Source of the DNA: Alistipes sp.
Lineage (GTDB): Bacteria > Bacteroidota > Bacteroidia > Bacteroidales > Rikenellaceae
Assembly: GCA_017555105.1 (NCBI GenBank)
Contig: JAFZHB010000020.1
Coordinates: 57,167-121,166 of the forward strand
Length of the DNA stretch: 64,000 nt
Direction of reading: 5' to 3'
Made by a program: the position numbers and the translations under genes. Shown here one piece after another: positions 1 through 64,000 of this stretch (position 1 is its first letter; each line of letters starts with the position of its first letter). The notes under the pieces were generated by a model, which was given only the letters and a program-made list of their open reading frames with translations, was not told the origin of the DNA and ran no database searches.

Positions 1-412
1 TGTAGTCCGTTTCGCGGTCGATGAGCTTGATGAAGACCTTACCCTGGGTGCGGGTCATACGCTTGGCTACGGGGGTGTACTCGTCGAGCACCTCCTTGTA
101 GCACTGCTTGATGTAGGCGCGTTGATCCTTCTCTTCGAGTGTTAGCAGGTGGGTCTCCATCTCTCGCATCTTTGCTTTGGCCAGCTGCGCCAACGGATAG
201 ACGCGGCGTACGGCCTCCACCAAGCGTTGGTAGCGACGCAGGTCGATCGGGCGACTGAAGACATAGACGGGGAGCACCTCGATGTGAGCGATCGAATCGC
301 CTCGCTCCACGAGCCACTCCTGGGCACGCATACCCCGAATCGGACGGTATTGCCCGATCGTTTCGGCAGCGATAAAGAGTACCGCAAAGAGCAGGAGTAT
401 GCGCTTTCCCAT
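1..412 (-). CDS. DUF4294 family protein, C-terminus cut by window edge
   Basis: The minus-strand frame opens with ATG at 412 and runs off the left edge, giving about 137 residues without a stop. A hydrophobic N-terminus (MGKRILLLFAVLFIAAETIG) looks like a signal peptide or anchor. Then come a beta-rich stretch ending VYVFSRP, a YPLAQLAKAKMREME helix, and a motif close to LTRSQGRLLIKLIDRET (here MTRTQGKVFIKLIDRET), which I recognise as DUF4294 of Bacteroidetes envelope proteins. No biochemical role is known to me. It diverges from the thioesterase at 473; the minus-strand -7 box TACCTTTG is at 435-442 and the plus-strand TATCTTTG at 422-429, so the two promoters overlap. The ORFs on this strand across 142-897 in other frames are shadows. 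Confidence 0.8.
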   Translation of the reverse strand, partial: MGKRILLLFAVLFIAAETIGQYRPIRGMRAQEWLVERGDSIAHIEVLPVYVFSRPIDLRRYQRLVEAVRRVYPLAQLAKAKMREMETHLLTLEEKDQRAYIKQCYKEVLDEYTPVAKRMTRTQGKVFIKLIDRETDY

Positions 413-472
413 TTTTTTTCGTATCTTTGTGCTACAAAGGTAATCAAATAACGAGAAATAACGATAAAAAGT

Positions 473-847
473 ATGTTGGAAAAAGGGTTGTCAGCCACCT
501 CGAAGACGGTGGTTTCGGAGGAGAATACGGCGCGCACGATGGGCTCGGGTGACTTGGCGGTATTTGCTACGCCGGCCATGGTTGCACTGATGGAGAATGC
601 GGCCATGATGGCTGTTGCTGCGGCGCTTCCCGAGGGAAGCACGACGGTGGGCTCGGAGATGAATTGCTCGCACATTAAGCCTTCGAAAATGGGTGCTGCG
701 ATCTCGGCTACAGCCGTGCTGACGGCCGTGGAGGGTCGCAAGCTGACCTTCACGGTTGGTGCGTGCGACGAGCAGGGTATCATTGGCGAGGGCGTGCATG
801 TGCGCTTCATAGTCGATCGCGTCCGCTTTATGGAGAAGCTGCAGTAG
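473..847 (+). CDS. FlK-like thioesterase family protein
   Basis: A 124-residue hot-dog-fold protein. The order of conserved pieces fits the fluoroacetyl-CoA thioesterase-like (FlK) family: VFATPAMVALMENAA near residues 37-51 with the helix Glu, an EGSTTVGSEMNCSH segment around 61-74, then the strand region ALTAVEG...LTFTVGACDEQGIIGEGVHVRFIV. Members hydrolyse small acyl-CoA thioesters in the cytoplasm. In gut Bacteroidales the substrate is unknown and fluoroacetyl-CoA is not implied. A -7 box TATCTTTG lies at 422-429, and a strong hairpin terminator follows at 869-906, so it is probably monocistronic. Confidence 0.82.
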   Translation: MLEKGLSATSKTVVSEENTARTMGSGDLAVFATPAMVALMENAAMMAVAAALPEGSTTVGSEMNCSHIKPSKMGAAISATAVLTAVEGRKLTFTVGACDEQGIIGEGVHVRFIVDRVRFMEKLQ

Positions 848-868
848 CGGATCTGTGGTAAGGAAAAT

Positions 869-906
869 AACGATGACCGGAGGGAGATTCCGGTCATCGT
901 TGTTTT
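869..906 (+). terminator. Rho-independent terminator of the thioesterase gene
   Basis: A perfect 12-bp stem (869-880 with 890-901, AACGATGACCGG) and 9-nt loop are followed by GTTTTT. Confidence 0.8.
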
Positions 907-947
907 TAGATGCTTCTTCGGCCTGTTTTACGAGTCTCTGTAAACAA

Positions 948-978
948 AGAGCCTGTCTAACCGAGTTAGACAGGCTCT
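948..978 (-). terminator. Terminator of the SusC/SusD operon
   Basis: A perfect 14-bp stem (948-961 with 965-978) and 3-nt loop lie 26 nt past the stop of the last operon gene. Read on the minus strand it is followed by TTTGTTTA. It marks the operon end. Confidence 0.75.
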
Positions 979-1003
979 GTTCACATTTGGGAATTCGACT
1001 CCA

Positions 1004-3205
1004 CTACTCTACATTGCCGTAGACAGCGAAGCGAGATTTCGCCTTAATACCCCACTTGATCGAGGAGCTGGTAGCCTTCGGTACGAGGCGGATGGTTACG
1101 ACCGAACCCTCTACTACCGAGGTCAGTGCGGCCACCTTGCCGAGGTTGACCGTGAAGGGCTCCGTGGCCGAAGTGAGCAGCATCGACTCAATCTCCGCGA
1201 AGGCACCACCGTTAATCGCATACTGAACGCTGAGCGTGACATCGCCACCGTTGATGCGGTGCGTGATATCCATACCGCTCAATACAAGCTTAGCACCGAC
1301 ACCCACCTTGAGGGTCGTTTCGAAGTACTGTACGGGTGCTAATACCGACTCGTTGGCATCCCAGCCCGTAGCGGCGAAATCAGCCCACTTCGTAGCCGTA
1401 ATGTTGCTCGATGAGGCATGCAGCGTCCAATCGCTCACCTCAATCGAGGCGTTGCTGTTGCTTGAGAGCTTCATCACCGAATCACCCTTAGCCGTGCCTG
1501 TATTCCAAATAGCCTCAAAGTTACCCACCTCGGGTACTGCCGGAGCAATAACCTCGGCCGTGCAGCTGTTCTTGTTGCCCAACTCGTCCAAGCCGATCAC
1601 CGTGAAGGTAATCACACCGGCCGTGGTCGGCGTACCGCTTACAGCCAGGGTAATCTCGCCTGAACCGGCGCCAATCTGGAAATCGGTTACGCTTGCTACG
1701 CTGATACCCTCAGCAGCCTCGCCCGATACCTCTACCGAGATCGTGCCGGGAAGCGTCGAGTAGTCACCATTGCGATAGGGGATAACCACCGAACCAGAAG
1801 CAGGCTCGTCGACTACCAATGAACCCTTGAACTCGGGCTGCAGGAAGGCCAAATCGAGCAGCGAAGCAAAACGATCGTTCGTCAGACCTGCCACATCCTC
1901 GCTCTTCTGGCAGCAGAGTACATACTCGCCGTTTGCGTAGAGCTCAACGAGACCCTTCACAGTGCCGCTGCCCGTAGCGGGAACTTGCGATGCCAGGGCG
2001 CTGTTGGCCGGTACATGGATCGAATAGGACTTCTCGCTTCCATTCACCTCTACGCCCCACAGCTCGGCTGCACTCCAGGTCGGATAGTTCGTCGCATTGG
2101 TGAAGAGGCGCGTCAGCTGGCTCTGCTCGATCGCAACACACATCGCCTCGTAATCGGCCAACTTCGTGTGATCTACCGCAACCACCTCTACGCTCTTGTT
2201 GTTCTCGAGCAGACGGATGCCATCGGCCGGAGCTACGATCGAGGCAAGGCCCTGCTCGCTATGCTCCATCTTACCATACTTCAGGCGAACCTCCAGATAG
2301 TTGCCCTTCTGGTAGGTTGCTGCGCCCTGCTCGGAGAGGATCACGCGGATACCCGAGTTCGCCTGCGTGCCATCCTGCAAGAGCAGCGATGCGGCCTGCG
2401 TCTCATCGGCTGCGTATGCAGCGATTACGACACCCTTGATCAGGTCATTCTCCGTGTAGTTCTTCGAACCGCCCTTAGCCAACTGGAAGATAGCCTCTTT
2501 CAGGGTCGATACGGCGATCGGAGCAGCAGCCTTGTCGGTCTTGAACTCCTTCACCTCGCCCGTGTAGACCACATCGGGGGTCTGGATGTAGATGCGATAG
2601 AGGTAGCTCGTCTCTGCGCTCAGCGCCGTAAGCTGATAAGCAAACGAGCCATCCTCTGCCTTCTCGGCAACCGGGTAGCGGGTGTAGGTGCCATTGCTCT
2701 TCGTAGCCACCTCGAAACCAAACTCGCTCACCTCGATCTCACCCGAGTAGCGCCAAGCACCGCTCAGCGTAGCCTTCGCCTCGTTGATATCCGAGGCCTC
2801 GTTCGTAGTGATCACCGGCTGACCACTCTGGCTGATGACGATCTCCGCGCCCGTGGCTGAAGCGTTGAGCAGCAGGATAGCCTCGCGGTAGTCGCCCTGC
2901 AGGGGAGTTACATTGATGGCGATTTTGTGCGGACCGGCTGCACCGCTTTCGGCTGAAAGCTCACACCAGGGCTCGTTTGCGCTGGTCAGATTGTTCATCA
3001 GCGATGCGGTCCATGCACGGTTGGTTGAGAACGAAATGGTTTGCGTGCCACCCTCTTCCGAGAAGTAGATAACATCGCTTAACTCACTCATTGAGGGAGC
3101 TTCAGGCAGCTGCGACGAAGGATCGTTACACGATCCGGCAAAGGCAGCCAGCAGCAGGAGCATCAAGCCCGCCAACTGCTTCGACGAATAGGATAAAAGT
3201 TTCAT
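1004..3205 (-). CDS. Surface lipoprotein with BACON and DUF5689 domains
   Basis: A 733-residue lipoprotein: signal peptide with lipobox AGSC (Cys26). A BACON domain spans about 45-135 (EEGGTQTISFSTNRAWTASL ... GDYREAILLLN). A fibronectin/Ig-like domain at 136-225 contains SEFGFEV and SYLYRIYI. A DUF5689 domain at about 230-330 contains NDLIKGVVIAAY and GIRVILSE. An Ig-like stretch (480-560) and a C-terminal jelly-roll-like domain end in SIKWGIKAKSRFAVYGNVE. BACON and DUF5689 proteins are usually surface glycan-binding or accessory proteins of polysaccharide loci. It is the last gene of the SusC/SusD operon, 14 nt after the TIM-barrel gene, and ends just before the terminator at 948-978. The likely role is capture of the operon's substrate at the cell surface; no catalytic motif is seen. 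Confidence 0.85.
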   Translation of the reverse strand: MKLLSYSSKQLAGLMLLLLAAFAGSCNDPSSQLPEAPSMSELSDVIYFSEEGGTQTISFSTNRAWTASLMNNLTSANEPWCELSAESGAAGPHKIAINVTPLQGDYREAILLLNASATGAEIVISQSGQPVITTNEASDINEAKATLSGAWRYSGEIEVSEFGFEVATKSNGTYTRYPVAEKAEDGSFAYQLTALSAETSYLYRIYIQTPDVVYTGEVKEFKTDKAAAPIAVSTLKEAIFQLAKGGSKNYTENDLIKGVVIAAYAADETQAASLLLQDGTQANSGIRVILSEQGAATYQKGNYLEVRLKYGKMEHSEQGLASIVAPADGIRLLENNKSVEVVAVDHTKLADYEAMCVAIEQSQLTRLFTNATNYPTWSAAELWGVEVNGSEKSYSIHVPANSALASQVPATGSGTVKGLVELYANGEYVLCCQKSEDVAGLTNDRFASLLDLAFLQPEFKGSLVVDEPASGSVVIPYRNGDYSTLPGTISVEVSGEAAEGISVASVTDFQIGAGSGEITLAVSGTPTTAGVITFTVIGLDELGNKNSCTAEVIAPAVPEVGNFEAIWNTGTAKGDSVMKLSSNSNASIEVSDWTLHASSSNITATKWADFAATGWDANESVLAPVQYFETTLKVGVGAKLVLSGMDITHRINGGDVTLSVQYAINGGAFAEIESMLLTSATEPFTVNLGKVAALTSVVEGSVVTIRLVPKATSSSIKWGIKAKSRFAVYGNVE

Positions 3206-3219
3206 GATTAGGTTGTTAT

Positions 3220-4056
3220 TTATTCGTAATTTAATGCATATTTTTTGCAGTAGCCTTGTACGCGACGCAGCGTTTCATCGAACTGTTCGGGAAGGGTCTC
3301 TCCACCGAATTGACCGCCCGACGACATGTGCGGCTCCAGGGTCACAAATCCATCATAGTGTATCTGTGCAAGTTCGGCAATCAACGCCTCGACCTGCCCG
3401 TCACCATCGCCAGCCAACGCTCCGACATCGGTGCTTCCCAACTTCCAATCCTTGATGTGGATGTGGCTTACATAGGGTTGCATCTTCGGCCAGCAACTCT
3501 CCGTCGGGTTGGTGATTGACTCCCCCCATACGAAGTTGGCCGGATCGTACGCCAGGGTAAATTTCGGCGAGTCGATCTCTTGATGCAGATGCACGCAATG
3601 CTCGGCCGTGTGGCCAAAGATCTTCGCCTCATTCTCATGAACCAGACGAAGGTCGCGCTCGCCAACCTCGGCTACCATCTTGCGCAGATACTCGACGGCT
3701 ACCTTTCCGTGATTCTCGACCTCATACCCCTCCGGAGCATAGAAACTGAAAATACGGATCAGCTTCGTGTCGAAGATCTCGGCCAGACGCAGCGTATGAC
3801 GCAAAAGGTTCAGATGAGGCTCGAAATCCTCGTCGATGCGGTACTTGCCGATGGGGGATGCAATGGCACTGACACCAATCTGGGCGGCGTCCAGACGAGC
3901 CTTGATGGCCTGCGCCTCCAACTCGGTGAGGGTCGTGACATTGCGACCATCTACGATGCGGATCTCCATCCAGTGAATGCCGGCGTGGTGCAGGTATTCG
4001 ATCTGCTGATCAAGCGACGGAGAGATCTCGTCCGCAAAAGCACTGATGCGAATCAT
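3220..4056 (-). CDS. Sugar phosphate isomerase/epimerase (xylose-isomerase-like TIM barrel)
   Basis: A 278-residue cytoplasmic AP-endonuclease-2/xylose-isomerase-type TIM barrel. All expected metal ligands are visible: Glu141 in VHENEAK, Asp171 in LAYDPANF, His198/His200 in VSHIHIKDWK and Glu241 in VTLEPH. There is no signal peptide. Such proteins epimerise or isomerise sugars or keto-sugars, and some act as 3-keto-glycoside or C-glycoside processing enzymes. It starts 1 nt after the transporter gene stop (4058), so the two are translationally coupled. Placed with a Gfo/Idh/MocA oxidoreductase and a DUF1080 protein, it probably handles an oxidised sugar intermediate. The exact substrate cannot be read from sequence. 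Confidence 0.85.
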   Translation of the reverse strand: MIRISAFADEISPSLDQQIEYLHHAGIHWMEIRIVDGRNVTTLTELEAQAIKARLDAAQIGVSAIASPIGKYRIDEDFEPHLNLLRHTLRLAEIFDTKLIRIFSFYAPEGYEVENHGKVAVEYLRKMVAEVGERDLRLVHENEAKIFGHTAEHCVHLHQEIDSPKFTLAYDPANFVWGESITNPTESCWPKMQPYVSHIHIKDWKLGSTDVGALAGDGDGQVEALIAELAQIHYDGFVTLEPHMSSGGQFGGETLPEQFDETLRRVQGYCKKYALNYE

Positions 4057-4057
4057 A

Positions 4058-5524
4058 CTACAATAGGAATTGGTTAATTAAATAGTAGGTGGCACTCAAC
4101 AGCGTGATGCTGATGGCTGCGATCATACCCAAATTCCACCAAAAACGAACTCGGCCACGGGGCATATCCTCACCCAGATAGCGGCTGCTGTTGTTCAGCA
4201 GGAAGAAACCGATATAGGCTACGGGGAGCATGATGAGTGCAATGGCCGAAGTCGGAATGGCGATCCAGGTGCCAATCTTGCTCCAAAGCACAGCACCCAA
4301 TACACCGGGAATGGGCAGCAGGGTAGCCAGGCGGTATTTCCAACCCGAGGGCTCGATCTTGAGGATCTCGCAGACGGCAAAACCACAAACCAACATGTGC
4401 ATAATGATCGCATTGACACACATACCGATGATGCCAAGACCAAAGATCAGGCGCGAAACAATGGGCGGAAGACCCGCAGCCTCCAACATCGACGAAGCGG
4501 CAATCGGCGAGATGTTCTTGACACCCGATGCTACAAACTCCGGTGAGTGAATGGTGGTGGCCGCAGCGATGATCATCAGCGAGGTGGCAATCGTGTAGGG
4601 GATCAACATACCGGTCAGCAGGTCAAACTTGGCCAAACCGCTGTACTCCTTGGTCCAACCCTTGGCCAAGAAGGAGTAGCCGAACAGGAAGGTCATATTG
4701 ATACCTACGGCTGCACTCAACGAAGCGATGAAGATCGAAACGCCGGTCTTGCTTTCGGGAATGTTGAGGTGGAATCCACCTTCAAACGAGAAGGGGAGGA
4801 ATCCACGACCCACTGCACCCCAGTCAATACCCTCACCCGAGCAACTGCATACGATTACAACGGCAGCAAAGGCGAAAATGATGAACCATACGATGCACTT
4901 GACGATCGTCTCGAAGATCTTGATGCCTCGGCCGCCTTTGCCGTAGTTCCAAACCACTTGGCAACAGAGGTAGAGAATACCGAAGGCGATCAGTAACAGT
5001 ACGACGGTCTGCTGCCAGGAGCCGGCAGCTAACTCAAAGCCTCCGAAGGCCTGCAGCAGGTCGAGCGACATGCCGGCAGCCAACGAGTACTGCGAGAAGT
5101 GCCAGATCATCGTTGCAGCGATCGTGCAGATGGCCCAAGCCCACGCTACAGCGGGGTGAACGAAACTCTTCATAGCCTGGAAGGGGCGCACGCCCTTCGC
5201 CAGCGTCTGGTGTGCCAGGGCAGCCAACATGACGATTCCGATCAGCATGGCTACGGGTTGTACCCACAGCAACTGATACTCGAGGAATGCACCCGAGAAG
5301 AGGGAGGCCATAGCGCTACCTCCACCGAGTGTCATGGCGCTCTGCATCCAACCCGGACCAGACTTCGAGAAGTACCACTTCACGCGCGCCCAGCGACCCT
5401 TGGTTTGCAGGGCACGCAGCTCGGCAACCTCGCGGCGAACCACCTCGGGGTCTCCAGCTTTGTACATAGGCATCGCTTGAGACTCGCGCAGCGGTGTTTG
5501 TGACGGTTGATTGGTTTGACTCAT
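4058..5524 (-). CDS. Nramp-like (APC superfamily) transporter without the metal motif
   Basis: A 488-residue inner-membrane protein with about 11 hydrophobic segments after a 50-residue cytoplasmic leader. The first helix region, GPGWMQSAMTLGGGSA (56-71) followed by EYQLLWVQP, resembles Nramp TM1. The metal-binding DPGN signature is replaced by TLGGGS. The TM6 equivalent (GVSIFIASLSAAVGINMTFL, 261-280) has no MPH motif. The fold is therefore kept but Mn/Fe binding is not predicted. It sits inside the sugar operon, 3 nt after the oxidoreductase and 1 nt before the isomerase. It may import the operon's sugar product or an ion needed by those enzymes; both are inference. Confidence 0.78.
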   Translation of the reverse strand: MSQTNQPSQTPLRESQAMPMYKAGDPEVVRREVAELRALQTKGRWARVKWYFSKSGPGWMQSAMTLGGGSAMASLFSGAFLEYQLLWVQPVAMLIGIVMLAALAHQTLAKGVRPFQAMKSFVHPAVAWAWAICTIAATMIWHFSQYSLAAGMSLDLLQAFGGFELAAGSWQQTVVLLLIAFGILYLCCQVVWNYGKGGRGIKIFETIVKCIVWFIIFAFAAVVIVCSCSGEGIDWGAVGRGFLPFSFEGGFHLNIPESKTGVSIFIASLSAAVGINMTFLFGYSFLAKGWTKEYSGLAKFDLLTGMLIPYTIATSLMIIAAATTIHSPEFVASGVKNISPIAASSMLEAAGLPPIVSRLIFGLGIIGMCVNAIIMHMLVCGFAVCEILKIEPSGWKYRLATLLPIPGVLGAVLWSKIGTWIAIPTSAIALIMLPVAYIGFFLLNNSSRYLGEDMPRGRVRFWWNLGMIAAISITLLSATYYLINQFLL

Positions 5525-5527
5525 AGG

Positions 5528-6709
5528 TTACAGATTTTCGATTTTCTGCTCAACACCATTGTTTGCAGCCGAGACATAGGCGGCATAGATCGTAGCAACC
5601 GTGTCCGAAGCAAGCTTGCTGTTACTCTCAATGTGTCCACCGGTGACAACAGCCTTGTAGAAGGCATCCAGCTCGTGCTGATAGCCGAGGAACCAACCCT
5701 CATCGGGCGAGATCTCCGACCAACCCTCCTGCGTTTCGGTCTTCTCCACGATGTAGACATCGCGGTAGATATCACCGTCGGGGGTGTAGGTCTGCATCGA
5801 GTCGTTGTGGCTCATGTTGCAGAGCGTGCGGTGGTTGTTGGCATTTACGCGAATCCAGTTGTTCGTGCCACCGAGGCTTAACTCGTTGGCGATCAGGTCG
5901 GCGATCGTACCATCCTCGAAGACGATATGCACAATGGCAAAATCCTCTACATCCTTGTAGTGGGTCTTCAAGAAGCCCTTATCCTCGAACGACGGCATAC
6001 GCGTCAGGGCGTGCGTGCGCGCCGATACCGAAACGGGACGAATCGGCTCGCCGTTGCGTGCGCGACCCTCCGTGTGCTTGAAGTAGATGGCTGCCGACAG
6101 CGGGTGGCAACCCTTGCCGATGAGCGAACCACCACCCGAAAAACGCCACTGTCCGTAGGCCAGCGAGTGCGATCCCGAGTGCGACTGCTCACCGTGAATC
6201 CACAGCACCTGAGCCTTCGTCTTCTCGATGATCTCGCGCTCCTTCTGCACGGCGGGCGCATAGATCCAGTTCTCGGCATAGAGAATGCGACCCTCGCTCT
6301 CGGCCTCGGCCTGCAGCATGCGCTTGCAGCTCTCGATGGTCACCTCAAGACCCTTCTCGCGCGGGAAGGTCTCGCCGTTGAACTCCTCCGAGCCATCGCC
6401 AAAGTAACCCGTGAAGGGCTTCTCTACAATTACATTCTTATTCTTTTTCAGTACGGCTACCACCAACGGCTCGTGCGTTACGGGCGGCGTACATACATGC
6501 AGTACATCGGAGTCGTCGATCAACTCATCCAGCGAGTCGTAGACCTTCAGGCCACGTTCCGCAGCAAATTGTTTAGCCTCCTCGGTAGCTACCGAGTAGA
6601 CACCTGCGATCTCCACCTTGGTGCTGAATACATGCTGCAAGGCTGCGTAGTGGAAACGAGCAGCAAAACCGGAGCCGATAAAACCGGCACGAAGAACCTT
6701 CTTATCCAT
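5528..6709 (-). CDS. Gfo/Idh/MocA family oxidoreductase
   Basis: A 393-residue cytoplasmic NAD(P)-dependent oxidoreductase. The N-terminal Rossmann motif is GFIGSGFAARFHYAA, followed by VLHVCTPPVTHEP and the family signature VEKPFTG with the active-site Lys (about residues 96-98). The C-terminal half is the alpha/beta substrate-binding domain with HGEQSHSGSHS and GKGCHPLSAA. Family members oxidise or reduce sugar and inositol hydroxyls, often at C3. I chose the ATG at 6709 because GGGAG lies 8 nt upstream; a GTG three codons earlier (6718) is the alternative. In the operon it probably makes or removes a 3-keto group on the substrate of the DUF1080 protein. Confidence 0.88.
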   Translation of the reverse strand: MDKKVLRAGFIGSGFAARFHYAALQHVFSTKVEIAGVYSVATEEAKQFAAERGLKVYDSLDELIDDSDVLHVCTPPVTHEPLVVAVLKKNKNVIVEKPFTGYFGDGSEEFNGETFPREKGLEVTIESCKRMLQAEAESEGRILYAENWIYAPAVQKEREIIEKTKAQVLWIHGEQSHSGSHSLAYGQWRFSGGGSLIGKGCHPLSAAIYFKHTEGRARNGEPIRPVSVSARTHALTRMPSFEDKGFLKTHYKDVEDFAIVHIVFEDGTIADLIANELSLGGTNNWIRVNANNHRTLCNMSHNDSMQTYTPDGDIYRDVYIVEKTETQEGWSEISPDEGWFLGYQHELDAFYKAVVTGGHIESNSKLASDTVATIYAAYVSAANNGVEQKIENL

Positions 6710-6723
6710 AGTGCTCACTCCCT

Positions 6724-6957
6724 CTATTTATTCGTTTTTACCTCCTGCTGCTTGAGCGAATCGGTCGGCTGTGCCTGCTTGTTCTTGTTGGCAGGTTTGC
6801 GCTGATCCGGAGCTTTGCGCTCGCTCATGGGTTTGCGCTGATCTACGGGCTTACGCTCGCTAACCTCTTTGCGCTCGGGGGTCTGTGTGGTGGGTGCTGC
6901 CGAAACAGCCGAAATGCCGATGGTAAAAGCGGCAAGCAGTATGACTAATTTTTTCAT
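6724..6957 (-). CDS. Small secreted Arg/Lys/Pro repeat peptide
   Basis: A 77-residue protein with a clear signal peptide (MKKLVILLAAFTIGISAVSA, cleavage after SAVSA). The mature part is a highly charged, probably disordered chain built on a six-residue repeat: ERKEVS, ERKPVD, QRKPMS, ERKAPD, QRKPAN, then a Lys/Gln tail. I do not recognise a family. It lies between the oxidoreductase and the DUF1080 gene, with short spacers of 14 and 30 nt, so it belongs to the operon. A cationic periplasmic spacer or binding peptide is conceivable but nothing shows it. Confidence 0.65.
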   Translation of the reverse strand: MKKLVILLAAFTIGISAVSAAPTTQTPERKEVSERKPVDQRKPMSERKAPDQRKPANKNKQAQPTDSLKQQEVKTNK

Positions 6958-6987
6958 TTGTTCAAGATTGTTTAGTAAGGTTGTGTA

Positions 6988-8595
6988 TTATCGTTTTTGA
7001 ATCCAAATGTTGCGGAATTGGTAAGCCGTTCCATGCTCCTGCAGGTAGATCGGACCCTCCTCGGCAAATCCTAAACGGCTGCCGGCGCCCTTCAGGCGCT
7101 CCATCTCGATGTCGTCGTAGAGCAACTCGCCATTCAGGTAGACCGTCGCGCGTGCATGCTCGAGACACTTGCCCGCCTCGTCGAGACGAGGTGCGCGGAA
7201 CTCGATGTCGAGCGTCTGCCAAACCATCGGCGGCAGGGCGTTGTTGATCGCCGGCTCGGGATGGTTCGGGGCGATTACATTGCCCAGCGCACCGGTCGGT
7301 GCACCGGCACCTTGACCCCACGAATCCTTGATGTTGAACTCGTAGCGACTCAACAGATAGACACCTCCGTTGGTCTTCTCGCCCAACAGACGGAATTCGA
7401 GGTGGAGCTTGAAGTCACGATAGTTCTGGCGGGTGATGATCGATCCGCCACCCGGAGTGATCTCGATGTTGCCACCCGGCGTCAGACGCACCGCCTCCAA
7501 CGCATCACGCGAGGCAACCAGCCACTCTTTCGGAGCCATAGCGCCCCATTTGTTGAGGTGCTCACCGTCGAACAGCACCTCGGCGCCTTCGGGGGCTTTT
7601 GCACCCAGGGTGGGCGATACGCGGTGGATGCGCTGACCGTCGAATTGAACGGAATCACCGTTGATCTTCAGGCGCTTGCGCTCCAATACGCCGCTCCAGC
7701 CCTCCTCGTTGGCAAACTGGAGACCGCCTTCGGTCGAGGTGGCTTTCAGCGTGGTGATCGGGGCTACATTCATCCACGGGCGATCGGTGAGGTTGACGCA
7801 GTAGTTGCCACTCTCCTTGTCGCGATAGATCTGTGCCAGGTAACCGGTCGATGCATCCAGCCACTCTCCCTGATTTTGATCCAGCGGATCACCCTCGGTG
7901 GGGTTGTCGCCCAAGTCGAGCAGACGGATCTTGCGCCAGGCAATCTGCATCTTCTTGTATTCGGGTACGGCGTGTACCTGCAAGGCGATGAATCCCTGGG
8001 GTGTAACAAAATCAACTACGGTAGCTGCCTCGACGCCATTGATCCAGGTCTTCAGCAGATCGCGACGCGCCTCAATGCGGATCTTGTTCCACTTGCCGGG
8101 CTTGAAGGCCGCACGCGCCTCGGGAGCATGTGTCAGATCGCCAATCCATCCACGGCGCTTTTCGTCGTAGATGCCACCCGTCCAGCTGCGCGGAGCCGTG
8201 CCTGGAGCAATCTCTTTGCCCTCGGCGTCGAAATTGGCCGGCAAGCCCTTGTAGAGGGTGGTTTGGTCGGGATCGATTTCGTACTGATAACCCTGTACGA
8301 TGCCGTTCACCTCCTGGCTGCGGAACTGCACGCCACTATTCAGCCCCTCATCAACCTTGAACTCCAACTCAAGGATGAAGTTGCCGTAGGTGCGTGTGGT
8401 GCGGAGAAAAGAGTTGGGGCTGTCGGGAACTGTGGTGCCCACGATGGCACCCCGCTCGATGTGGTAGGTAGCCGTGCCACCTACCTGCGTCCAGCCCTCG
8501 AAACTCTTGCCGTCGAACAGTTCCTGCCATACGCCCTGCGAGAAGGCGCAAGCAGCAATGAGCGATAGCACTCCGGTCAGAACAAATCGTTTCAT
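6988..8595 (-). CDS. Secreted protein with two DUF1080 (3-keto-disaccharide hydrolase) domains
   Basis: A 535-residue exported protein. The N-terminus MKRFVLTGVLSLIAACAFSQ could be cut as a lipoprotein at IAAC or by signal peptidase I after FSQ. DUF1080 domain one (about 24-228) begins ELFDGKSFEGWTQ and has the EFKVDEGLNSGVQFRS strand. Domain two (about 338-535) begins VLFDGEHLNKWGA and has TNGGVYLLSRYE. A linker of about 110 residues joins them. The fold is a concanavalin-like beta sandwich, and the family is named for cleavage of 3-keto-glucosides. It follows susD by 18 nt and precedes the oxidoreductase, which fits a periplasmic or surface cleavage step. Two domains in one chain could mean one catalytic and one binding unit. 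Confidence 0.87.
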   Translation of the reverse strand: MKRFVLTGVLSLIAACAFSQGVWQELFDGKSFEGWTQVGGTATYHIERGAIVGTTVPDSPNSFLRTTRTYGNFILELEFKVDEGLNSGVQFRSQEVNGIVQGYQYEIDPDQTTLYKGLPANFDAEGKEIAPGTAPRSWTGGIYDEKRRGWIGDLTHAPEARAAFKPGKWNKIRIEARRDLLKTWINGVEAATVVDFVTPQGFIALQVHAVPEYKKMQIAWRKIRLLDLGDNPTEGDPLDQNQGEWLDASTGYLAQIYRDKESGNYCVNLTDRPWMNVAPITTLKATSTEGGLQFANEEGWSGVLERKRLKINGDSVQFDGQRIHRVSPTLGAKAPEGAEVLFDGEHLNKWGAMAPKEWLVASRDALEAVRLTPGGNIEITPGGGSIITRQNYRDFKLHLEFRLLGEKTNGGVYLLSRYEFNIKDSWGQGAGAPTGALGNVIAPNHPEPAINNALPPMVWQTLDIEFRAPRLDEAGKCLEHARATVYLNGELLYDDIEMERLKGAGSRLGFAEEGPIYLQEHGTAYQFRNIWIQKR

Positions 8596-8613
8596 GGTAA
8601 TTTAACTTAGCGG

Positions 8614-10401
8614 TTAAAAGCCATCATTCTGCTCCATCTTCTTGTCGACATTCGCATCGATAACCGACTGCGGGATCGGGAAGAGGTAGTCGCGCTCGGT
8701 CATACCTGCGTCCTTGCCGTTGCGCGAGGTGATCCACTCCACGAACTCCTCGGCATTCATCGTGCGGCGCAGCGTGTAACGACGCTGCTCCTCACCGAGC
8801 AACTCACGCGAACGCTCCTCGAGAATCGTCTCCAGGGTGATATCCTTCTTGTCTACGAGCAGAGCGTTTGCGCGCTGACGCAGTACATTCAGATCGTCTG
8901 CAGCATCACCCTTCTCGCCCAGCTTCAAGGAGATCTCGGCACGCAGCAGGTAAGCCTCGGCCAAACGCATAAACACCTGGTCGTTGTGCGACTCGTTGTT
9001 CTTCGGATAGCCCGGATCGCAGTAGCTGTATTTCAGCGTGTAGGGCCAGTTGCTGTTGTCACCCTCCTTGCTGCCCGACTTCAGACCCGAGAAACCGTAG
9101 AGCGTGCTCTTGAGCGGATTGCCGGCATCAGCATCTTTCGAAGCACCGATGAAAATACGGTCACCGATCTTCCAATCCTCGCCCGTGTAGCTGTTCTTAC
9201 CCGAGAAGGTGTCCATATCGGTCAGCGTGTAGTATTTGCAGATGGCGTACTCCGAGCCACGATCGTCGATGATGCCATTGGCGTAGTCGCTCGACTTGTC
9301 GTAGAGCTCCAGTGCCCACTTGGTCACTGCAGCGCGTGCAAAGCCACGACCACCGCGCTCCTCGGGATAGTAGGAGATCGTGATACCCTTGGCCAATTTG
9401 TCAGCCGTGTCGAACTTCGGACGCAGCGAGAAACGCATCAGGTTGTCACCACCACCCAATACATTGTTCTCCCACTGCATTACCCACAATGCCTCGGTGT
9501 TACCCGACTCGATGTTGACATTCTCGGGCTGGAACATATCCATGAAGGCGCAACCCTCGCTGTTGCTCATACGCTTGTTGATGAGGGCGTAGGGACCCTC
9601 GTTGATGCACTGGTCGATGGCATCCTTCGCCAAGCCGAGCAACTCCTCGTCGCAATCAACCTCACCCAAGCCGGCCTCGGCCAGATAGGTCTCGGCCAGG
9701 TAAACGAGGGCAACACCCTTCGTGGCGCGGCCACGCTGCGAGGGCATCCAGTCCAGATGCGAAGCGGCAAAGCTCAAGTCTTGGATCATCTGTGCGCGAA
9801 CGGCTGCTACCGATGCACGCTCGAAGTCGTTGCGGAAGGTCTCGCCCGTGGTCTCCTTCAACACGAGGGGTACCTCGCCCCACATGTAGTGCAGGTGGCG
9901 ATAGGCCCAAGCACGCACCAGACGCGCCTCAGCCTCTACGCGGTTGCGAGCGCTCTCGCTCGACCACTCGATGGCGGGGTTCGCCGAGCGATCGATGATC
10001 GTATTGGCAGCCAATACCGTGTTGTAGAGCCACGAGAAGGCGCGGTTTAAGCTCTTGTCCGTGGGGACATTGCCCGTAGCCCAGTTCTTGTAGATGGCCG
10101 AGAACTCGCCCGAAGCACCGGCTCCGCAGCTGTAGTTGTCCGTGCCGCCCATATACATCAGCGCATAGAGGCCCGTTGCACCAAACGAATCGGTGTAACC
10201 ATAACCTTCGCGCTCGTGGCGTACGAGGCTATATAATCCATTCAGACCCAACTCAAAGCCCGCTTCGGTCGAATAAACCTGATCCGACGTGAGGAAAGTT
10301 TCGGGTTTCTCGTCGAGTAAACTTTCGCTGCAACCGACAAAGGCGGGAAGCAACAAAATAGCTCCTAAAACATTCAAAATCCGTTTCATACTCTTCTTCA
10401 T
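8614..10401 (-). CDS. SusD/RagB family outer-membrane lipoprotein
   Basis: A 595-residue lipoprotein: signal peptide and lipobox FVGC (Cys24), then the SusD N-terminal pattern (SLLDEKPETFLTSDQVYSTEAGFELGLNGLYS) and tetratricopeptide-like helices (EARLVRAWAYRHLHYMWGEVPLV). The C-terminal half includes RLAEAYLLRAEI and the ending DYLFPIPQSVIDAN typical of RagB/SusD. It acts as the substrate-binding lid on the SusC barrel at the cell surface. It lies 13 nt after susC. The substrate cannot be assigned from sequence. Confidence 0.95.
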   Translation of the reverse strand: MKKSMKRILNVLGAILLLPAFVGCSESLLDEKPETFLTSDQVYSTEAGFELGLNGLYSLVRHEREGYGYTDSFGATGLYALMYMGGTDNYSCGAGASGEFSAIYKNWATGNVPTDKSLNRAFSWLYNTVLAANTIIDRSANPAIEWSSESARNRVEAEARLVRAWAYRHLHYMWGEVPLVLKETTGETFRNDFERASVAAVRAQMIQDLSFAASHLDWMPSQRGRATKGVALVYLAETYLAEAGLGEVDCDEELLGLAKDAIDQCINEGPYALINKRMSNSEGCAFMDMFQPENVNIESGNTEALWVMQWENNVLGGGDNLMRFSLRPKFDTADKLAKGITISYYPEERGGRGFARAAVTKWALELYDKSSDYANGIIDDRGSEYAICKYYTLTDMDTFSGKNSYTGEDWKIGDRIFIGASKDADAGNPLKSTLYGFSGLKSGSKEGDNSNWPYTLKYSYCDPGYPKNNESHNDQVFMRLAEAYLLRAEISLKLGEKGDAADDLNVLRQRANALLVDKKDITLETILEERSRELLGEEQRRYTLRRTMNAEEFVEWITSRNGKDAGMTERDYLFPIPQSVIDANVDKKMEQNDGF

Positions 10402-10414
10402 TTCTATAGTTTAA

Positions 10415-13400
10415 TTAGAAGGTCAGGTTAAGACCGAAAATGTATTCGCGCTGCAAGGGAATTGCACGCTGCTCATCCAACTCGGGATCCATACCCGTGT
10501 AGTCGGTGAAGGTGAAGGGGTTCTTGCACGACACATAGACGCGCGTGTTCGAAACACCGGCCTTGCGCAACCACGACTTAGGCAGCGTGTAAGCCAAGGT
10601 AATATCCTTCACACGCCAGAAATCGGCACGCTGATATTTGCCCGGCGTTACGCTCTTGCTGGCGATGTACTGGTTGGCGTTTCCGTCATCCTTCGACCAG
10701 TAGTCGTTGGTCGGATTCTCCGGCGTCCAGTAGTTGTGTTTTACCAGAATGTTCTTCGCGTAGAAGGGGTTGTACTTCACCATGCCCGAAGCACCGTAGA
10801 GGTATACTACCAACTCCAGCGGACCGTAGGTGAACTGGTTGTTCAAACTCCAGGTAACATTCGGCTCGGGCGATCCGATAATCTGGCGGTCCTCGGCGTC
10901 ATAGGTGCCACTGCCGTTCAAATCATCATACTTCGCATAGCCCGGTTTAGCACCGTACTTCGCGGCCAAATTGGCCTCGTCGAGCTGCCAAACACCGGTG
11001 ATGTAGTAGTCGTAGTTCACCTTGATTGGGTTGCCGATGAACCACTTGTTATCGATGTCGTCCGTGCGGTCGCCATAGATGTCGCGGATCTCGGTGCGGA
11101 TGAAGGCCATGTTGAGTGAGCTCTTCCAGCTGAACTTCTTGGTGCGAATGTTCGTCGAGCTGATGGCGAACTCAACACCCTCATTGCGCGTCTTACCGAT
11201 GTTCTGGTAGATGCTCTCCAAACCATTCACGGCCGAGATGCTGCGCTTGAGCAACAGGTCGTGGGTGTTATTGCGGTAGAGGTTCACCTCACCATTGATG
11301 CGCGAATTGAGCAGGCTGAAATCCATACCCAGGTTGAAGGCCTCGGTCGTCTCCCAGGTCAGGTTGGGCGTGCCCAGCGACCCCGGAGCATAACCTGCAG
11401 CCAGGCTGTTGTCGTTTACATAGTCGCTGTTCGTCAGCGAAGAGATTGTCTGGAAGGCGGAGATAGCCTGGTTGCCATTCTGACCCCACGAGAGGCGCAG
11501 TTTCAGCTGGTTGACATACTCCTTAGCGTTGCCGAAGAACTTCTCATTGGCGATGTTCCAACCCAATGCCATTGACGGGAATACGCCCCACTTGTTGTGG
11601 GCGCCGAAGCCCGAATAACCGTCACGACGCACCGTGAACGAGAAGAGGTAGCGATCGTCGTAGTCGTAGTTTACGCGAGCCATCTGCGAGATGAGCTTTG
11701 TGTTCGTCTTCTCGATGTAGGGGATCACCTGCTTGGCCTGCGAGAGACCGTTGTACGAGAGCAGGTCGTTGGGGAAGTCGGTACCCTCCAGCTCATCCGT
11801 ACGGTTGGTGTTCTCCTCGAACGAGTAGACCAAAGTCAGGAAAAGGCTGTGCTTGCCGAAGTCACGCTGGTAGTTCAGGATATTCTCCAACGAGTAAGCA
11901 AACTTCTTTTTGTTCGAGATCTTACCCCAGCCGTTGTAGCTCTTCATGGCGCCAGTATTCTGACCCTGGTACTCATTGTGCTCGGTGGTGAAATACTGCA
12001 AACCGGTGTTGAGCGTGTAGGTCAGACCCTTGAACAGTTTCACTTTGAACGAGTTGTTCGTAGCGACCTTGTAGGAGGCATTGTAGTCGTCATAGAGCGA
12101 CGACTCCAGCGGGTTGAAGCGCTTCTCGTTGCCTGCATCGGGAACGATGTTGATCGTGCCATCCTCGTTGAAGGGACGCAGAAGCGGAGATTTGTTGAAT
12201 ACATCGACAAACTTCGGGGTTGCACCGCTGCTGTCGCTCCAGGTCAACATCGTGTTGGTCGAGTAGGTCAGCCATTTGGTGATGTCGGCCGAGAGGTTGG
12301 TGCGCAACTGTGCACGCTGATACTCATCGTTGATGACAACACCCTTGTTGTTCAGGTAGTTCAAGCCAACATGATACTTCACGCTCTTGCTGCCGCCCGA
12401 TGCCGAAATGCTGTGACGCATGCTCGAACCCGTGCGCGTCAGCAGGTCTTTCCAGCTCCAGTTCTTCCAACTGCCATCGGCATAGACCTCAGCCTCCGTG
12501 CCACTGAGCGTAGCATCCGGATCGGCGTCGTCGGCGTCATCCCAGCTCTTCTTGTACTGGTAATACTCCTCGCCATTCATAATGTCGGGGTAGTTGGCTA
12601 CCGTTTGCACCGCATAGAAGGCATCGTAGGTGATCTTCACATTGCCCTCTTTGCCCTGGCGCGTGTTGATGAGGATTACACCATTCGCACCGCGCGAACC
12701 GTAGATAGCAGCCGAGGAGGCATCCTTCAGCACCTCGATCGAGGCGATGTCGGTGGGCGAGATGTCCGAAAGCGTGCCCCAGTAGGGTACACCGTCGAGG
12801 ATGATCAGCGGGTCGTTGCTTGCCGAGATCGAGTTACGGCCACGGATCAGCATCAGGCCGCTCTGACCCTCGGGGTCAGCACCGGCCGAGGTGGCCATGA
12901 TGTTCAGACCAGGAACGGCACCCTGCATCATCTGGGCGATGTCGGTCGAGATCATCTTCTCGATACGGTCTTTAGCCACGCTACCCACAGCGCCGGTGAT
13001 GTCGCTCTTCTTCTGGGTACCATAACCTACCACAATCACCTCATCTACAGCTGTGCTCTCCTCTGCCAGCTCGATGTTGAGGCTGGTCTGTCCGGTCCAA
13101 AGGATCGTCTGCTCCTGGTAACCGAGGTAGGAGAAGAGAATCTCTTTCTCCTTCGGGCCTTTACGCATCTGCAGCGTAAAGATACCGTCAGCGTTGGTCG
13201 TCGTACCCGACTGGCCGTTGTTGACCACGCAGGTTACTCCAACCAATGGTTGTTTGGTCGCGGCATCGACCACTTGGCCCGTCACGGTCACTTGCGACTG
13301 GGCGAAAATTTGCGTTGCTGAAAGGAACATAGCCATCAGCATAGCAAAAAACATTACCGTCGAAGATGTGCGCTTGGCGTGCGACATCATCGCTTTCGAT

Positions 13401-13417
13401 GTAGTTTGTTTTTTCAT
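10415..13417 (-). CDS. SusC/RagA family TonB-dependent outer-membrane transporter
   Basis: A 1000-residue protein: signal peptide ending IFAQS, a carboxypeptidase-regulatory-like domain (about 43-125, VTGQVVDAATKQPLVGV), and the TonB box/plug start DEVIVVGYGTQKKSDITGAV. The plug contains PLIILDGVPYWGTLSDISP and IEVLKDASSAAIYGSRGANGV, followed by a beta barrel ending YIFGLNLTF. It imports the oligosaccharide captured by SusD into the periplasm with TonB energy. It heads the operon; its promoter is at 13570-13600 and a CTGTGT-N4-ACACAG palindrome sits in its leader. No sigma/anti-sigma pair is adjacent, so control is probably through that palindrome. Confidence 0.95.
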   Translation of the reverse strand: MKKQTTSKAMMSHAKRTSSTVMFFAMLMAMFLSATQIFAQSQVTVTGQVVDAATKQPLVGVTCVVNNGQSGTTTNADGIFTLQMRKGPKEKEILFSYLGYQEQTILWTGQTSLNIELAEESTAVDEVIVVGYGTQKKSDITGAVGSVAKDRIEKMISTDIAQMMQGAVPGLNIMATSAGADPEGQSGLMLIRGRNSISASNDPLIILDGVPYWGTLSDISPTDIASIEVLKDASSAAIYGSRGANGVILINTRQGKEGNVKITYDAFYAVQTVANYPDIMNGEEYYQYKKSWDDADDADPDATLSGTEAEVYADGSWKNWSWKDLLTRTGSSMRHSISASGGSKSVKYHVGLNYLNNKGVVINDEYQRAQLRTNLSADITKWLTYSTNTMLTWSDSSGATPKFVDVFNKSPLLRPFNEDGTINIVPDAGNEKRFNPLESSLYDDYNASYKVATNNSFKVKLFKGLTYTLNTGLQYFTTEHNEYQGQNTGAMKSYNGWGKISNKKKFAYSLENILNYQRDFGKHSLFLTLVYSFEENTNRTDELEGTDFPNDLLSYNGLSQAKQVIPYIEKTNTKLISQMARVNYDYDDRYLFSFTVRRDGYSGFGAHNKWGVFPSMALGWNIANEKFFGNAKEYVNQLKLRLSWGQNGNQAISAFQTISSLTNSDYVNDNSLAAGYAPGSLGTPNLTWETTEAFNLGMDFSLLNSRINGEVNLYRNNTHDLLLKRSISAVNGLESIYQNIGKTRNEGVEFAISSTNIRTKKFSWKSSLNMAFIRTEIRDIYGDRTDDIDNKWFIGNPIKVNYDYYITGVWQLDEANLAAKYGAKPGYAKYDDLNGSGTYDAEDRQIIGSPEPNVTWSLNNQFTYGPLELVVYLYGASGMVKYNPFYAKNILVKHNYWTPENPTNDYWSKDDGNANQYIASKSVTPGKYQRADFWRVKDITLAYTLPKSWLRKAGVSNTRVYVSCKNPFTFTDYTGMDPELDEQRAIPLQREYIFGLNLTF

Positions 13418-13545
13418 GCCATTGAGCGGTTTTAGATTATTTTTTTTAGGTTTTTTGTTGTCTGACTCTGTGGGAATAGAGTGGTTTAGGTTAGTTGTTG
13501 TGGTTTAAATATCTGGTACTCTGTTTGTTGTGTTTTTTAATACGG

Positions 13546-13561
13546 CTGTGTACGAACACAG
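13546..13561. promoter_or_regulatory. Candidate operator palindrome in the susC leader
   Basis: CTGTGTACGAACACAG begins 8 nt after the -7 box of the susC promoter, so it covers the expected transcription start. The same 6-4-6 palindrome occurs at 19049-19064 and inside the terminator at 13672-13687, with a half-matching copy at 19196-19211. It could be a repressor site or an RNA hairpin at the 5' end. Confidence 0.55.
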
Positions 13562-13569
13562 ATTATGTG

Positions 13570-13600
13570 CAAATATAGGCATAAAATTGAAAAAAAACAA
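13570..13600 (-). promoter_or_regulatory. Bacteroidetes promoter of the susC operon
   Basis: Read on the minus strand: TTG (13600-13598), a 20-nt spacer, then TATATTTG (13577-13570), an exact fit to the -33/-7 consensus. The resulting leader to the susC ATG at 13417 is about 145 nt. Confidence 0.75.
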
Positions 13601-13662
13601 TAATTTGGTCTAAATTTGCATACTACTCCTCTGTTGGAATTTCTTGGAGATTAGGCAAGAAG

Positions 13663-13696
13663 AAGCGCCGACTGTGTAATCACACAGCCGGCGCTT
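13663..13696 (-). terminator. Terminator of the 1772-aa gene, carrying the CTGTGT palindrome
   Basis: The stem is AAGCGCCG-A-CTGTGT (13663-13677) with ACACAG-C-CGGCGCTT (13682-13696), loop AATC. On the minus strand the hairpin is followed by CTTCTTGCC. Its inner part is the same CTGTGT-N4-ACACAG core as the leader elements. Confidence 0.65.
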
Positions 13697-13712
13697 GCAT
13701 TTCTAAGAAGGG

Positions 13713-16700
13713 CTACTTGCGTTCGACTTCGATCGCCCAATAGGAGTTGGCGTTGGTGGTGCCCGAACCGCGTCCGAAGCGAGCGCCGTGCATCTGCACA
13801 CGCAGGAGTCGAGCCTGAACGCCTTTCGGGAAACGGAAGGTCTCGTAGTCTGTTCGAGCATTGCCTACGCCGGGCATCAGCTGCATACCCATCACATGGC
13901 CTCGACCTAGGTTGTCTTTCTGCCATTCGGGGTGCGAGATCTTCGTCCAGGTGTAACCGTCGTTCGAGATCTCGAAGTCGAAGTAGTATTGGCGACGGCT
14001 CTGCGTATTGCGGCAGTAACCGAGCGATACGGAGGCGATTTCCACGGGTTCATCGCCCAGGTAGAACTGTACATAGGGCGAGCCCGAACCGCTCCATGAG
14101 GTGGCAGGGTCGCCGTCGGTGAGGTTCTTCAATCGCGTCGAGCCCTCGCTAGCCGAGATCGGCTCTTTCGAGACATGGTGGAAGTTGAACACATAGGTCG
14201 TCGGGATTGCCCCCTTTTTGCTGGCCGTAAGCGTGGTGCTCTTGTGGGTGCATTGGCGCTCAATCTTGTAGCCCGACTTGGCGTGCGCTACGATGTTCGG
14301 ATTCTCCGAGGCGTTGAGTGCAACGGGGATGGTGTACTCAAATACTTCGGGGTCGAATGCGGCCAGCGGCTCACCATCCACCGAGATCTGATCGAGCATC
14401 GCAAACTGCTTGATGAAGCCGTTCGAGTGATCTTCGACGGCCGGGATCTCCTGCTTGAGGCATGCGGCTACGGCCTTTGAGCCCAAGCGCTCCTCCAGCT
14501 GACGCAGGTAGAGGCTCGGGGCTTGCAACCCCTCCGAAGCGGGGGACTCGTGTGCACGGAAGTTGGGAACATTGCCCGGATCGACCTCTTCCATGACAAA
14601 GGGGAGGCGATCCTCCTCGTTGTAGTTGCCAAGCAGGTAGTTTGCGGCCAGCTGATTCTGGCTGATGATAAACTTGCCTTCGCAGTTGTAGCGGGTGTAG
14701 TTAGCGCCTGACCAGCCGTGAGCCGTACCATTGTTCCAGCGGTTCTGTAGGTAGATGCGTCCCGTTACATTGTCAAACAGACCACCGGCCGACCAGCGGA
14801 GGTGCGGCTCGTTGGCGTCGAATTGGAAGATGCTTTGGCAGTGCAAGAAGACATTGGGGCCCATGACATGTCCCATCACGATGAAGCCGTGGCGGGTGTA
14901 GCGGGTGTAGCAGCGCTGTGTGAGCACCTGCTGACCACCGGCATTGGTGAAGCTGTATCGACGCTCACCGCCCGTTCCGCTCACCGGCTCCAGGCAATTT
15001 ACATCCTGGATCGTGGTGCGGCGCACCTCGCTGCCGATGGCTACGGCGATGTCGAGGTGGTAGGTGGTCATACGGCGCACCCAGGTATCCTCGCTGTTGA
15101 TGAAGCGCACGCCAACCTGTGCGTGTTGTTCATCTGTGTAGTACATGTAGGATTGCCCGAACGCTTCGTTTGAGCCGCGCTCCTTGCTGTTGAAGCGTGA
15201 AATGAGTTGGATCTGCTCAATGCCAACCTGGGTGGCGCGCTGCGTGTGCTGCAACTTCACCACCGTCGAAGTGCCATAACGGCGATTCAGCGGATCGACG
15301 ATCGGTTCAACGAGGTCGATATATCCCTCGTGGTAGTTCACCGAGGCGATGGTGCGCTCTTGCGCTACATCTTGGTAGGCGCGCTCCAATACACCGTTGG
15401 TTGCCCATTGGTTTTCGGAGAGAAGGCCGGGAGCATCCGTGATGCGGTCCATGGCCAGGTCGCGAGCCCATGCGCCATTCACCGCACGCTTGATGCGGAT
15501 CACATCGCCACTCTTCAGCTGCGAAACATTGGCCAGGTAGAGACGGCGTGCACCTGCGGGGAGGTAGTGGTTCGTGATGGCGATCGCCTCTCCGACCTCG
15601 GTGGCTCGCTCGCCACCAAAATTGAACATGGCCGTCTGCTTGTTGTAGGAGTCCGAACGCCAGGTGGCAACCACCTTGGTGATACCCTTTTCGGCCGCTT
15701 CGGATTGCTTGTAGTCGAACCAATTGTCGGGGCTGAGGGGCTTCTCGTGCGTTTTGATCGACTCCGCTCCGTCACCCTCACCGCGAATAATGATACCGCT
15801 GTAGGGGATGTAGATCGGGCTGCCGATGCGGTAGGTGCCTGCCTTGAGCAACAAGGTGCCGCGGAACCCCTGCGCGTTGAGTGGTGCGCGGCCAATCAGG
15901 TTGATGGCGCGCTGGATGCGCTCGGCATCATCCGCCTGCTGATCCTCCGAGGGTTGGAGTGTGATCTTGATGGCGGGCGTCTCCAGGGCCACTCCGCCAC
16001 CCTTGTAGCCGGCGTGCGAATAGTCGATCAGGCGATTGCCGCGGTAGTCGGGGGTGTAGTACAGCGTGTTGCGATCTTCACGGATAGCCGGGTAAGGGTT
16101 GGCTGCCGTGTAGCGATCGGTAGGGGAGTCGATGGCGGTGAAATAGTAGGCATCGACCAACTTTTCATCGCCTTGCAGGGTCAGTTGTAGGGTGTAGGTG
16201 CCCGCTTGCTCGGCTCTCTTCTGGGGAGCGATGCGAAGCGTCTCTCCGGCCGCTAACGAGGTGGCGGGGAGTTCATAGATGTGCTTGTTGTTCGGCGCTA
16301 CGAGCGTGGCCGAGAGCTGCAACGGGCGTTTGGCTACGACTGCAAAATCGGGAACGACCTCTCCTTGAGTGATCACGGCCGGGCGACCCGGAGCCAAGGT
16401 CATCGTGGGGTGGATGGGGCGTGCTACGATCCAATCGTAGCAGGCAACCTCGGGAGTGGGCTTTGCTCCAACAACCTGCTGCTGTTGGTAGGCAAAGAAG
16501 TTGTAGATCTCGATGCTTTGTGCTGCCAACTCGCCGGTAACCATCACATAGCGAGCCGCGATGGGCTTGCTGAGCGGCTTGAAGAAGAATTTGTTGCCGT
16601 TAGCATCGGGCAATTCGTTGACATCCTGATAGTAGGCCTCTTCCCATCCCTGCGGAGCGGCGTAGTTGTTCAAACCCTGCGCACCGCTCTGTTTGGCATC

Positions 16701-19031
16701 GGACAGCGCCTCCCATTTGGCGGGATCATTGGTGTAGGCGACGCGATAAATGCCCCCTTTGAGGCGGCGCTTGAGTTGTCCTACAGCCGTGCCCCAAGCG
16801 ACACCAAAGGCGTCGATCTGCTGCGATTGGCCGAGGTCGGCCGCCAGCCAGAACTGCGATTTGTCGGGGGTGTCGGCCTGCGAACGATCGACCGTATAGC
16901 CGCTGCCGGAAGTGCCGACCGCCTCGCCATTGAAGGCGTTGGTGATGGGCGTTTTTCCGCTGAACGAACTCTTCTTGATGCGGGAAGCCTGAGTAATCTG
17001 TGCTAAGTTGTGCCAGCTGTTGTGGTAGATCTCGGCTTGGTGTTGCGTGGTCGTAGCACCTTGGGTTATAAGGATCTGATCGCCATGCTGGATGGGCTCA
17101 AACTCTTCGCGCACCAAGCCGTCGGGCGAGGTGACGCGCAGCTGGGTAGCCCCTGCGGTCATGGGGTTGGTGCGCAGGTCGGAGAGCGTGGTGTGCTCCT
17201 GTAATTTCCAGACGGAACCCGAAGCACCGGGGGTGGTACTTCGGGTTGTCATAGCAAGTGGTTTCTCTTTGGTCTTTTCGATTGCCTCCTTCAGGCGCTC
17301 CAGGAAATGCAGCGTCTCTTCGTAGGGGGGCTCGCTCATCTTGCCGGGGTATCCCTCATCCTTGCTGATCCAGAGCAGCTCGATGGGAAGGTAGCCTCGG
17401 TAGGGGCTCTTGCGGATGTCGCGCATGATGCGCTCGAGGTCCATCAACTCGCTGGTTTCGGCACCGGCCGGCTTCTTCTTGATCTGGAAGTTGTTCGAGT
17501 AGGGGAGCACATAGGCGATGTCGCGATACCAATCGTACTGACGGGCGTCGATCGAGAGAAAGTCGCGGTAGAAACCCGTATCGTTGATGATGCCGACATT
17601 GTCGCAGTCAATCCACTTCAGTACCTGCATCACCTGGTTAGCCGTAGCCAACATACCGCCGTGGTTCTGCAAGCCGATGCGTACCTCGGGGTAGTGTGTC
17701 TTGGCGAAGGATGCTACCTCTTGGATGTGGGGAACCATGCGCTCGCGGGCAATCTTCTCCCACCCCTCGCGGCGGATGTCTGCCGGCGGTGGACCTGCGA
17801 AGATGCGGATGACGGGTGCACCCATTTCGGCGGCAACCTTGATCCAGAACTTGATGCGCTCGACATCGGTTTTGCGGCGTGCCTGGTTGGGGTCGGCGAA
17901 GTTGTTTTGCAGACCGGTGCCGCTAATCTCAATACCCAGCTCGCTGCACAACTCCTTGATCTGGCGTGCGTAGGCGAGGATCTCCGCTTCGGGGCGCGTG
18001 GGCATATCGGTGTTGCTGTATCCCGGAATGTAGTAGCTGGTGATATCCACCGCATCAAAACCGTTGGCTGCAGCCCAGCGGATGGCGTCGAGGGTCGAGA
18101 GCTGCGGTGCAGCTTGCGAGTTGTTGACCCACGCGTTGAGATTCATATTAAAGGTGTAGAGATTCAGGCTGAGCTTGAAATCTCCGGTGTAGTATTCGCC
18201 CGAGAAGTCCTTGTCGGTTCGGTCGAAGGTGGGCAGATAACCCTCGCGCAGGTGGTCATACGCCTTGTCGTCGTAGGCGGCAGCAGCCTCGATCTTGGGG
18301 AGTTCGTCACCGTTGTCGGCCGTGAAGTTGAAGGCGCTCCAGTCGATGTTGACGCTGTGCTCGGGCTTCATGAATTCATCGTATACCTTGCGCGAAGGGA
18401 TGTGGATTACCATCTCGGTTACGCGCTCGAACCACAGACCCTCTTTACCCTCCGGGCGGATCGCCTTCGGGGGCTGATTCAGGTAGAGTTCTTTCAGGCT
18501 GGTGCAGTAGTAGAAGGTGCGCGGTGCCATCTCCTCAAGCGCCGTCATGCGGGCGATGCGCAGGCGGCTCTGCGAAGAGCCCTTGGCCTGAGCAAAGGCC
18601 TGCACCTCCACCGCTTTTACGGCAGGGAAGTCGATCTCCTCCAACCCCTCGCAGAGCGAAAAGGCCTTTGACCCGATCTTGGTCGCGCGGTCCACGCGTA
18701 CATAGCGTAACGAGGTGCAGCCGGCGAAGGCACCCTTGGGGATCACACCCTCGGCAAAGTTCGCCTTGCCGGTCACGATGAGGCTCTCGAGCTGGGGCAT
18801 CGACTGACGGATGAAGCCACAGTCGGCAGCGTTCAGCTCGCCGTCGTGCACCTCGAGGTGGGTGATCTGCTCAGCGTCGCCCCAGTACTGCTTTTGGATG
18901 GCGTCAGCGAGCGTTAACTGGTTGTGGCTCTTGATGATTACCTTCACCTGCTCGGCAGCCTGTGCCGAGGAAGAGCAGGTGGCTATTCCGCTTAAGAAAA
19001 GCGCGAAAAGAAGTAGGTTTAATCGCTTCAT
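13713..19031 (-). CDS. Giant secreted multidomain protein: LRR, TIM barrel, discoidin-like, beta-helix
   Basis: A 1772-residue protein with signal peptide (cleavage near AQA, residue 25). Domains in order: BspA-type LRRs about 50-215 (KGAFAGCTSLRYVRV). A sugar isomerase/epimerase-type TIM barrel at 283-585. A discoidin (F5/8C)-like domain at 690-850 (FWLAADLGQSQQIDAFGV). An Ig-like domain at 875-965. A pectate-lyase-3-like right-handed beta-helix at 1005-1500 (GTLLLKAGTYRIGSPIYIP). A cadherin-like stretch at 1545-1620. A second F5/8C-like domain at 1630-1770. In the TIM barrel the usual first Glu is Gln455 (LQNHGG) and the usual His is Gln516 (NFQIK), while Asp484 and Glu551 remain. It has its own promoter and shares an operator-like palindrome with susC, so it probably acts on the same substrate outside the cell. 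Confidence 0.83.
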   Translation of the reverse strand: MKRLNLLLFALFLSGIATCSSSAQAAEQVKVIIKSHNQLTLADAIQKQYWGDAEQITHLEVHDGELNAADCGFIRQSMPQLESLIVTGKANFAEGVIPKGAFAGCTSLRYVRVDRATKIGSKAFSLCEGLEEIDFPAVKAVEVQAFAQAKGSSQSRLRIARMTALEEMAPRTFYYCTSLKELYLNQPPKAIRPEGKEGLWFERVTEMVIHIPSRKVYDEFMKPEHSVNIDWSAFNFTADNGDELPKIEAAAAYDDKAYDHLREGYLPTFDRTDKDFSGEYYTGDFKLSLNLYTFNMNLNAWVNNSQAAPQLSTLDAIRWAAANGFDAVDITSYYIPGYSNTDMPTRPEAEILAYARQIKELCSELGIEISGTGLQNNFADPNQARRKTDVERIKFWIKVAAEMGAPVIRIFAGPPPADIRREGWEKIARERMVPHIQEVASFAKTHYPEVRIGLQNHGGMLATANQVMQVLKWIDCDNVGIINDTGFYRDFLSIDARQYDWYRDIAYVLPYSNNFQIKKKPAGAETSELMDLERIMRDIRKSPYRGYLPIELLWISKDEGYPGKMSEPPYEETLHFLERLKEAIEKTKEKPLAMTTRSTTPGASGSVWKLQEHTTLSDLRTNPMTAGATQLRVTSPDGLVREEFEPIQHGDQILITQGATTTQHQAEIYHNSWHNLAQITQASRIKKSSFSGKTPITNAFNGEAVGTSGSGYTVDRSQADTPDKSQFWLAADLGQSQQIDAFGVAWGTAVGQLKRRLKGGIYRVAYTNDPAKWEALSDAKQSGAQGLNNYAAPQGWEEAYYQDVNELPDANGNKFFFKPLSKPIAARYVMVTGELAAQSIEIYNFFAYQQQQVVGAKPTPEVACYDWIVARPIHPTMTLAPGRPAVITQGEVVPDFAVVAKRPLQLSATLVAPNNKHIYELPATSLAAGETLRIAPQKRAEQAGTYTLQLTLQGDEKLVDAYYFTAIDSPTDRYTAANPYPAIREDRNTLYYTPDYRGNRLIDYSHAGYKGGGVALETPAIKITLQPSEDQQADDAERIQRAINLIGRAPLNAQGFRGTLLLKAGTYRIGSPIYIPYSGIIIRGEGDGAESIKTHEKPLSPDNWFDYKQSEAAEKGITKVVATWRSDSYNKQTAMFNFGGERATEVGEAIAITNHYLPAGARRLYLANVSQLKSGDVIRIKRAVNGAWARDLAMDRITDAPGLLSENQWATNGVLERAYQDVAQERTIASVNYHEGYIDLVEPIVDPLNRRYGTSTVVKLQHTQRATQVGIEQIQLISRFNSKERGSNEAFGQSYMYYTDEQHAQVGVRFINSEDTWVRRMTTYHLDIAVAIGSEVRRTTIQDVNCLEPVSGTGGERRYSFTNAGGQQVLTQRCYTRYTRHGFIVMGHVMGPNVFLHCQSIFQFDANEPHLRWSAGGLFDNVTGRIYLQNRWNNGTAHGWSGANYTRYNCEGKFIISQNQLAANYLLGNYNEEDRLPFVMEEVDPGNVPNFRAHESPASEGLQAPSLYLRQLEERLGSKAVAACLKQEIPAVEDHSNGFIKQFAMLDQISVDGEPLAAFDPEVFEYTIPVALNASENPNIVAHAKSGYKIERQCTHKSTTLTASKKGAIPTTYVFNFHHVSKEPISASEGSTRLKNLTDGDPATSWSGSGSPYVQFYLGDEPVEIASVSLGYCRNTQSRRQYYFDFEISNDGYTWTKISHPEWQKDNLGRGHVMGMQLMPGVGNARTDYETFRFPKGVQARLLRVQMHGARFGRGSGTTNANSYWAIEVERK

Positions 19032-19048
19032 TTTTGTTTAGCTTTCGG

Positions 19049-19064
19049 CTGTGTACACACACAG
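19049..19064. promoter_or_regulatory. Candidate operator palindrome upstream of the 1772-aa gene
   Basis: CTGTGTACACACACAG lies 17 nt before the start codon and about 41 nt after the -7 box. It is the same 6-4-6 palindrome as in the susC leader. Confidence 0.5.
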
Positions 19065-19105
19065 CTATTGGTGTGTTTTTAGGTTTTGTTGCGTTGTTTT
19101 CGATG

Positions 19106-19135
19106 CAAATATAGGTTATTTTTCGCGATTGGCAA
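19106..19135 (-). promoter_or_regulatory. Promoter of the 1772-aa gene
   Basis: On the minus strand: TTG (19135-19133), a 19-nt spacer and TATATTTG (19113-19106). It lies back to back with the plus-strand -7 box at 19178-19185. Confidence 0.7.
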
Positions 19136-19177
19136 TGTTTTTTCGCTAAAAAAGATGCAAAACAACAAATTTTTATT

Positions 19178-19211
19178 TATATTTGCGAAAAATTACTGTG
19201 TACATACAAAA
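19178..19211 (+). promoter_or_regulatory. -7 box and degenerate palindrome before the VOC lipoprotein gene
   Basis: TATATTTG at 19178-19185 fits the -7 consensus, but no TTG is found 19-21 nt upstream. CTGTGTACAT at 19196-19205 matches the left part of the shared palindrome; the right half is degenerate (ACAAAA). Confidence 0.45.
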
Positions 19212-19252
19212 ACACTAAAAAACAGATTATTAACAACCGAAACAATTAACCT

Positions 19253-20203
19253 ATGCGATTCTTTATGGCTATGCTCATTTCAGCTGCATGTGCCCTCCAA
19301 GGGTGCTCTTCGAGTGATCAACCTGTGCGTCCCAACATTACGGGTGTAGCTCACGCTGCCTTTTTTACGAAGGATTTGGATAATACCCGTGCCTATTTTA
19401 AGGAGTTCCTGGGTTATGACGAGCCGATTGTGATGCCTGATAAAAAGGGGGGCATTGCCTTCACGGTGATCAAGATCAATGATCGCCAGTTTGTGGAGCT
19501 CTTCCCCGAGCGTGAGGTCGGCGGAAAGCGCATGTATCACTTTGCGGTGGAGACCGATGACGCGGAGGCGATGCGCCTATACCTTAAATCTAAAGGGTGT
19601 GAGGTGCCGGAGGAGACCCCCGTGGGACGAACGGGCAATCGAAACTACTTTGTGAAGGATCCTAATGGTAATATTTGTGAGATTGTGCAGTATATGCCCG
19701 ATGGCCGCACGGTGGAGGACTACGGCGCACACATGCCCGAGAGCCGCATTGCTACGCGTATGAGCCATGTGGGCATCATGACTCCCGATTTGGATGCTGC
19801 AATGAGTTTCTATGTGGATATCCTCGGTTTTAAAGAGGTATGGCGAGGCGGTCCGGATCCGGCAAAGGTTAAGTGGGTGCATTTGCAGATTCCGGAGGGC
19901 ACGGAGACGGTTGAATTGATGCTCTATGAGGAGGAACCCTCCCATGAGAAGCTCGGGTCGATGAACCATATCTGTCTGGAGGTGTCTGACCTGGATAAGG
20001 CCGGGGATATTCTTAATAGTCGCGTGATGCCTGCCGGAAATCCGGAGCTTACGCCGATTAAGACGGGTATCAACCGCAAGCGTCAGATCAACGGTTATAC
20101 GATCGATGCTACGCGCGTGGAGATCATGGAAGATCATACGGTCGATGGGTCGGTAGCCCCCTCGTCGACGGGTGTGCCGATGAAGTATTGCCCCAAGCAG
20201 TAA
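19253..20203 (+). CDS. Lipoprotein with two VOC (glyoxalase-fold) domains
   Basis: A 316-residue protein with signal peptide and lipobox LQGC (Cys18). Two vicinal-oxygen-chelate domains follow: residues about 28-155 (GVAHAAFFTKDLDNTRAYF ... DPNGNICEIVQY) and about 166-295 (MSHVGIMTPDLDAAMSFYV ... HICLEVSDLDKAGDIL). The metal-ligand positions (His at the start of each module, Glu near the end) appear present. VOC enzymes include lyases, epimerases, dioxygenases and binding proteins; an exported form is unusual. It is divergent from the 1772-aa gene and has part of the same palindrome, so it probably belongs to the same sugar regulon. Ends at the terminator at 20222-20260. Confidence 0.82.
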   Translation: MRFFMAMLISAACALQGCSSSDQPVRPNITGVAHAAFFTKDLDNTRAYFKEFLGYDEPIVMPDKKGGIAFTVIKINDRQFVELFPEREVGGKRMYHFAVETDDAEAMRLYLKSKGCEVPEETPVGRTGNRNYFVKDPNGNICEIVQYMPDGRTVEDYGAHMPESRIATRMSHVGIMTPDLDAAMSFYVDILGFKEVWRGGPDPAKVKWVHLQIPEGTETVELMLYEEEPSHEKLGSMNHICLEVSDLDKAGDILNSRVMPAGNPELTPIKTGINRKRQINGYTIDATRVEIMEDHTVDGSVAPSSTGVPMKYCPKQ

Positions 20204-20221
20204 GAACTCTTTGGTTGCAGA

Positions 20222-20260
20222 AGGGCTGTTTGACTTTTGTTGAACAGCCCTCTTTTTTTT
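20222..20260 (+). terminator. Terminator of the VOC lipoprotein gene
   Basis: A 9-bp stem AGGGCTGTT/AACAGCCCT (222-230 with 243-251) is followed by C and eight T. Confidence 0.85.
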
Positions 20261-20389
20261 GTTTTAGGTAGCGTTTTCGGAGGTGGTTGCGCTGAAATTG
20301 GGGTGGAAATTGATTTGATTTGCGTCGACCTTTTGGGGGTGTTTTGCGAGAAATGAAACAATTTATAAACTGTTGGTAATCAGAAAATT

Positions 20390-20399
20390 CCCCCCCCCC
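20390..20399 (+). repeat. C10 homopolymer tract upstream of a promoter
   Basis: Ten C residues in an otherwise AT-rich stretch, 20 nt upstream of the -33 element at 20420. Such tracts can vary in length by slippage. Apart from this tract and the promoter, I see nothing in 20261-20539. Confidence 0.6.
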
Positions 20400-20419
20400 G
20401 AAAAAATGATGATGAAATA

Positions 20420-20451
20420 TTTGGTTTGGATACCATATATTTATATCTTTG
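20420..20451 (+). promoter_or_regulatory. Promoter of the peptide/lipoprotein module
   Basis: TTTG (20420-20423), a 20-nt spacer, and TATCTTTG (20444-20451). The leader to the peptide start at 20540 is about 80 nt. Confidence 0.7.
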
Positions 20452-20539
20452 TATGTTTTTCAGCATATTTGCGCCCATTTGAAGGGTTGTGCCGGCTTTT
20501 GAAAGAGAATTATTAACCGAAAAAAACAATACAGAAACT

Positions 20540-20647
20540 ATGATGAAGAATCACTACACAACTCCCGAGGTGGAGGTTATCGACCTGGCCGTAGAGCAGG
20601 GTTTTGCAGCGAGCATGGAGGGCCTTGATGAGATTCCCCTGCCTTAA
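20540..20647 (+). CDS. 35-aa peptide, PEVEV/VEQGFA family
   Basis: ATG ATG start, 35 codons, TAA. The peptide is MMKNHYTTPEVEVIDLAVEQ followed by GFAASMEGLDEIPLP. It has no signal peptide and no membrane segment; the C-terminal half is acidic. A second copy lies at 43825-43935 with the same order: basic start, Tyr, PEVEV, VEQGFA, Ser, acidic tail. Both sit directly upstream of a lipoprotein gene with a fimbrillin-like N-terminal domain, here with a 30-nt spacer. I know no assigned function. It could be a leader peptide acting in translation coupling, a small regulator, or a substrate for processing at the GFA-x-S junction. Confidence 0.7.
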   Translation: MMKNHYTTPEVEVIDLAVEQGFAASMEGLDEIPLP

Positions 20648-20677
20648 CACTACAAATCTAATACGAAACCAAGAGAG

Positions 20678-22360
20678 ATGAAGAAGTTTTTGATTGCAGC
20701 CGCAGCGCTCGTCGCGTTGGTGGGCTGCCAGAAGGATATTACGGTGACCCCGGAGGGTACGATGCCGTCGAGTATCGTTGCTTCGTTTGAGCAGGGCGGT
20801 GCTCGTGTAGCAATTGCTGACGATAATGCGCTGACCTGGACCGCGGGGGATGGATTTACGGTCTTCGACGAGGATTTTACGAAGGAGAAAGCACATTTTG
20901 TGATCGATCCAAACGATGCAGGCAAGGCTTCGGCCCAATTTAATCTGCAGGGTAATAATGTGGTTGAGAACCCCGCTTGTGCCCTCTTCCCGACTACGGC
21001 ACTTTACGAAGGGGGTGAAGGTGACGGGCGCATCGCTATGGAGTTGGCGAACGAGGTAAGCAGCTTCGCCCTGCCGATGGTGGCTGTTACCAATACGCTC
21101 GACCACCTCTCGTTCAAGCACTTGTGTGCGGTATTGCGCGTGCGCCTTACCAACATTCCTGAGGGCTACGATCGCATCGTAGTGAAGTCGTCGGAGTACA
21201 TTGCAGGCCTCTTTACGGCTACGATCGCTGACGCAGAGCCCGTGTTGGCGTATGACACCGATATGGATGAGGGTGTCAAGAAGGTCAGCGTGATGCTGAC
21301 TGACGAAGTTGAGGAGGCGGGTGTTGTCTATATGCCGCTGCCCGTAGGCGACTACGAGTGGCTCAGCATTGCGATCGGCAATGAGACGGAGACGCACGAG
21401 CTGAAGTCGTGGAGCAACCTGGAGGTGAAGCGTGCTAAGATCTACTCCACCTCGCTGGAGCATGCTGAGGTTGCAGACCTGAGTCACATCACAGACAATG
21501 AGGAGCTGGCCGAGGCCTTCGTGGAGGCGGTAAACAACCCCTTCAAGAGCGAGATTAAGCTGCCCGAGGGTGGTCAGCTGGTGCTGACCGAGCCGATTAC
21601 ATTCGGTGCTCCCGTTTCGCGTGCAGCAACGACGACCGAGGGTCGTGAGTTTACGCTCGACCTGAATGGTTGCACGATCAGCCAGGAGCTGACCGAGCTG
21701 ACCACGCTGGAGAATGGAAAGGTTGCTCCGCACGCGCTGATCACGAACCTGGGCAATCTGACGATCATCGACAGCAAGGGTAGTGGTAAGATCGCACTTA
21801 CCTGCACTGCTACGCCGGATCAGTCGGTGGCTGTGAATACGATCAGCAACAAGGGTAACCTCGTGATCAACGGTGGTGAGATCACCAATGTCGGCAAAGG
21901 TGACCAGATTGGCTATGCCATCGACAACTACTGGGGCTCGTCGCTGACGGTGAATGGTGGTACGATCGCTGCAAACGGTAGCATCGCCTACGATGCCATC
22001 CGCCTCTTCTGCAGCAGCACGAACCCGATCAATGTGACTGTCAACGGTGGCGAGATCTCGTCGATCTGGGCACAGAATCCCACAGCAAACAAGGCGACGG
22101 AGGTGCTCGGTACGGTGGTGATCAATGGTGGCACGGCAAAGGTCTACTATGAGCGTTTCACGACCGTGAAAGTGAAGCGTGGCGTTACAACGGCGACGGT
22201 TATCCCCTACGGCGAGGGTAAGGACAATACCCGCACGACCACGGAGGGCGACTACACGGTGTATGGCTTCATCCTGCCGGGCAATGTCTCCAACGCCGAG
22301 GAGTTGGCTGCGGCCGTTGCTGATGCAGATCTCTTACCTATGATAGCGCATCGACGATAA
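20678..22360 (+). CDS. Fimbrillin-like lipoprotein, C-terminus apparently frameshifted
   Basis: A 560-residue lipoprotein: signal peptide MKKFLIAAAALVALVGCQKD with Cys17. The N-terminal domain (about 25-260: ALTWTAGDGFTVFDE, ACALFPTTALYEGG, SFALPMVAV, LSFKHLCAVLRVRL) has the fimbrillin/Mfa-like pattern. A beta-solenoid-like domain follows (about 275-520: FTLDLNGCTISQE, LTIIDSKGSG, LTVNGGTIAANG). The last residues, NAEELAAAVADADLLPMIAHRR, look like the start of another module that breaks off. A shifted frame downstream reads YDSASTISGEIRGDVSKLNE then a stop at 22400, as expected for the true end of such a protein. It is coupled to the peptide gene at 20540 and ends before the terminator at 22426-22460. 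Confidence 0.8.
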   Translation: MKKFLIAAAALVALVGCQKDITVTPEGTMPSSIVASFEQGGARVAIADDNALTWTAGDGFTVFDEDFTKEKAHFVIDPNDAGKASAQFNLQGNNVVENPACALFPTTALYEGGEGDGRIAMELANEVSSFALPMVAVTNTLDHLSFKHLCAVLRVRLTNIPEGYDRIVVKSSEYIAGLFTATIADAEPVLAYDTDMDEGVKKVSVMLTDEVEEAGVVYMPLPVGDYEWLSIAIGNETETHELKSWSNLEVKRAKIYSTSLEHAEVADLSHITDNEELAEAFVEAVNNPFKSEIKLPEGGQLVLTEPITFGAPVSRAATTTEGREFTLDLNGCTISQELTELTTLENGKVAPHALITNLGNLTIIDSKGSGKIALTCTATPDQSVAVNTISNKGNLVINGGEITNVGKGDQIGYAIDNYWGSSLTVNGGTIAANGSIAYDAIRLFCSSTNPINVTVNGGEISSIWAQNPTANKATEVLGTVVINGGTAKVYYERFTTVKVKRGVTTATVIPYGEGKDNTRTTTEGDYTVYGFILPGNVSNAEELAAAVADADLLPMIAHRR

Positions 22361-22401
22361 GCGGTGAGATCCGTGGAGATGTAAGTAAGCTCAATGAGTA
22401 G
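22337..22401 (+). pseudogene. Out-of-frame remnant of the lipoprotein C-terminus
   Basis: Relative to the lipoprotein frame, a 20-codon open stretch in another frame starts near 22340 (TAT GAT AGC GCA) and encodes a Ser/Gly/Asp pattern typical of these beta-solenoid ends before TAG. A small indel close to 22335-22340 would fuse it to the gene upstream. It could also be chance. Confidence 0.35.
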
Positions 22402-22425
22402 GAAAAACCTATAAATTGTAATTTC

Positions 22426-22460
22426 ATCCTTGTTGCTCGTTGAGCAGCAAGGATTTTTTT
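22426..22460 (+). terminator. Terminator of the lipoprotein gene
   Basis: A 13-bp stem (22426-22438 with 22442-22454, one G-U pair), a 3-nt loop and a T-run to 22460. Confidence 0.85.
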
Positions 22461-22577
22461 AAGGGTAGTTTTCTTGCGAAGTTTAAGATAGATGGGGTTT
22501 TATTGTAAAATTTTCGCTATATTTGTCCTCGTTGAATAAATTGAAACATTTTTTATTGATAACTTAACTTTATTACT

Positions 22578-24137
22578 ATGTTCAAAGGACACCCTAAAGG
22601 CCTTTTGGCCGCTGCGTTGAGTAATATGGGCGAGCGTTTTGGCTACTATATTATGAACGCGGTGCTGGTGTTGTTCCTCTGCTCGAAGTTCGGCTTGGGC
22701 GAGGCAACCAGTGGCACCATCTATTCGGTATTCTATGCAGGCATCTACCTGTTGAGCCTCATCGGCGGTTACATCGCCGACCACACTCAGAACTACAAGG
22801 CGACGATTAAGTCGGGTCTTGTGGTGATGGCGAGCGGTTATGTGCTGCTCTCGATTCCGATTCTGGCTACGGCCGGCAATACGGCATGGCTCCTGATGCT
22901 GACCTGCTTTGCCCTCTTCCTGATTGCCTTTGGTAACGGTCTCTTTAAGGGTAACCTGCAGGCTATCGTGGGTCAGATGTATGACAACTTCGAGGCTGAG
23001 GCTGCCAAGCAGGGCGAGGCTGCTCTGCGTGAGGCGAAGAGCAAGCGTGACTCGGGCTTCCAGATCTTCTATGTATTCATCAATGTAGGTGGTCTGATCG
23101 CTCCGTTCGTAGCTCCGCTGCTGCGCGAGTGGTGGCTCAACACGAACGGCATGGTCTACAATGCCCAGCTGCCCGCTCTCTGCCACGAGTTCCTCGCCGG
23201 TGCTGCACAGATGGCTCCCGAGGCGATGGAGAACCTCAAGCAGCTGATGGCTGCAGCCGGTGGTAACATCGCCGACCTGGCCGCATCGAGCCAGCAGTAT
23301 CTGCAGATCTTCAACGAGGGTATCCACTACTCGTTTATCGCTTCGGTGGTAGCGATGGTGATCTCGCTCGTGATCTTCATCTGCTCGCAGAAGAAGTTCC
23401 CGACCCCCTCGAAGAAGGAGAAGCTTGCTTCGGTGGAGTATACGGCCGAGGAGAAGGCCGCAGCTGCCAAGGAGATCAAGCAGCGCCTCTATGCCCTCTT
23501 TGCAGTGCTGGGCGTGGTGATCTTCTTCTGGTTCTCGTTCCACCAGAATGGTATGTCGCTCTCGTTCTTTGCCCGCGACTTCGTCGATTCGTCGGCTGTG
23601 GCTCCCGAGGTATGGCAGGCGATCAACCCCTTCTTTGTGATCGTGCTCACGCCGATCATCATGGCGATCTTCGCTTCGTTGGCTCGCCGTGGTAAGGAGA
23701 TCTCGACCCCGCGTAAGATTGCGATCGGTATGTTCATCGCCGGTCTGGCATTCCTCTTCCTGGCTATCTACTCCTTCGTAGTGGGTTACCCCTCGGCTGA
23801 TACCTTCAAGGCGCTGCCGATTGCCGAGCAGATGGCCGATAAGGCACATTGGTGGGTGCTGATCGCCGTGTACTTCTTCCTCACGGTGGCCGAACTCTTC
23901 ATCTCGCCGCTGGGTCTGTCGTTCGTATCGAAGGTTGCTCCGAAGCACCTGTTGGGTCTCTGCCAGGGTCTGTGGCTGGGCGCTACGGCCGTAGGTAACC
24001 TGATGCTGTGGGTTGGCCCGCTGATGTACAACGCATGGCCGATCTGGCAGTGCTGGACCGTATTCCTGGTTGTCTGCCTGATCTCGATGGGCGTGATGCT
24101 GGGTATGGTGAAGTGGCTGGAGAAGGTGACGAAGTAA
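22578..24137 (+). CDS. POT/PTR2 family proton-dependent oligopeptide transporter
   Basis: A 519-residue MFS-fold membrane protein with about 12-14 helices. The POT signature is in TM1 (NMGERFGYYIMNAVLVLFL), followed by the TM2-3 segment GGYIADHTQNYKATIKSG. The central cytoplasmic loop (KKFPTPSKKEKLASVEY...) and FWFSFHQNGMSLSFFARDF also fit. It is a little longer than most bacterial POT proteins because of a large insert around residues 185-245 rich in Ala and Gln. It imports di- and tripeptides with protons. A -7 box TATATTTG lies at 22518-22525, but the -33 element is weak. It is monocistronic, with a terminator at 24158-24194. Confidence 0.9.
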   Translation: MFKGHPKGLLAAALSNMGERFGYYIMNAVLVLFLCSKFGLGEATSGTIYSVFYAGIYLLSLIGGYIADHTQNYKATIKSGLVVMASGYVLLSIPILATAGNTAWLLMLTCFALFLIAFGNGLFKGNLQAIVGQMYDNFEAEAAKQGEAALREAKSKRDSGFQIFYVFINVGGLIAPFVAPLLREWWLNTNGMVYNAQLPALCHEFLAGAAQMAPEAMENLKQLMAAAGGNIADLAASSQQYLQIFNEGIHYSFIASVVAMVISLVIFICSQKKFPTPSKKEKLASVEYTAEEKAAAAKEIKQRLYALFAVLGVVIFFWFSFHQNGMSLSFFARDFVDSSAVAPEVWQAINPFFVIVLTPIIMAIFASLARRGKEISTPRKIAIGMFIAGLAFLFLAIYSFVVGYPSADTFKALPIAEQMADKAHWWVLIAVYFFLTVAELFISPLGLSFVSKVAPKHLLGLCQGLWLGATAVGNLMLWVGPLMYNAWPIWQCWTVFLVVCLISMGVMLGMVKWLEKVTK

Positions 24138-24157
24138 TCTGCTCGGAACCCCGATTG

Positions 24158-24194
24158 AAAGAGTTGCTCGAATCTTCGGGCAACTCTTTTTTTT
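24158..24194 (+). terminator. Terminator of the POT transporter gene
   Basis: AAAGAGTTGC (24158-24167) pairs with GCAACTCTTT (24180-24189), followed by T residues to 24194. Confidence 0.85.
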
Positions 24195-24236
24195 GGAGCT
24201 ATACAAAATCCTAAATTATTTTCTACCTTTGTAAAT

Positions 24237-25019
24237 ATGAAACTCACTTTCCTCGGTACGGGTACCTCGCAGGGGGTGCCGGTGATTGGTTGCCAATGTG
24301 CGGTGTGTCGGTCCGACGACCCGCGCGATCGTCGTCTGCGCACCTCGGCCATGGTCGAGTGGAGGGGCGTGCGCCTGGTGATCGATGCCGGCCCGGACTT
24401 TCGCTACCAGCTCCTGCGCGAGGGTGTGAGCCGCGTCGACGGCATCCTGCTGACCCACTTCCACAAGGATCACATCGGCGGCCTGGACGATGTGCGGGCG
24501 CTCAACTTTGTGGACTATCCGCGTGCTGTGCGCCCCGTTGATCTCTACGCCACGCGCCATACGCTGGCCGTCGTGCGCAAGGACTACGACTACGCCTTCG
24601 TGGCCGATCGCTATCGCGGTGTGCCGGAGATTCGCCTCCACGAGATCGATCAGCAGATCCCCTTCCGCATCGGGGAGGTGGAGATCGTGCCGATCGCAGG
24701 TCGCCACTCCGATCGCTTTGAGGTGACGGGCTATCGCATCGGGTCGTTGGCCTACCTGACCGACTTTAAGCAGATCGATGAGGCTGAATTGGCGAAATTG
24801 GAGGGGGTAGAACTCTTGGTGGTCAATGCCCTGCGCTTTGCACCCCACGACTCGCACTGGTGTGTGGAGGAGGCGTTGGAGGTGATTCGTCGTGTGCGCC
24901 CCCAGCGAGCCTTCCTGACCCATATGAGCCACGAAATAGGCCGCTATGCCGAGACCAACGAGCAGCTGCCCGAGGGGGTGGAGCTGGCCTATGATGGATT
25001 GGTCGTTGGGTATCATTAA
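24237..25019 (+). CDS. MBL-fold metallo-hydrolase (PhnP-like)
   Basis: A 260-residue metallo-beta-lactamase-fold hydrolase. The start MKLTFLGTGTSQGVP and the Cys cluster CQCAVC (19-24) match the PhnP-like subgroup. The dinuclear metal motif THFHKDHIGGLDD is at 73-85, VPIAGRHSD follows near 156, and FLTHMSHE near 230. PhnP-type enzymes are cyclic phosphodiesterases, and other members act on nucleic acids or lipoate; the substrate is not fixed. The -7 box TACCTTTG at 24224-24231 sits only 5 nt before the ATG, so a leaderless or near-leaderless transcript is likely. No partner gene is on the same strand. Confidence 0.85.
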   Translation: MKLTFLGTGTSQGVPVIGCQCAVCRSDDPRDRRLRTSAMVEWRGVRLVIDAGPDFRYQLLREGVSRVDGILLTHFHKDHIGGLDDVRALNFVDYPRAVRPVDLYATRHTLAVVRKDYDYAFVADRYRGVPEIRLHEIDQQIPFRIGEVEIVPIAGRHSDRFEVTGYRIGSLAYLTDFKQIDEAELAKLEGVELLVVNALRFAPHDSHWCVEEALEVIRRVRPQRAFLTHMSHEIGRYAETNEQLPEGVELAYDGLVVGYH

Positions 25020-25026
25020 AATAAAA

Positions 25027-25050
25027 GCAGGAGGAATAAGCTCTATTCCT
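25027..25050. repeat. Dispersed repeat copy 1 (GCAGGAGGAATAAGCTCTAT)
   Basis: About 24 bp identical to a copy at 29397-29421. In this copy the right arm is degenerate (TATTCC then TTACCC), so the hairpin is short. An 8-C run follows at 25053-25060. Confidence 0.5.
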
Positions 25051-25083
25051 TACCCCCCCCTGGATAACATTACCCTTAAAACC

Positions 25084-25120
25084 AAAAAAAACGCGTTAGA
25101 TTTTCTAACGCGTTTTTTTT
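25084..25120. terminator. Bidirectional terminator between the MBL gene and tRNA-Leu
   Basis: ACGCGTTAGA (25091-25100) pairs with TCTAACGCGT (25104-25113), loop TTT, with A-run on the left and T-run on the right. It can stop both the plus-strand MBL transcript and the minus-strand tRNA/miaA transcript. Confidence 0.85.
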
Positions 25121-25208
25121 GGTACTCGGAACGGGAATCGAACCCGTACGGGCATTACTGCCCACAGGATTTTAAGTCCGGCGTGTCTACCTATTCCACC
25201 ATCCGAGC
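25120..25208 (-). tRNA. tRNA-Leu (anticodon TAA)
   Basis: The minus-strand sequence begins GCTCGGATGGTGG and has anticodon loop CTTAAAA (anticodon TAA). A long variable arm (GGGCAGTAATGCCC) and T-arm GGGTTCGATTCCC follow. The 3' acceptor TCCGAGT pairs with GCTCGGA, then A and an encoded CCA (25122-25120). The size of 86 nt plus CCA fits a class II leucine tRNA. Confidence 0.95.
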
Positions 25209-25261
25209 CACCCTTAAACCTCTATTGTTATGAAAAAGCGATGCAAAAATAAGCAAAATTT

Positions 25262-26167
25262 TTATTCCGTGCAAGCCTCAATGTGACGAATCATCGCCTC
25301 ATCCTCATCGGGGCGATACCACACCACCTCCGCATCGCGTCGGAACCAGGTCAATTGTCGCTTGGCGTAACGGCGCGAATTACGCTGAATAAGCGCCACA
25401 GCCTCCTCCTTCGAGATCTCCCCGTCGAAGTAGGCAAAGAGCTCCTTATACCCCACCGTCTGCAGGGCATTGAGCGCACGATATGGCAACACTGCCCGTG
25501 CTTCGGCCTCCAGCCCCTCCTCCATCATCAGCTCCACACGGCGATCGATGCGCGCATAGAGCTCCTCACGGGGCAGGTCGATACCAATTTTAATGATTTG
25601 AAAGGGGCGCTCGTGGCGTTCACCCTTGCGCAGCGACGAGTAGGGAAGACCCGTCTGCAGGCAGACCTCCAGGGCGCGCATCACGCGTGAGGGATTCTGG
25701 CGATCGACCTGCTCGTAGTAGGCTGGGTCGAGCCGTTTTAGCTCCTCGGCCAGCGAGGTAACTCCCTCTTGTTCAAGGCGTATCATCAATTCCCGACGCA
25801 GAGCCTCGTCCGCCTCCGGCAGTTCGTCCATGCCCTCGCACAGCGCCCGCACATAGAGTCCCGAACCACCTACGGCAATCACCGTGTCGTGCTCACGAAA
25901 GAGCTCCTCCAGACGCTCCAAGGCCATCACCTCGTAGCGGCCGCAGTTGATCTCGTCGGTCGGTTCGTGGCTGGCGATAAAGTGGTGCTCGGCGCGTGCC
26001 AACTCATCGGTAGTGGGCTGCGCCGTACCGATCGGAAGACCACGGTAGAATTGGCGCGAATCGGTCGAGATGATGGGTGCACGATAGTGCTCGGCAAGGC
26101 GAATCGAGAGCGCCGTCTTACCGCAACCAGTCGGCCCGACAATCACCACCAACCGCTTAGTACTCAT
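25262..26167 (-). CDS. miaA: tRNA dimethylallyltransferase
   Basis: A 301-residue enzyme that adds dimethylallyl to A37 of tRNAs reading UNN codons. The P-loop GPTGCGKT is at 11-18, then ISTDSRQFYRGLPIGTAQPT, the family motif AVGGSGLYVRAL near 99-110, and DRQNPSRVMRALEV near 153-166. The C-terminal stretch RNSRRYAKRQLTWFRRD is the tRNA-binding region. Length is normal for the family. Its start overlaps the 3' end of the upstream gene (26157-26669) by 11 nt, so they are co-translated. The tRNA-Leu(UAA) just downstream would be a substrate of MiaA, although adjacency may be chance. Confidence 0.95.
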   Translation of the reverse strand: MSTKRLVVIVGPTGCGKTALSIRLAEHYRAPIISTDSRQFYRGLPIGTAQPTTDELARAEHHFIASHEPTDEINCGRYEVMALERLEELFREHDTVIAVGGSGLYVRALCEGMDELPEADEALRRELMIRLEQEGVTSLAEELKRLDPAYYEQVDRQNPSRVMRALEVCLQTGLPYSSLRKGERHERPFQIIKIGIDLPREELYARIDRRVELMMEEGLEAEARAVLPYRALNALQTVGYKELFAYFDGEISKEEAVALIQRNSRRYAKRQLTWFRRDAEVVWYRPDEDEAMIRHIEACTE

Positions 26168-26669
26168 CGTCGTAGCTGTCGTCTCCCTCGAAATCGTCGA
26201 ACTCGCTCATTACATCGTCGAAGATCGAACCATCGTCCTCAACAACCGTCTTCGAGGGGTCGTACTGATCGGGCACATCGGCCACAGCATAGACCTCACG
26301 CGGGTAGTGAGCCGCAGGATCAGCCTCAAAAGCACCCGTAAGCTCGAGGTAGTAGGCACGCTCGCTGAAGAAATCGAAGAGGTAGATCAGGCGATCGCGC
26401 AGGCGGTGGATGATCTGACCCAGCTTGACCTGATCCATTGCTGCGGGGTCATCCTCGCCACCCTCGCCCATATCCATCAGCGTAAACTCGCGGAGCTTCT
26501 CCCAGCGATCGTCGGCCGTGAAGAACGAAGCCATGCAGGGCTCATACTCCAACGCCTCGAGCAGGAACTCGTGAAACTCGAGCAGCGTCATGTCGTACAA
26601 CACCTCGTAATCGCGCAAGAAACGGTCGTTCTCGTCGCTCAACATGCGAAATCGGAATACCATCGACAT
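26157..26669 (-). CDS. pRiA4b ORF-3-like (IS1096 passenger TnpR-type) protein
   Basis: A 170-residue cytoplasmic protein with the plasmid pRiA4b ORF-3 pattern: VFRFRMLSDENDRFLRDYEV, then TLLEFHEFLLEALEYEP, FFTADDRWEK, a Tyr/Phe-rich strand (RLIYLFDFFSERAYYLEL) and a very acidic tail ending DDSYDDEY. The family is widespread and its function unknown to me; the name records an association with IS1096 but no transposase is seen here. It overlaps miaA by 11 nt, which argues for a stable housekeeping role. Confidence 0.78.
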   Translation of the reverse strand: MSMVFRFRMLSDENDRFLRDYEVLYDMTLLEFHEFLLEALEYEPCMASFFTADDRWEKLREFTLMDMGEGGEDDPAAMDQVKLGQIIHRLRDRLIYLFDFFSERAYYLELTGAFEADPAAHYPREVYAVADVPDQYDPSKTVVEDDGSIFDDVMSEFDDFEGDDSYDDEY

Positions 26670-26711
26670 TCTATTTTCTCTTTTTAAGGTTTCTACACGG
26701 AAACAAATATA

Positions 26712-27695
26712 CTACAATCTTTGCAAAAATGCAACCACATCCACCGCATCAGGATAGTCCTCAAGACGCGGATGTTGCGCACAACCAAATCCAACCCGAC
26801 GCGGGTGCTCCACACAACGCGAGACGACGCACTGCAGGGAACGGTCGTGCTCCGCGAGCCACGCCTCCACCTCCTCGATCGAACGGTAGTAGCAGTACGA
26901 GAGCTCGCTCAAGGCGCGCGGAAAGGCTTGTTGTTCAATCGCTAACGCCCCATTCAGATCGACAAACGGCGCATCAGTCATCTCGCGCAGCGCCTTGGCT
27001 TGGCGGTAGTTATTGCGATATTTGGGATGCAGCTCGTGCGGCTGAATCGACGGAAAGGCCGCCCTCTCGGACAGCATCAGGAGCGAGACATTGCGACACC
27101 CAAGGCCGCTGTGAAGCCAGATATCCTCCTCCAGACCGCGCAGCTCCTCCTCCGACTCATCGCCCGCGAGTACCGCCACCGACTGTCGCGAACCGCGCAG
27201 GAGGGTCGGAATCGAGCCATAGCGAGCACGGAAATAGCGGTTCGTATTGTCGCTACCTGTGGCAATCACCGCATCGGGCTCTCCCTCTCCATCGTAGAAC
27301 AAAATGGGGATCTCGGGATCCGCTTCGCGCAGCAGATCAACTACATAACGCATCAATACGGTGTCCTTCGACGAGGGTTTAATCCACGCCTCATGGCCGC
27401 TGACGAGCAGACACAATAGGTCGAAGAAGCCCACCAGCGGGAGGTTGCCCGCCATGATGATCAACACGCGCTTCGGCTTGGCCACTGGCACGGCATAGGG
27501 CGCCAACCACTCCTCGAGCAGAGTGCGATCGAGCATCTCACGCCGAATCGCCTCCACTGCTGCATGGATGGAGTCAGGGGTAAACCACGCATTGGCACGA
27601 CACGCCTCTTCCACCACAGCCACCGTTTCGGGCGTCTGACCAAACCGCTCGAGCCGCTGCCCCAGCGCACACAAAGTATCAATCATCGCATTCAT
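26712..27695 (-). CDS. LuxC-type acyl-CoA reductase-like protein
   Basis: About 327 residues from the ATG at 27695 (MNAMIDTLCALG); an upstream ATG at 27734 would add 13 residues with poor context. It has the aldehyde-dehydrogenase-like fold of LuxC: KRVLIIMAGNLPLVGFFDLLC (cofactor region), WIKPSSKDTVLM, IATGSDNTNRYFRARY, and the catalytic Cys in HSGLGCRNVS (residue 200 from this start). It would reduce an acyl-CoA or acyl-enzyme to an aldehyde with NADPH. In Bacteroidetes such genes stand alone and the acyl substrate is not known. The adjacent downstream gene on the same strand is the pRiA4b ORF-3-like gene, 42 nt away. Confidence 0.75.
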   Translation of the reverse strand: MNAMIDTLCALGQRLERFGQTPETVAVVEEACRANAWFTPDSIHAAVEAIRREMLDRTLLEEWLAPYAVPVAKPKRVLIIMAGNLPLVGFFDLLCLLVSGHEAWIKPSSKDTVLMRYVVDLLREADPEIPILFYDGEGEPDAVIATGSDNTNRYFRARYGSIPTLLRGSRQSVAVLAGDESEEELRGLEEDIWLHSGLGCRNVSLLMLSERAAFPSIQPHELHPKYRNNYRQAKALREMTDAPFVDLNGALAIEQQAFPRALSELSYCYYRSIEEVEAWLAEHDRSLQCVVSRCVEHPRRVGFGCAQHPRLEDYPDAVDVVAFLQRL

Positions 27696-27763
27696 CCCGA
27701 CAAAGATACATTTTCGCCCGAAAAAATCGCGCATATTCGCAGGAAAATCTCTCGCTCAAACAA

Positions 27764-27789
27764 CAAGAAGCACTCGCGAGTGCTTCTTG
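27764..27789 (-). terminator. Perfect 26-bp palindrome, terminator of the FISUMP lipoprotein gene
   Basis: CAAGAAGCACTCG and its exact inverse form a perfect palindrome. On the minus strand it is followed by TTGTTTG. It lies about 67 nt after the lipoprotein stop and just upstream of the acyl-CoA reductase gene. Confidence 0.65.
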
Positions 27790-27855
27790 CATACATCACA
27801 ACCCATAGGGCATTGGAGTGTTTCCCATGCGGCGCTTTTTACATCCCACCTGCAA

Positions 27856-29169
27856 TTATTCATCCTTCACGCAGCGCACCGAGTAGCCATTGGTTTTGAT
27901 GACGGTCGTTATCTCCTCGGCTGTTTGTGAAAATTTCAACGCATAACACTTCATATCGTCAAAACTTGTTGCGCTCATGAGGTAGTTGGTCGTTGTTGGG
28001 TAACTCGGCTCCTCTCCCTCCTTGGGTTTGCAGATTCCGGCAGGTGTAAAGAGATCCGTAACGCCATCGATTCCGATTAAAAGAGTCAGTTCTTCCTTGG
28101 TCGGTAGATGCCAACCATTGGGACAAATCTGCTGCGAAGTGGCTGTTGTATAACTGTAGAGCAAACCAAGCGTTGCGCTCTTTTCTGCCTGCCCTGAGGG
28201 ATACCACACCCCCGTTCCAATCGTAGCACCGGCAGGGAGGTAGCGCAGGTTTTCGGCCATCCACACCTTTCCGCCCAGTGTGCGCGTGGCGTAGCTCTCC
28301 CCGCCCCAGGAAACCGTTGCGGCGTCGCTCGGCGTGTCGGGCGTCGGTTGCTCCTCCGGGGTCTCCTCGCCGCCTCCGATCTCGCCTCCATCTTCCCAAT
28401 CGTCGATCTCACCCGAAAGAAGGAGCACGAGGCGCTCGTTTTCGATCTTTGCATGCACTTTATAGGACTTTCCGCCGAGCAGCTCGGCCTCGATCTGCTT
28501 CGTATAGCGCTTGTTGTCGTCGGTCGTCACCACCAACTCAAAGGTTGTCGACTGCGGCACCAAGATCGCCTCATAGCACGCCGTTGCGGCCTTCAGAGTC
28601 ACCTCACTCGCCGCAACACCGCTCTTGGGCGTGGCGGTCAATTGTGCCCAATCGAGCGTGGCTGTCGGAATCACCCCTCCGAGCGAGACCGAGGCAACAC
28701 GCATCGTCTCCTCGTGCTGCACCTCCACCTGCAGGCGTGTCATCAGGTGGCGAAAAGTCATCTGCACGGCCTGCTCCGTGGGCCTCACGCCCATCCGCAA
28801 CGCACCCAAGAGATCCGACTCCTCGTAGCCCAGCGTCTGGTCGGTGGCGATGCTCCACTCCGTGGGGAAGCCCGACGGATCATACGGATAATAGGCCGCC
28901 AGCGTCGCCTCATCTTGGTTGGCATACCACACCAACTCGGCGGCCGAGAAGGTCGAACCATCGTAGATGAGCGGGGCATTCTCCTTGTAGCGCTCCGTGC
29001 CGCGATCGATGCGCAGACCGATGCCGTCACCAGGCTCAAAGTTGAGAGCCGTTGCTCGCGCTGCTATGGTCGGCGCAATGGTGAGGTGAGCCGTCAGGGA
29101 AGCCTCCTTCGTGCAAGCGGCAACAAAAATCCCAAACACCACGCCCATCCAAGTAAGGGTTCTTTTCAT
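27856..29169 (-). CDS. Lipoprotein with fimbrillin-like and FISUMP domains
   Basis: About 437 residues starting at ATG 29169 (MKRTLTWMGVVFGIFVAACTKE, lipobox VAAC); the longer frame from 29205 is poorly supported. An N-terminal fimbrillin/Mfa-like domain spans about 25-255 (FEPGDGIGLRID, AAYYPYDPSGFP, QMTFRHLMTRLQVEV, YEAILVPQSTTFELVV). A Glu/Pro/Gly-rich linker (EDGGEIGGGEETPEEQPTPD) follows. The C-terminal FISUMP domain (about 290-437) contains GKVWMAENLRYLP, ICPNGWHLPTKEELTLL and the ending YSVRCVKDE. It is probably a surface or fimbria-tip protein. Unlike the other fimbrillin-like genes here it has no small peptide gene upstream. Confidence 0.85.
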   Translation of the reverse strand: MKRTLTWMGVVFGIFVAACTKEASLTAHLTIAPTIAARATALNFEPGDGIGLRIDRGTERYKENAPLIYDGSTFSAAELVWYANQDEATLAAYYPYDPSGFPTEWSIATDQTLGYEESDLLGALRMGVRPTEQAVQMTFRHLMTRLQVEVQHEETMRVASVSLGGVIPTATLDWAQLTATPKSGVAASEVTLKAATACYEAILVPQSTTFELVVTTDDNKRYTKQIEAELLGGKSYKVHAKIENERLVLLLSGEIDDWEDGGEIGGGEETPEEQPTPDTPSDAATVSWGGESYATRTLGGKVWMAENLRYLPAGATIGTGVWYPSGQAEKSATLGLLYSYTTATSQQICPNGWHLPTKEELTLLIGIDGVTDLFTPAGICKPKEGEEPSYPTTTNYLMSATSFDDMKCYALKFSQTAEEITTVIKTNGYSVRCVKDE

Positions 29170-29396
29170 ATTCGATTTCTTTGAAAGGTTTTGATAAAGA
29201 TACAAAAAATCCCGTCAACTATACAACCATTATGACAAAGTTAAGGATAATTTCAAAAACCAGCAATACCACTTTCAAAGCTTGTTTAGCCCCAAAAACA
29301 GATGCAAAAAACAAAAAACTAACACACAGATACAGTCGCCATGGAAGACGCTTGTTGTTATATTTTATTACCCCTTTCATTTTGAATGAAAACAAC

Positions 29397-29425
29397 AGCA
29401 GGAGGAATAAGCTCTATTCCTCCTG
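29397..29425. repeat. Dispersed repeat copy 2, perfect hairpin
   Basis: CAGGAGGAATA-AGCTC-TATTCCTCCTG forms a perfect 11-bp stem. The left arm and loop match 25027-25050. The rest of 29206-29496 holds no gene I can support; a second hairpin (AAGCCTGTC/CGGCAGGCTT near 29468-29491) precedes the tatC end and is followed by T on the plus strand. Confidence 0.5.
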
Positions 29426-29496
29426 TCCTTGATTACATCAAAACGAAGCTCTTTTTGATAATATTACCAAGCCTGTCGATCGGCAGGCTTTTTTGT

Positions 29497-30297
29497 TTAT
29501 TTCCGCATTTCGGTGCGTCGCGCGACGCGGATGCTGTACTCGTAGAGCAGCATCAAAGGCCCAAGCACCAAGACCATCGAGAAGGCGTCGGGTGGTGTGA
29601 TTACGGCCGCCAGGAGTGCCAAGACCACGATAGCGTGGCGGCGATAGCGAGCCAAAAAGTCCGAAGAGAGCAACCCCACGCGACAGAGTAGCTGCACGAG
29701 GAGCGGCAGGAGGAAGAGTAGGGCGCAGGCCACACTGCTCTGCACGACGGTCGAGAGGTAGGAGCGCACATCGATCAGGTTCTGCACCGACTCACTCAGC
29801 GAGTACTGCGTGAGGAACGAGATCGAGAGGGGCGCGATGATGAAGTAGCCGAAGAGCAATCCGAGCAGGAATCCCGCCGTAGCACGCCCGGCGAGGCGGC
29901 GACAGTGGGCGACCTCGCTCTCGGTCAATGCGGGGCGCACGAAGCTCCACACCTCGCCCAGAAGGTAGGGGATGGCTACGATGAGCGCTGTGATGAAGGA
30001 GAGGCGCAGGTGCAGGTTGAACTGCCCGGCTACGGTGTTGTTGATCAGCTGTACGGTGTCGAGGGTCGAAACGCGGTAATCGATCCCGGCGCGTGAGGCG
30101 AGCAGGTCGATCAGGCGATTCGTGGGAAAGGAGGCCGAGAGCGGACCAAAGAGTACGCCGTCAATGAGCCACCGCTTGCAGAGAAAGGCTGCGATGGTCA
30201 ATAAACACACCACCACGACACTTCGCACCAGGTGGGGACGAAGTGCCTCGATGTGCTCGAAGAAAGACATGCGATCCGTCTCGGCAGGGGCGGCCAT
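29497..30297 (-). CDS. tatC: Sec-independent protein translocase TatC
   Basis: About 266 residues from ATG 30297 (MAAPAETDRMSFFEHIEALR); the longer frame overlaps tatA. Six membrane helices are visible. Landmarks are the N-terminal SFFEHIEALRPHLVRS, the FNLHLRLSFITALIVAIPYLLGEVWSFVRPAL segment with the conserved Glu, and SFLTQYSLSESVQNLIDVRSYLS. It recognises twin-arginine signal peptides of folded proteins. It follows tatA by 10 nt. No tatB is seen; Bacteroidetes commonly use TatA-type proteins alone. Confidence 0.93.
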   Translation of the reverse strand: MAAPAETDRMSFFEHIEALRPHLVRSVVVVCLLTIAAFLCKRWLIDGVLFGPLSASFPTNRLIDLLASRAGIDYRVSTLDTVQLINNTVAGQFNLHLRLSFITALIVAIPYLLGEVWSFVRPALTESEVAHCRRLAGRATAGFLLGLLFGYFIIAPLSISFLTQYSLSESVQNLIDVRSYLSTVVQSSVACALLFLLPLLVQLLCRVGLLSSDFLARYRRHAIVVLALLAAVITPPDAFSMVLVLGPLMLLYEYSIRVARRTEMRK

Positions 30298-30307
30298 AGC
30301 GCTCGGC

Positions 30308-30490
30308 TTATTGGTTGCTCTGCTGCTCGTCGGATTTGCCCTCCATGCCATCCTTGAACTCCTTCACGCCGCGACCCATGCTGCGCATCAGCTCGGGAAT
30401 CTTCTTGGCGCCAAACAGCACCACGATCAAGAGTGCAAGGAGGAGAATCTCTGTCAGGCCGATACGACCCAAAAACAAAGGCATCATCAT
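30308..30490 (-). CDS. tatA: Twin-arginine translocase subunit TatA/TatE
   Basis: 60 residues: one N-terminal membrane helix (IGLTEILLLALLIVVLFGAKKIP), the hinge and amphipathic helix LMRSMGRGVKEFKDGMEG, and a charged tail. It forms the pore partner of TatC. Several Met codons in a row (MMM) leave the exact start open by two residues. Confidence 0.93.
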   Translation of the reverse strand: MMMPLFLGRIGLTEILLLALLIVVLFGAKKIPELMRSMGRGVKEFKDGMEGKSDEQQSNQ

Positions 30491-30505
30491 ACGCTTAAGC
30501 TATTT

Positions 30506-31507
30506 TTAGAAGAGATATTTTTCGTGTTTAACCTTCTCCACGAGGCGGAAGATCTCCTCCCACGCCTCCTCGCCGAAGGTGGTGCCTACCACTTCGATCA
30601 CCTTGCCGGCCGTGATAGCGCCGATCGTGCCACACTGACGCAGCGTCAATCCCTGGCACAAGCCGGCCATGAAACCTGCGGCATAGAAGTCGCCTGCGCC
30701 CGTCGTGTCGACGCGCTTGGCGGCGGCCATGATGCCGACATGAATCACCTCGCTGCCGTGCTTGATCAGCGCACCCTTCGTGCCGATCTTGACAACGGCC
30801 AACTCACACATCTCCGAGATCGCCTGCAAGGCGTTCACCGGCTCGGCCTCACAGGTGAAGGTCTTCGCCTCGTCCTCGTTTGCAAAGACGATGTCGACAT
30901 ACTCACGCACGAGGCGGCGCAGGAACTCCAGATTCTCTGCTACGACATTGAACGATGCCAGGTCGATGGCGACCTTCAGACCGCACTTCTTGGCCGTGGC
31001 AGCAGCCTGCTCGATCAGTTCGTGGTTCTGCACCAGGTAGCCCTCGACATAGAGGCAGTCGTACCCCTCGAAGATCTCGGGGGCAATCTCTGCAGCCTCC
31101 AGCTCGAGCGCAGCACCCAGGTGGGTCACCAGCGTACGCTCGCCATCGGGCGAGATGAGCGAGACACACTTGCCCGACTTCTCCTCACCACGGAAGACGA
31201 TCGGCTCGACCGAGAGGTTCTCGAGCGCCTTGATGTAGAAGTCGCCCGTCGTGTCGTGACCTACCTTGCCGATCATGCCGACCTGGCAACCCAGGCGTGC
31301 CATGGCGCGAATCGTGTTGCCCGCCGAACCGCCCAGCGAGAGCGAGTAGGGGAGGCCGGCTACCGACTTCGAGATCTCGGTTTGCAGCTCGGTATCAACG
31401 AGGCTCATCGACCCTTTGGCCAGATGAAATTGACCCAGTACGGAGTCCGACTGGAGGTTGACCAACATATCGGTCAAGGCATTTCCAATGCCGATGACAT
31501 GCTTCAT
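30506..31507 (-). CDS. PfkB family kinase, adenosine-kinase-like
   Basis: A 333-residue ribokinase-fold kinase. The N-terminal GIGNALTDMLV, LPYSLSLGGSAGNTIRAMARLG (first PfkB signature region) and the anion-hole motif RVDTTGAGDFYAAGF near residue 250 are intact. The spacing is like bacterial adenosine kinase-like members; ribokinase or another sugar/nucleoside kinase remains possible. It lies between tatA (15 nt downstream) and pfkA (36 nt upstream), all on the minus strand, so pfkA-pfkB-tatAC may be one transcript. Confidence 0.88.
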   Translation of the reverse strand: MKHVIGIGNALTDMLVNLQSDSVLGQFHLAKGSMSLVDTELQTEISKSVAGLPYSLSLGGSAGNTIRAMARLGCQVGMIGKVGHDTTGDFYIKALENLSVEPIVFRGEEKSGKCVSLISPDGERTLVTHLGAALELEAAEIAPEIFEGYDCLYVEGYLVQNHELIEQAAATAKKCGLKVAIDLASFNVVAENLEFLRRLVREYVDIVFANEDEAKTFTCEAEPVNALQAISEMCELAVVKIGTKGALIKHGSEVIHVGIMAAAKRVDTTGAGDFYAAGFMAGLCQGLTLRQCGTIGAITAGKVIEVVGTTFGEEAWEEIFRLVEKVKHEKYLF

Positions 31508-31543
31508 GTATTTTCGCAGTATAGGGTTAGTTTGTGTTAGGGG

Positions 31544-32524
31544 TTAGATCGACAGAATCTTGACCAATTCGAGGTGGTCGCGGTCGATCTGCTTGCGGTG
31601 CTGCAGCGCCTTGGCGATCGGTACATAGGTGATCTGACCATTCAGGATACCGATCATGACATTGCGCTGGCCCTCGATGATCGCCTGCACGGCAGCATCG
31701 CCCATGCGCGAAGCGAGGATGCGGTCGCGTGCCGTGGGCGAACCACCACGCTGGATGTGACCCAGGATCGTGACGCGTGCGTCGTACTCGGGGTACTCCT
31801 TCTTTACACGCTCGGCCAGAGCTGTAGCGCCACCCGTCTCGGGGTTCTCGGCTACGATGACGATGGCCGAGTTCTTGCTCTTGCGGAAGCCGTGGTTGAT
31901 CAGCTCGCCGAGCTGGTCGACCTCGGTCTCCATCTCCGGAATGATCGCAGCCTCTGAGCCGGTAGCCAGGGCGCTGTAGAGCGCCAGGTAACCTGCCGTG
32001 TGACCCATCACCTCCACGAAGAAGAGGCGCTCGTGCGACGAGGCGGTGTCACGCAGCTTGTCGACCGAGTCCATGATCGTATTGAGTGCCGTGTCGTAGC
32101 CGATCGTGTGGTCCGTACCACCCAGGTCGCGGTCGATCGTGCCCGGCAGACCGATGATGGGTACATCGAACTCTTCGGCGAATATCTTGGCGCCGGTGAG
32201 CGTACCGTCACCACCAATCACTACCAATGCGTCGATGCCTGCGGCCACCATGTTCTCGTAGGCCTGCTTGCGACCCTCGGGGGTGGTGAACTCCTGACAA
32301 CGCGCCGTTTTGAGAATCGTACCACCGAGCTGGATGATATTGCTCACGCTGCCCGACTTGAAATCGATGATCTCGTTTGTTACCAAACCTTTATAACCGC
32401 GCATGATGCCCTTCACGGCGAAACCGTGGAAGATGGCACTGCGCGTCACGGCACGAATGGCCGCATTCATACCGGGGGCATCGCCGCCCGATGTGAGTAT
32501 ACCGATGCATTTGATAGAAGCCAT
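31544..32524 (-). CDS. pfkA: ATP-dependent 6-phosphofructokinase
   Basis: A 326-residue group-A phosphofructokinase. The ATP loop is [10 protein letters not shown] (11-20), then [40 protein letters not shown] and [13 protein letters not shown], with [15 protein letters not shown] near the end. Both active-site Asp residues of TIDxD are kept, but the usual Asn between them is Arg (TIDRD). Length is normal. It commits fructose 6-phosphate to glycolysis. A -7 box TATCTTTG lies at 32555-32562 on the minus strand. Confidence 0.95.
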
Positions 32525-32590
32525 AGTTGTGTTGTTTGCTTACAAAAACTTGGTCAAAGATACGATTTTGTGCCGAAAGTTAAAAATAAA

Positions 32591-32643
32591 AATAGGTAAA
32601 ATAGGTTTAATGGGACTCACCCCATAAACCTATCATACCTATT
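32591..32643. repeat. AATAGGT-type inverted repeat, copy 1 (terminator-like)
   Basis: Arms of 24 nt (32591-32614 and 32620-32643) are near-perfect inverses built from AATAGGT and ATAGGTTTAATGGG, with a 5-nt loop. It lies between the end of the PspC operon and pfkA. Related AGGT/ACCT-rich inverted repeats occur at 42047-42114 and 63612-63700. Confidence 0.6.
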
Positions 32644-32678
32644 CCTCTTCTTAAACCCGGTTTAAGGCTTGCGTTTGC

Positions 32679-32978
32679 CTACGCAGCTAACGCTGCTACG
32701 GTAACCACTCCGCCCGCAAAGAGCAGGATCAAGAGGCCGATCAGCGAGATGGCACCCAGCAGTGCCACGATTGTGCCGGTGCAACCCCAACGGCGCGGTT
32801 CGCTGTTGGGCAACGGCTCGGAGAGCAGCACGCAGATCAGACCCACGAGGGGTGTGGTGAGGAGGCTGATCAGAAACGACCAACCAAAACCCAAACGACG
32901 CCCTGCGCCGATCATACCCACGAGAGCCGACAGAAGACAGCCGCTCAAAAGGGCGAAAATTACGATCAATGCAACCAT
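32679..32978 (-). CDS. Small membrane protein of the PspC operon
   Basis: 99 residues with three hydrophobic helices (about 1-22, 30-52, 68-98) separated by GAGRRLGFGWSF and EPLPNSEPRRWG. I do not recognise a family. It is the last gene of the minus-strand PspC/PadR operon, 25 nt after the large PspC gene. Confidence 0.65.
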   Translation of the reverse strand: MVALIVIFALLSGCLLSALVGMIGAGRRLGFGWSFLISLLTTPLVGLICVLLSEPLPNSEPRRWGCTGTIVALLGAISLIGLLILLFAGGVVTVAALAA

Positions 32979-33003
32979 ATCTTTCTCTTGGTTAAAGTGT
33001 TCA

Positions 33004-34236
33004 TTACTCCTTGACTTCGATCTCGAAGAGCTTCTTGCCCTGCGCCTCGATCAACATCTTGGTCTGATCGCCGGCCGACTCGTCGACGGTGATCTTGATC
33101 CCCTCCATTGACTGCAGCGCCTTGACCGCCTCGTTGAGCGAGCCGTCGGTGCTGATCTGGAGCGCGCCGTCGCTGTCGAGTATATCCTCTGCTTTATCGA
33201 GTGTCTCGTCGATCTGCTCGAGTTTGTCCGAGATGGCATCAGCCGCCGTGAAGATCTCATAGTGATTGCAGATGGCCGTCGTGCCGAGACCAATGGTGGT
33301 CAGAATCCAGAGCAAGAACATCACGAGGATCGCCTTGCCGTTGGGTTTGCGCGAAGCAATCAGGCACATCAGCGCATAGATAAGCATCACAGAGGGAATC
33401 ATCGCCACGAAGATACCCAGTACGGGTACAGCCAGGGCGATATCTACGGGGATGATCTCGTGCGAGCCGATCACGATGGCAAACAGACCGATGATCAGTC
33501 CCATGACCACCATCACCAGACCGAAGACGATCAATCCGGCCAGGAGCTTCAGGAGGATCAGCACCACCTTGCCGAAGGTCGACACCGTGTCGGCTACGAC
33601 CGCCTTGGCCGTCGAGTCGGGATCCTTGCTCATGGTTTGGCGCGAGATCGAGTCGGCGGTGATGCGCTCACCGTTCATCTCGAGCTTCTGGCGCGCTGTG
33701 CGTGCCACGGGGATGGCAAACCACATCACCAGGTAGCAGATGATAAAGACTCCGAAGAGGTTGCCCATCATCGGTGCAAACCAACTCAAGAAGGGGATCC
33801 AAGCGAAGCAGCTCAACAGCAGCGGCAGGAAGATCACCACGCGAACCCAGACGGGGTCGATCTCAAAATACTTGCCAATACCGGCGCAGACGCCGCCCAG
33901 CTTCGAGTTTTCTGTGTCGCGGTAGAGGCGGCGCGGGTTGCGCTCGGAGGAGGTGTGGGTCGGTTCTGACTGCTCGGCATCAGCGATCTCGTCGGCCGAG
34001 CCCATCTGTGCGATGATGTTCTTGATGAGGGGTAGCTCCACCACGCGGTCGGTGTGCTGGGTCGAGAGGATCAGCTCGGCGATGCGGGCCTCGATGTCGG
34101 CCACAATCTCGCCTCCTTCGCTCTGATCCTTGTAACGCTTCTTGAGCGTCGTGATGTAGTTATTCAGCTCGTTGTAAGCCTCGATATCCATCGTGAAAGC
34201 GAAGCCCGAGAGGCTGCATTTCTTTACTTCATTCAT
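33004..34236 (-). CDS. PspC domain envelope-stress protein (long form)
   Basis: A 410-residue inner-membrane protein. The cytoplasmic N-terminus (about 1-95: CSLSGFAFTMDIEAYNELNNYITTL ... IEARIAELIL) repeats the pattern at the start of the short PspC protein at 35533. The PspC domain (about 102-175) has RRLYRDTENSKLGGVCAGIGKYFEIDPVW and two helices. Further membrane helices lie around 220-330, and a soluble C-terminal domain ends LIEAQGKKLFEIEVKE. It probably senses membrane state together with its operon partners PadR and DUF2807. Confidence 0.88.
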   Translation of the reverse strand: MNEVKKCSLSGFAFTMDIEAYNELNNYITTLKKRYKDQSEGGEIVADIEARIAELILSTQHTDRVVELPLIKNIIAQMGSADEIADAEQSEPTHTSSERNPRRLYRDTENSKLGGVCAGIGKYFEIDPVWVRVVIFLPLLLSCFAWIPFLSWFAPMMGNLFGVFIICYLVMWFAIPVARTARQKLEMNGERITADSISRQTMSKDPDSTAKAVVADTVSTFGKVVLILLKLLAGLIVFGLVMVVMGLIIGLFAIVIGSHEIIPVDIALAVPVLGIFVAMIPSVMLIYALMCLIASRKPNGKAILVMFLLWILTTIGLGTTAICNHYEIFTAADAISDKLEQIDETLDKAEDILDSDGALQISTDGSLNEAVKALQSMEGIKITVDESAGDQTKMLIEAQGKKLFEIEVKE

Positions 34237-34272
34237 AGTCGTTGGATGTTAAAAGGAAACTGAAACGGATGA

Positions 34273-35121
34273 CTATTCGATTGCTTTGATGCTGCCACCG
34301 CTCGATCGCTTCGTGGTGACACTCTTGCAGCTGCCTGCATAGCGGATATCACCGCCGCTCGAGGCCTCGGCATCGAGCTTATCCAGGCAGAGGATCTTCG
34401 CCTCGGCACCACTCGATACCTCGATGTCGTACTCCTGTACGGCGAAGTTCTTGGCGCGCAGGCTGGCGGCACTCGAGAGATCGACCTCGCAATTCAGTGC
34501 AGCACCCTTCAGCGTGATCTGTGCAGCGCTCGAGGCGTCGACATCGCACACCTGTGCGGCGATGGTAGCCTCGAAGTAGCCGGCCGAGCTGGCGTCGATC
34601 GAACAGCTTCGGGTGGCGATTTCGCCCACGATCTGACCGGCGCTCGAGAGGTCGCACTCACACCACTCGTCGGCCGAGATCGGGGCTTCGATCTTTGCGG
34701 CGCTCGATACGCTGAGTGCAATCTTCTGGCTCTGTATCTTTACTGTCGAGTGGATTTGCGATCCCGAGCTGCCTTTCAGTGCGCTCAGTTTGCCGTCGGT
34801 TGGTACGGTAACGGTGACATTGACCGAAGAGATGGTGCGGATATCTTCATCTATTGTAACGACCAGAACACCGCCTTTGACCTCGGTTACGACATACTTC
34901 ATCACATTGTCGTCGGCCTCGATCACCATCGGCTGACCCTGGTCGGCTACGAGCTCTACGCGGACACCGCGCGAAGTAGAGATGCCGCGGTAGTTGGTCG
35001 GTGCAGGCTGCTCTTTCGTAATCAACTTGCCGCTTCCCTTCAGACGCTGCGGAGCAGCCTCTGCGGGGGTGCATACGATGGCAGCTACGGCTACCATCAG
35101 TGCAAGAATATAGCTTTTCAT
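34273..35121 (-). CDS. DUF2807 (GIN domain) auto-transporter-adhesin-head-like protein
   Basis: A 282-residue exported protein, signal peptide ending PAEA. The mature part is a repetitive beta-solenoid with recurring SSA/SSG turns (VSSAAKIEAPISADEWCECDLSSAGQIVG ... EASSGGDIRYAG), the mark of DUF2807. Its role is not known; it is often found beside PspC genes. It sits between the long PspC gene and the PadR regulator in one minus-strand operon. Confidence 0.87.
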   Translation of the reverse strand: MKSYILALMVAVAAIVCTPAEAAPQRLKGSGKLITKEQPAPTNYRGISTSRGVRVELVADQGQPMVIEADDNVMKYVVTEVKGGVLVVTIDEDIRTISSVNVTVTVPTDGKLSALKGSSGSQIHSTVKIQSQKIALSVSSAAKIEAPISADEWCECDLSSAGQIVGEIATRSCSIDASSAGYFEATIAAQVCDVDASSAAQITLKGAALNCEVDLSSAASLRAKNFAVQEYDIEVSSGAEAKILCLDKLDAEASSGGDIRYAGSCKSVTTKRSSGGSIKAIE

Positions 35122-35195
35122 AATAAACAGGTTTCTAAAGGTTTAAAGGTATAATGTTTTAATTTTGAATTCTAAATTTTACATTTTGAATTTCA

Positions 35196-35528
35196 TTACG
35201 CCTGCTTGCCTCGGATCAGCTCAATCTGGCTCACCATCTCGACCCAGGCCTTGTCCCATTGGCGCAGGTACTCTTGTCCCTTCTCGGTGAGCGAGTAGAA
35301 CTTGCGCGGCGGGCCCTGCGGCGACTCCTCCCAGCGGTAGGTCAGCAGGCCGGCATTCTTTTGGCGGGTGAGAATGGGGTAGAGCGTGCCCTCGACAACG
35401 ATCATCTCGGCAGCTTTCAACTCGGAGATGATGCGCGGAGCGTAGGACTCTCCTCGCGAGAGAATCGCCAGGATGCAGTACTTCAGGATTCCTTTGCGCA
35501 TCTGCGCCTTTACATTATCTTCGGTCAT
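35196..35528 (-). CDS. PadR family transcriptional regulator
   Basis: 110 residues from ATG 35528 (MTEDNVKAQMRKGILKYCIL). The winged helix is typical of PadR: AILSRGESYAPRIISELKAAEM, VVEGTLYPILTRQKNAGLLTYRW, GPPRKFYSLTEKGQEYL. The C-terminal dimer helix is short. It starts 4 nt after the short PspC stop, so the two are translationally coupled. It probably represses its own operon. Confidence 0.92.
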   Translation of the reverse strand: MTEDNVKAQMRKGILKYCILAILSRGESYAPRIISELKAAEMIVVEGTLYPILTRQKNAGLLTYRWEESPQGPPRKFYSLTEKGQEYLRQWDKAWVEMVSQIELIRGKQA

Positions 35529-35532
35529 GGTG

Positions 35533-36039
35533 TTATGGTTTGAGGTTGATATTGTGAACGGGTTCTTCGGGAATGACGATCCAGAGAATGACATAGACCC
35601 AGATCGAGAGACCGCCAAAGAGTATCAGGAAGAGCGTTACGAGGCGCAGCAGTGTGGCGTCGATGGCAAAGTAAGCTGCCAAGCCGCCACAGACGCCGGC
35701 AATCGAACGGCTGCTGCGCGAACGGTAGAGGCGCGGACGGGTGCAGGAGGCCTGCTCGGAGGGGGCGTCGGGGCACTTGCCATCGGCCGAGAAGGCCTCG
35801 GGCTCACCCATGCGGGCGATGACCGCTTTGACATCCTCGAGTGACACGACGCGTAGCGGCGAGGGGGTCTTCTCTCGGAGAATCTCCGCAATGCCACGCT
35901 CGATGTCGCCGATCGACTCCTTCTCGTCGGCAGGTAGAGCCTGCTCCACGCGCTCCAGGTAGCGCTTCAGCGCATCGTAGGCATCCTGGTCGAGCGTGAA
36001 GGCCATCGAGCCAATGTTTGCGTTAATAGTTTGTTTCAT
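35533..36039 (-). CDS. PspC domain protein (short form)
   Basis: 168 residues: a soluble N-terminus (SMAFTLDQDAYDALKRYLERV ... IGDIERGIAEIL) like that of the long PspC protein. After it comes a PspC domain at about 100-160 (RLYRSRSSRSIAGVCGGLAAYFAID, then two helices WVYVILWIVIPEEP). First gene of the operon, driven by the promoter at 36086-36116. Confidence 0.9.
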   Translation of the reverse strand: MKQTINANIGSMAFTLDQDAYDALKRYLERVEQALPADEKESIGDIERGIAEILREKTPSPLRVVSLEDVKAVIARMGEPEAFSADGKCPDAPSEQASCTRPRLYRSRSSRSIAGVCGGLAAYFAIDATLLRLVTLFLILFGGLSIWVYVILWIVIPEEPVHNINLKP

Positions 36040-36085
36040 AACAGTTTAAATAAAAAATAGAGGTAAGAGGTATTGTTTTCAATTG

Positions 36086-36116
36086 CAAATATAATGTCTT
36101 TTGTGGTATTGTGCAA
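36086..36116 (-). promoter_or_regulatory. Promoter of the PspC/PadR operon
   Basis: Minus strand: TTG (36116-36114), a 20-nt spacer and TATATTTG (36093-36086). The surrounding 36040-36225 has no gene. Confidence 0.72.
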
Positions 36117-36225
36117 TACAAAGAACTATATTTTTTTCATTTTTTTCTGTATTTAATTCGATAGGGGAGGTTGGATGGGGTGTTGATTAGGGTGGCGAGT
36201 GGTAAGGGAAGAGCGACCTATCGGG

Positions 36226-36276
36226 TGCTAAAAACGAAGATCACCCCTGCCGGAACTGCTCCGATAGGGGTGATGT
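36226..36276 (-). terminator. Terminator of the LacI-type regulator gene
   Basis: ATCACCCCT (36240-36248) pairs with AGGGGTGAT (36266-36274); on the minus strand it is followed by CTTCGTTTTTA. Confidence 0.7.
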
Positions 36277-36300
36277 TATTTATAAATAGAGGTGTTGGAA

Positions 36301-37383
36301 CTATTTTCCCTCCACAAATGCGATGTCGCTGAACTCTTGGTAGAGATCCACATTCTCGCGCATGATGATATCGAGCGGCATGATGTATCCGCCTTGGTCC
36401 TTGGTGCCGTAAATCAGCGCCTGGATCAGGGTCTTGACGCCGAGATAACCTTGCTGCTCGGGGCGCTGACCCATCAAGAAATCGATTCGGCCGGCCTTCA
36501 GTGCGCGGATGTTGCTGTCGGTGAGGTCGATACCGATCAACTTGACTCCGTTGATGTGGTGACGCTCGAAGTAGTTGGCAATGACGCTGGCACGCGAGTT
36601 GAGCACCAAAGCGCCGCGCACCTCGGGGTGCTCCTCGAAGTAGTTGCCGATCAACGCTTCGTTGCGCTCCGGATCGCCTACCGAGAAGGAGAGGCGATGG
36701 AGGTTGGTGTGCAAATTGGCCTCCTGCAGATAGGTCATCAAACCCTGTTTTCGCAGGATGGTGGTGTTGGCGCTGGCATCGCCGACGCGCTCGGTCTGGA
36801 AAAGCACAAAGTGGGAATCCGCAGGGGTGATCATGTCGATCAGTTTGCCCATGAGGTAGCCGCACTGGTAGAGGTTGGCTGCAAAACAAGCCATCGGGAA
36901 GGTGTACTCGATTTGCGAATCGACATAGATGTAGGGGATGTTTTTCTCCTCTAGGATGTTCGTCAGGAAGACCGTCTCGTCGCGGAAGGTAGGACCGATG
37001 ATCACGCCGTCGACCGCCATTTCCGAAATCTCCTTGAATACGGAGCGACACGAGTAGAGATCGAACTGATTGTAGTACATAAACTTACAATCGATGTTGA
37101 TGTGCTCGAATACGCTCATGGCGCGTTTTACGCCTTTGTGGAAGCTCGCCCAATACTCGCCCGCTTCAAATTCGGGAACGGTGACCACCAACTTATACGA
37201 GCGACGCAACGAGATACTGGAAAGGTGGATGTTCGGTTGGTAGTTCACCTCCTTCAGTACAGCGTCGATGGCTTGGCGGGCAGAGGGGGATACATTCCCT
37301 CGGTTGTGCAGCACACGGTCGACCGTACCCGGCGAAATGCCTGCCATTTGGGCGATATCTTTGATGCGAATTTTCTTGGCCAT
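36301..37383 (-). CDS. LacI family transcriptional regulator
   Basis: 360 residues. The N-terminal helix-turn-helix and hinge are classical (IKDIAQMAGISPGTVDRVLHNRGNVSPSARQAI). A periplasmic-binding-protein-like sensor domain follows (about 62-360, with VDGVIIGPTFRDE, IPYIYVDSQIE, NANTT-like DASANTTILRKQGL, VKLIGIDLTDSN). It probably responds to a sugar. No transport or enzyme genes lie next to it, so its targets are elsewhere; the CTGTGT-N4-ACACAG palindromes at 13.5 and 19.0 kb are a possible but unproven target. Promoter at 37409-37439. Confidence 0.92.
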   Translation of the reverse strand: MAKKIRIKDIAQMAGISPGTVDRVLHNRGNVSPSARQAIDAVLKEVNYQPNIHLSSISLRRSYKLVVTVPEFEAGEYWASFHKGVKRAMSVFEHINIDCKFMYYNQFDLYSCRSVFKEISEMAVDGVIIGPTFRDETVFLTNILEEKNIPYIYVDSQIEYTFPMACFAANLYQCGYLMGKLIDMITPADSHFVLFQTERVGDASANTTILRKQGLMTYLQEANLHTNLHRLSFSVGDPERNEALIGNYFEEHPEVRGALVLNSRASVIANYFERHHINGVKLIGIDLTDSNIRALKAGRIDFLMGQRPEQQGYLGVKTLIQALIYGTKDQGGYIMPLDIIMRENVDLYQEFSDIAFVEGK

Positions 37384-37408
37384 AGCGTCTACAAAGGACT
37401 TAATTTGA

Positions 37409-37439
37409 CAAAGTTATCATTTTTTTACAAATTCTGCAA
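37409..37439 (-). promoter_or_regulatory. Promoter of the LacI-type regulator gene
   Basis: Minus strand: TTG (37439-37437), a 20-nt spacer and TAACTTTG (37416-37409), 26 nt before the start codon. On the plus strand, TATTTTTG at 37658-37665 is a likely -7 box of the channel gene. Nothing else is recognised in 37440-37657. Confidence 0.68.
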
Positions 37440-37697
37440 ATCGGATCTGCCGCGCTTTCTTTGGTTAGGGGCAGAGGAAGGTCGATAAATAGGGGTTTTT
37501 GTGGCTTGGAGAGGGTTGCTCGATGGCTTGGTTTTAGATGTGTAATTGTTGGATAATTAGCACGATGCGCCGTTTTATGGGATCTTTTTGGGGCCCCTCT
37601 AAAAGTGGATCGAAAGACAAAAAGTTGACGGCGGATCAGATATATGAATATTTTTCGTATTTTTGTAGCCGATTTTACCAATTAAGAACAAGACACT

Positions 37698-38612
37698 ATG
37701 TTTCATCTCTTGCAAACAGAAGGCACTACGCCGCTGCTGCTGCCCGATAGTGTGCAGAAAGAGCATTTGCGCAAGGCGATCGAGAAGTTGGTCAATCTCG
37801 ACCTCTCGGTGGTGATCCCTTCGTTGTTGGAGGACCTCATTTGGATCGGCGTCAAGCTCTTCATAGCCCTCATTTTCTACGCTGTGGGTCGTTGGCTGAT
37901 TCGTCGTGTCGTGAAGCTGCTCGACCTGACTTTCGAGCGTCGCAATGTGGAGCCCTCGTTGCGCTCCTTCGTGCGTACGACGGTGAGTGTGCTACTCGTC
38001 TTTGTGCTGATCATGATCGTGGTGCAGACGCTGGGTGTGAATGTTACCTCGCTCATCGCCATCTTCTCGGCCGCTACGCTTGCCATCGGTATGGCGTTGA
38101 GTGGCACGGCGCAGAACTTTGCCGGCGGTGTGATGATCCTCGTGGTGAAGCCCTACCGCGTGGGTGACTATATCACGGCGCAGGGACAGACGGGTACGGT
38201 GCGTGAGATCAAACTCTTCTCGACCGTAATCAACACGCCGGATAATCGTACGATCTACATCCCGAACAATGCCATCGCTACGGCGATCATCGACAACTAC
38301 ACCTCGGCTGAGACGCGCCGTGTGGATTGGAGTATCGCAATCTCCTACGGAGACGATGTGGATGTGGCGCGCAAGGCGATTCTGGCGATGTTTGAGGCCG
38401 ATTCTCGCATCTTGAAGGATCCGGAGGCAGTCGTGAGAGTCTCCTCGTTGGGCGATAGTGCTGTGGTGATTTCGGCACGCGCATGGGTGCAGACGGCTGA
38501 CTATTGGAATGTCTACTACGAGTATAACGAGCGCATCTACAAAGAGCTGCCCGAGGCAGGCATTCGCTTCCCCTTCCCGCAAATGGATATTCATATTAAA
38601 AACGAACAATAA
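37698..38612 (+). CDS. MscS family mechanosensitive ion channel
   Basis: 304 residues with three membrane helices. The pore helix is glycine/alanine-rich (FSAATLAIGMALSGTAQNFAGGVMIL), followed by the beta-domain entrance KPYRVGDYITAQGQTGTVREIKLFSTVINTPDNRTIYIPN, all typical of MscS. The C-terminal alpha/beta domain ends with FPFPQMDIHI. It releases ions and solutes on osmotic down-shock. It is 10 nt upstream of the DUF5606 gene and co-transcribed with it. Confidence 0.93.
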   Translation: MFHLLQTEGTTPLLLPDSVQKEHLRKAIEKLVNLDLSVVIPSLLEDLIWIGVKLFIALIFYAVGRWLIRRVVKLLDLTFERRNVEPSLRSFVRTTVSVLLVFVLIMIVVQTLGVNVTSLIAIFSAATLAIGMALSGTAQNFAGGVMILVVKPYRVGDYITAQGQTGTVREIKLFSTVINTPDNRTIYIPNNAIATAIIDNYTSAETRRVDWSIAISYGDDVDVARKAILAMFEADSRILKDPEAVVRVSSLGDSAVVISARAWVQTADYWNVYYEYNERIYKELPEAGIRFPFPQMDIHIKNEQ

Positions 38613-38622
38613 TTAACGCATT

Positions 38623-39030
38623 ATGGAATTGAGAGAGATTTTGGCCATTTCGGGCCAGCCCGGACTGTTCAAATATGTGGCACAGTCGCAGCGCGGCGTG
38701 ATCGTGGAGTCGCTCATCGACGGCAAGCGCATGAATGCCTCGGCAACCTCGCGTGTGAGCGCGTTGACTGAGATTTCGATGTTCACCGAGGGTGACGATA
38801 TCGCGCTGGCTGATGTCTTCACGCGCATCTACGAGCATACGGGTGGTAAGGAGGCGATCAGCCCCAAGGCTACGCCCGAGCAGCTCAAGGCAGCCTTTGC
38901 CGAGGTACTGCCCGAGTATGACCGCGAGCGTGTGCATGTTTCGGACATCAAGAAGTGCTTCTCGTGGTATAACATCTTGGTGGGTGCCGGCTTCACGGAG
39001 TTTAAGTTGCCGACCGAGGACGAGGAGTAA
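38623..39030 (+). CDS. DUF5606 family protein
   Basis: 135 residues, cytoplasmic. The start MELREILAISGQPGLFKYVAQSQRGVIVESL, then ISMFTEGDDIALADVF and HVSDIKKCFSWYNILVGAGFTEF, is the conserved pattern of this Bacteroidetes family. It has an SH3-like N-terminal piece. Function unknown. It is co-transcribed with mscS and ends in the terminator at 39049-39089. Confidence 0.85.
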   Translation: MELREILAISGQPGLFKYVAQSQRGVIVESLIDGKRMNASATSRVSALTEISMFTEGDDIALADVFTRIYEHTGGKEAISPKATPEQLKAAFAEVLPEYDRERVHVSDIKKCFSWYNILVGAGFTEFKLPTEDEE

Positions 39031-39048
39031 AAAACTCCTTAAAAGAGA

Positions 39049-39089
39049 AGAGAGAGCTTATCCAAAGCGGATAGGCTCTCTCTGTTTTT
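39049..39089 (+). terminator. Terminator of the mscS-DUF5606 unit
   Basis: AGAGAGAGC plus TATCC pair with GGATA plus GCTCTCTCT (39049-39063 with 39069-39083), followed by GTTTTT. Confidence 0.8.
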
Positions 39090-39102
39090 GTGTCGGTTCG
39101 TG

Positions 39103-40125
39103 TTAAATGTCGTGCGATAGGGGAGCGGGCACGGTGTGGCTCATGTCGCAGTCGCCCCAGCGCTCGGCTACATAGTCGAGCGTCGTGTAGAGCTCTTCAA
39201 CATCGAGCGAGGTGACGAGCTTCATGCGTGTCTGCTTGAAGTCGGGCAGTCCCTTGAAGTAGTTCGTCAGGTGGCGGCGCATCTCCAAGATGCCGACATA
39301 ATCTCCCTTGACCTCCAGCGATTTAGCGAGGTGCTCCTTGGCAATGGCTACGCGCTCGATCACCGACGGCTGCGCCATCTCCTCGCCCGTGCGGAGGAAG
39401 TGCTTGCACTCCTCAAAGATCCAGGGTCGGCCATAGGTTGCGCGGCCGATCATCACGCCGTCCACCCCGTAGCGATTGAACATCTCGGCAGCCTTCGGAC
39501 CCGAATCCACATCGCCGTTGCCGATGATTGGAATCTTGATCAGCGGGTTGTTCTTCACCTTGCCGATCAGCGTCCAATCCGCCTCGCCGCGATACATCTG
39601 GGCACGTGTGCGACCGTGGATGGTCAATGCGGCGATGCCCACATCCTGCAGACGCAGGGCGATCTCCTCGATGTTCTTCGACTCCTCGTCCCAGCCCAGC
39701 CGGGTCTTGACGGTGACGGGCTTTTTGACAGCCTCCACGATCTGGCGCGTCATCTCGACCATCAGCGGCACATCGCGCATCATGCCCGAACCGGCTCCGC
39801 GTCCGGCAATCTTCTTCACCGGGCATCCGAAGTTGATGTCGATCACCTCGGGGCCTGCCGCCTCGGCCATCTTGGCCGCCTCGACCATCGGTTCGATGCG
39901 GTTGCCGTAGATCTGGATGCCGACCGGGCGCTCGCCGTTGTCGATGTTGAGTTTACGCAGCGATTTGGCGGCCTCGTGCATCAGTCCGTCTGAGGAGATA
40001 AATTCCGTATATACCATGTCCGCTCCGAAGCGTTTGCACATGTAGCGAAACGACGGATCGGTTACATCCTCCATGGGGGCAAGCAGTAATGGGCGGTCGC
40101 CCAAATCAATATCGGCAATCTTCAT
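39103..40125 (-). CDS. dusB: tRNA-dihydrouridine synthase B-type
   Basis: A 340-residue FMN TIM-barrel enzyme that reduces uridines in tRNA D-loops. The start LLLAPMEDVTDPSFRYMCKRFG, the catalytic Cys101 in DINFGCPVKKIAGRGAGS, VTVKTRLGWDEES, LTIHGRTRAQMYRG and NGDVDS...GVDGVMIGRATYGRPWIF are all present. Length is normal. Divergent from argS, with an 80-nt shared upstream region. Confidence 0.93.
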   Translation of the reverse strand: MKIADIDLGDRPLLLAPMEDVTDPSFRYMCKRFGADMVYTEFISSDGLMHEAAKSLRKLNIDNGERPVGIQIYGNRIEPMVEAAKMAEAAGPEVIDINFGCPVKKIAGRGAGSGMMRDVPLMVEMTRQIVEAVKKPVTVKTRLGWDEESKNIEEIALRLQDVGIAALTIHGRTRAQMYRGEADWTLIGKVKNNPLIKIPIIGNGDVDSGPKAAEMFNRYGVDGVMIGRATYGRPWIFEECKHFLRTGEEMAQPSVIERVAIAKEHLAKSLEVKGDYVGILEMRRHLTNYFKGLPDFKQTRMKLVTSLDVEELYTTLDYVAERWGDCDMSHTVPAPLSHDI

Positions 40126-40204
40126 GTAAAAAAGCGTCTTTTGTCGGTCAAAGATAGTGTATTATTGGCAATAAAATGCTAAATTTGTGCCCAAATATTG
40201 AGTT

Positions 40205-41986
40205 ATGGAGATCGAAAAAATGATATTGAACGCCGTGAGCCGCTCGGTAGAGGCTCTCTACGGCGAGCTTTCGGGCGAGCAGTTGCAGATTCAGAAGACC
40301 CGCAAGGAGTTTGAGGGCGACTACACGCTCGTTGTTTTCCCGCTCTTGAAGAAGAGCCGCAAGTCGCCCGAGATGACGGCTAACGAGATCGGTGCACACA
40401 TCGTGGAGAATACGCCCGAGGTGGCTTCGTACAATGTGATCAAGGGTTTCTTGAACCTCACGCTCGATGCCTCGTTCTGGGCGGATCGCTTCGTGGAGAT
40501 GGTAGCCGACAAGGGCTTCGGCCAGGCTGCACCGACGGGGCGTACGATGATGATCGAGTACTCGTCGCCCAATACGAACAAGCCCCTCCACCTGGGTCAT
40601 ATCCGCAATAACCTGCTTGGTTACTCGGTTGCCGAGATCCTGAAGGCCAACGGCCACTCGGTCATCAAGGCCAACCTGGTGAACGATCGCGGTATCCACA
40701 TCTGCAAGTCGATGTTGGCTTGGAAGCGCTACGGCGGTGGTGAGACCCCCGAGTCGTCGGGCATGAAGGGTGACCACCTCGTGGGTAAGTACTATGTCGA
40801 GTTCGACAAGCACTACAAGGCTGAGATCAAGGAGCTCGTGGCCGGTGGTATGAGCGAGGATGAGGCCAAGAAGCAGGCTTCGATCATGCGCGAGGCACAG
40901 GAGATGCTGCGCAAGTGGGAGACCGGTGACGAGGAGGTTCGCGCCCTCTGGACAATGATGAACGGCTGGGTGTACGATGGCTTCGATGTGACCTACAAGG
41001 CGCTGGGCGTCGATTTCGATAAGGTGTACTACGAGTCGCAGACCTACCTGCTGGGTAAGTCGCTCGTAGAGGAGGGCTTGGCTAAGGAGGTCTTCTATCG
41101 CCGCGAGGATAACTCGGTGTGGATCGACTTGACGGGCGATGGCCTGGATGAGAAGCTGCTGTTGCGTGGTGATGGCACTTCGGTCTATATGACGCAGGAT
41201 CTGGGTACGGCTTTCCGCCGCTTCGAGGATAATAAGCTCGACGATATGGTCTATGTCGTGGGTAACGAGCAGAACTATCACTTCCAGGTGCTGAAGCTCG
41301 TGCTCAAGAAGCTCGGTTATGCCGAGTGGAGCGACCACATCACCCACCTCTCGTATGGTATGGTGGAGCTGCCCGAGGGTAAGATGAAGTCGCGCGAGGG
41401 TACGGTGGTGGATGCCGACGACCTGATCGCCGATATGGTGAAGACCGCCCGCGAGATGTCGGCCGAGCTGGGTAAACTCGACGGCTGCACGGAGGAGGAG
41501 GCCGAGGCTGTCTCGACGATGGTCGGCCTGGGCGCATTGAAGTACTTTATCCTCAAGGTAGACCCGAAGAAGACGATGCTCTTCGATCCGCGCGAGTCGA
41601 TCGACTTTAACGGTAATACGGGCCCCTTTATTCAGTACACGCACGCGCGTATCTGCTCGGTGCTGCGTAAGGCGGCTGAGCAGGGTCTCTCGTTCGAGGG
41701 CAAGGCCGAGGCTGCTATGATCGGCGAGGAGATCGAGCTGGTGAAGATGCTCACGGAGTACCCCTCGACGGTGGCTGCCGCAGGCGAGAACTTCGCCCCC
41801 TCGATGATCGCTGCTTACATCTACGAGCTGGCCAAGTCGTTCAACGGCTACTACCACGACCACTCGATCCTCAAGGAGGAGAACGCCGAGGTGCGCAAGC
41901 TGCGTCTGCAGCTCGCCGCGCAGGTGGCGCAGGTGATCCGCAAGGGTATGCGCCTGCTGGGTATCGAGGTGCCGGAGCGAATGTAA
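40205..41986 (+). CDS. argS: Arginine--tRNA ligase
   Basis: 593 residues, class I synthetase. The HIGH-like motif is in SSPNTNKPLHLGHIRNNLLG (HLGH at 129-132), the KMSKS equivalent is KMKSREGTVVDADDL, and the C-terminal anticodon-binding domain ends RKGMRLLGIEVPERM. The N-terminal additional domain is present (FEGDYTLVVFPL). A -7 box TAAATTTG lies near 40180-40187. Ends before the terminator at 42006-42040. Confidence 0.97.
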   Translation: MEIEKMILNAVSRSVEALYGELSGEQLQIQKTRKEFEGDYTLVVFPLLKKSRKSPEMTANEIGAHIVENTPEVASYNVIKGFLNLTLDASFWADRFVEMVADKGFGQAAPTGRTMMIEYSSPNTNKPLHLGHIRNNLLGYSVAEILKANGHSVIKANLVNDRGIHICKSMLAWKRYGGGETPESSGMKGDHLVGKYYVEFDKHYKAEIKELVAGGMSEDEAKKQASIMREAQEMLRKWETGDEEVRALWTMMNGWVYDGFDVTYKALGVDFDKVYYESQTYLLGKSLVEEGLAKEVFYRREDNSVWIDLTGDGLDEKLLLRGDGTSVYMTQDLGTAFRRFEDNKLDDMVYVVGNEQNYHFQVLKLVLKKLGYAEWSDHITHLSYGMVELPEGKMKSREGTVVDADDLIADMVKTAREMSAELGKLDGCTEEEAEAVSTMVGLGALKYFILKVDPKKTMLFDPRESIDFNGNTGPFIQYTHARICSVLRKAAEQGLSFEGKAEAAMIGEEIELVKMLTEYPSTVAAAGENFAPSMIAAYIYELAKSFNGYYHDHSILKEENAEVRKLRLQLAAQVAQVIRKGMRLLGIEVPERM

Positions 41987-42005
41987 GAGAAGAGAGGCAA
42001 GAGAA

Positions 42006-42040
42006 AGAACGGAAATCAGCAATGGTTTCCGTTCTTTTTT
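42006..42040 (+). terminator. Terminator of argS
   Basis: AGAACGGAAA (42006-42015) pairs with TTTCCGTTCT (42026-42035), followed by T to 42040. Confidence 0.85.
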
Positions 42041-42046
42041 CTGGGT

Positions 42047-42114
42047 TTAATTAGGTTTTTCTAGTTTTACTTATGAAACCTATAAAACCTATTTTACCTA
42101 ATCTACCTATTATT
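42047..42114. repeat. AGGTTT/AAACCT inverted repeat, copy 2
   Basis: TTAATTAGGTTTTTCTAGTT on the left faces AAACCTATAAAACCTATTTT and ACCTAATCTACCTATT on the right. It is built from the same 6-7 nt words as the elements at 32591-32643 and 63612-63700. Confidence 0.45.
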
Positions 42115-42169
42115 CCTTTGCTGGTACGAACTTTGCTCGTGGGGTATCGAACACTAAAATTTTGCAACC

Positions 42170-43039
42170 GTGAAAAGATTCTTTACCCTTCTGTTTGGCG
42201 CGACGGCATGGCTTGCGCTGCCAACTACAGCCACGGCACAGAGCACCATCGCCAAGGCCGACTCGGTGCTCCTCTCGGAGCGTACCGAGGGCGATGAACG
42301 CATCAGCGAGTACCGTGTGCATACCCCCGAGGAGGCCGATTATTCGCTCCACTATGCCATCAGCTCTTCGGCTCTGAACAAGAGCCTCAATGGCAATGAG
42401 GCGGAGATGATCGACCTGAAAAACTTGGTGCAGGGGTTCCTGAGCGACACGGCCAACCATGTGAAGCAGGTGCGCATCAAGGGTATGGCCTCGCCCGATG
42501 GACCTATGGCGCTCAATAAGTCGCTGGCCGCCCACCGTGCAGCCGCGATGAAGGCCTACCTCGATCAGCACTACCACTTCTCGAAACAGTACCCCGTAAC
42601 GACGAGTTCGGAGGTGGCGACCTGGGCGGGGGTGCGTGCGGCTGTAGCGGCAGATAAGGCTGTGCCGAAGCAGGCCGCCGTGCTGGCGATCCTCGATGCA
42701 AAGCAGACCCCGCAGCAGACCGAGGCAGCGCTGAAGCAGCACCCTGAGGTGTGGGCCTATCTGGCGAAGCAGATTCTGCCTGCGATGCGCAAGGTGGAGC
42801 TCGAGATCGACTATGCCGTGGCAACCCTGGTGGAGCACGCCACTCAGATCGCTCCACCCAAGCCGCAACCCGTGGCTGAGGCCAAGGCGCAGCCCCAACC
42901 GAATGCTCAGCCGCTGGCCGAGGTGGTGGTGATCGAGGAGGTGATCAGCCCCTCGGAGGATCCGTGTCGCGAGGCGTGGTGCAGCTCGCCACAGCGCGGC
43001 GTGATCGTAGATATGACCTTTGTGGAGGTAGATTATTAA
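42170..43039 (+). CDS. OmpA-like exported protein
   Basis: 289 residues with a signal peptide (MKRFFTLLFGATAWLALPTTATA). The start codon is GTG at 42170. Residues about 55-210 resemble an OmpA C-terminal peptidoglycan-binding module: VKQVRIKGMASPDGPMALNKSLAAHRAAAMKAYLDQHY. The second half of the module is divergent, and a Pro/Gln/Ala-rich linker (KPQPVAEAKAQPQPNAQP) leads to a Cys-containing tail. It is probably a periplasmic cell-wall-associated protein, but confidence in the domain call is moderate. Confidence 0.65.
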   Translation: MKRFFTLLFGATAWLALPTTATAQSTIAKADSVLLSERTEGDERISEYRVHTPEEADYSLHYAISSSALNKSLNGNEAEMIDLKNLVQGFLSDTANHVKQVRIKGMASPDGPMALNKSLAAHRAAAMKAYLDQHYHFSKQYPVTTSSEVATWAGVRAAVAADKAVPKQAAVLAILDAKQTPQQTEAALKQHPEVWAYLAKQILPAMRKVELEIDYAVATLVEHATQIAPPKPQPVAEAKAQPQPNAQPLAEVVVIEEVISPSEDPCREAWCSSPQRGVIVDMTFVEVDY

Positions 43040-43047
43040 AAAAAGGC

Positions 43048-43078
43048 TTGATTTTACCGAAAGATTTATTTATATTTG
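43048..43078 (+). promoter_or_regulatory. Promoter of the 94-aa protein gene
   Basis: TTG (43048-43050), a 20-nt spacer and TATATTTG (43071-43078), 29 nt before the start codon. Confidence 0.75.
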
Positions 43079-43107
43079 CCCTATAAACAACCAAAATTTT
43101 TGAATCT

Positions 43108-43392
43108 ATGGCAAATTTACGCGTGCTGAAAAAGCAGATTGATTATTGTTTGGAGGAGGTTCTGTTCGATTGTGAGATGGCTATCTGTTTCCAGCCCTCG
43201 AAAGAGGAGGCCGTTTCGAAGGTGATCGAGGAGGCTGTTGCTGTGCGCAACGAGCTCTTTGCGAAGGCTATGAACCCCGCCGAGCCGCATAACAAGTCGC
43301 TGGTGCGTAAGCACTACTCGGCTCTGCGCCGCGAGATCGCAGCTTCGTTCTCGGAGCTCTTCGACAAACTCTCGCAGGTAAACGAGCAGTAA
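43108..43392 (+). CDS. Conserved small helical protein, function unknown
   Basis: 94 residues, all helical, cytoplasmic: LKKQIDYCLEEVLFDCEMAICF, EEAVSKVIEEAVAVRNELFAKAMNP, HYSALRREIAASFSELFDKLSQVN. I recall similar small proteins in Bacteroidales but cannot name a function. It has its own strong promoter and terminator, so it is a monocistronic gene that is probably well expressed. Confidence 0.78.
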   Translation: MANLRVLKKQIDYCLEEVLFDCEMAICFQPSKEEAVSKVIEEAVAVRNELFAKAMNPAEPHNKSLVRKHYSALRREIAASFSELFDKLSQVNEQ

Positions 43393-43418
43393 ATCGAACA
43401 TCTTTCGGTAAAAGCACC

Positions 43419-43459
43419 CGATGCCCTGCCTTTCGAGGCGGGGCATCGCTGTTTTTTTT
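43419..43459 (+). terminator. Terminator of the 94-aa protein gene
   Basis: CGATGCCCTGCC (43419-43430) pairs with GGCGGGGCATCG (43437-43448), followed by an eight-T run. Confidence 0.87.
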
Positions 43460-43483
43460 GGTGCAATATCCCTGTGTGAGTGC

Positions 43484-43513
43484 TTGTTTGTTCCGGAAAA
43501 GTTTGTAATTTTG
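43484..43513 (+). promoter_or_regulatory. Promoter candidate of the second peptide/LRR lipoprotein module
   Basis: TTG (43484-43486), a 19-nt spacer and TAATTTTG (43506-43513). It would give a leader of about 300 nt before the peptide gene at 43825. In this leader I see no convincing gene; a second, weaker -7-like box (TGTTTTTG) lies near 43769. Confidence 0.55.
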
Positions 43514-43824
43514 TAGTACCGAGTGGAAAAGTCTGCTCGGTGACATATTACGAAAGTGTTTTTCGCTTTTGTCCTCAAATGAAAATGTGGCAATTTTCAA
43601 CGAAGAAAGGACGAACGAACAGCACTCATTTCTTGTATAGCTATGTGTGGCTATGCGCTTTGTCGCATATACCCTCATACTATCCAAGTGTGGGGTATTG
43701 CATCGTTTGTTTTCTTCGGGTTCGCCACAACCTTCATTTGAACAGACGAAAATCAGCTCCACACTTTCTGTTTTTGTAAATCACCGTCAGGAGGAGTTGA
43801 GGCGGTAACCTAAACTTTTTGACG

Positions 43825-43935
43825 ATGAAAAAGGTTTGTTATGAGGTACCTGAAGTCGAGGTATTGAATGTGATGGTTGAACAAGGCTTTGCCGGTTCGC
43901 AGTTGGAGAGTCCTGAAGAGGGAGAGTTCGATTAA
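43825..43935 (+). CDS. 36-aa peptide, PEVEV/VEQGFA family
   Basis: ATG to TAA, 36 residues: MKKVCYEVPEVEVLNVMVEQ then GFAGSQLESPEEGEFD. It shares Lys/Tyr at the start, PEVEV, VEQGFA and a Ser-containing acidic tail with the peptide at 20540-20647. The downstream lipoprotein starts 13 nt after its stop. No signal peptide, no transmembrane segment. Function unknown; the conserved pairing with fimbrillin-like lipoproteins is the only clue. Confidence 0.72.
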   Translation: MKKVCYEVPEVEVLNVMVEQGFAGSQLESPEEGEFD

Positions 43936-43948
43936 TTGAGTGGCGACT

Positions 43949-46825
43949 ATGAAACGGATATTTTGGATGCTTGCAGCCCTGTTTGTGGCAGGGTGTGAGC
44001 AGTCGCCCATCGAGGAGCAGTCGGCAACGGGTGCCGAGGAGTTCTATGCGACCTTTGAGAACGACAGTGATTCGCGCACCTTCTTGGACGAGCAGTTGCG
44101 TCTGCGCTGGACGGCCGATGACCGCATCACGATCTTCAAAAAAGAGGCCTACAACCGTGAATTTAAGTTCACGGGCGTGACCGGTTCCAATGCGGGTGGT
44201 TTTGCACAGGTGTCGGTGGATGATGATTTCTATTACGGTGCAGCACTACCTTATAATTATGCAGCCTATCCCCATTCAAACACCACGACTTTCCACGAGG
44301 ACGGCTACTTTACGCTGACGATGCCCGCCGAGCAGAGCTATGCCGAAAGTTCGGTTGGTTTGGGCGCTAATACGATGGTTGCTGCATCGGAGACGGGAAA
44401 GTTGGTGTTTAAGAATGTAGGTGGCTTCTTGCGCGTACAGCTCTACGGAGCAGATCAAAGCGTGAAGAAGATCACCCTCTCGTCGATTGCGGGCGAGGCC
44501 TTGGCCGGTGAGGCGAAGATCTACGCCTCGCTGACCGATGATCCCACTTGCACGATGGTGGGTACCACCTCGTCAATCGTGCTGACCTGCACGGAGGCCG
44601 TCACGGTTAATACCACGGAGGATGCTCCCGTTGCGTTTTGGATCGTTGTGCCGCCCTGCACGCTCTCGAAGGGCTACAAGGTGACGGTCGAGAATGCCGA
44701 TGGCAACACGCAGGAGTTCTTGGTGAATAAGGAGAAGACCTTCACGCGCAATGTCTATAGCACACTGAAGCGTGAATTGACGATGGGGCAGACGGTTGAC
44801 CCATCATCGGCCGTACCAAGCCATCAGATTTGGTACACCTCGAGCGATGAGACAATGATCGAGCCCACCACAACGGGTGAATCGGTCTTTGGTGCCACGA
44901 TCTCGTCGCACACCTACCGCAACGGATTGGGTGTAATCACCTTCAGCGGAAATGTAACAAAGGTTGGCGACAACGCATTCAAAGGCAAGACCAAATTGGT
45001 CACGATTTCACTCCCCGAAACGGTAACGGAAATTGGTCGCTACGCTTTCCAAAATTGTACACGCCTGACGGAGATTTCAGCCCCCAAAGCAACTACGGTC
45101 GGGGACTATGCATTTGATAACTGCGCACAATTGACATCCGTACCGTTTGCGTCGAATCTGACGCGTGTTAGACAGCATGCATTTAGCGCATGTAGAAGCC
45201 TAACAAGCCTTAATCTAAAGAATGTCTCATCACTTGGTTCATATGCTTTTTCCGAGTGCTCGAATTTGGAGCAAGTCACCTTGTTGGCGCTGAAGGGTAC
45301 CATTGGAGGTAATGCATTCTCCTCATGCTCAAAATTAAAGGAGATTAATATTCCCGAAAGTGTAACGGAGATTGAAGGTGGCGCATTCGCTGGCTGTTCG
45401 TCGCTGACCTCGGTTTATATCTCCGACCTTGCAGCTTGGTGTGGCATTTCATTTACTTCGTCCGATGCCTCTCCGTGCTCCAACGGAGCCGCCATCTACC
45501 TAAACGGCAAGTTGTTGACCGATGTGACCATTCCCGACAGCGTGACGAAAATCGGGGATTATGTATTCTATAATTGTTTGTCGCTGAAATCGGTGACCAT
45601 TCCCGAAGGTGTAACAACGATTGGGGGTGTCGCATTCAAAGGCTGTTCGTCGCTGACCTCGGTGACCATTCCCGAAAGTGTAAAGGAGATTGGGGCGTCG
45701 GCATTCCGTATCTGTTCGTCGCTGACGGAGATAACCATTCCCGAAAGTGTAACAACGCTTGGACATGCCGCATTCCAAAGCTGTTCGTCGCTGAAGGAGA
45801 TAACCATTCCCGAAAGTGTAACGGAGATTAGGTCGTCGACATTTCGTGGCTGTTCGTCGCTGACTTCGGTGATCATTCCCGAAAGTGTAACGACGATTGG
45901 GGACGAAGCGTTCGCTTTTTGTTCGTCGCTGACGGAGATAACCATTCCCAAAAGTGTAACGGAGATTGGATCGAGTGCATTCAGCAATTGTTCCTCGCTG
46001 ACCTCGGTCTATTGCAAGCGAACCACACCTCCAATATTAGGTGATTTTTATGTATTTTTCCAGAATGCTTCGGATAGAAAGATCTATGTGCCGGCATCGG
46101 ATGATGACAGCATTATCAATGCATATAAATCGGCGGCTTATTGGTCAACTTATGCCTCTTCGATCGTGGAGTATGATGGTTCTTTACCAAACAACGAGAT
46201 TCACTATACTGCTACCGCGCAGGTAGTCCCGTCTGAAAACGCAGTATTTGGTGCAATCTATCTTCCCGGACAATCGACCTACGACAGCACGACTCAAACG
46301 GGCGTACTGAAATTCGATGGGGAGGTCACAACGATTGATGGTGGAGCGTTCTTATTCTGTTCATCGCTCATATCGATGACTATCCCCGAGAGTGTAACGA
46401 AGCTTGGAGATCATGCGTTTTTTAACTGTTCTGCGCTTACTACGGTAGTCATTCCTGAGAGTGTAACGGAGTTTACAGGCAAAACATTTGCAGGCTGTTC
46501 ATCGTTATCCTCAGTGACGATCCCCGCGGGTGTAAGAACGATTGGGGCATATACATTCGAGCGCTGTTCTTCGCTGACGGAGATAACCATTCCCGATGGT
46601 GTTACTTCGATTGGAATGTATGCATTCGAAGCTTGTTCGTCGCTGACCTCGATCTATTGTAAGCCAACCACACCGCCTACTTTAGGTTTGGATGTGTTCA
46701 TCGGTACTACTTCAAGAACGATTTATGTGCCAGCCGCTGACGATGATAGCATTATCAATGCCTATAAGGTGGCTGACGGTTGGAGTGAGTACGCTGATGC
46801 GATCGCAGAATATGAATTTGAATAA
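43949..46825 (+). CDS. BspA-type LRR lipoprotein with fimbrillin-like N-terminus
   Basis: 958 residues from ATG 43949 (MKRIFWMLAALFVAGCEQ, lipobox VAGC); a GTG three codons upstream is less likely. A fimbrillin-like domain spans about 30-280 (LRLRWTADDRITIFKKE, ALPYNYAAYPHS). Then two LRR cassettes follow, each opened by a beta module (QIWYTSSDETM; EIHYTATAQVV) and closed by a module with TTPPxLG, IYVPAxDDDSIINAYK and YAxxIxEY. The LRRs are the 23-residue LRR_5/BspA type (SSLTSVTIPESVTEIG). BspA proteins mediate binding to host proteins or other bacteria. AT content is higher than in neighbours around 45100-45350 and 46000-46200. Confidence 0.88.
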   Translation: MKRIFWMLAALFVAGCEQSPIEEQSATGAEEFYATFENDSDSRTFLDEQLRLRWTADDRITIFKKEAYNREFKFTGVTGSNAGGFAQVSVDDDFYYGAALPYNYAAYPHSNTTTFHEDGYFTLTMPAEQSYAESSVGLGANTMVAASETGKLVFKNVGGFLRVQLYGADQSVKKITLSSIAGEALAGEAKIYASLTDDPTCTMVGTTSSIVLTCTEAVTVNTTEDAPVAFWIVVPPCTLSKGYKVTVENADGNTQEFLVNKEKTFTRNVYSTLKRELTMGQTVDPSSAVPSHQIWYTSSDETMIEPTTTGESVFGATISSHTYRNGLGVITFSGNVTKVGDNAFKGKTKLVTISLPETVTEIGRYAFQNCTRLTEISAPKATTVGDYAFDNCAQLTSVPFASNLTRVRQHAFSACRSLTSLNLKNVSSLGSYAFSECSNLEQVTLLALKGTIGGNAFSSCSKLKEINIPESVTEIEGGAFAGCSSLTSVYISDLAAWCGISFTSSDASPCSNGAAIYLNGKLLTDVTIPDSVTKIGDYVFYNCLSLKSVTIPEGVTTIGGVAFKGCSSLTSVTIPESVKEIGASAFRICSSLTEITIPESVTTLGHAAFQSCSSLKEITIPESVTEIRSSTFRGCSSLTSVIIPESVTTIGDEAFAFCSSLTEITIPKSVTEIGSSAFSNCSSLTSVYCKRTTPPILGDFYVFFQNASDRKIYVPASDDDSIINAYKSAAYWSTYASSIVEYDGSLPNNEIHYTATAQVVPSENAVFGAIYLPGQSTYDSTTQTGVLKFDGEVTTIDGGAFLFCSSLISMTIPESVTKLGDHAFFNCSALTTVVIPESVTEFTGKTFAGCSSLSSVTIPAGVRTIGAYTFERCSSLTEITIPDGVTSIGMYAFEACSSLTSIYCKPTTPPTLGLDVFIGTTSRTIYVPAADDDSIINAYKVADGWSEYADAIAEYEFE
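45527..46010 (+). repeat. Seven 69-bp tandem repeats inside the LRR gene
   Basis: Period 69 bp (23 codons), with long identical stretches such as ACCATTCCCGAAAGTGTAAC and TGTTCGTCGCTGAC between units. The near-identity at DNA level, not just protein level, points to recent expansion or recombination. A second, more diverged block lies around 46376-46650. Confidence 0.8.
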
Positions 46826-46855
46826 CTAACGATTAACAACAAAAACGAATAAATT

Positions 46856-47548
46856 ATGGCTAAACTGTCTTTCACGCTGCATATTTCGCAGCAGGATTAC
46901 GACGATACCATTGCCAATCGCTATGCAGTGTTGCCAAAATATGGTGTTGAGGCAGCGATCTTACAGCGCATCTTTGCAAGTTATTCAACCTTTTCGTATG
47001 AGGATATCTTGTTGCGCTCGACCCTGCTCAATCAATTCTATTCAACGGCCATTTTGGATATACGCAGTATGGCTGAGCATATCGCGCACCTGCCGAATGT
47101 GGCGACCGACCTGCAACAGGGTGTAGTGAATGTCGTGCCACAGATTGCGCGGGTAATGCACAACGGAAAGCAGTGGAACCATACTTCGTTTGCATCCAAA
47201 TTTGCAAGTTATCAGAACAATGGGGCTTTCCCGATTATGGATAGTCTTGTTGTCGATGTGTTTGCCAAACTGCGGATGCTGGGATTCTTTGTAAAAAACA
47301 CCAAGTTCTCGAAAGAAACATTGCGTACCAATTACTCGCTGTATGTGGATGTGTACAATGAGTTTGTCGCCTTGTCGGGAATGGGGAAGCTAATCCAAAA
47401 TGGACGACCGCTCAATTACAAGGAGGTAGATGACTATCTATGGGCGTCGCGTAAGATCAAGTTGCTTGACCCCAATTCACCCGAGGCTAAGGCGGCTCCC
47501 GTAGCGTATGCGCAGGTGATTGGTAACGCGATCAATATAATCCCATAA
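46856..47548 (+). CDS. Unknown 230-aa protein downstream of the LRR lipoprotein
   Basis: 230 residues, mainly helical, no signal peptide. The stretch SFASKFASYQNNGAFPIMDSLV (about 122-143) recalls a motif I associate with helix-hairpin-helix/OGG-fold-like or defence-linked hypothetical proteins (FASK-W/F-x-N-P-x-A-F/Y-P-I-x-D-S), but I cannot confirm it. It begins 30 nt after the LRR gene and shares its lower GC, so it was probably acquired or is expressed with it. Ends in a strong terminator. Confidence 0.6.
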   Translation: MAKLSFTLHISQQDYDDTIANRYAVLPKYGVEAAILQRIFASYSTFSYEDILLRSTLLNQFYSTAILDIRSMAEHIAHLPNVATDLQQGVVNVVPQIARVMHNGKQWNHTSFASKFASYQNNGAFPIMDSLVVDVFAKLRMLGFFVKNTKFSKETLRTNYSLYVDVYNEFVALSGMGKLIQNGRPLNYKEVDDYLWASRKIKLLDPNSPEAKAAPVAYAQVIGNAINIIP

Positions 47549-47593
47549 AATTGTTGTTAATTTATTCAGTCGGGACATTTCAATTCCCTTTTG

Positions 47594-47632
47594 GCACGGG
47601 TTGCATTTTTGTAGCCCGTGCTGTTTTTTTTT
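47594..47632 (+). terminator. Terminator of the LRR lipoprotein / 230-aa unit
   Basis: GCACGGG (47594-47600) pairs with CCCGTGC (47615-47621), followed by nine T. Confidence 0.8.
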
Positions 47633-47661
47633 GTGAGCGGATGATTGATCGGGTCGGGGAG

Positions 47662-48432
47662 TTACTCCTCCTTGCAGCATCCGTCGCCCGGGTGGTGCGC
47701 GAGGATGGTGTGGGGGATGGCGCCGTGGGAGAGGAGCTGGATCGGGCAGTTGAAGGCGGCCAGCTGCGTGGCGTTGATCTGGTTCGAGTGGTGACGATGC
47801 ACCGTACGATTGACGCAAACGATCTCCTTCACGAGGCTGGAGATCGTGCCGACATCGTGCGAAATGATCATGATGGCCATGCGCTGATTCAGCTCGCGCA
47901 ATCGTTTGTAGAGCTCGTGCTCGAATTGGTTGTCGACAAAATTGGTGGGCTCGTCGAGGATCAGGAGCTCGGGATCGGAGATGATCGCACGGCAGAGTAG
48001 GGCGCGCTGTAGCTGTCCTCCTGAAACCTCCGATACGGGGTGGTCGGCCAGCTCGGCGATGCCACTCTCGGCCAGGAGCGCAAGTGCCTTCTCGCGGTCG
48101 GCACGGCGGTAGCGGCAGAAGAATCCGCGCTGACCCTGCAAGCCCGAGAGCACCACCTCCAGGATCGAGATCGGGAAGGCACGATCGAACTCCGATAGCT
48201 GCGGCATATAGCCGATCAGTCGCTCACGACCACGGCAGAGTGCGGGTGAAAACTCGATGCGACCGGAGTAGGGGATAGCCCCCAAAATAGCCTTCACGAG
48301 GGTGCTCTTGCCGCCACCATTGGGGCCAATCACACCGAGGAAGTCACTGCGCGAAATCGTTAGATTCACGCCGCTCAGCGCCTCGCATCCGTCGTAGGAA
48401 ACGGAGACATTCTGTAGTTCTAAGAGCTTCAT
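47662..48432 (-). CDS. znuC: Zinc/manganese ABC transporter ATP-binding protein
   Basis: 256 residues. Walker A GPNGGGKST (36-44), Q-loop in IGYMPQLSEFDRAFPISILEVV, signature VSGGQLQRALLCRA and Walker B LLILDEPTNFVD, followed by IISHDVG. The MPQ...FPxxxxEVV sequence is typical of the ZnuC/MntB metal group. The C-terminal extension after residue 210 is His/Cys-containing (RTVHRHHSNQ; GDGCCKEE), consistent with metal handling. Overlaps the binding-protein gene by 4 nt. No permease follows it in this window. Confidence 0.88.
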   Translation of the reverse strand: MKLLELQNVSVSYDGCEALSGVNLTISRSDFLGVIGPNGGGKSTLVKAILGAIPYSGRIEFSPALCRGRERLIGYMPQLSEFDRAFPISILEVVLSGLQGQRGFFCRYRRADREKALALLAESGIAELADHPVSEVSGGQLQRALLCRAIISDPELLILDEPTNFVDNQFEHELYKRLRELNQRMAIMIISHDVGTISSLVKEIVCVNRTVHRHHSNQINATQLAAFNCPIQLLSHGAIPHTILAHHPGDGCCKEE

Positions 48433-49295
48433 TGTTCGGTTATTATCGTGGTGATGCGATCTATCTCGCTGAGAAAATCCTCGTTCAGCGGATCAAACTC
48501 GACGGCCTCGGCCTGCATATCTTTGGCCGCCGCCTCGACGGTCGAGCGCGGGAATTGACGCTGGTAGAGGATGCGCTTCAGACCCGCTTGGCGTGCGTGG
48601 CGGATCAGCTCGGCAATGCGTCGCGCCGAGGGCTCTTTCCCCTCCTCCTCGATGGCCGTTTGGCGTAGCCCGTAGTCACGGGCGTAGTAGGTGAGGGCAG
48701 GGTGGTAGATCATAAACTCCGACACCCGGGCAGCAGCAATACGCTCGGCCGTGCGCTGATCAAGCGCACTCAACTCCTCTCGCAGTTGCTCGTAGCGCGC
48801 GGTGTAGTGCAACGAGTCGGGGTAGGCGGCGTGGATCGTACGGTAGATCGTCTCGGCCATGGAAGTCAGGGCTCGCGGTGAACTCCAAATATGGGGATCT
48901 ACGCCGTGTGTGTGGGCGTGGTCGGCGTGGTGGTGATGGGCGCAACAGCCGGCGATGAGCTCAACCCCCTCGTGGAGTGAAATCACCTCGACCTGCTCGC
49001 CGAGTTTCTGGAGGAGCGCCTGCTCAAAATCGATCAATCCGACAGCGAAGAGCCATTGAGCACGGTTGAGCGCTACAATTTGGCGCGCTGTGGGCTCAAA
49101 GGTCTCTGGTGAAGCTCCGACGGGAACCAGCACCTCCACGGGAAAATCGTCGCCCACGATGCGCTCCACAAGCCCTTTGATGGGGGCAATGGAGGCGTAG
49201 ATGGTGCGCTCGTCCGTGGTCGCTGGACGGCTTTGGCAGCCCGTCAGCAGGAGTAGCAACAGGAGCAGCAGGGGAGTGTGTCGAATGAATTTCAT
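48429..49295 (-). CDS. znuA: Zinc ABC transporter substrate-binding lipoprotein
   Basis: 288 residues, lipobox LTGC (Cys20). Cluster A-I fold: IYASIAPIKGLVERIVGDDFPVEVLVPVGASPETFEPT, the His-rich loop CCAHHHHADHAHTHG, then VDPHIWSSPRA, EFMIYHPALTYYARDYGL and DPLNEDF near the end. The His-rich loop is the hallmark of zinc-binding ZnuA. It delivers Zn(II) to an inner-membrane permease. First gene of the pair. Confidence 0.9.
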   Translation of the reverse strand: MKFIRHTPLLLLLLLLLTGCQSRPATTDERTIYASIAPIKGLVERIVGDDFPVEVLVPVGASPETFEPTARQIVALNRAQWLFAVGLIDFEQALLQKLGEQVEVISLHEGVELIAGCCAHHHHADHAHTHGVDPHIWSSPRALTSMAETIYRTIHAAYPDSLHYTARYEQLREELSALDQRTAERIAAARVSEFMIYHPALTYYARDYGLRQTAIEEEGKEPSARRIAELIRHARQAGLKRILYQRQFPRSTVEAAAKDMQAEAVEFDPLNEDFLSEIDRITTIITEQ

Positions 49296-49324
49296 ACCGC
49301 AAATGTACGAATTTTACCCCGATA

Positions 49325-49356
49325 TTTGTATCTTTTTCTTCGGTTGCGTAGATTTG
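49325..49356 (+). promoter_or_regulatory. Promoter of the 123-aa exported protein gene
   Basis: TTTG (49325-49328), a 20-nt spacer and TAGATTTG (49349-49356), 22 nt before the start codon. The znuA gene diverges from the same 83-nt gap; its -7-like TACATTTG (49307-49300, minus) is too near its ATG for a normal leader. Confidence 0.65.
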
Positions 49357-49378
49357 TAGGAGAGAAAAACCGCTTCAG

Positions 49379-49750
49379 ATGAAACAACTGCTGCTTTCGC
49401 TCCTTTTTGTGCTGATGAGCACGAGCCTGCTGGCTGCCGATCAGGAGACCATGATTAAGGTGCAGAGCGATGTGCACCCCTCGATGAACTTCACCATCAC
49501 GCTGAAAACCTTTCAGCGGATGTTCCGTTTCATGCCCTCGGCTGTGCGTGACCGTGCGAAGGCGGAGTATCGCTGGTTTCGCGATCAGCGCTTTGGGGAT
49601 GCCGATTTCAAGCGCGGATCGATGGATTGCCACCTACGCATGGCCAGCGAGCAGTCGATGACCTTTACCTACCGCGGCATCACGGGCACGGTGTCGGATG
49701 TGCGCTGGACGCAGCTCGACTCGGTGTTCGACTACAAGCCGGCGTGGTAG
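49379..49750 (+). CDS. Small exported protein, function unknown
   Basis: 123 residues with a signal peptide (MKQLLLSLLFVLMSTSLLAA). The mature part has SMNFTITLKTFQRMFRFMP, an Arg-rich middle (RDRAKAEYRWFRDQRFGDADFKRG) and a beta-rich end (MTFTYRGITGTVSDVRW). No family recognised. It stands beside the zinc transporter genes but is divergent from them. Confidence 0.65.
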   Translation: MKQLLLSLLFVLMSTSLLAADQETMIKVQSDVHPSMNFTITLKTFQRMFRFMPSAVRDRAKAEYRWFRDQRFGDADFKRGSMDCHLRMASEQSMTFTYRGITGTVSDVRWTQLDSVFDYKPAW

Positions 49751-49823
49751 AGCGCTATTTTATAGGTGTAGCCACTATCAGCACGGATATTTTTATTGTA
49801 ACTTTGAGAAAAAATAGGACAGT

Positions 49824-50477
49824 ATGAAGTATATAATTCCGATTTTGGCATGCATGCTGGTCGCTTGTCAGGCTACGAAATCAATCGACGAACGGTTGGC
49901 GGAAGTGTGGAAAAATGATCAGGCTATCCGTGTAAAAATGCTTGATTTGACACGCGCCGTTACGGTTGAGGGGCGCATGGAGTTAGTCGATTCGCTTTTT
50001 GCGGCAGTTGCAGAAGAGGAGCGTGTCGATGCTGAAAATATGGAGATCGTTGAGGAATTGCTACGCGAAGGCTTGCCGAAAGGTTTGTCGGATAAATCGT
50101 ACCAGACGATTTGGATTGTCATTGACCATACATCGCTGCAAAAGCAGGAGCAGTATTTGCCGTTGGTGCAACAGATGGCCGATGCCGAAATGATAGGCCG
50201 TGATGAATATGCTACGCTGTTTGATCGGGTAGCGATGAAACAGAATAGACCACAACGCTATGGTAGCCAGAGCATTCAATTTGGCGCACCCGAGGCGATA
50301 CAACTCTGGTTATGGCCTGTGGAGTGTCCCCAAAAATTGGACTCGTTGCGTAGGACCGTTGGGATGCTGCCTATTTCCGATTACCTAAACACATTGACCC
50401 AAACGATGGGGGTAGAATGTCACTTCGACCCCTCGAAGACCATCGACGATCTGAATCGCATGCGGGCAACAGAGTAG
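49824..50477 (+). CDS. DUF6624-like lipoprotein
   Basis: 217 residues, lipobox LVAC (Cys15). The segment KSYQTIWIVIDHTSLQKQEQYLPLVQQMAD, then EYATLFDRVAMKQNRPQRYGSQ, matches DUF6624 (W-x-V-x-Q/D-H ... QE-YLPL ... LTDRV). The family's role is unknown. A -7 box TAACTTTG lies at 49799-49806. AT-rich compared with neighbours. Ends before the hairpin at 50604-50642. Confidence 0.72.
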   Translation: MKYIIPILACMLVACQATKSIDERLAEVWKNDQAIRVKMLDLTRAVTVEGRMELVDSLFAAVAEEERVDAENMEIVEELLREGLPKGLSDKSYQTIWIVIDHTSLQKQEQYLPLVQQMADAEMIGRDEYATLFDRVAMKQNRPQRYGSQSIQFGAPEAIQLWLWPVECPQKLDSLRRTVGMLPISDYLNTLTQTMGVECHFDPSKTIDDLNRMRATE

Positions 50478-50603
50478 ACGAAGTCCCTTATATATTAAGT
50501 TGTATACGCCTATATATTATTTAACATAATATATATATTAATTCAATTGGTTTGGGTGAATTTTAACCCGCTGAGAATCGCGTATTTTTTAACGCGCTGA
50601 TCC

Positions 50604-50642
50604 GTTCCCCGAAATAACTCATTTTCGGGGAACACTTTTTTT
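50604..50642 (+). terminator. Terminator of the DUF6624 gene
   Basis: GTTCCCCGAAA (50604-50614) pairs with TTTCGGGGAAC (50623-50633), followed by seven or more T. An AT palindrome (TATATATTAT / ATAATATATA) precedes it near 50510-50540. Confidence 0.8.
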
Positions 50643-50689
50643 GCCTGGCAAATCGGATGTTGGGGTTGACTCTGTTCTGCGCGCTGCGT

Positions 50690-51127
50690 TTAGAGCTGCG
50701 GCGTGTAGCTCTCGAACGAACCGTCTTCATAGCAGATGACGATCCGCGTTGCTCGGTGTCGAGCGTTGCCCGAAATTTTTGTTGTGATGGGAAGCTCTTC
50801 GATCTGCGACGAAGGACGCGTGCTCGGCGTAGGCGCCTCGGCCGTAAAGAGGTTTGGTTGTGGATACGGCTGCTCCGTCGACTCCGAGGTGGCAGCGACG
50901 GCGGGCGTCTCCGTCTGGGTGCGATACATCGAACCCTGATCGAGCAGCAGCCAATCGGGGTTGATCTGCGGGAAACGACGCAGCATCTTTTGCAAGAGTT
51001 CGTATCCGGGCTTGTTGCGTCCGGCCAATAGGTGAGAGATACCTGCCGGATTTACGCCGAGCATTTCGGCAAACTGACTTGGCTTCAAACCCTCGCTGTT
51101 GAGAAAATCGCGCAATTTTTCCTGCAT
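50690..51127 (-). CDS. XRE-type helix-turn-helix regulator
   Basis: 145 residues. The N-terminal HTH (about 1-60) is LRDFLNSEGLKPSQFAEMLGVNPAGISHLLAGRNKPGYELLQKMLRRFPQINPDWLLL, the usual XRE pattern. The rest is a Ser/Thr/Pro/Glu-rich linker and a short basic tail (HRATRIVICYEDGSFESYTPQL). It has a strong promoter (51143-51173) flanked by inverted CACAAAAGTAAA / CTTTTGTAAAG words that may be its own operator. Confidence 0.85.
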   Translation of the reverse strand: MQEKLRDFLNSEGLKPSQFAEMLGVNPAGISHLLAGRNKPGYELLQKMLRRFPQINPDWLLLDQGSMYRTQTETPAVAATSESTEQPYPQPNLFTAEAPTPSTRPSSQIEELPITTKISGNARHRATRIVICYEDGSFESYTPQL

Positions 51128-51142
51128 AATCGTAATTTTTCA

Positions 51143-51173
51143 CAAAAGTAAACATTTTTCTTTTGTAAAGCAA
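51143..51173 (-). promoter_or_regulatory. Promoter and possible operator of the XRE gene
   Basis: Minus strand: TTG (51173-51171), a 20-nt spacer and TACTTTTG (51150-51143). TTTACAAAAG and TTTACTTTTG words overlap both elements in opposite orientation, a plausible autoregulatory site. Confidence 0.65.
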
Positions 51174-51174
51174 G

Positions 51175-51720
51175 AAAATTTACAATTTGTTAAATGTTAA
51201 TCGTTGTTGATAAACTTTACATCTGTCAACCTTTTAATATGGTTAAAACAAACCCTGTGCAACTATATGATAATTTACTTGAATACAAAATAGATAAAAT
51301 GCTGATAAATCATATAGTTAGGAGTGTTATTTAATGCAAATCACGCACTATTAACTTAAACCTCACGAAACCACCTCTTATACTTATAAATCAAATGATA
51401 TAAATCTTGTAAATAACTGATAATGTAGGCCGTAGACTCGATAGTTTAACCATTGAATTGGGGTCTGAATGGCTTGCAGGAGGGGTGTTATCCCCTTGTG
51501 AACGGATTTTACAACTATAAACTTGAACAGCTTGTTAACAAGGCTAAAATGTTACAGATGTACTACCCTACTCTACTGCTAACCGATTTGCTCATTAACA
51601 AATGTAATTACAAATGTTAAATAGGGGTATATTTTTGTGAAAATCGAAAAAGAAAGATCCTTCGTAGGTCTACTTTTCGACACACGAAGGATTTACCGAA
51701 CATTATGTTAAATAATGAGA
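51175..51720. other. AT-rich intergenic region without a gene
   Basis: About 545 bp of strikingly AT-rich DNA. It contains TGTTGATAA (one mismatch from a DnaA box) near 51203, TGTTATCCCC near 51488, TTGTTAACAAG near 51533, repeated AAATGTTAA words, and ACATCTGT/ACAGATGT in inverse. No perfect TTATNCACA box is seen. A plus-strand TATTTTTG (51631-51638) precedes a hairpin ATCCTTCGT/ACGAAGGAT (51658-51666 with 51685-51693). It may hold regulatory sites, an sRNA or an origin; none is shown. Confidence 0.4.
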
Positions 51721-51754
51721 AACCGAGTAGCGCAAATAGATGCACTACTCGGTT
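51721..51754 (-). terminator. Terminator of the HIT/RelA cluster
   Basis: AACCGAGTAG (51721-51730) pairs with CTACTCGGTT (51745-51754); on the minus strand TTTCTCATTATTT follows. Confidence 0.65.
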
Positions 51755-51787
51755 AAAGATCAGCTATTTAAAGAATTGTTAACAGCC

Positions 51788-52177
51788 CTATTCTACCGCT
51801 ATTTCAGCTGCTATGGCAGCGAACTCTTCCGGGGTCAACTGGAGCTTTTCGCGGTGGAAATCGACATCCTTTTCGCTGTTTATGGGGATCAAATGGATGT
51901 GTGCGTGGGGAACTTCGAGGCCGAGCACCACTACAGCCACTCTTTTACATGCTATCTTCTCCTTAATCTGTGCGGCAATGCGCTTGGCGAAGATCATCAT
52001 GCCGCCCAGCGTCTCGTCCTCGAGGTCGAAGAGGTAGTCTACCTCCTGCTTGGGGACTACCAGCGTGTGTCCCTTGGTGAGCGGATTGATGTCCAGGAAT
52101 GCATAGTAATGCTCGTTTTCGGCGACCTTATACGAGGGAATTTCGCCGGCAATGATGCGTGAAAAGATCGTAGCCAT
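51788..52177 (-). CDS. HIT family nucleotide-binding hydrolase
   Basis: 129 residues. The histidine triad is HAHIHLIP (91-98) and the N-terminus is TIFSRIIAGEIPSYKVAENEHYYAFLDINPLTKGHTLVVPK. It matches Hint-type protein kinase C interacting-like hydrolases that act on nucleoside phosphoramidates. Starts 4 nt after the upstream membrane-protein stop. Confidence 0.93.
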   Translation of the reverse strand: MATIFSRIIAGEIPSYKVAENEHYYAFLDINPLTKGHTLVVPKQEVDYLFDLEDETLGGMMIFAKRIAAQIKEKIACKRVAVVVLGLEVPHAHIHLIPINSEKDVDFHREKLQLTPEEFAAIAAEIAVE

Positions 52178-52180
52178 AGT

Positions 52181-52681
52181 TTATTCGTATGATTTGAATT
52201 TAGGTTCGAGAATTTCGCTGTAGATCACCGCCTCCTCCAGGTCGAAGTCGCGCAGCGTTTTCTGCGCCTTGCTGAGCCCTTCGGCCGAAGTCTCGGATTG
52301 ACTCCCCTTCTCCTCTTTTTTAGGGGCGATGGGGGCGCTTTCGCGGGTTGCAGTCGGCTGCGGGACTTGCGGGTGTTGAACGGGCGTTTTGGGGGCGTAG
52401 AATGCCTCCTCCTCGTCGATGATCTCCTCTAGAGAGGTGTGGCGGCTCATCATCTCCTCCTCTGCTTGGGCGGCTTGGCGTCGTATCTGCTCCAGGCGCT
52501 GGCGATGTTGGCGGATCACCTCCTCAACATGGCGAAGATCCTCCATTCCGCTGCCGGGATCGCTACCCTCCTCTGTGCGTGCAGCCTCCTCCTCGGCCCA
52601 TTTTTGGAGCTTTTTGCGGTTCTCCTTGATGGCAGAAACAGCTACGACGGCCAGAATGACGATGATGATGGTGAAATTCAT
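52181..52681 (-). CDS. Single-span membrane protein with charged helical tail
   Basis: 166 residues: one N-terminal helix (MNFTIIIVILAVVAVSAI), then a long charged coiled-coil-like region (KKLQKWAEEEAARTEEGSD ... RQHRQRLEQIRRQAAQAEEEMM) and a Pro-rich, acidic tail. A short conserved end (KTLRDFDLEEAVIYSEILEPKF) may bind a partner. Family not recognised. It lies between relA/spoT (10 nt) and the HIT gene (4 nt). Confidence 0.72.
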   Translation of the reverse strand: MNFTIIIVILAVVAVSAIKENRKKLQKWAEEEAARTEEGSDPGSGMEDLRHVEEVIRQHRQRLEQIRRQAAQAEEEMMSRHTSLEEIIDEEEAFYAPKTPVQHPQVPQPTATRESAPIAPKKEEKGSQSETSAEGLSKAQKTLRDFDLEEAVIYSEILEPKFKSYE

Positions 52682-52690
52682 GGCAAACGA

Positions 52691-54880
52691 CTAATTCGAG
52701 GTGCGTTTTACCTGCTCAATGCCCTTGATTTGGCGCAGTTTGTCCATGACGGCCTGCAGACTCTCCACATCCTTGACATAGAGGCTCAGGTGTCCTTCAA
52801 AGACGCCCGCGTGGCTCTTGAGCTGGATCTCGCGCATGTTGATATTGAACTCGCCGCTGATGACGCGTGCTACATCCAATAAGATGCCCATGCGGTCGAT
52901 GCCGCGCAGCTCAGCCGTCACGAGGTACGACATCGCCTTCTGGCGCGACCAGCGGATCTCGTCCTTGACGATGTTCTTGCCGTATTGCGCAGCCAGGCGG
53001 TTGAGCTCCTCGCACGAGGCCTTGTGTACAATGATCGTGTTGCTTGCCGGATCGTGGTAGCCTACCACCTTGTCGCCCGGGATCGGATGACAACATTCGG
53101 CCACTTCGAAGTGCTGGTTCTGGCTCGGCTCATTGTGCTTCTCTTCTTTAACCTCTTCTTTATGTGGAATGAGGAAAGTCCAGAACTTTAACAGCTTGCG
53201 CGTTGCATCCTCTTTCAGTACCTTGTCCAGGTTTGCCAGATCTACGATGCCGGCGCCGATCTTCGAGTAGAGCTCCTCCTTGTTCGAACTCTCGTAGGCG
53301 GGCATCATCTTGCGGAGCACATGACCCGTCAGTTGGATGTTGAGCTGCTGCATCTTCTCCTCCAGCAGCTGCATACCGCGCTCGATGTTGTTTTGGCGCT
53401 CGCGCTTCAGGAAGCTTTTGATCGCCTGCTTGGCCTTGGCTGTGGTGGCAATGTCGAGCCACTCCGCCTTCGGGCGGGCGTTGTCGGCCGTGATGATCTC
53501 GATCTGGTCACCGCTTTGGATCTGGGTGGTGATCGGTTTTAGTTCGTGGTTGATCTTGGCGCCGATGGCGCTGTTGCCGATCTTCGAGTGGATGTCGTAG
53601 GCGAAGTCGAGCGCAGTCGATCCATAGGGCATCTGGCGTGACTCACCCTTCGGGGTGAAGACCACGATCTCGGCCATGTAGAGCGAGAGCTTGAAGTTGT
53701 CGAGGAAGTCGACGGCGCTCTCCGTTGGGCTGTTGAGTGCCGAGCGGATCTGTTTGAGCCACTTGTCGAACTCATCCTCATCCTTCGAGATGGTCGCCTG
53801 CTTGTATTTCCAGTGGGCGGCAAAACCGCGCTCGGCGATGTCCTCCATACGCTGGGTGCGGATCTGCACCTCGACCCATTCCCCTCGCGGCCCCATGACG
53901 GTGGAGTGCAACGCCTCGTAGCCATTGGCTTTGGGCATCGAGATCCAATCGCGCAGGCGGTCGGGTTTGGGGGTGTAGATATCGGTAATTGTAGAGTAGA
54001 TTTGCCAGCACTGCGTCTTCTCCGAGGGGAAAGGCAACGGCTTGAAGACGATGCGGATGGCAAAGAGGTCGTAGATCTCCTCGAAGGGGATCTGTTTGGT
54101 CTGCATCTTCGTCCAGATCGAGTAGACGCTCTTCGCACGACCCGAGATTTCGTAGTTGATGTGGTCGCGGTTGAGCGCTTCGATGATGGGCGCATTGAAG
54201 TTGTTGATGAACTCCTGGCGCTGTACCTCGCTTTCGGCCAACTTCTGCTGAATTTCAGCATATTGCTGCGGGAAGCGGTACTTCATACAGAGGTCTTCCA
54301 GCTCGTTTTTAATCGAGTAGAGTCCCAGACGGTAGGCCAGCGGAGCGAAGAGGTAGATTGTCTCACCTGTGATCTTAATCTGCTTATTGAGTGGCATGGC
54401 GCCCAGCGTGCGCATGTTGTGCAGGCGGTCGGCAATCTTGATCAGGATGACGCGCACATCGTCCGAGAGGGTCAAGAGCACCTTGCGGAAGTATTCGGCC
54501 TGCTCCGAGGTGTCGGCGTTGAATACGCCCGACATCTTCGTCAGGCCATCGACCATCGAGGCGATCTTGGGGCCAAAGATACGCTCCATATCCTCGACGG
54601 TGTACTCCGTATCCTCCACCACATCGTGCAGCAGGGCTGCTACGACCGACTTTACGCCCAATCCGATCTCATCGACCACGATCTTGGCCACGGCAATCGG
54701 ATGCAGGAGGTACGGCTCACCCGAGCGGCGGCGTACCCCTTGATGGGCCTCTTTTGCAAGGAAGAAGGCTCGTTTGATGAAGTTCCAATCCTCCTCGTTC
54801 TTGCAGATGTTCGTGCAGGAATAGAGCAGGTCCTCCCATTTCTCCTTGATTAAAATCTCATCTTCGGCGCTGTAATCCAT
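52691..54880 (-). CDS. Bifunctional (p)ppGpp synthetase/hydrolase RelA/SpoT
   Basis: 729 residues from ATG 54880 (MDYSAEDEILIKEK); the longer frame reads through the recA terminator. The HD hydrolase domain is intact (AALLHDVVEDTEYTVEDM, with H85-D86; IKIADRLHNMRTL). The synthetase domain has GRAKSVYSIWTKM and YDLFAIRIVFKPL. TGS (VFTPKGESRQMPYGSTALDFAYDIHSKIG) and C-terminal ACT (ITAELRGIDRMGILLDVARVI-like) follow. With HD present it is a SpoT/Rel-type bifunctional enzyme controlling the stringent response. Confidence 0.94.
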   Translation of the reverse strand: MDYSAEDEILIKEKWEDLLYSCTNICKNEEDWNFIKRAFFLAKEAHQGVRRRSGEPYLLHPIAVAKIVVDEIGLGVKSVVAALLHDVVEDTEYTVEDMERIFGPKIASMVDGLTKMSGVFNADTSEQAEYFRKVLLTLSDDVRVILIKIADRLHNMRTLGAMPLNKQIKITGETIYLFAPLAYRLGLYSIKNELEDLCMKYRFPQQYAEIQQKLAESEVQRQEFINNFNAPIIEALNRDHINYEISGRAKSVYSIWTKMQTKQIPFEEIYDLFAIRIVFKPLPFPSEKTQCWQIYSTITDIYTPKPDRLRDWISMPKANGYEALHSTVMGPRGEWVEVQIRTQRMEDIAERGFAAHWKYKQATISKDEDEFDKWLKQIRSALNSPTESAVDFLDNFKLSLYMAEIVVFTPKGESRQMPYGSTALDFAYDIHSKIGNSAIGAKINHELKPITTQIQSGDQIEIITADNARPKAEWLDIATTAKAKQAIKSFLKRERQNNIERGMQLLEEKMQQLNIQLTGHVLRKMMPAYESSNKEELYSKIGAGIVDLANLDKVLKEDATRKLLKFWTFLIPHKEEVKEEKHNEPSQNQHFEVAECCHPIPGDKVVGYHDPASNTIIVHKASCEELNRLAAQYGKNIVKDEIRWSRQKAMSYLVTAELRGIDRMGILLDVARVISGEFNINMREIQLKSHAGVFEGHLSLYVKDVESLQAVMDKLRQIKGIEQVKRTSN

Positions 54881-54887
54881 ATAAAAC

Positions 54888-54924
54888 CATTTAACGCCAG
54901 CCTTGCCCATAGGCAAAGCTGACG
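54888..54924 (-). terminator. Terminator of recA
   Basis: CGCCAGCCTTGCC (54895-54907) pairs with GGCAAAGCTGACG (54912-54924) with two G-U pairs; on the minus strand TTAAATGGTTTTA follows. Confidence 0.65.
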
Positions 54925-54946
54925 CGGTGAATATACCTTGTTATGT

Positions 54947-56002
54947 CTATTCTCCCGAGGGAGTAGCAATCTCTTTGCCACCCTTGGCCTCCTCTTTGGC
55001 GGCCTTGATGGCCTCACGGAGCTCGGCCTCCACCTTGGCGGCGAACTCCTTGTCCTGCATGAGCAGCTCCTTGACGGCGTCGCGACCCTGGCCGATCTTA
55101 CGATCGCCATACGAGAACCACGAACCGGCCTTCTTGATCACGCCGTAGTCGACACCCAGGTCGATTACCTCGCCGATCTTCGAGATACCCTCGCCGAACA
55201 TAATATCGAACTCGGCACGACGGAACGGGGGTGCAACCTTGTTCTTGACGATCTTCACGCGGGTACGCGTTCCGAGCTGCTCCTCGCCATCCTTGATGAC
55301 CGACACGCGGCGGATATCGATGCGCACCGACGAGTAGAACTTCAGGGCGTTACCACCCGTGGTGGTTTCGGGGTTGCCATACACCACGCCGATCTTGTCG
55401 CGCAGCTGGTTGATGAAGATGCAGACGGTCTTCGTCTTCGAGATCGACGAGGTCAGCTTACGCATCGCCTGCGACATGAGGCGTGCCTGCAGACCCATCT
55501 TAGCGTCGCCCATTTCACCCTCGATCTCGGCCTTGGGGGTTAGAGCGGCCACCGAGTCGATCACGATGATGTCGATTGCGCTCGAGCGGATCAGCGAGTC
55601 GGCAATCTCGAGTGCCTGCTCACCGTTGTCGGGCTGCGAGATCAGGAGGTTGTCTACATCGACGCCGAGCTGCTGCGCGTAGTAGCTGTCGAAGGCGTGC
55701 TCTGCGTCGATGAAGGCTGCGATACCGCCCGCCTTCTGCGCCTCGGCGATGGCGTGAATTGCCAGCGTCGTCTTACCCGAGGACTCGGGACCGAAGATCT
55801 CGATGATACGACCCTTCGGATAGCCGCCTACGCCGAGTGCCATGTCGAGAGCCACCGAGCCGGTAGGAATCACGGGCACATCGTTCACTTCGTTGCTGTT
55901 CATGCGCATGATCGAGCCCTTACCGAAGTCCTTCTCGATCTTAGCCATCACCGCGTTCAAGACTTTGAGCTTGTCGGGGTTTACTTGTGCTTTATCTGCC
56001 AT
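54947..56002 (-). CDS. recA: Recombinase RecA
   Basis: 351 residues. Walker [10 protein letters not shown] (71-79), then [42 protein letters not shown], and the L2 loop [31 protein letters not shown]. Strand exchange and SOS co-protease. Length is normal and the acidic tail is present but short. Promoter at 56054-56085. Confidence 0.97.
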
Positions 56003-56053
56003 AGTTCTATCTTATTTTATTTTTTATTCGCTTTTTGTAGGTTGAATTACCCT

Positions 56054-56085
56054 CAAAGATACTAATTTAATTTGTGATTCTGCAA
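56054..56085 (-). promoter_or_regulatory. Promoter of recA
   Basis: Minus strand: TTG (56085-56083), a 21-nt spacer and TATCTTTG (56061-56054). No LexA-type palindrome was recognised. Confidence 0.65.
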
Positions 56086-56144
56086 CGCCTGCGGCACATT
56101 TTTTTTCGCCCTGTGCGGCACTTTGTAGCGATTTTTTGCGGTGC

Positions 56145-56228
56145 CTACTCGCCCCAGCGCTTGTTCTGCCCAATCAGGTAGAGCAGTACATCTGCGCCGA
56201 GGGCGATGATTACGAGTATGAAAAACAT
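56145..56228 (-). CDS. 27-aa membrane peptide downstream of the zinc-ribbon gene
   Basis: ATG at 56228, 27 codons, TAG at 56145: MFFILVIIALGADVLLYLIG then QNKRWGE. One hydrophobic helix with a short positively charged tail fits a small inner-membrane protein. It begins 4 nt after the zinc-ribbon stop, which favours translation coupling. Too short for a firm call. Confidence 0.45.
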   Translation of the reverse strand: MFFILVIIALGADVLLYLIGQNKRWGE

Positions 56229-56232
56229 CTTC

Positions 56233-56454
56233 TTAATCCCACGAGTAGGTCACCTCGATCTGCTCACTAAACTCCTCGGGAGTATTGTTCAGTCGCTTCA
56301 GGCAGGCCGGACAACGAATGGCCAGCTGTGTCTCGATGTATCCCAAACCGTCGCCACAGCCGATGCAGGTGGGCAGGAAACCAAATCCTGCGTCGCTCGA
56401 GTGGTTGAATTGTGCGCCGCAATGTTTGCAACGAATCTTGTAAGCTGTTCCCAT
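56233..56454 (-). CDS. Small zinc-ribbon protein
   Basis: 73 residues with three Cys pairs: CKHCG (9-13), CIGCG (30-34) and CPAC (48-51), arranged as rubredoxin/zinc-ribbon knuckles around HSSDAGFGFLPTC. Probably a Zn-binding regulatory or assembly protein. No family name is certain. Confidence 0.78.
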   Translation of the reverse strand: MGTAYKIRCKHCGAQFNHSSDAGFGFLPTCIGCGDGLGYIETQLAIRCPACLKRLNNTPEEFSEQIEVTYSWD

Positions 56455-56568
56455 AGTTGTAAGTTTTAAGTGTTGTTATCTTTTGTTTACAGTGCAAAGG
56501 AACAGCAGTTTTGTGTCAACTTGTGACACAAAACAAAAAAGATGCAGAAAAATATAAAAAATGGGATG

Positions 56569-57465
56569 TTAGAGGCTGTTTTTTGCCAGGTAGTCGCGCA
56601 GGTAGGTCGTTAGCTCCTCCCCCTCAAGAATGTGGATGTCGTCCAGCAGACCGACGACAAAGCGGCCGATGCCCGCCATGCCGGCCACTTCCGTGTCGAG
56701 AATCCACCCTCCTTTGCCGTTCGGACGCAGGTCGCGTTCGGCGAGCGGATACTCCTCGCAGAGCAGATTGTAGGCCAGCATACCGAGTTCCAATACCACG
56801 CGCTTGCGCTCTCCGCCGTGCATGCGGAAACAGTCGATAAAGCCCTCTTCGTGCAGCGCTTTGTGCTCCCACGCCGTGTCGGTTAGCTCGACTGAGCCGA
56901 TGCGGGAGGTTTTGAAGAGCTTGCACCGCAGATCTTTCAGGTCGAGACACCACACCTGCACATAGTTGGTGGTGAAGGCGAAGGGCTCTACCCTACGGTC
57001 GCTCACGCCCGAGCCATGCGCTGCCTGATAGGCGTGCAGAACGACTTGGCGTTCCTCCTCGATTGCTTCGATGAGTTGGCGAATGTTGGGGGCGTTCTTG
57101 CCGCGTACGACCGTGTCGGCCAGCGTCTTATTGTCGTAGACGGCGTAGAGTTTCTTTTTAAGGTTCTGTTTCAGGAGGTTCGTGTCGTCGATGTTCTCGA
57201 TGGCGCGCTTGAGGATCATCGCCTCCTCTTCGGTGAAGTGGACCAGCTGGGAGATCTCCTTGAAGTGCGGCGAGGCTTTGTCCAGGCGGATGCAGTCGCC
57301 CGACTTCTTGATCACGAAGCCCGCATCGCGGAAGGTGTCGATGTAGCGGTAGATCGTACGACGCGACATATCGAGTCGCTCGGCCAGCTGATCGACCGTG
57401 TAGGTCGTGTTGGCCGTGAGGAGCTTCATCAGGCGAAGCAGGCGTTCGATTTTGGGCTGATCCAT
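56569..57465 (-). CDS. DeoR-type HTH regulator with WYL domain
   Basis: 298 residues. The N-terminal winged helix is IERLLRLMKLLTANTTYTVDQLAERLDMSRRTIYRYIDTFRDAGFVI. A helical linker follows, then a WYL-like beta domain (about 140-235) with VVLHAYQAAHGSGVSDRRVEPFAFTTNYVQVWCLDLKDLRCKLFKTSRI, where the WYL triplet is degenerate. The C-terminal WCX-like domain ends VVGLLDDIHILEGEELTTYLRDYL. WYL regulators sense nucleic-acid or small-molecule ligands. Monocistronic between dnaA and the zinc-ribbon gene. Confidence 0.87.
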   Translation of the reverse strand: MDQPKIERLLRLMKLLTANTTYTVDQLAERLDMSRRTIYRYIDTFRDAGFVIKKSGDCIRLDKASPHFKEISQLVHFTEEEAMILKRAIENIDDTNLLKQNLKKKLYAVYDNKTLADTVVRGKNAPNIRQLIEAIEEERQVVLHAYQAAHGSGVSDRRVEPFAFTTNYVQVWCLDLKDLRCKLFKTSRIGSVELTDTAWEHKALHEEGFIDCFRMHGGERKRVVLELGMLAYNLLCEEYPLAERDLRPNGKGGWILDTEVAGMAGIGRFVVGLLDDIHILEGEELTTYLRDYLAKNSL

Positions 57466-57540
57466 TGCACAAATTTAGAATTTAGAATTTAGAATTCAAA
57501 ATTTGGCCCTTGCAGTTTAGCTGGCGGGTGCATGTCGAAC

Positions 57541-57580
57541 CAAAAAAAAAGTGACCCGAAACCTCTGCTTCGGATCACCT
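57541..57580 (-). terminator. Terminator of dnaA
   Basis: GTGACCCGAA (57551-57560) pairs with TTCGGATCAC (57569-57578) with a G-U pair; the minus strand continues with nine T. Confidence 0.85.
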
Positions 57581-57628
57581 TGGTTTGATAACAATGGTTG
57601 CTGCGTCGTGCAGCTGAATACATACTTT

Positions 57629-59029
57629 TTAAGCCTTCACCTTCTTTTCGATCTCCTCGACCGTGCGGCGGAACTGCTTGTCGGTCTCGATCAGGTTCGA
57701 TACAGCCTTGCAGGAGTGGAGCACCGTAGCGTGGTTGCGGCCTCCGATGGTGGCACCGATCGTGGTGAGCGGAGCCTTCGTGTGCTGCTTAGCCAGATAC
57801 ATGGCGATCTGTCGTGCCTGTGCGATCTCGCGCGTACGCTCGCTCGAGTTGAAGCGATCGAGGTCGATCGAGAGGTGCTCGCATACCACGGCGATGATCT
57901 GCTCGATGGTGATCTCCTTCTGGTAGAGCTTCACATAGACCTTCAGGATCTCCTTCGCGAGCGAAGTGGTGATCTTGCGGCCGAGGAACGAGGCGTTTGC
58001 TACGAGCGACGAGAGTGCACCCTCGATCTCGCGTACATTGGCCGAGATGTTGTCAGCCAGGTAGGCTACCACCTCCTCCGAGATCTGTGCGCCGAGTTTG
58101 TCGGCCTTCGCGCGGATGATCTTGAGCTTCGTCTCGTAGTCGGGCGTCTGGAGCGGTGCCGAGAGACCCCACTTGAAACGGGTCAGGAGTCGCTGCTCGA
58201 TGTCCTTCAACTCTACGGGCGGCTTATCCGAGGTGAGGATCAACTGCTTGCCTGCCAGCTGCAGGTGGTTGAAGATGTTGAAGAAGGCGTTCTGTGTACC
58301 CGGTTTGCCGGTCAGCTCCTGGATGTCGTCGATGATCAGCACATCGATCATCTGGTAGAAGTGGATGAAATCGGGGATCTCACCATTCTTATAGGCAGTC
58401 TGGAACTGGGCCTGAAATTTGTTCATCGACACATAGAGCACATAGAGCTCGGGGTGGCGCTGGCGTACCTCGTGGCCGATGGCCTGTGCGATGTGGGTCT
58501 TACCCAACCCCGAATCTCCATAGATATAGAGGGGGTTGAAGGGGTTGTTACCGGGCGATACGGCGATCGACATACCCGCCGAGCGAGCCAGTCGGTTGCA
58601 CTCACCCTCGATAAAGCTGTCGAAGGTCAGGCCGGCCGAGAGCTGCGGGTCGATATTTAATCGACGCGGAATGCCGGGAATTACAAAAGGATTTTTTATC
58701 TTTGTGTCGGTCGGCGCGGTGAAACGCTGCGAAGCAGCGGTCTCGGCAACGGCCGTGGTGGCGGTTGCGGCGCGCGGAACGGCATAGAGTACCTTGGTCT
58801 GCTGACCGTAGCACTGCATGATGATCGGACGCAGCAGCGAGATGTAGTTCTTCTCGATCTGGTTTACATAGCTCTCGTTAGGTACGCGCAGGCGCAACTT
58901 CGTACCGTCGAACTCGATCGGCACGATGGGGCGAAACCACTTCTCGAACTCCTCGGACGAGGTTTGATCCTTGATCCGGTCGAGGCAGGTCTGCCACATA
59001 TCGTGGTATGTTTGCGCGTTGTTTAACAT
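57629..59029 (-). CDS. dnaA: Chromosomal replication initiator DnaA
   Basis: 466 residues. Domain I WFRPIVPIEFDGTKLRLRVPN, linker 85-125, AAA+ domain III with Walker A GDSGLGKTHIAQAIG (171-185), Walker B IIDDIQEL, and the DNA-binding domain IV signature TIGGRNHATVLHSCKAV. It melts oriC at DnaA boxes. A perfect DnaA-box match, TGTGAATAA (TTATTCACA), lies in its upstream region near 59066-59074, suggesting autoregulation; the 228-bp gap to pgm shows no box cluster. Confidence 0.97.
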   Translation of the reverse strand: MLNNAQTYHDMWQTCLDRIKDQTSSEEFEKWFRPIVPIEFDGTKLRLRVPNESYVNQIEKNYISLLRPIIMQCYGQQTKVLYAVPRAATATTAVAETAASQRFTAPTDTKIKNPFVIPGIPRRLNIDPQLSAGLTFDSFIEGECNRLARSAGMSIAVSPGNNPFNPLYIYGDSGLGKTHIAQAIGHEVRQRHPELYVLYVSMNKFQAQFQTAYKNGEIPDFIHFYQMIDVLIIDDIQELTGKPGTQNAFFNIFNHLQLAGKQLILTSDKPPVELKDIEQRLLTRFKWGLSAPLQTPDYETKLKIIRAKADKLGAQISEEVVAYLADNISANVREIEGALSSLVANASFLGRKITTSLAKEILKVYVKLYQKEITIEQIIAVVCEHLSIDLDRFNSSERTREIAQARQIAMYLAKQHTKAPLTTIGATIGGRNHATVLHSCKAVSNLIETDKQFRRTVEEIEKKVKA

Positions 59030-59065
59030 TGGGAGAGTTGTTGTGTTCGATTTCGTACCGCAAAG

Positions 59066-59074
59066 GTGTGAATA
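59066..59074 (-). promoter_or_regulatory. DnaA box upstream of dnaA
   Basis: TTATTCACA on the minus strand, an exact match to TTATNCACA, 37 nt before the dnaA start codon. A single box fits autoregulation more than an origin. Confidence 0.55.
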
Positions 59075-59171
59075 ATTTTGTTAAAAGATTTTTGGTTTCG
59101 GGTTGCAAATTCACTTTTTTTGTATATAGACTTGCAATGATTTTCGAGCGCGATTTTTTAACTCGTTGATA

Positions 59172-59202
59172 TTGACTATTTGAATAATTTTTCTTATATT
59201 TG
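59172..59202 (+). promoter_or_regulatory. Promoter of the phosphoglucomutase gene
   Basis: TTG (59172-59174), a 20-nt spacer and TATATTTG (59195-59202). Confidence 0.75.
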
Positions 59203-59257
59203 CATATAAAATTAATGTAACCTAAAACAATTTACCAATAAGCAAAACTAATAGACT

Positions 59258-61000
59258 ATGGCAAACGAATTGGACCAGCTGGTTCTGCAAAAAGCACAGC
59301 AGTGGCTGGATGGTAACTATGATGCTGAAACTAAGGCACAAGTGAAGCATTTGATCGAAAACGATCAGAAGGAGCTGGTCGAGAGCTTCTACAAGGATCT
59401 CGAATTTGGTACGGGTGGTTTGCGCGGTATTATGGGCGTTGGCTCGAACCGCATGAACATCTACACGGTGGGTATGGCTACGCAGGGCTTGGCCAACTAC
59501 CTGAAGAAGAACTTTGCCGGCGAGAAGATTCGCGTGGCGATTGGTCACGACAGCCGCAACAACTCGCGTAAGTTCGCCGAGCATGTGGCCGACATCTTCG
59601 CTTCGAACGACTTTACGGTATTCCTCTTTGATGCGCTGCGTCCGACGCCCGAGCTCAGCTTCGCCATTCGTGAGCTGAACTGCCACTCGGGTGTGGTGGT
59701 AACCGCTTCGCACAACCCGAAGGAGTACAACGGCTACAAGGCCTACTGGAACGATGGTGCGCAGGTGACCGAGCCGCACGATAAGAACATCATCGCCGAG
59801 GTGAACAAGATCACCGATGTGGATCAGATCCTCAAGGGCAAGAACCCCGAGAACATCACCATCCTGGGTGAGGAGTTCGATGAGATCTACCTGAACCGCA
59901 TCAAGGGCCTGCAGCTCTCGCCCGAGTGCGTGGCTGCGCATAAGGATATGAAGATTGTCTACACGCCGATCCACGGTTCGGGTGTGCGTCTCGTACCCGC
60001 TTCGCTCAAGAAGTTCGGCTTTGAGAATGTTTCGGTCGTAGCCGAGCAGGCTGTGATCGACGGTAACTTCCCGACCGTTGAGTCGCCCAACCCCGAGGAG
60101 CGCAAGACGATGATGAAGGCTATCGACCTGGCTGCCAAGGAGGGTGCTGACCTGGTATTGGCTACCGACCCCGACTCGGACCGCCTGGGTGTGGCGCTGC
60201 GCAACAAGCAGGGCGAGTATGTGCTGCTGAACGGTAACCAGACGCTGGCGCTCATCATGAGCTATCAGCTGACGCGTTGGGCCGAGCTCGGTAAGCTCGA
60301 CGGCAATCAGTTTGTAGTGAAGACGATCGTGACCTCGCAGATGGCCAATGCCGTGGCGGCTCACTTTGGTGTGAAGTGCTACGACTGCTTGACGGGCTTC
60401 AAGTACATCGCACGCATCATCCGCTCGAACGAGGGCGTAGCTACCTATATCGGTGGTGGTGAGGAGTCGTTCGGTTACCTGGCTGGTGATTTCGTACGCG
60501 ATAAGGATGCCGTATCGGCCTGCTCGCTCGCAGCCGAGGCTGCTGCATGGGCACTCGAGACGAAGGGTCAGACCCTCTATGAGTGGCTGCAGGAGCTTTA
60601 TGTACAGTATGGCTTCTACCGTGAGGGCCTCGTATCGGTGGTTCGCAAGGGCAAGGAGGGTGCTGAGTTGATCCAGCAGATGATGGTCAACTTCCGCGAG
60701 AACCCGCCCAAGACGATCGTTGGTTCGCCCGTGGTGAAGATCAACGACTACCTGAAGAGTGAGACACTCGATGTAGTTACGGGAGAGAAGAGCCCCATCG
60801 AGGAGGATAAGAGCAATGTGCTGCAGTGGCTGACCGAGGATGGCACGATCGTTTCGGTTCGTCCGTCGGGTACGGAGCCCAAGATCAAGTTCTACTTCGG
60901 CGTGAAGGCTCCGCTGGCTTCGGTTGATGAGTACGAGGCAACGCTGGCTGCTCTGGATGCCAAGATCGAGGCAATCAAGGAGGATCTGAAACTCAACTAA
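59258..61000 (+). CDS. Phospho-sugar mutase (phosphoglucomutase/phosphomannomutase)
   Basis: 580 residues of the alpha-D-phosphohexomutase family. The catalytic serine is S151 in VTASHNPKEYNGYKAYW. The metal loop is TDPDSDRLGV, the sugar loop GGGEESFGY and the phosphate-binding loop RPSGTEPKIKFYF. The N-terminus FGTGGLRGIMGVG and length are typical of the 570-580-residue bacterial/Bacteroidetes type. It interconverts hexose 1- and 6-phosphates. Monocistronic, terminator at 61017-61049. Confidence 0.95.
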   Translation: MANELDQLVLQKAQQWLDGNYDAETKAQVKHLIENDQKELVESFYKDLEFGTGGLRGIMGVGSNRMNIYTVGMATQGLANYLKKNFAGEKIRVAIGHDSRNNSRKFAEHVADIFASNDFTVFLFDALRPTPELSFAIRELNCHSGVVVTASHNPKEYNGYKAYWNDGAQVTEPHDKNIIAEVNKITDVDQILKGKNPENITILGEEFDEIYLNRIKGLQLSPECVAAHKDMKIVYTPIHGSGVRLVPASLKKFGFENVSVVAEQAVIDGNFPTVESPNPEERKTMMKAIDLAAKEGADLVLATDPDSDRLGVALRNKQGEYVLLNGNQTLALIMSYQLTRWAELGKLDGNQFVVKTIVTSQMANAVAAHFGVKCYDCLTGFKYIARIIRSNEGVATYIGGGEESFGYLAGDFVRDKDAVSACSLAAEAAAWALETKGQTLYEWLQELYVQYGFYREGLVSVVRKGKEGAELIQQMMVNFRENPPKTIVGSPVVKINDYLKSETLDVVTGEKSPIEEDKSNVLQWLTEDGTIVSVRPSGTEPKIKFYFGVKAPLASVDEYEATLAALDAKIEAIKEDLKLN

Positions 61001-61016
61001 TCAGCCTTGTTGAATG

Positions 61017-61049
61017 AAGGTGGCAGGAGTACTACCCTGCCACCTTTTT
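61017..61049 (+). terminator. Terminator of the phosphoglucomutase gene
   Basis: AAGGTGGCAG (61017-61026) pairs with CTGCCACCTT (61037-61046), followed by TTT. Confidence 0.8.
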
Positions 61050-61078
61050 CTTACTATTTACCGACAAGCTAACCGCTT

Positions 61079-63610
61079 ATGAAACGATTCTACACCCTTT
61101 TGGCGCTCCTGCTGTTGACTGTTGTGCCATTTGTGGGGGCGCAGAACCCGGTGCAGCGTTCGCTCGATGCCGACCACCCGATCACCCTCTCCGAGGGGGC
61201 GATCCATTATGGGGGTGAGACGATTCGGCTCGATGCTTACACGCTCTACCTCGATGCTCGCCTGACCGATGCCGAAGTGGCAGCGAATCCCTACATCTTC
61301 AACTCCTTCCAGCAGGCTGTGGCGGCACTCCGCGAGGGCAGCGAGCAGCAGCCGATGCGCCTCTACCTCGCGCCGTGGGTCTATTGGGTCGATGATCCGG
61401 ACGATCCCTATGTGCGCGGTTCGCGGGGCGAGTACCCCTTTGGCATGGTGATCAAGTGCCCCTACCTCCAACTCATCGGCTTGAATCCCGATCCGACGAC
61501 CGTCGTGTTAGCCTCGCAGCGTGGTCAGACGCAGGGTGCGGTGGGCAACTTCACGATGTTCGACTTCTGGGGTGACGGCATGCGCTTCGAGAACCTGACG
61601 ATGGCCAACTACTGCAACCTTGACCTGAACTACGCATTGAACCCTGCGCTGAACCGCCCGAAACGCAATGCGGCCATCACGCAGGCGCATGTGGCCTACT
61701 GCCACGGCGATCGCATTGTAGCGCGCAATGTGCACTTTATCAGCCGATTGAATATGTGTCCCTTGAGCGGTGCCAAGCGCATCTTGTTCGAGGATTGCCA
61801 TATGGAGTCGACCGACGATGCACTCTGCTCGACGGGTGTCTACCTGCGTTGCACGCTCGACTTCTACGGCCAGAAGCCCTTCTACAACTCGGCTAATACG
61901 GGCGCCGTATTCCTCGATTGCGACTTTACCGTCAAGCACGAAGTGCCGCGTCAATACTTCTGCAAGGCGCAAAACCCGCTCTCGATCATCGATTGCCGCT
62001 ATCATGTCTCGCAGCCTTGCTATGCGGGTTGGACCCACACGCCGGCCGATTGGCTGCGTTGCTACCAGCACGGCGTACGGATGAACGGGCAACCATATAT
62101 TATAGGTGCGGAGAAACCCTACAACACCATTCCCCTCGAGGATAAGCCGCTCTTGGCGGCCTATCGTCTGGTCGATGGCGAGGAGGTGATCTATAATACC
62201 TATAATTTATTGCGTGGTGAGGATGGTTGGGACCCGCAGGGATTGCGCCCACGCATCGAGCAGTTGGAGGCGCGTGATGGTCGCAACTATCAGGCGCTGC
62301 CCACTACCCTGCAACTCGACGCCCGTCGTGTGGCGATGCAGACGGGCGAAGCACCCGCGCAGGTGACGGCTCACCTCGTGCGCCACGATGGCACGGTGCT
62401 CGACAATGCACCGATTCGTTGGTCTGTGCAGCCTGGCTACGAACGCTATGTGCAGCTGGAGAGCAATGCGGCGGGCGAGTGCACCCTCACGGCGACGAAC
62501 CACGAGGATCATCCGCAGCACTTCATGCTCATCGCCTCGACCGAACTTGGCCATGAGGCGGCTGTTGAGGTGACCGTGAGCCCCGATAAGCTCCCCTCTC
62601 CTCGCTTTACCGCTGCTCCGCAGCTGCACCTTAAGAAGGGGTTGGCTACGGTAGCCTATGCGCTCGACCTGGCAGGTCGTGCCGACCAGTCGATCGTCAC
62701 CTGGTATCGCGCCTCGTTGCGCACGGGCGAAGATGCTGTTCCGGTGGCTGTCTCGCGCCTGGATCAGCCGTTGGTTAGCTATCCGCTGACGCAGGATGAG
62801 GTGGGTTACTACCTCGTGGTAGGTGTTGCTCCCAAGCATCTCCGCTCCGACGCGGGCGAGGAGGTGCGTGTGGTTCTTCCGCGTCGCATCAAGCCGAGCG
62901 ATGTGGTTAAGACGCAGCGCTACACCACCGATTTTAAGCACTTCCCCTCCGACTATCAGCCGCAGGTGCGTGCCGGTTGGTGGACGGTAGATTGCTTTAA
63001 GCCTGCCGACACGAAGGCCTATGATTGGCAGCCGAATGCCGAGCGCCCCGCTTGGCGTTATGGCGAGAGCATCAATGGCGCTACGGGCTATGGCCTCTTC
63101 CAGGTGCAGAAGGGCGCACGCCTGCTCTACACCCCGTTGAAGGGCTCCTATGGCGATATGGAGGTGGTGCTCTACTGCGATCCGGCTAAGACCGCCGGTC
63201 AGGGCTTCGGTAGCGCTACGGGGCAGTATCTGGATCTCTATATCCAGTTCGACACGAAGACGCTGACGGGTTATGCCCTGCGTGTGATCCGCACCACGAA
63301 GCATAGCAATGCGGTGGATTTCCTCTTGGTGCGCTACGATCAGGGTGAGGTGACGCCGCTGACCGATCCGATCTCGTCGCCCTGCTTCCGTACGGGGTGC
63401 ACCCTCTCGTTGAAGGCGGTGGGTACTACCCTCTCGGCCCACATCGAGAGCGAGACGATCCTCCCGCAGGAGACACGCCACCTGCCGCAGCAGGTAGACC
63501 TGCAAGCAGAGATCACCCCGCTATCTCATGGCGGCACGGGCTTGCTCTACACGGGATCGTGTGGTGAGAGTGTCGTGCTGCTCCATAACCTGACGGTCGA
63601 GTGGAAGTAG
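61079..63610 (+). CDS. Secreted right-handed beta-helix protein (pectinesterase/lyase-like)
   Basis: 843 residues, signal peptide ending VGAQ. Residues about 40-350 form a beta-helix of the pectin-lyase type: FNSFQQAVAALREG, MRLYLAPWVYWVDDP, YLQLIGLNPDPTTVVLAS, FTMFDFWGDGMRFENLTMANYCN, VARNVHFISRLNMCPL, FEDCHMESTDDALC. This layout resembles CE8 pectinesterases, but no clear catalytic QD motif is seen. Ig-like modules (about 410-620) and a concanavalin-like C-terminal domain (about 640-843: GSATGQYLDLYIQFDTKTLTGYALRVI) follow. It probably acts on or binds a polysaccharide outside the cell. Not in a SusC/D operon. Confidence 0.78.
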   Translation: MKRFYTLLALLLLTVVPFVGAQNPVQRSLDADHPITLSEGAIHYGGETIRLDAYTLYLDARLTDAEVAANPYIFNSFQQAVAALREGSEQQPMRLYLAPWVYWVDDPDDPYVRGSRGEYPFGMVIKCPYLQLIGLNPDPTTVVLASQRGQTQGAVGNFTMFDFWGDGMRFENLTMANYCNLDLNYALNPALNRPKRNAAITQAHVAYCHGDRIVARNVHFISRLNMCPLSGAKRILFEDCHMESTDDALCSTGVYLRCTLDFYGQKPFYNSANTGAVFLDCDFTVKHEVPRQYFCKAQNPLSIIDCRYHVSQPCYAGWTHTPADWLRCYQHGVRMNGQPYIIGAEKPYNTIPLEDKPLLAAYRLVDGEEVIYNTYNLLRGEDGWDPQGLRPRIEQLEARDGRNYQALPTTLQLDARRVAMQTGEAPAQVTAHLVRHDGTVLDNAPIRWSVQPGYERYVQLESNAAGECTLTATNHEDHPQHFMLIASTELGHEAAVEVTVSPDKLPSPRFTAAPQLHLKKGLATVAYALDLAGRADQSIVTWYRASLRTGEDAVPVAVSRLDQPLVSYPLTQDEVGYYLVVGVAPKHLRSDAGEEVRVVLPRRIKPSDVVKTQRYTTDFKHFPSDYQPQVRAGWWTVDCFKPADTKAYDWQPNAERPAWRYGESINGATGYGLFQVQKGARLLYTPLKGSYGDMEVVLYCDPAKTAGQGFGSATGQYLDLYIQFDTKTLTGYALRVIRTTKHSNAVDFLLVRYDQGEVTPLTDPISSPCFRTGCTLSLKAVGTTLSAHIESETILPQETRHLPQQVDLQAEITPLSHGGTGLLYTGSCGESVVLLHNLTVEWK

Positions 63611-63611
63611 A

Positions 63612-63700
63612 TTTAGGTTTGACTAGGTTTGATTAGGTAGAATAGGTTTAATAGGTAACCTAATTCTACCTATTCTCCCCATAAAACCTAAGATACCTAG
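63612..63700. repeat. TAGGTTT/ACCTA inverted repeat, copy 3
   Basis: About 90 bp composed almost entirely of TAGGTTT, TAGGTAGAAT, AATAGGT and their inverses (ACCTAATTCTACCTATT, AAACCTAAGATACCTAG). It can fold into a long imperfect hairpin right after the beta-helix gene and may serve as its terminator. Confidence 0.55.
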
Positions 63701-63710
63701 AAAAACAGTT

Positions 63711-64000
63711 TGAGGGTCGCCTTCCCCACCTTCAACAAAAAAAGAGAGCACAAGGCTCTCTTTTTCTGTTGAGCGGTAGACGAGGCTCGAACCCACGCTT
63801 CGCGTGGATGTTTTTCGCGAACTGTTATTTACACCCCCGACCCCTGGAAGGGGCGATTGAGGGTCGCTCGATTCAAACCTCCCCCACCTTCAACAAAAAA
63901 AGAGAGCACAAGGCTCTCTTTTTCTGTTGAGCGGTAGACGAGGCTCGAACCCACGCTTCGCGTGGATGTTTTTCGCGAACTGTTATTTACACCCCCGACC
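63711..64000. repeat. 158-bp tandem repeat with tRNA 3'-end-like segments, cut by window edge
   Basis: Bases 63724-63842 recur at 63882-64000 with period 158. Each unit carries a terminator hairpin (AAAAAGAGAGC/GCTCTCTTTTT), then on the minus strand GTGGG-TTCGAGC-CTCGT, a T-arm with loop TTCGAGC, and CTACCGC-TCA like an acceptor end (63771-63796 and 63929-63954). A CCACGC/GCGTGG hairpin follows where the anticodon arm should be. These look like tRNA 3' remnants, not complete tRNAs. The first unit lacks about 13 bp near its left end. Confidence 0.6.

Follow-up and report, generated by a model that had tools for sequence, protein, structure and literature searches.

The linear polyphosphorylated peptides (LPP) of Popov et al. 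(2026, Nat Commun 17:6633, PMC13381572) are the closest described counterpart of the locus analysed here. In the parts of that report drawn on here, LPP is stated to be restricted to Bacillota, with a biological role that its authors state is unknown. The precursors carry a Y-x2-P leader (consensus YxxPxVLxHQxIxFETxxS), a protease cleaves after the leader with the help of a RiPP recognition element (RRE), and multiple phosphates are placed on one Ser of the core, while a Ser-to-Thr change in the Bacillota peptide is not phosphorylated. The same authors report capsule loci as a neighbourhood of these genes in Bacillota and describe a patchy pattern there that is typical of conflict genes (PMC13381572). 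Two further groups of systems are comparable. Paeninodin-type lasso peptides, as far as the sources used here describe them, have a [Y/W]-x2-P leader and are tailored by an HprK kinase and an NTP transferase. RiPP clusters reported from Bacteroidales in 2023 (PMC10352776) share with our system the order and the possession of precursor peptides, but the available part of that report describes radical-SAM or YcaO clusters with GG leaders and C39 exporters, and the word Alistipes occurs 0 times in it.

Compared with the available description of LPP, the system described here has the same discrete RRE (with Asn and Asp), HprK-like kinase, archaeal-type signal-peptidase-like protease (Ser/His/Asp) and MsbA-like transporter, and its peptides likewise combine a Y-x2-P leader with a variable tail. 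It differs in its host (Bacteroidales, whereas LPP belongs to Bacillota), in having precursors that are dispersed (up to 20 hits per genome) and paired with lipoprotein genes, and in the RNA leader that precedes some units. The stretch after YxxP is also different, being E-x-G-[FIY]-x2-[S/T] in 144/145 peptides and not HQxIxFETxxS, and the junction residue is Thr in 21/144, which the Bacillota kinase did not accept. Because of this later consensus and the junction Thr, we do not claim membership of LPP and say only that the system probably works like it. Since the LPP gene set is present, bar one enzyme not seen in the window's own genus, we regard the short ORF as most likely the precursor of an LPP-like RiPP (a ribosomally made and processed peptide), which would be bound by the RRE, phosphorylated, cut and exported, and would work with its lipoprotein.

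Two peptide-lipoprotein units in the window

The window (the whole stretch of DNA that was analysed, 64,000 nucleotides of an Alistipes sp. contig) comes from a genome of 1.77 Mb that is 86% complete. It contains two units with the following features.

20222 to 20251, plus strand: terminator-like hairpin of the gene upstream of unit 1, a 13-pair stem then a T run (pattern match only)
20420 to 20451, plus strand: Bacteroides-type -33/-7 promoter match of unit 1, exact TTTG-N20-TANNTTTG (TTTG, 20 nt, TATATCTTTG)
20540 to 20647, plus strand: putative precursor peptide 1, 35 aa (ORF, translation, pairwise and profile comparison)
20678 to 22360, plus strand: lipoprotein of unit 1, 560 aa, with signal peptide and lipobox Cys17
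22426 to 22454, plus strand: terminator-like hairpin closing unit 1, a 13-pair stem then a T run (pattern match only)
43537 to 43825, plus strand: structured RNA leader of unit 2, ending at the start codon of peptide 2 (covariance model, covariation)
43825 to 43935, plus strand: putative precursor peptide 2, 36 aa
43949 to 46825, plus strand: lipoprotein of unit 2, 958 aa, with BspA-type leucine-rich repeats (LRR_5, 2.8e-139)

A sequence-only reading of this DNA had reported a 35-codon ORF with a promoter directly before a lipoprotein gene, and a related 36-codon ORF before a second lipoprotein, and both observations hold at these coordinates. In peptide 1, residues 1 to about 25 form the conserved leader with Y-x2-P and E-x-G-F-A-x-S, and the remainder is a variable tail. 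A gap of 30 nt separates this ORF from the lipoprotein start at 20678, where the encoded signal sequence is MKKFLIAAAALVALVGC. In the Pfam scan the unit-1 lipoprotein reached LPAM_1 below the cut-off, and it showed no curated domain. The promoter pattern was found 4 times in the window against 0.42 expected by chance, and terminator-like hairpins 4 times in the region against 2.3 expected. With its promoter match, peptide, lipoprotein and terminator-like hairpin, unit 1 resembles a transcription unit that is complete in itself.

Some smaller features surround this unit. A run of ten C lies at 20390-20399, some 20 nt before the -33 box; such homopolymer tracts can change length and switch expression. 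A G run is also found upstream of the peptide in L009, and L010 has a tandem repeat with a 15-nt period upstream of its peptide. By eye, the C-terminus of the unit-1 lipoprotein appears shortened at 22290-22360, stopping shortly after the apparent start of a second NEELAEA-like segment.

In unit 2 the gap between peptide and lipoprotein is 13 nt, and the lipoprotein has a signal and a lipobox Cys. Peptides 1 and 2 share 15 identities over 25 aligned residues (E 1e-9 for that single comparison). The resemblance is not a chance match, because the genome holds 11 members of the family and 11/11 stand before a lipoprotein.

A conserved leader, a variable tail and a lipoprotein next door

A genome search gave the 11 members of the peptide family, and a profile run at E up to 10 returned the same 11. 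Relatives outside this genome, the first thing that the sequence-only reading had proposed to look for, are present in the genus, family and order samples. Members were found in 54/61 genomes of the genus (profile, E<=0.01), with up to 20 hits per genome, and in 53/120 genomes and 7/22 genera of the family (profile, E<=0.001); the 120 include 32 genomes of the window's genus, of which 21/32 have the peptide and 11/32 have none. In the order, a first profile matched 6/198 genomes, the window's own included, and a broader 45-sequence profile matched 12/295, while the first profile run across 247 genomes of the phylum matched the window's genome alone. From these counts we conclude that the peptides have their centre in the taxonomic family to which the window belongs and are thin beyond it. 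The finding goes further than first described; the earlier reading had noticed neither the 11-member size of the family, nor the machinery discussed below, nor the structured RNA ahead of copy 2.

Scanning named genomes with a sequence pattern turned up 15 loci, all in MAG records that bear the titles Alistipes, Bacteroides, Bacteroidaceae, Prevotellaceae, Bacteroidales and, in one case, Lachnospira. The last of these (L052) carries two peptide-lipoprotein units; Lachnospira is a Bacillota genus, and the contig reflects either mislabelling or transfer. The two window peptides have zero matches above cut-off in Pfam and NCBIfam, a set of 45 members has scattered weak matches only, and a PDB search gave no relative. 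Weak matches to the paeninodin lasso model were obtained for 3/45 peptides, the best at E 0.0078. A relative with another core (MKKYVAPTINVVELEVEGLIALSGGG...) lies at 9100-9267 of L373 in a genome (G704) where PqqD and kinase were searched and neither was found, and it could be part of a broader group of Bacteroidales peptides with Y-x2-P.

In 144/145 distinct peptides, Y-x2-P is followed after 8-11 residues by E-x-G-[FIY]-x-x and then by Ser (123/144) or Thr (21/144), and the consensus of the first ~25 residues is Y-x2-P-x-[VLI]-E-V...E-x-G-[FI]-A-x-[S/T]. The tail that follows has a median length of 17 residues (range 0-52) and consists of 27% Asp plus Glu, 16% Gly and 2% Lys plus Arg, with Cys rounding to zero; Trp is found within the last four tail residues in 84/144 peptides. 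For 30 non-overlapping close pairs from 140 genes, leader pN is 0.156 against a pS of 0.438, giving a dN/dS of 0.27, a low value that is favoured by the choice of pairs by leader similarity. Tail pN is 0.411 and pS 0.750 (saturated), so that the tail is more variable than the leader, and one pair from the same genome (L067/L127) has zero replacements in the leader against 20 in the tails. The excess of synonymous change that the earlier reading had suggested as a check is therefore found in the conserved part.

The same is true of a consistent lipoprotein neighbour. Using one detector throughout, which accepts lipoprotein genes that begin between -40 and +250 nt from the stop codon of the peptide, we found a lipoprotein after the peptide in 11/11 cases in the window's genome and, in other genomes, after 123/132 distinct peptides for which 300 nt or more of downstream sequence was available. 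The figure of 132 is obtained after duplicates between two locus sets were removed and 2/134 peptides lacked 300 nt downstream; before the sets were merged the values were 76/83 and 59/61. The 60 regions behind the second set come from hits that the genus and family searches listed for ten genomes, and they were picked regardless of their neighbours. Some listed hits were left out (for example, a hit in G112 and another close to the end of a contig in G141), and the listing did not include every hit of these genomes. As controls, the detector accepted 223/3000 random positions in the same loci and 61/1226 short frames in the window (5-7%). The gap between peptide and lipoprotein has a median of 20.5 nt, and 132/134 gaps lie within -40 to 65 nt. 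With relatives outside the genome, synonymous excess in the conserved part and a lipoprotein neighbour, the proposal of a conserved two-gene unit was right.

Nine peptides have no detected lipoprotein neighbour (L023, L034, L064, L089, L092, L094, L096, L151 and L158); in L092 the ORF that follows resembles a lipoprotein with a start that escaped the detector, and in L094 the next gene is the kinase. Lipoproteins also exist without the peptide: two of the 11 window ORFs marked by the detector carry it. One lipoprotein at 27856-29169 (minus strand), fimbrillin-like by eye, has no peptide of the family in front. Two tandem peptide genes precede a single lipoprotein in L116 (G020:C7:359428-363326).

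The term fimbrillin-like, which the sequence-only reading applied to both lipoproteins, survives in part. It agrees with the match of Mfa_like_1 (PF13149) above cut-off in 2/10 scanned partners of related peptides (L062, L065), but neither lipoprotein of the window matches a fimbrillin family in Pfam, and that of copy 2 is an LRR_5 protein. Some partners match the Mfa/FimA-type fimbrillins or the BspA leucine-rich-repeat lipoproteins, while most of the scanned partners match neither above cut-off. The partners are diverse and several are large, with LRR_5, CBM26 and Mfa_like_1 domains. No peptide-lipoprotein pairing was found in literature titles and abstract openings, the depth to which the fimbrillin literature was covered.

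Recognition, kinase, protease and exporter genes

We take the leader of these peptides to resemble lasso leaders, and because of this resemblance and the weak paeninodin matches of 3/45 members we searched for a PqqD-type recognition element. In the window's genome, PqqD lies beside recQ (L210), and the exporter, kinase and protease lie side by side (L325); in this genus the operon does not adjoin PqqD and there is no NTP transferase beside it. By eye, in 8 genomes of the genus (L210-L217), pqqD stands between recQ and TonB-receptor-like and heavy-metal-binding-like genes. In other genera the PqqD neighbourhoods contain an ABC exporter, an HprK-like kinase, a signal-peptidase-like protease and, in some, an NTP transferase. 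The latter, an enzyme that LPP also has in the available description, is found beside the operon in g3, g11 and g14 and in other families, and was not seen there in g1, g16 and g20. In some distant genomes the peptide itself joins the cluster: a genome of family f20 (G641) has, in a row, a diverged peptide, lipoprotein, kinase, protease, PqqD, NTP transferase and exporter, and in G188 the peptide directly precedes kinase, protease, PqqD, NTP transferase and exporter. The linkage is looser in G669. As a separate observation, peptide or machinery genes lie beside genes that by eye are Wza/Wzc-like polysaccharide export genes in some other families (L285, L291, L370).

Catalytic and recognition residues are conserved in the distinct relatives selected by BLAST. 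PqqD, which matches PF05402 above cut-off and is usually present once per genome, has Asn35 and Asp73 in 71/71; these are candidate counterparts of the LppB residues N33 and D70, which hold the leader Pro and Tyr in the available description of LPP, an equivalence inferred from spacing. A PDB search with PqqD gave chance-level hits plus a lasso RRE at E 0.2. The protease, whose motifs in the window's genome are GNSMRP, HILHRI and GDGN, keeps the Ser motif in 56/56, the His motif in 48/56 and GD[GA] in 55/56, and it matches TIGR02228 at 5.4e-8, below cut-off. The kinase P-loop is present in 51/51, and the kinase of L254 matches TIGR04352 (1.7e-5) and Hpr_kinase_C (0.014), both below cut-off. 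The NTP transferase of the same locus matches PF14907 (1e-38), and the exporter of L248 matches ABC_tran above cut-off and MsbA at 8.6e-82, below the curated cut-off.

These neighbourhoods bear on the idea that the ORF encodes a true lasso peptide precursor. Its Y-x2-P leader and the weak paeninodin matches would suit such a precursor, but the place that B2 occupies in lasso clusters is taken here by a signal-peptidase-like protease, inspection by eye of the ORFs listed beside the machinery recognised neither a cyclase nor a B2 protease, and the tail is acidic and presumably linear. Because of the different protease and the lack of a recognised cyclase in the machinery loci, we did not adopt the lasso label, which hardly seems credible for this family.

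To assess the agreement between the distributions of these genes, we tabulated the 120 family genomes as both, first only, second only and neither, with PqqD counted above cut-off (the match in G107, borderline and below cut-off, was counted absent). The values are 51/2/4/63 for peptide with stand-alone PqqD (6 discordant, Fisher 1.7e-26) and 51/2/3/64 for peptide with HprK-like kinase (5 discordant, Fisher 1.2e-27), although these Fisher values overstate independence because the genomes are related. PqqD with kinase gives 54/1/0/65, the 54/120 genomes found with the kinase profile being the PqqD set above cut-off minus one incomplete genome. Counted by genus, the kinase is present in 7/7 peptide genera against 1/15 others (p 4.7e-5). 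All discordant genomes except one are less than 70% complete: G090 (54% complete) and G165 (59%) have the peptide without PqqD or kinase, G111 (68%), G137 (69%) and the exception G098 (99%) have PqqD and kinase without the peptide, and G074 (57%) has PqqD alone.

Within the 61-genome sample of the genus, 6/7 peptide-negative genomes also lack PqqD (p 8.7e-7), the exceptions being G045, with PqqD and no peptide, and G036, with the peptide and no PqqD. In the family sample, 10 genomes of the same genus have none of the three genes for peptide, PqqD and kinase. Across the order, PqqD is not discriminating (7/9 peptide-positive against 13/22 peptide-negative genomes). Strong kinase hits (E < 1e-60) occur in 8/12 peptide-positive genomes against 8/283 others, and hits at 1e-5 in 9/12 against 55/283. 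Of the eight genomes with a strong kinase hit and no peptide hit, G641 holds the diverged peptide (E 0.012), and in the stretches inspected of the other 7 no candidate peptide was recognised.

Shared descent inflates such co-occurrence, and the 35-aa ORF has no evident signal peptide. Both points would suit a peptide that stays in the cytoplasm as a small chaperone or regulator of the lipoprotein and has nothing to do with the machinery, the two being merely inherited together. We consider this very improbable, given the kinase kept in all 7 peptide genera, the 10 genomes of the same genus in which the three genes are absent together, the direct clusters in other families and the recognition residues that are invariant in 71/71. 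The sequence-only reading had left the role of the peptide among leader, regulator, chaperone and processed signal; since the family co-occurs, and in some distant genomes clusters, with a recognition element, kinase, protease and exporter, the evidence favours a processed and exported peptide.

The individual steps of the LPP-like pathway (binding, phosphorylation, cleavage and export) are ones that we infer from the genes and motifs. The conserved first ~25 residues would serve as the leader, bound by the stand-alone PqqD-type recognition element. The HprK-like kinase may phosphorylate the Ser or Thr at the junction of leader and tail, for which the conserved S/T is the candidate, the signal-peptidase-like Ser/His protease would take the leader off, and the MsbA-like ABC exporter would carry the acidic, Gly-rich tail out of the cytoplasm. 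Once outside, the tail may act with the lipoprotein of the next gene, most simply as its cognate ligand or as a maturation factor; this last step is a guess that could equally turn out right or wrong.

The same biochemistry and the same machinery evidence would serve a secreted antimicrobial or signal, with the lipoprotein as its immunity protein or receptor. One lipoprotein per peptide, the hypervariable tails, the absence of the peptide system from 7/61 and 11/32 genomes of the window's genus and the patchy conflict-gene pattern described for Bacillota LPP are consistent with this. Immunity proteins are typically small, though, unlike several of these large and diverse partners (LRR_5, CBM26, Mfa_like_1), and up to 20 copies per genome fit a standing programme at the cell surface better than a single weapon, so that we hold the antimicrobial or signal role to be unlikely.

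An RNA leader before some units

A leader of ~290 nt is common to 5/11 units of the window's genome (L002, L003, L004, L007 and L008, the last being copy 2 of the window) and ends within 20 nt of the peptide start in all five. Among these five sequences both partners have changed in 19/76 pairs; shuffles give 8.9 such pairs and slid structures 1-4. The leader of unit 2 scores 289 bits, and this sequence (L008) is itself one of the five from which the model was built. The covariance model also matches in other genomes, across three genera (L063, L122 and L142 are among the carriers), and 18/19 matches at E<=1e-9 end -2 to 52 nt from the peptide start, the exception being L065. With 19 sequences, 46/76 pairs are changed on both sides against 24.0 in shuffles and 13-20 in slid structures, in an alignment that was fitted to the structure. 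An alignment made free of structure recovered the central stem, with 15/21 pairs covarying, and did not recover the outer and inner helices. Over the window, Rfam at gathering gave tRNA only, and at E up to 1 it gave only a chance-level hit outside the leader and no credible match to it.

A structured leader before a subset of units, together with the small distance between peptide and lipoprotein (median 20.5 nt), could suggest that the ORF is a cis-acting leader peptide, with synthesis of the lipoprotein controlled by translation of the ORF or by stalling on it. The amino-acid sequence of the leader part is under selection, however, the distance from the conserved part to the stop codon varies widely (tail of 0-52 residues), and a cis role does not predict co-occurrence with PqqD and kinase. 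The attenuator or stalling peptide was set aside because of this variable distance and the enzyme co-occurrence, and we give it very little credence.

Returning to the LPP-like precursor, a broader picture can be drawn tentatively, and we think it somewhat more likely to fail than to hold. Bacteroidales may have a genome-wide surface programme built on a single LPP-type machine for maturation and export, which would handle up to about 20 dispersed precursors. Each of these would yield a distinct phosphopeptide as the cognate ligand or activator of the adjoining lipoprotein, and a subset would be switched by the previously undescribed RNA leader. The LPP-like reading would move LPP chemistry from Bacillota to Bacteroidales, would turn short and easily missed ORFs into readable precursors and would give a poorly understood peptide family a testable job. 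The precursor-lipoprotein layout lets the role of LPP be asked directly, through deletion of a member of the pair or of the recognition element, and the structured RNA leader may show when some of the proteins are produced.

Copy 1 gave no leader match with the covariance model in the window. Apart from unit 2, the window matches are weak, one on the reverse strand of the palindromic stretch of unit 2 and one at 36224-36327 (E 0.018). In 85 further loci the model found just a copy of one of the genome's own units and two weak hits, of which the one in L332 precedes another gene.
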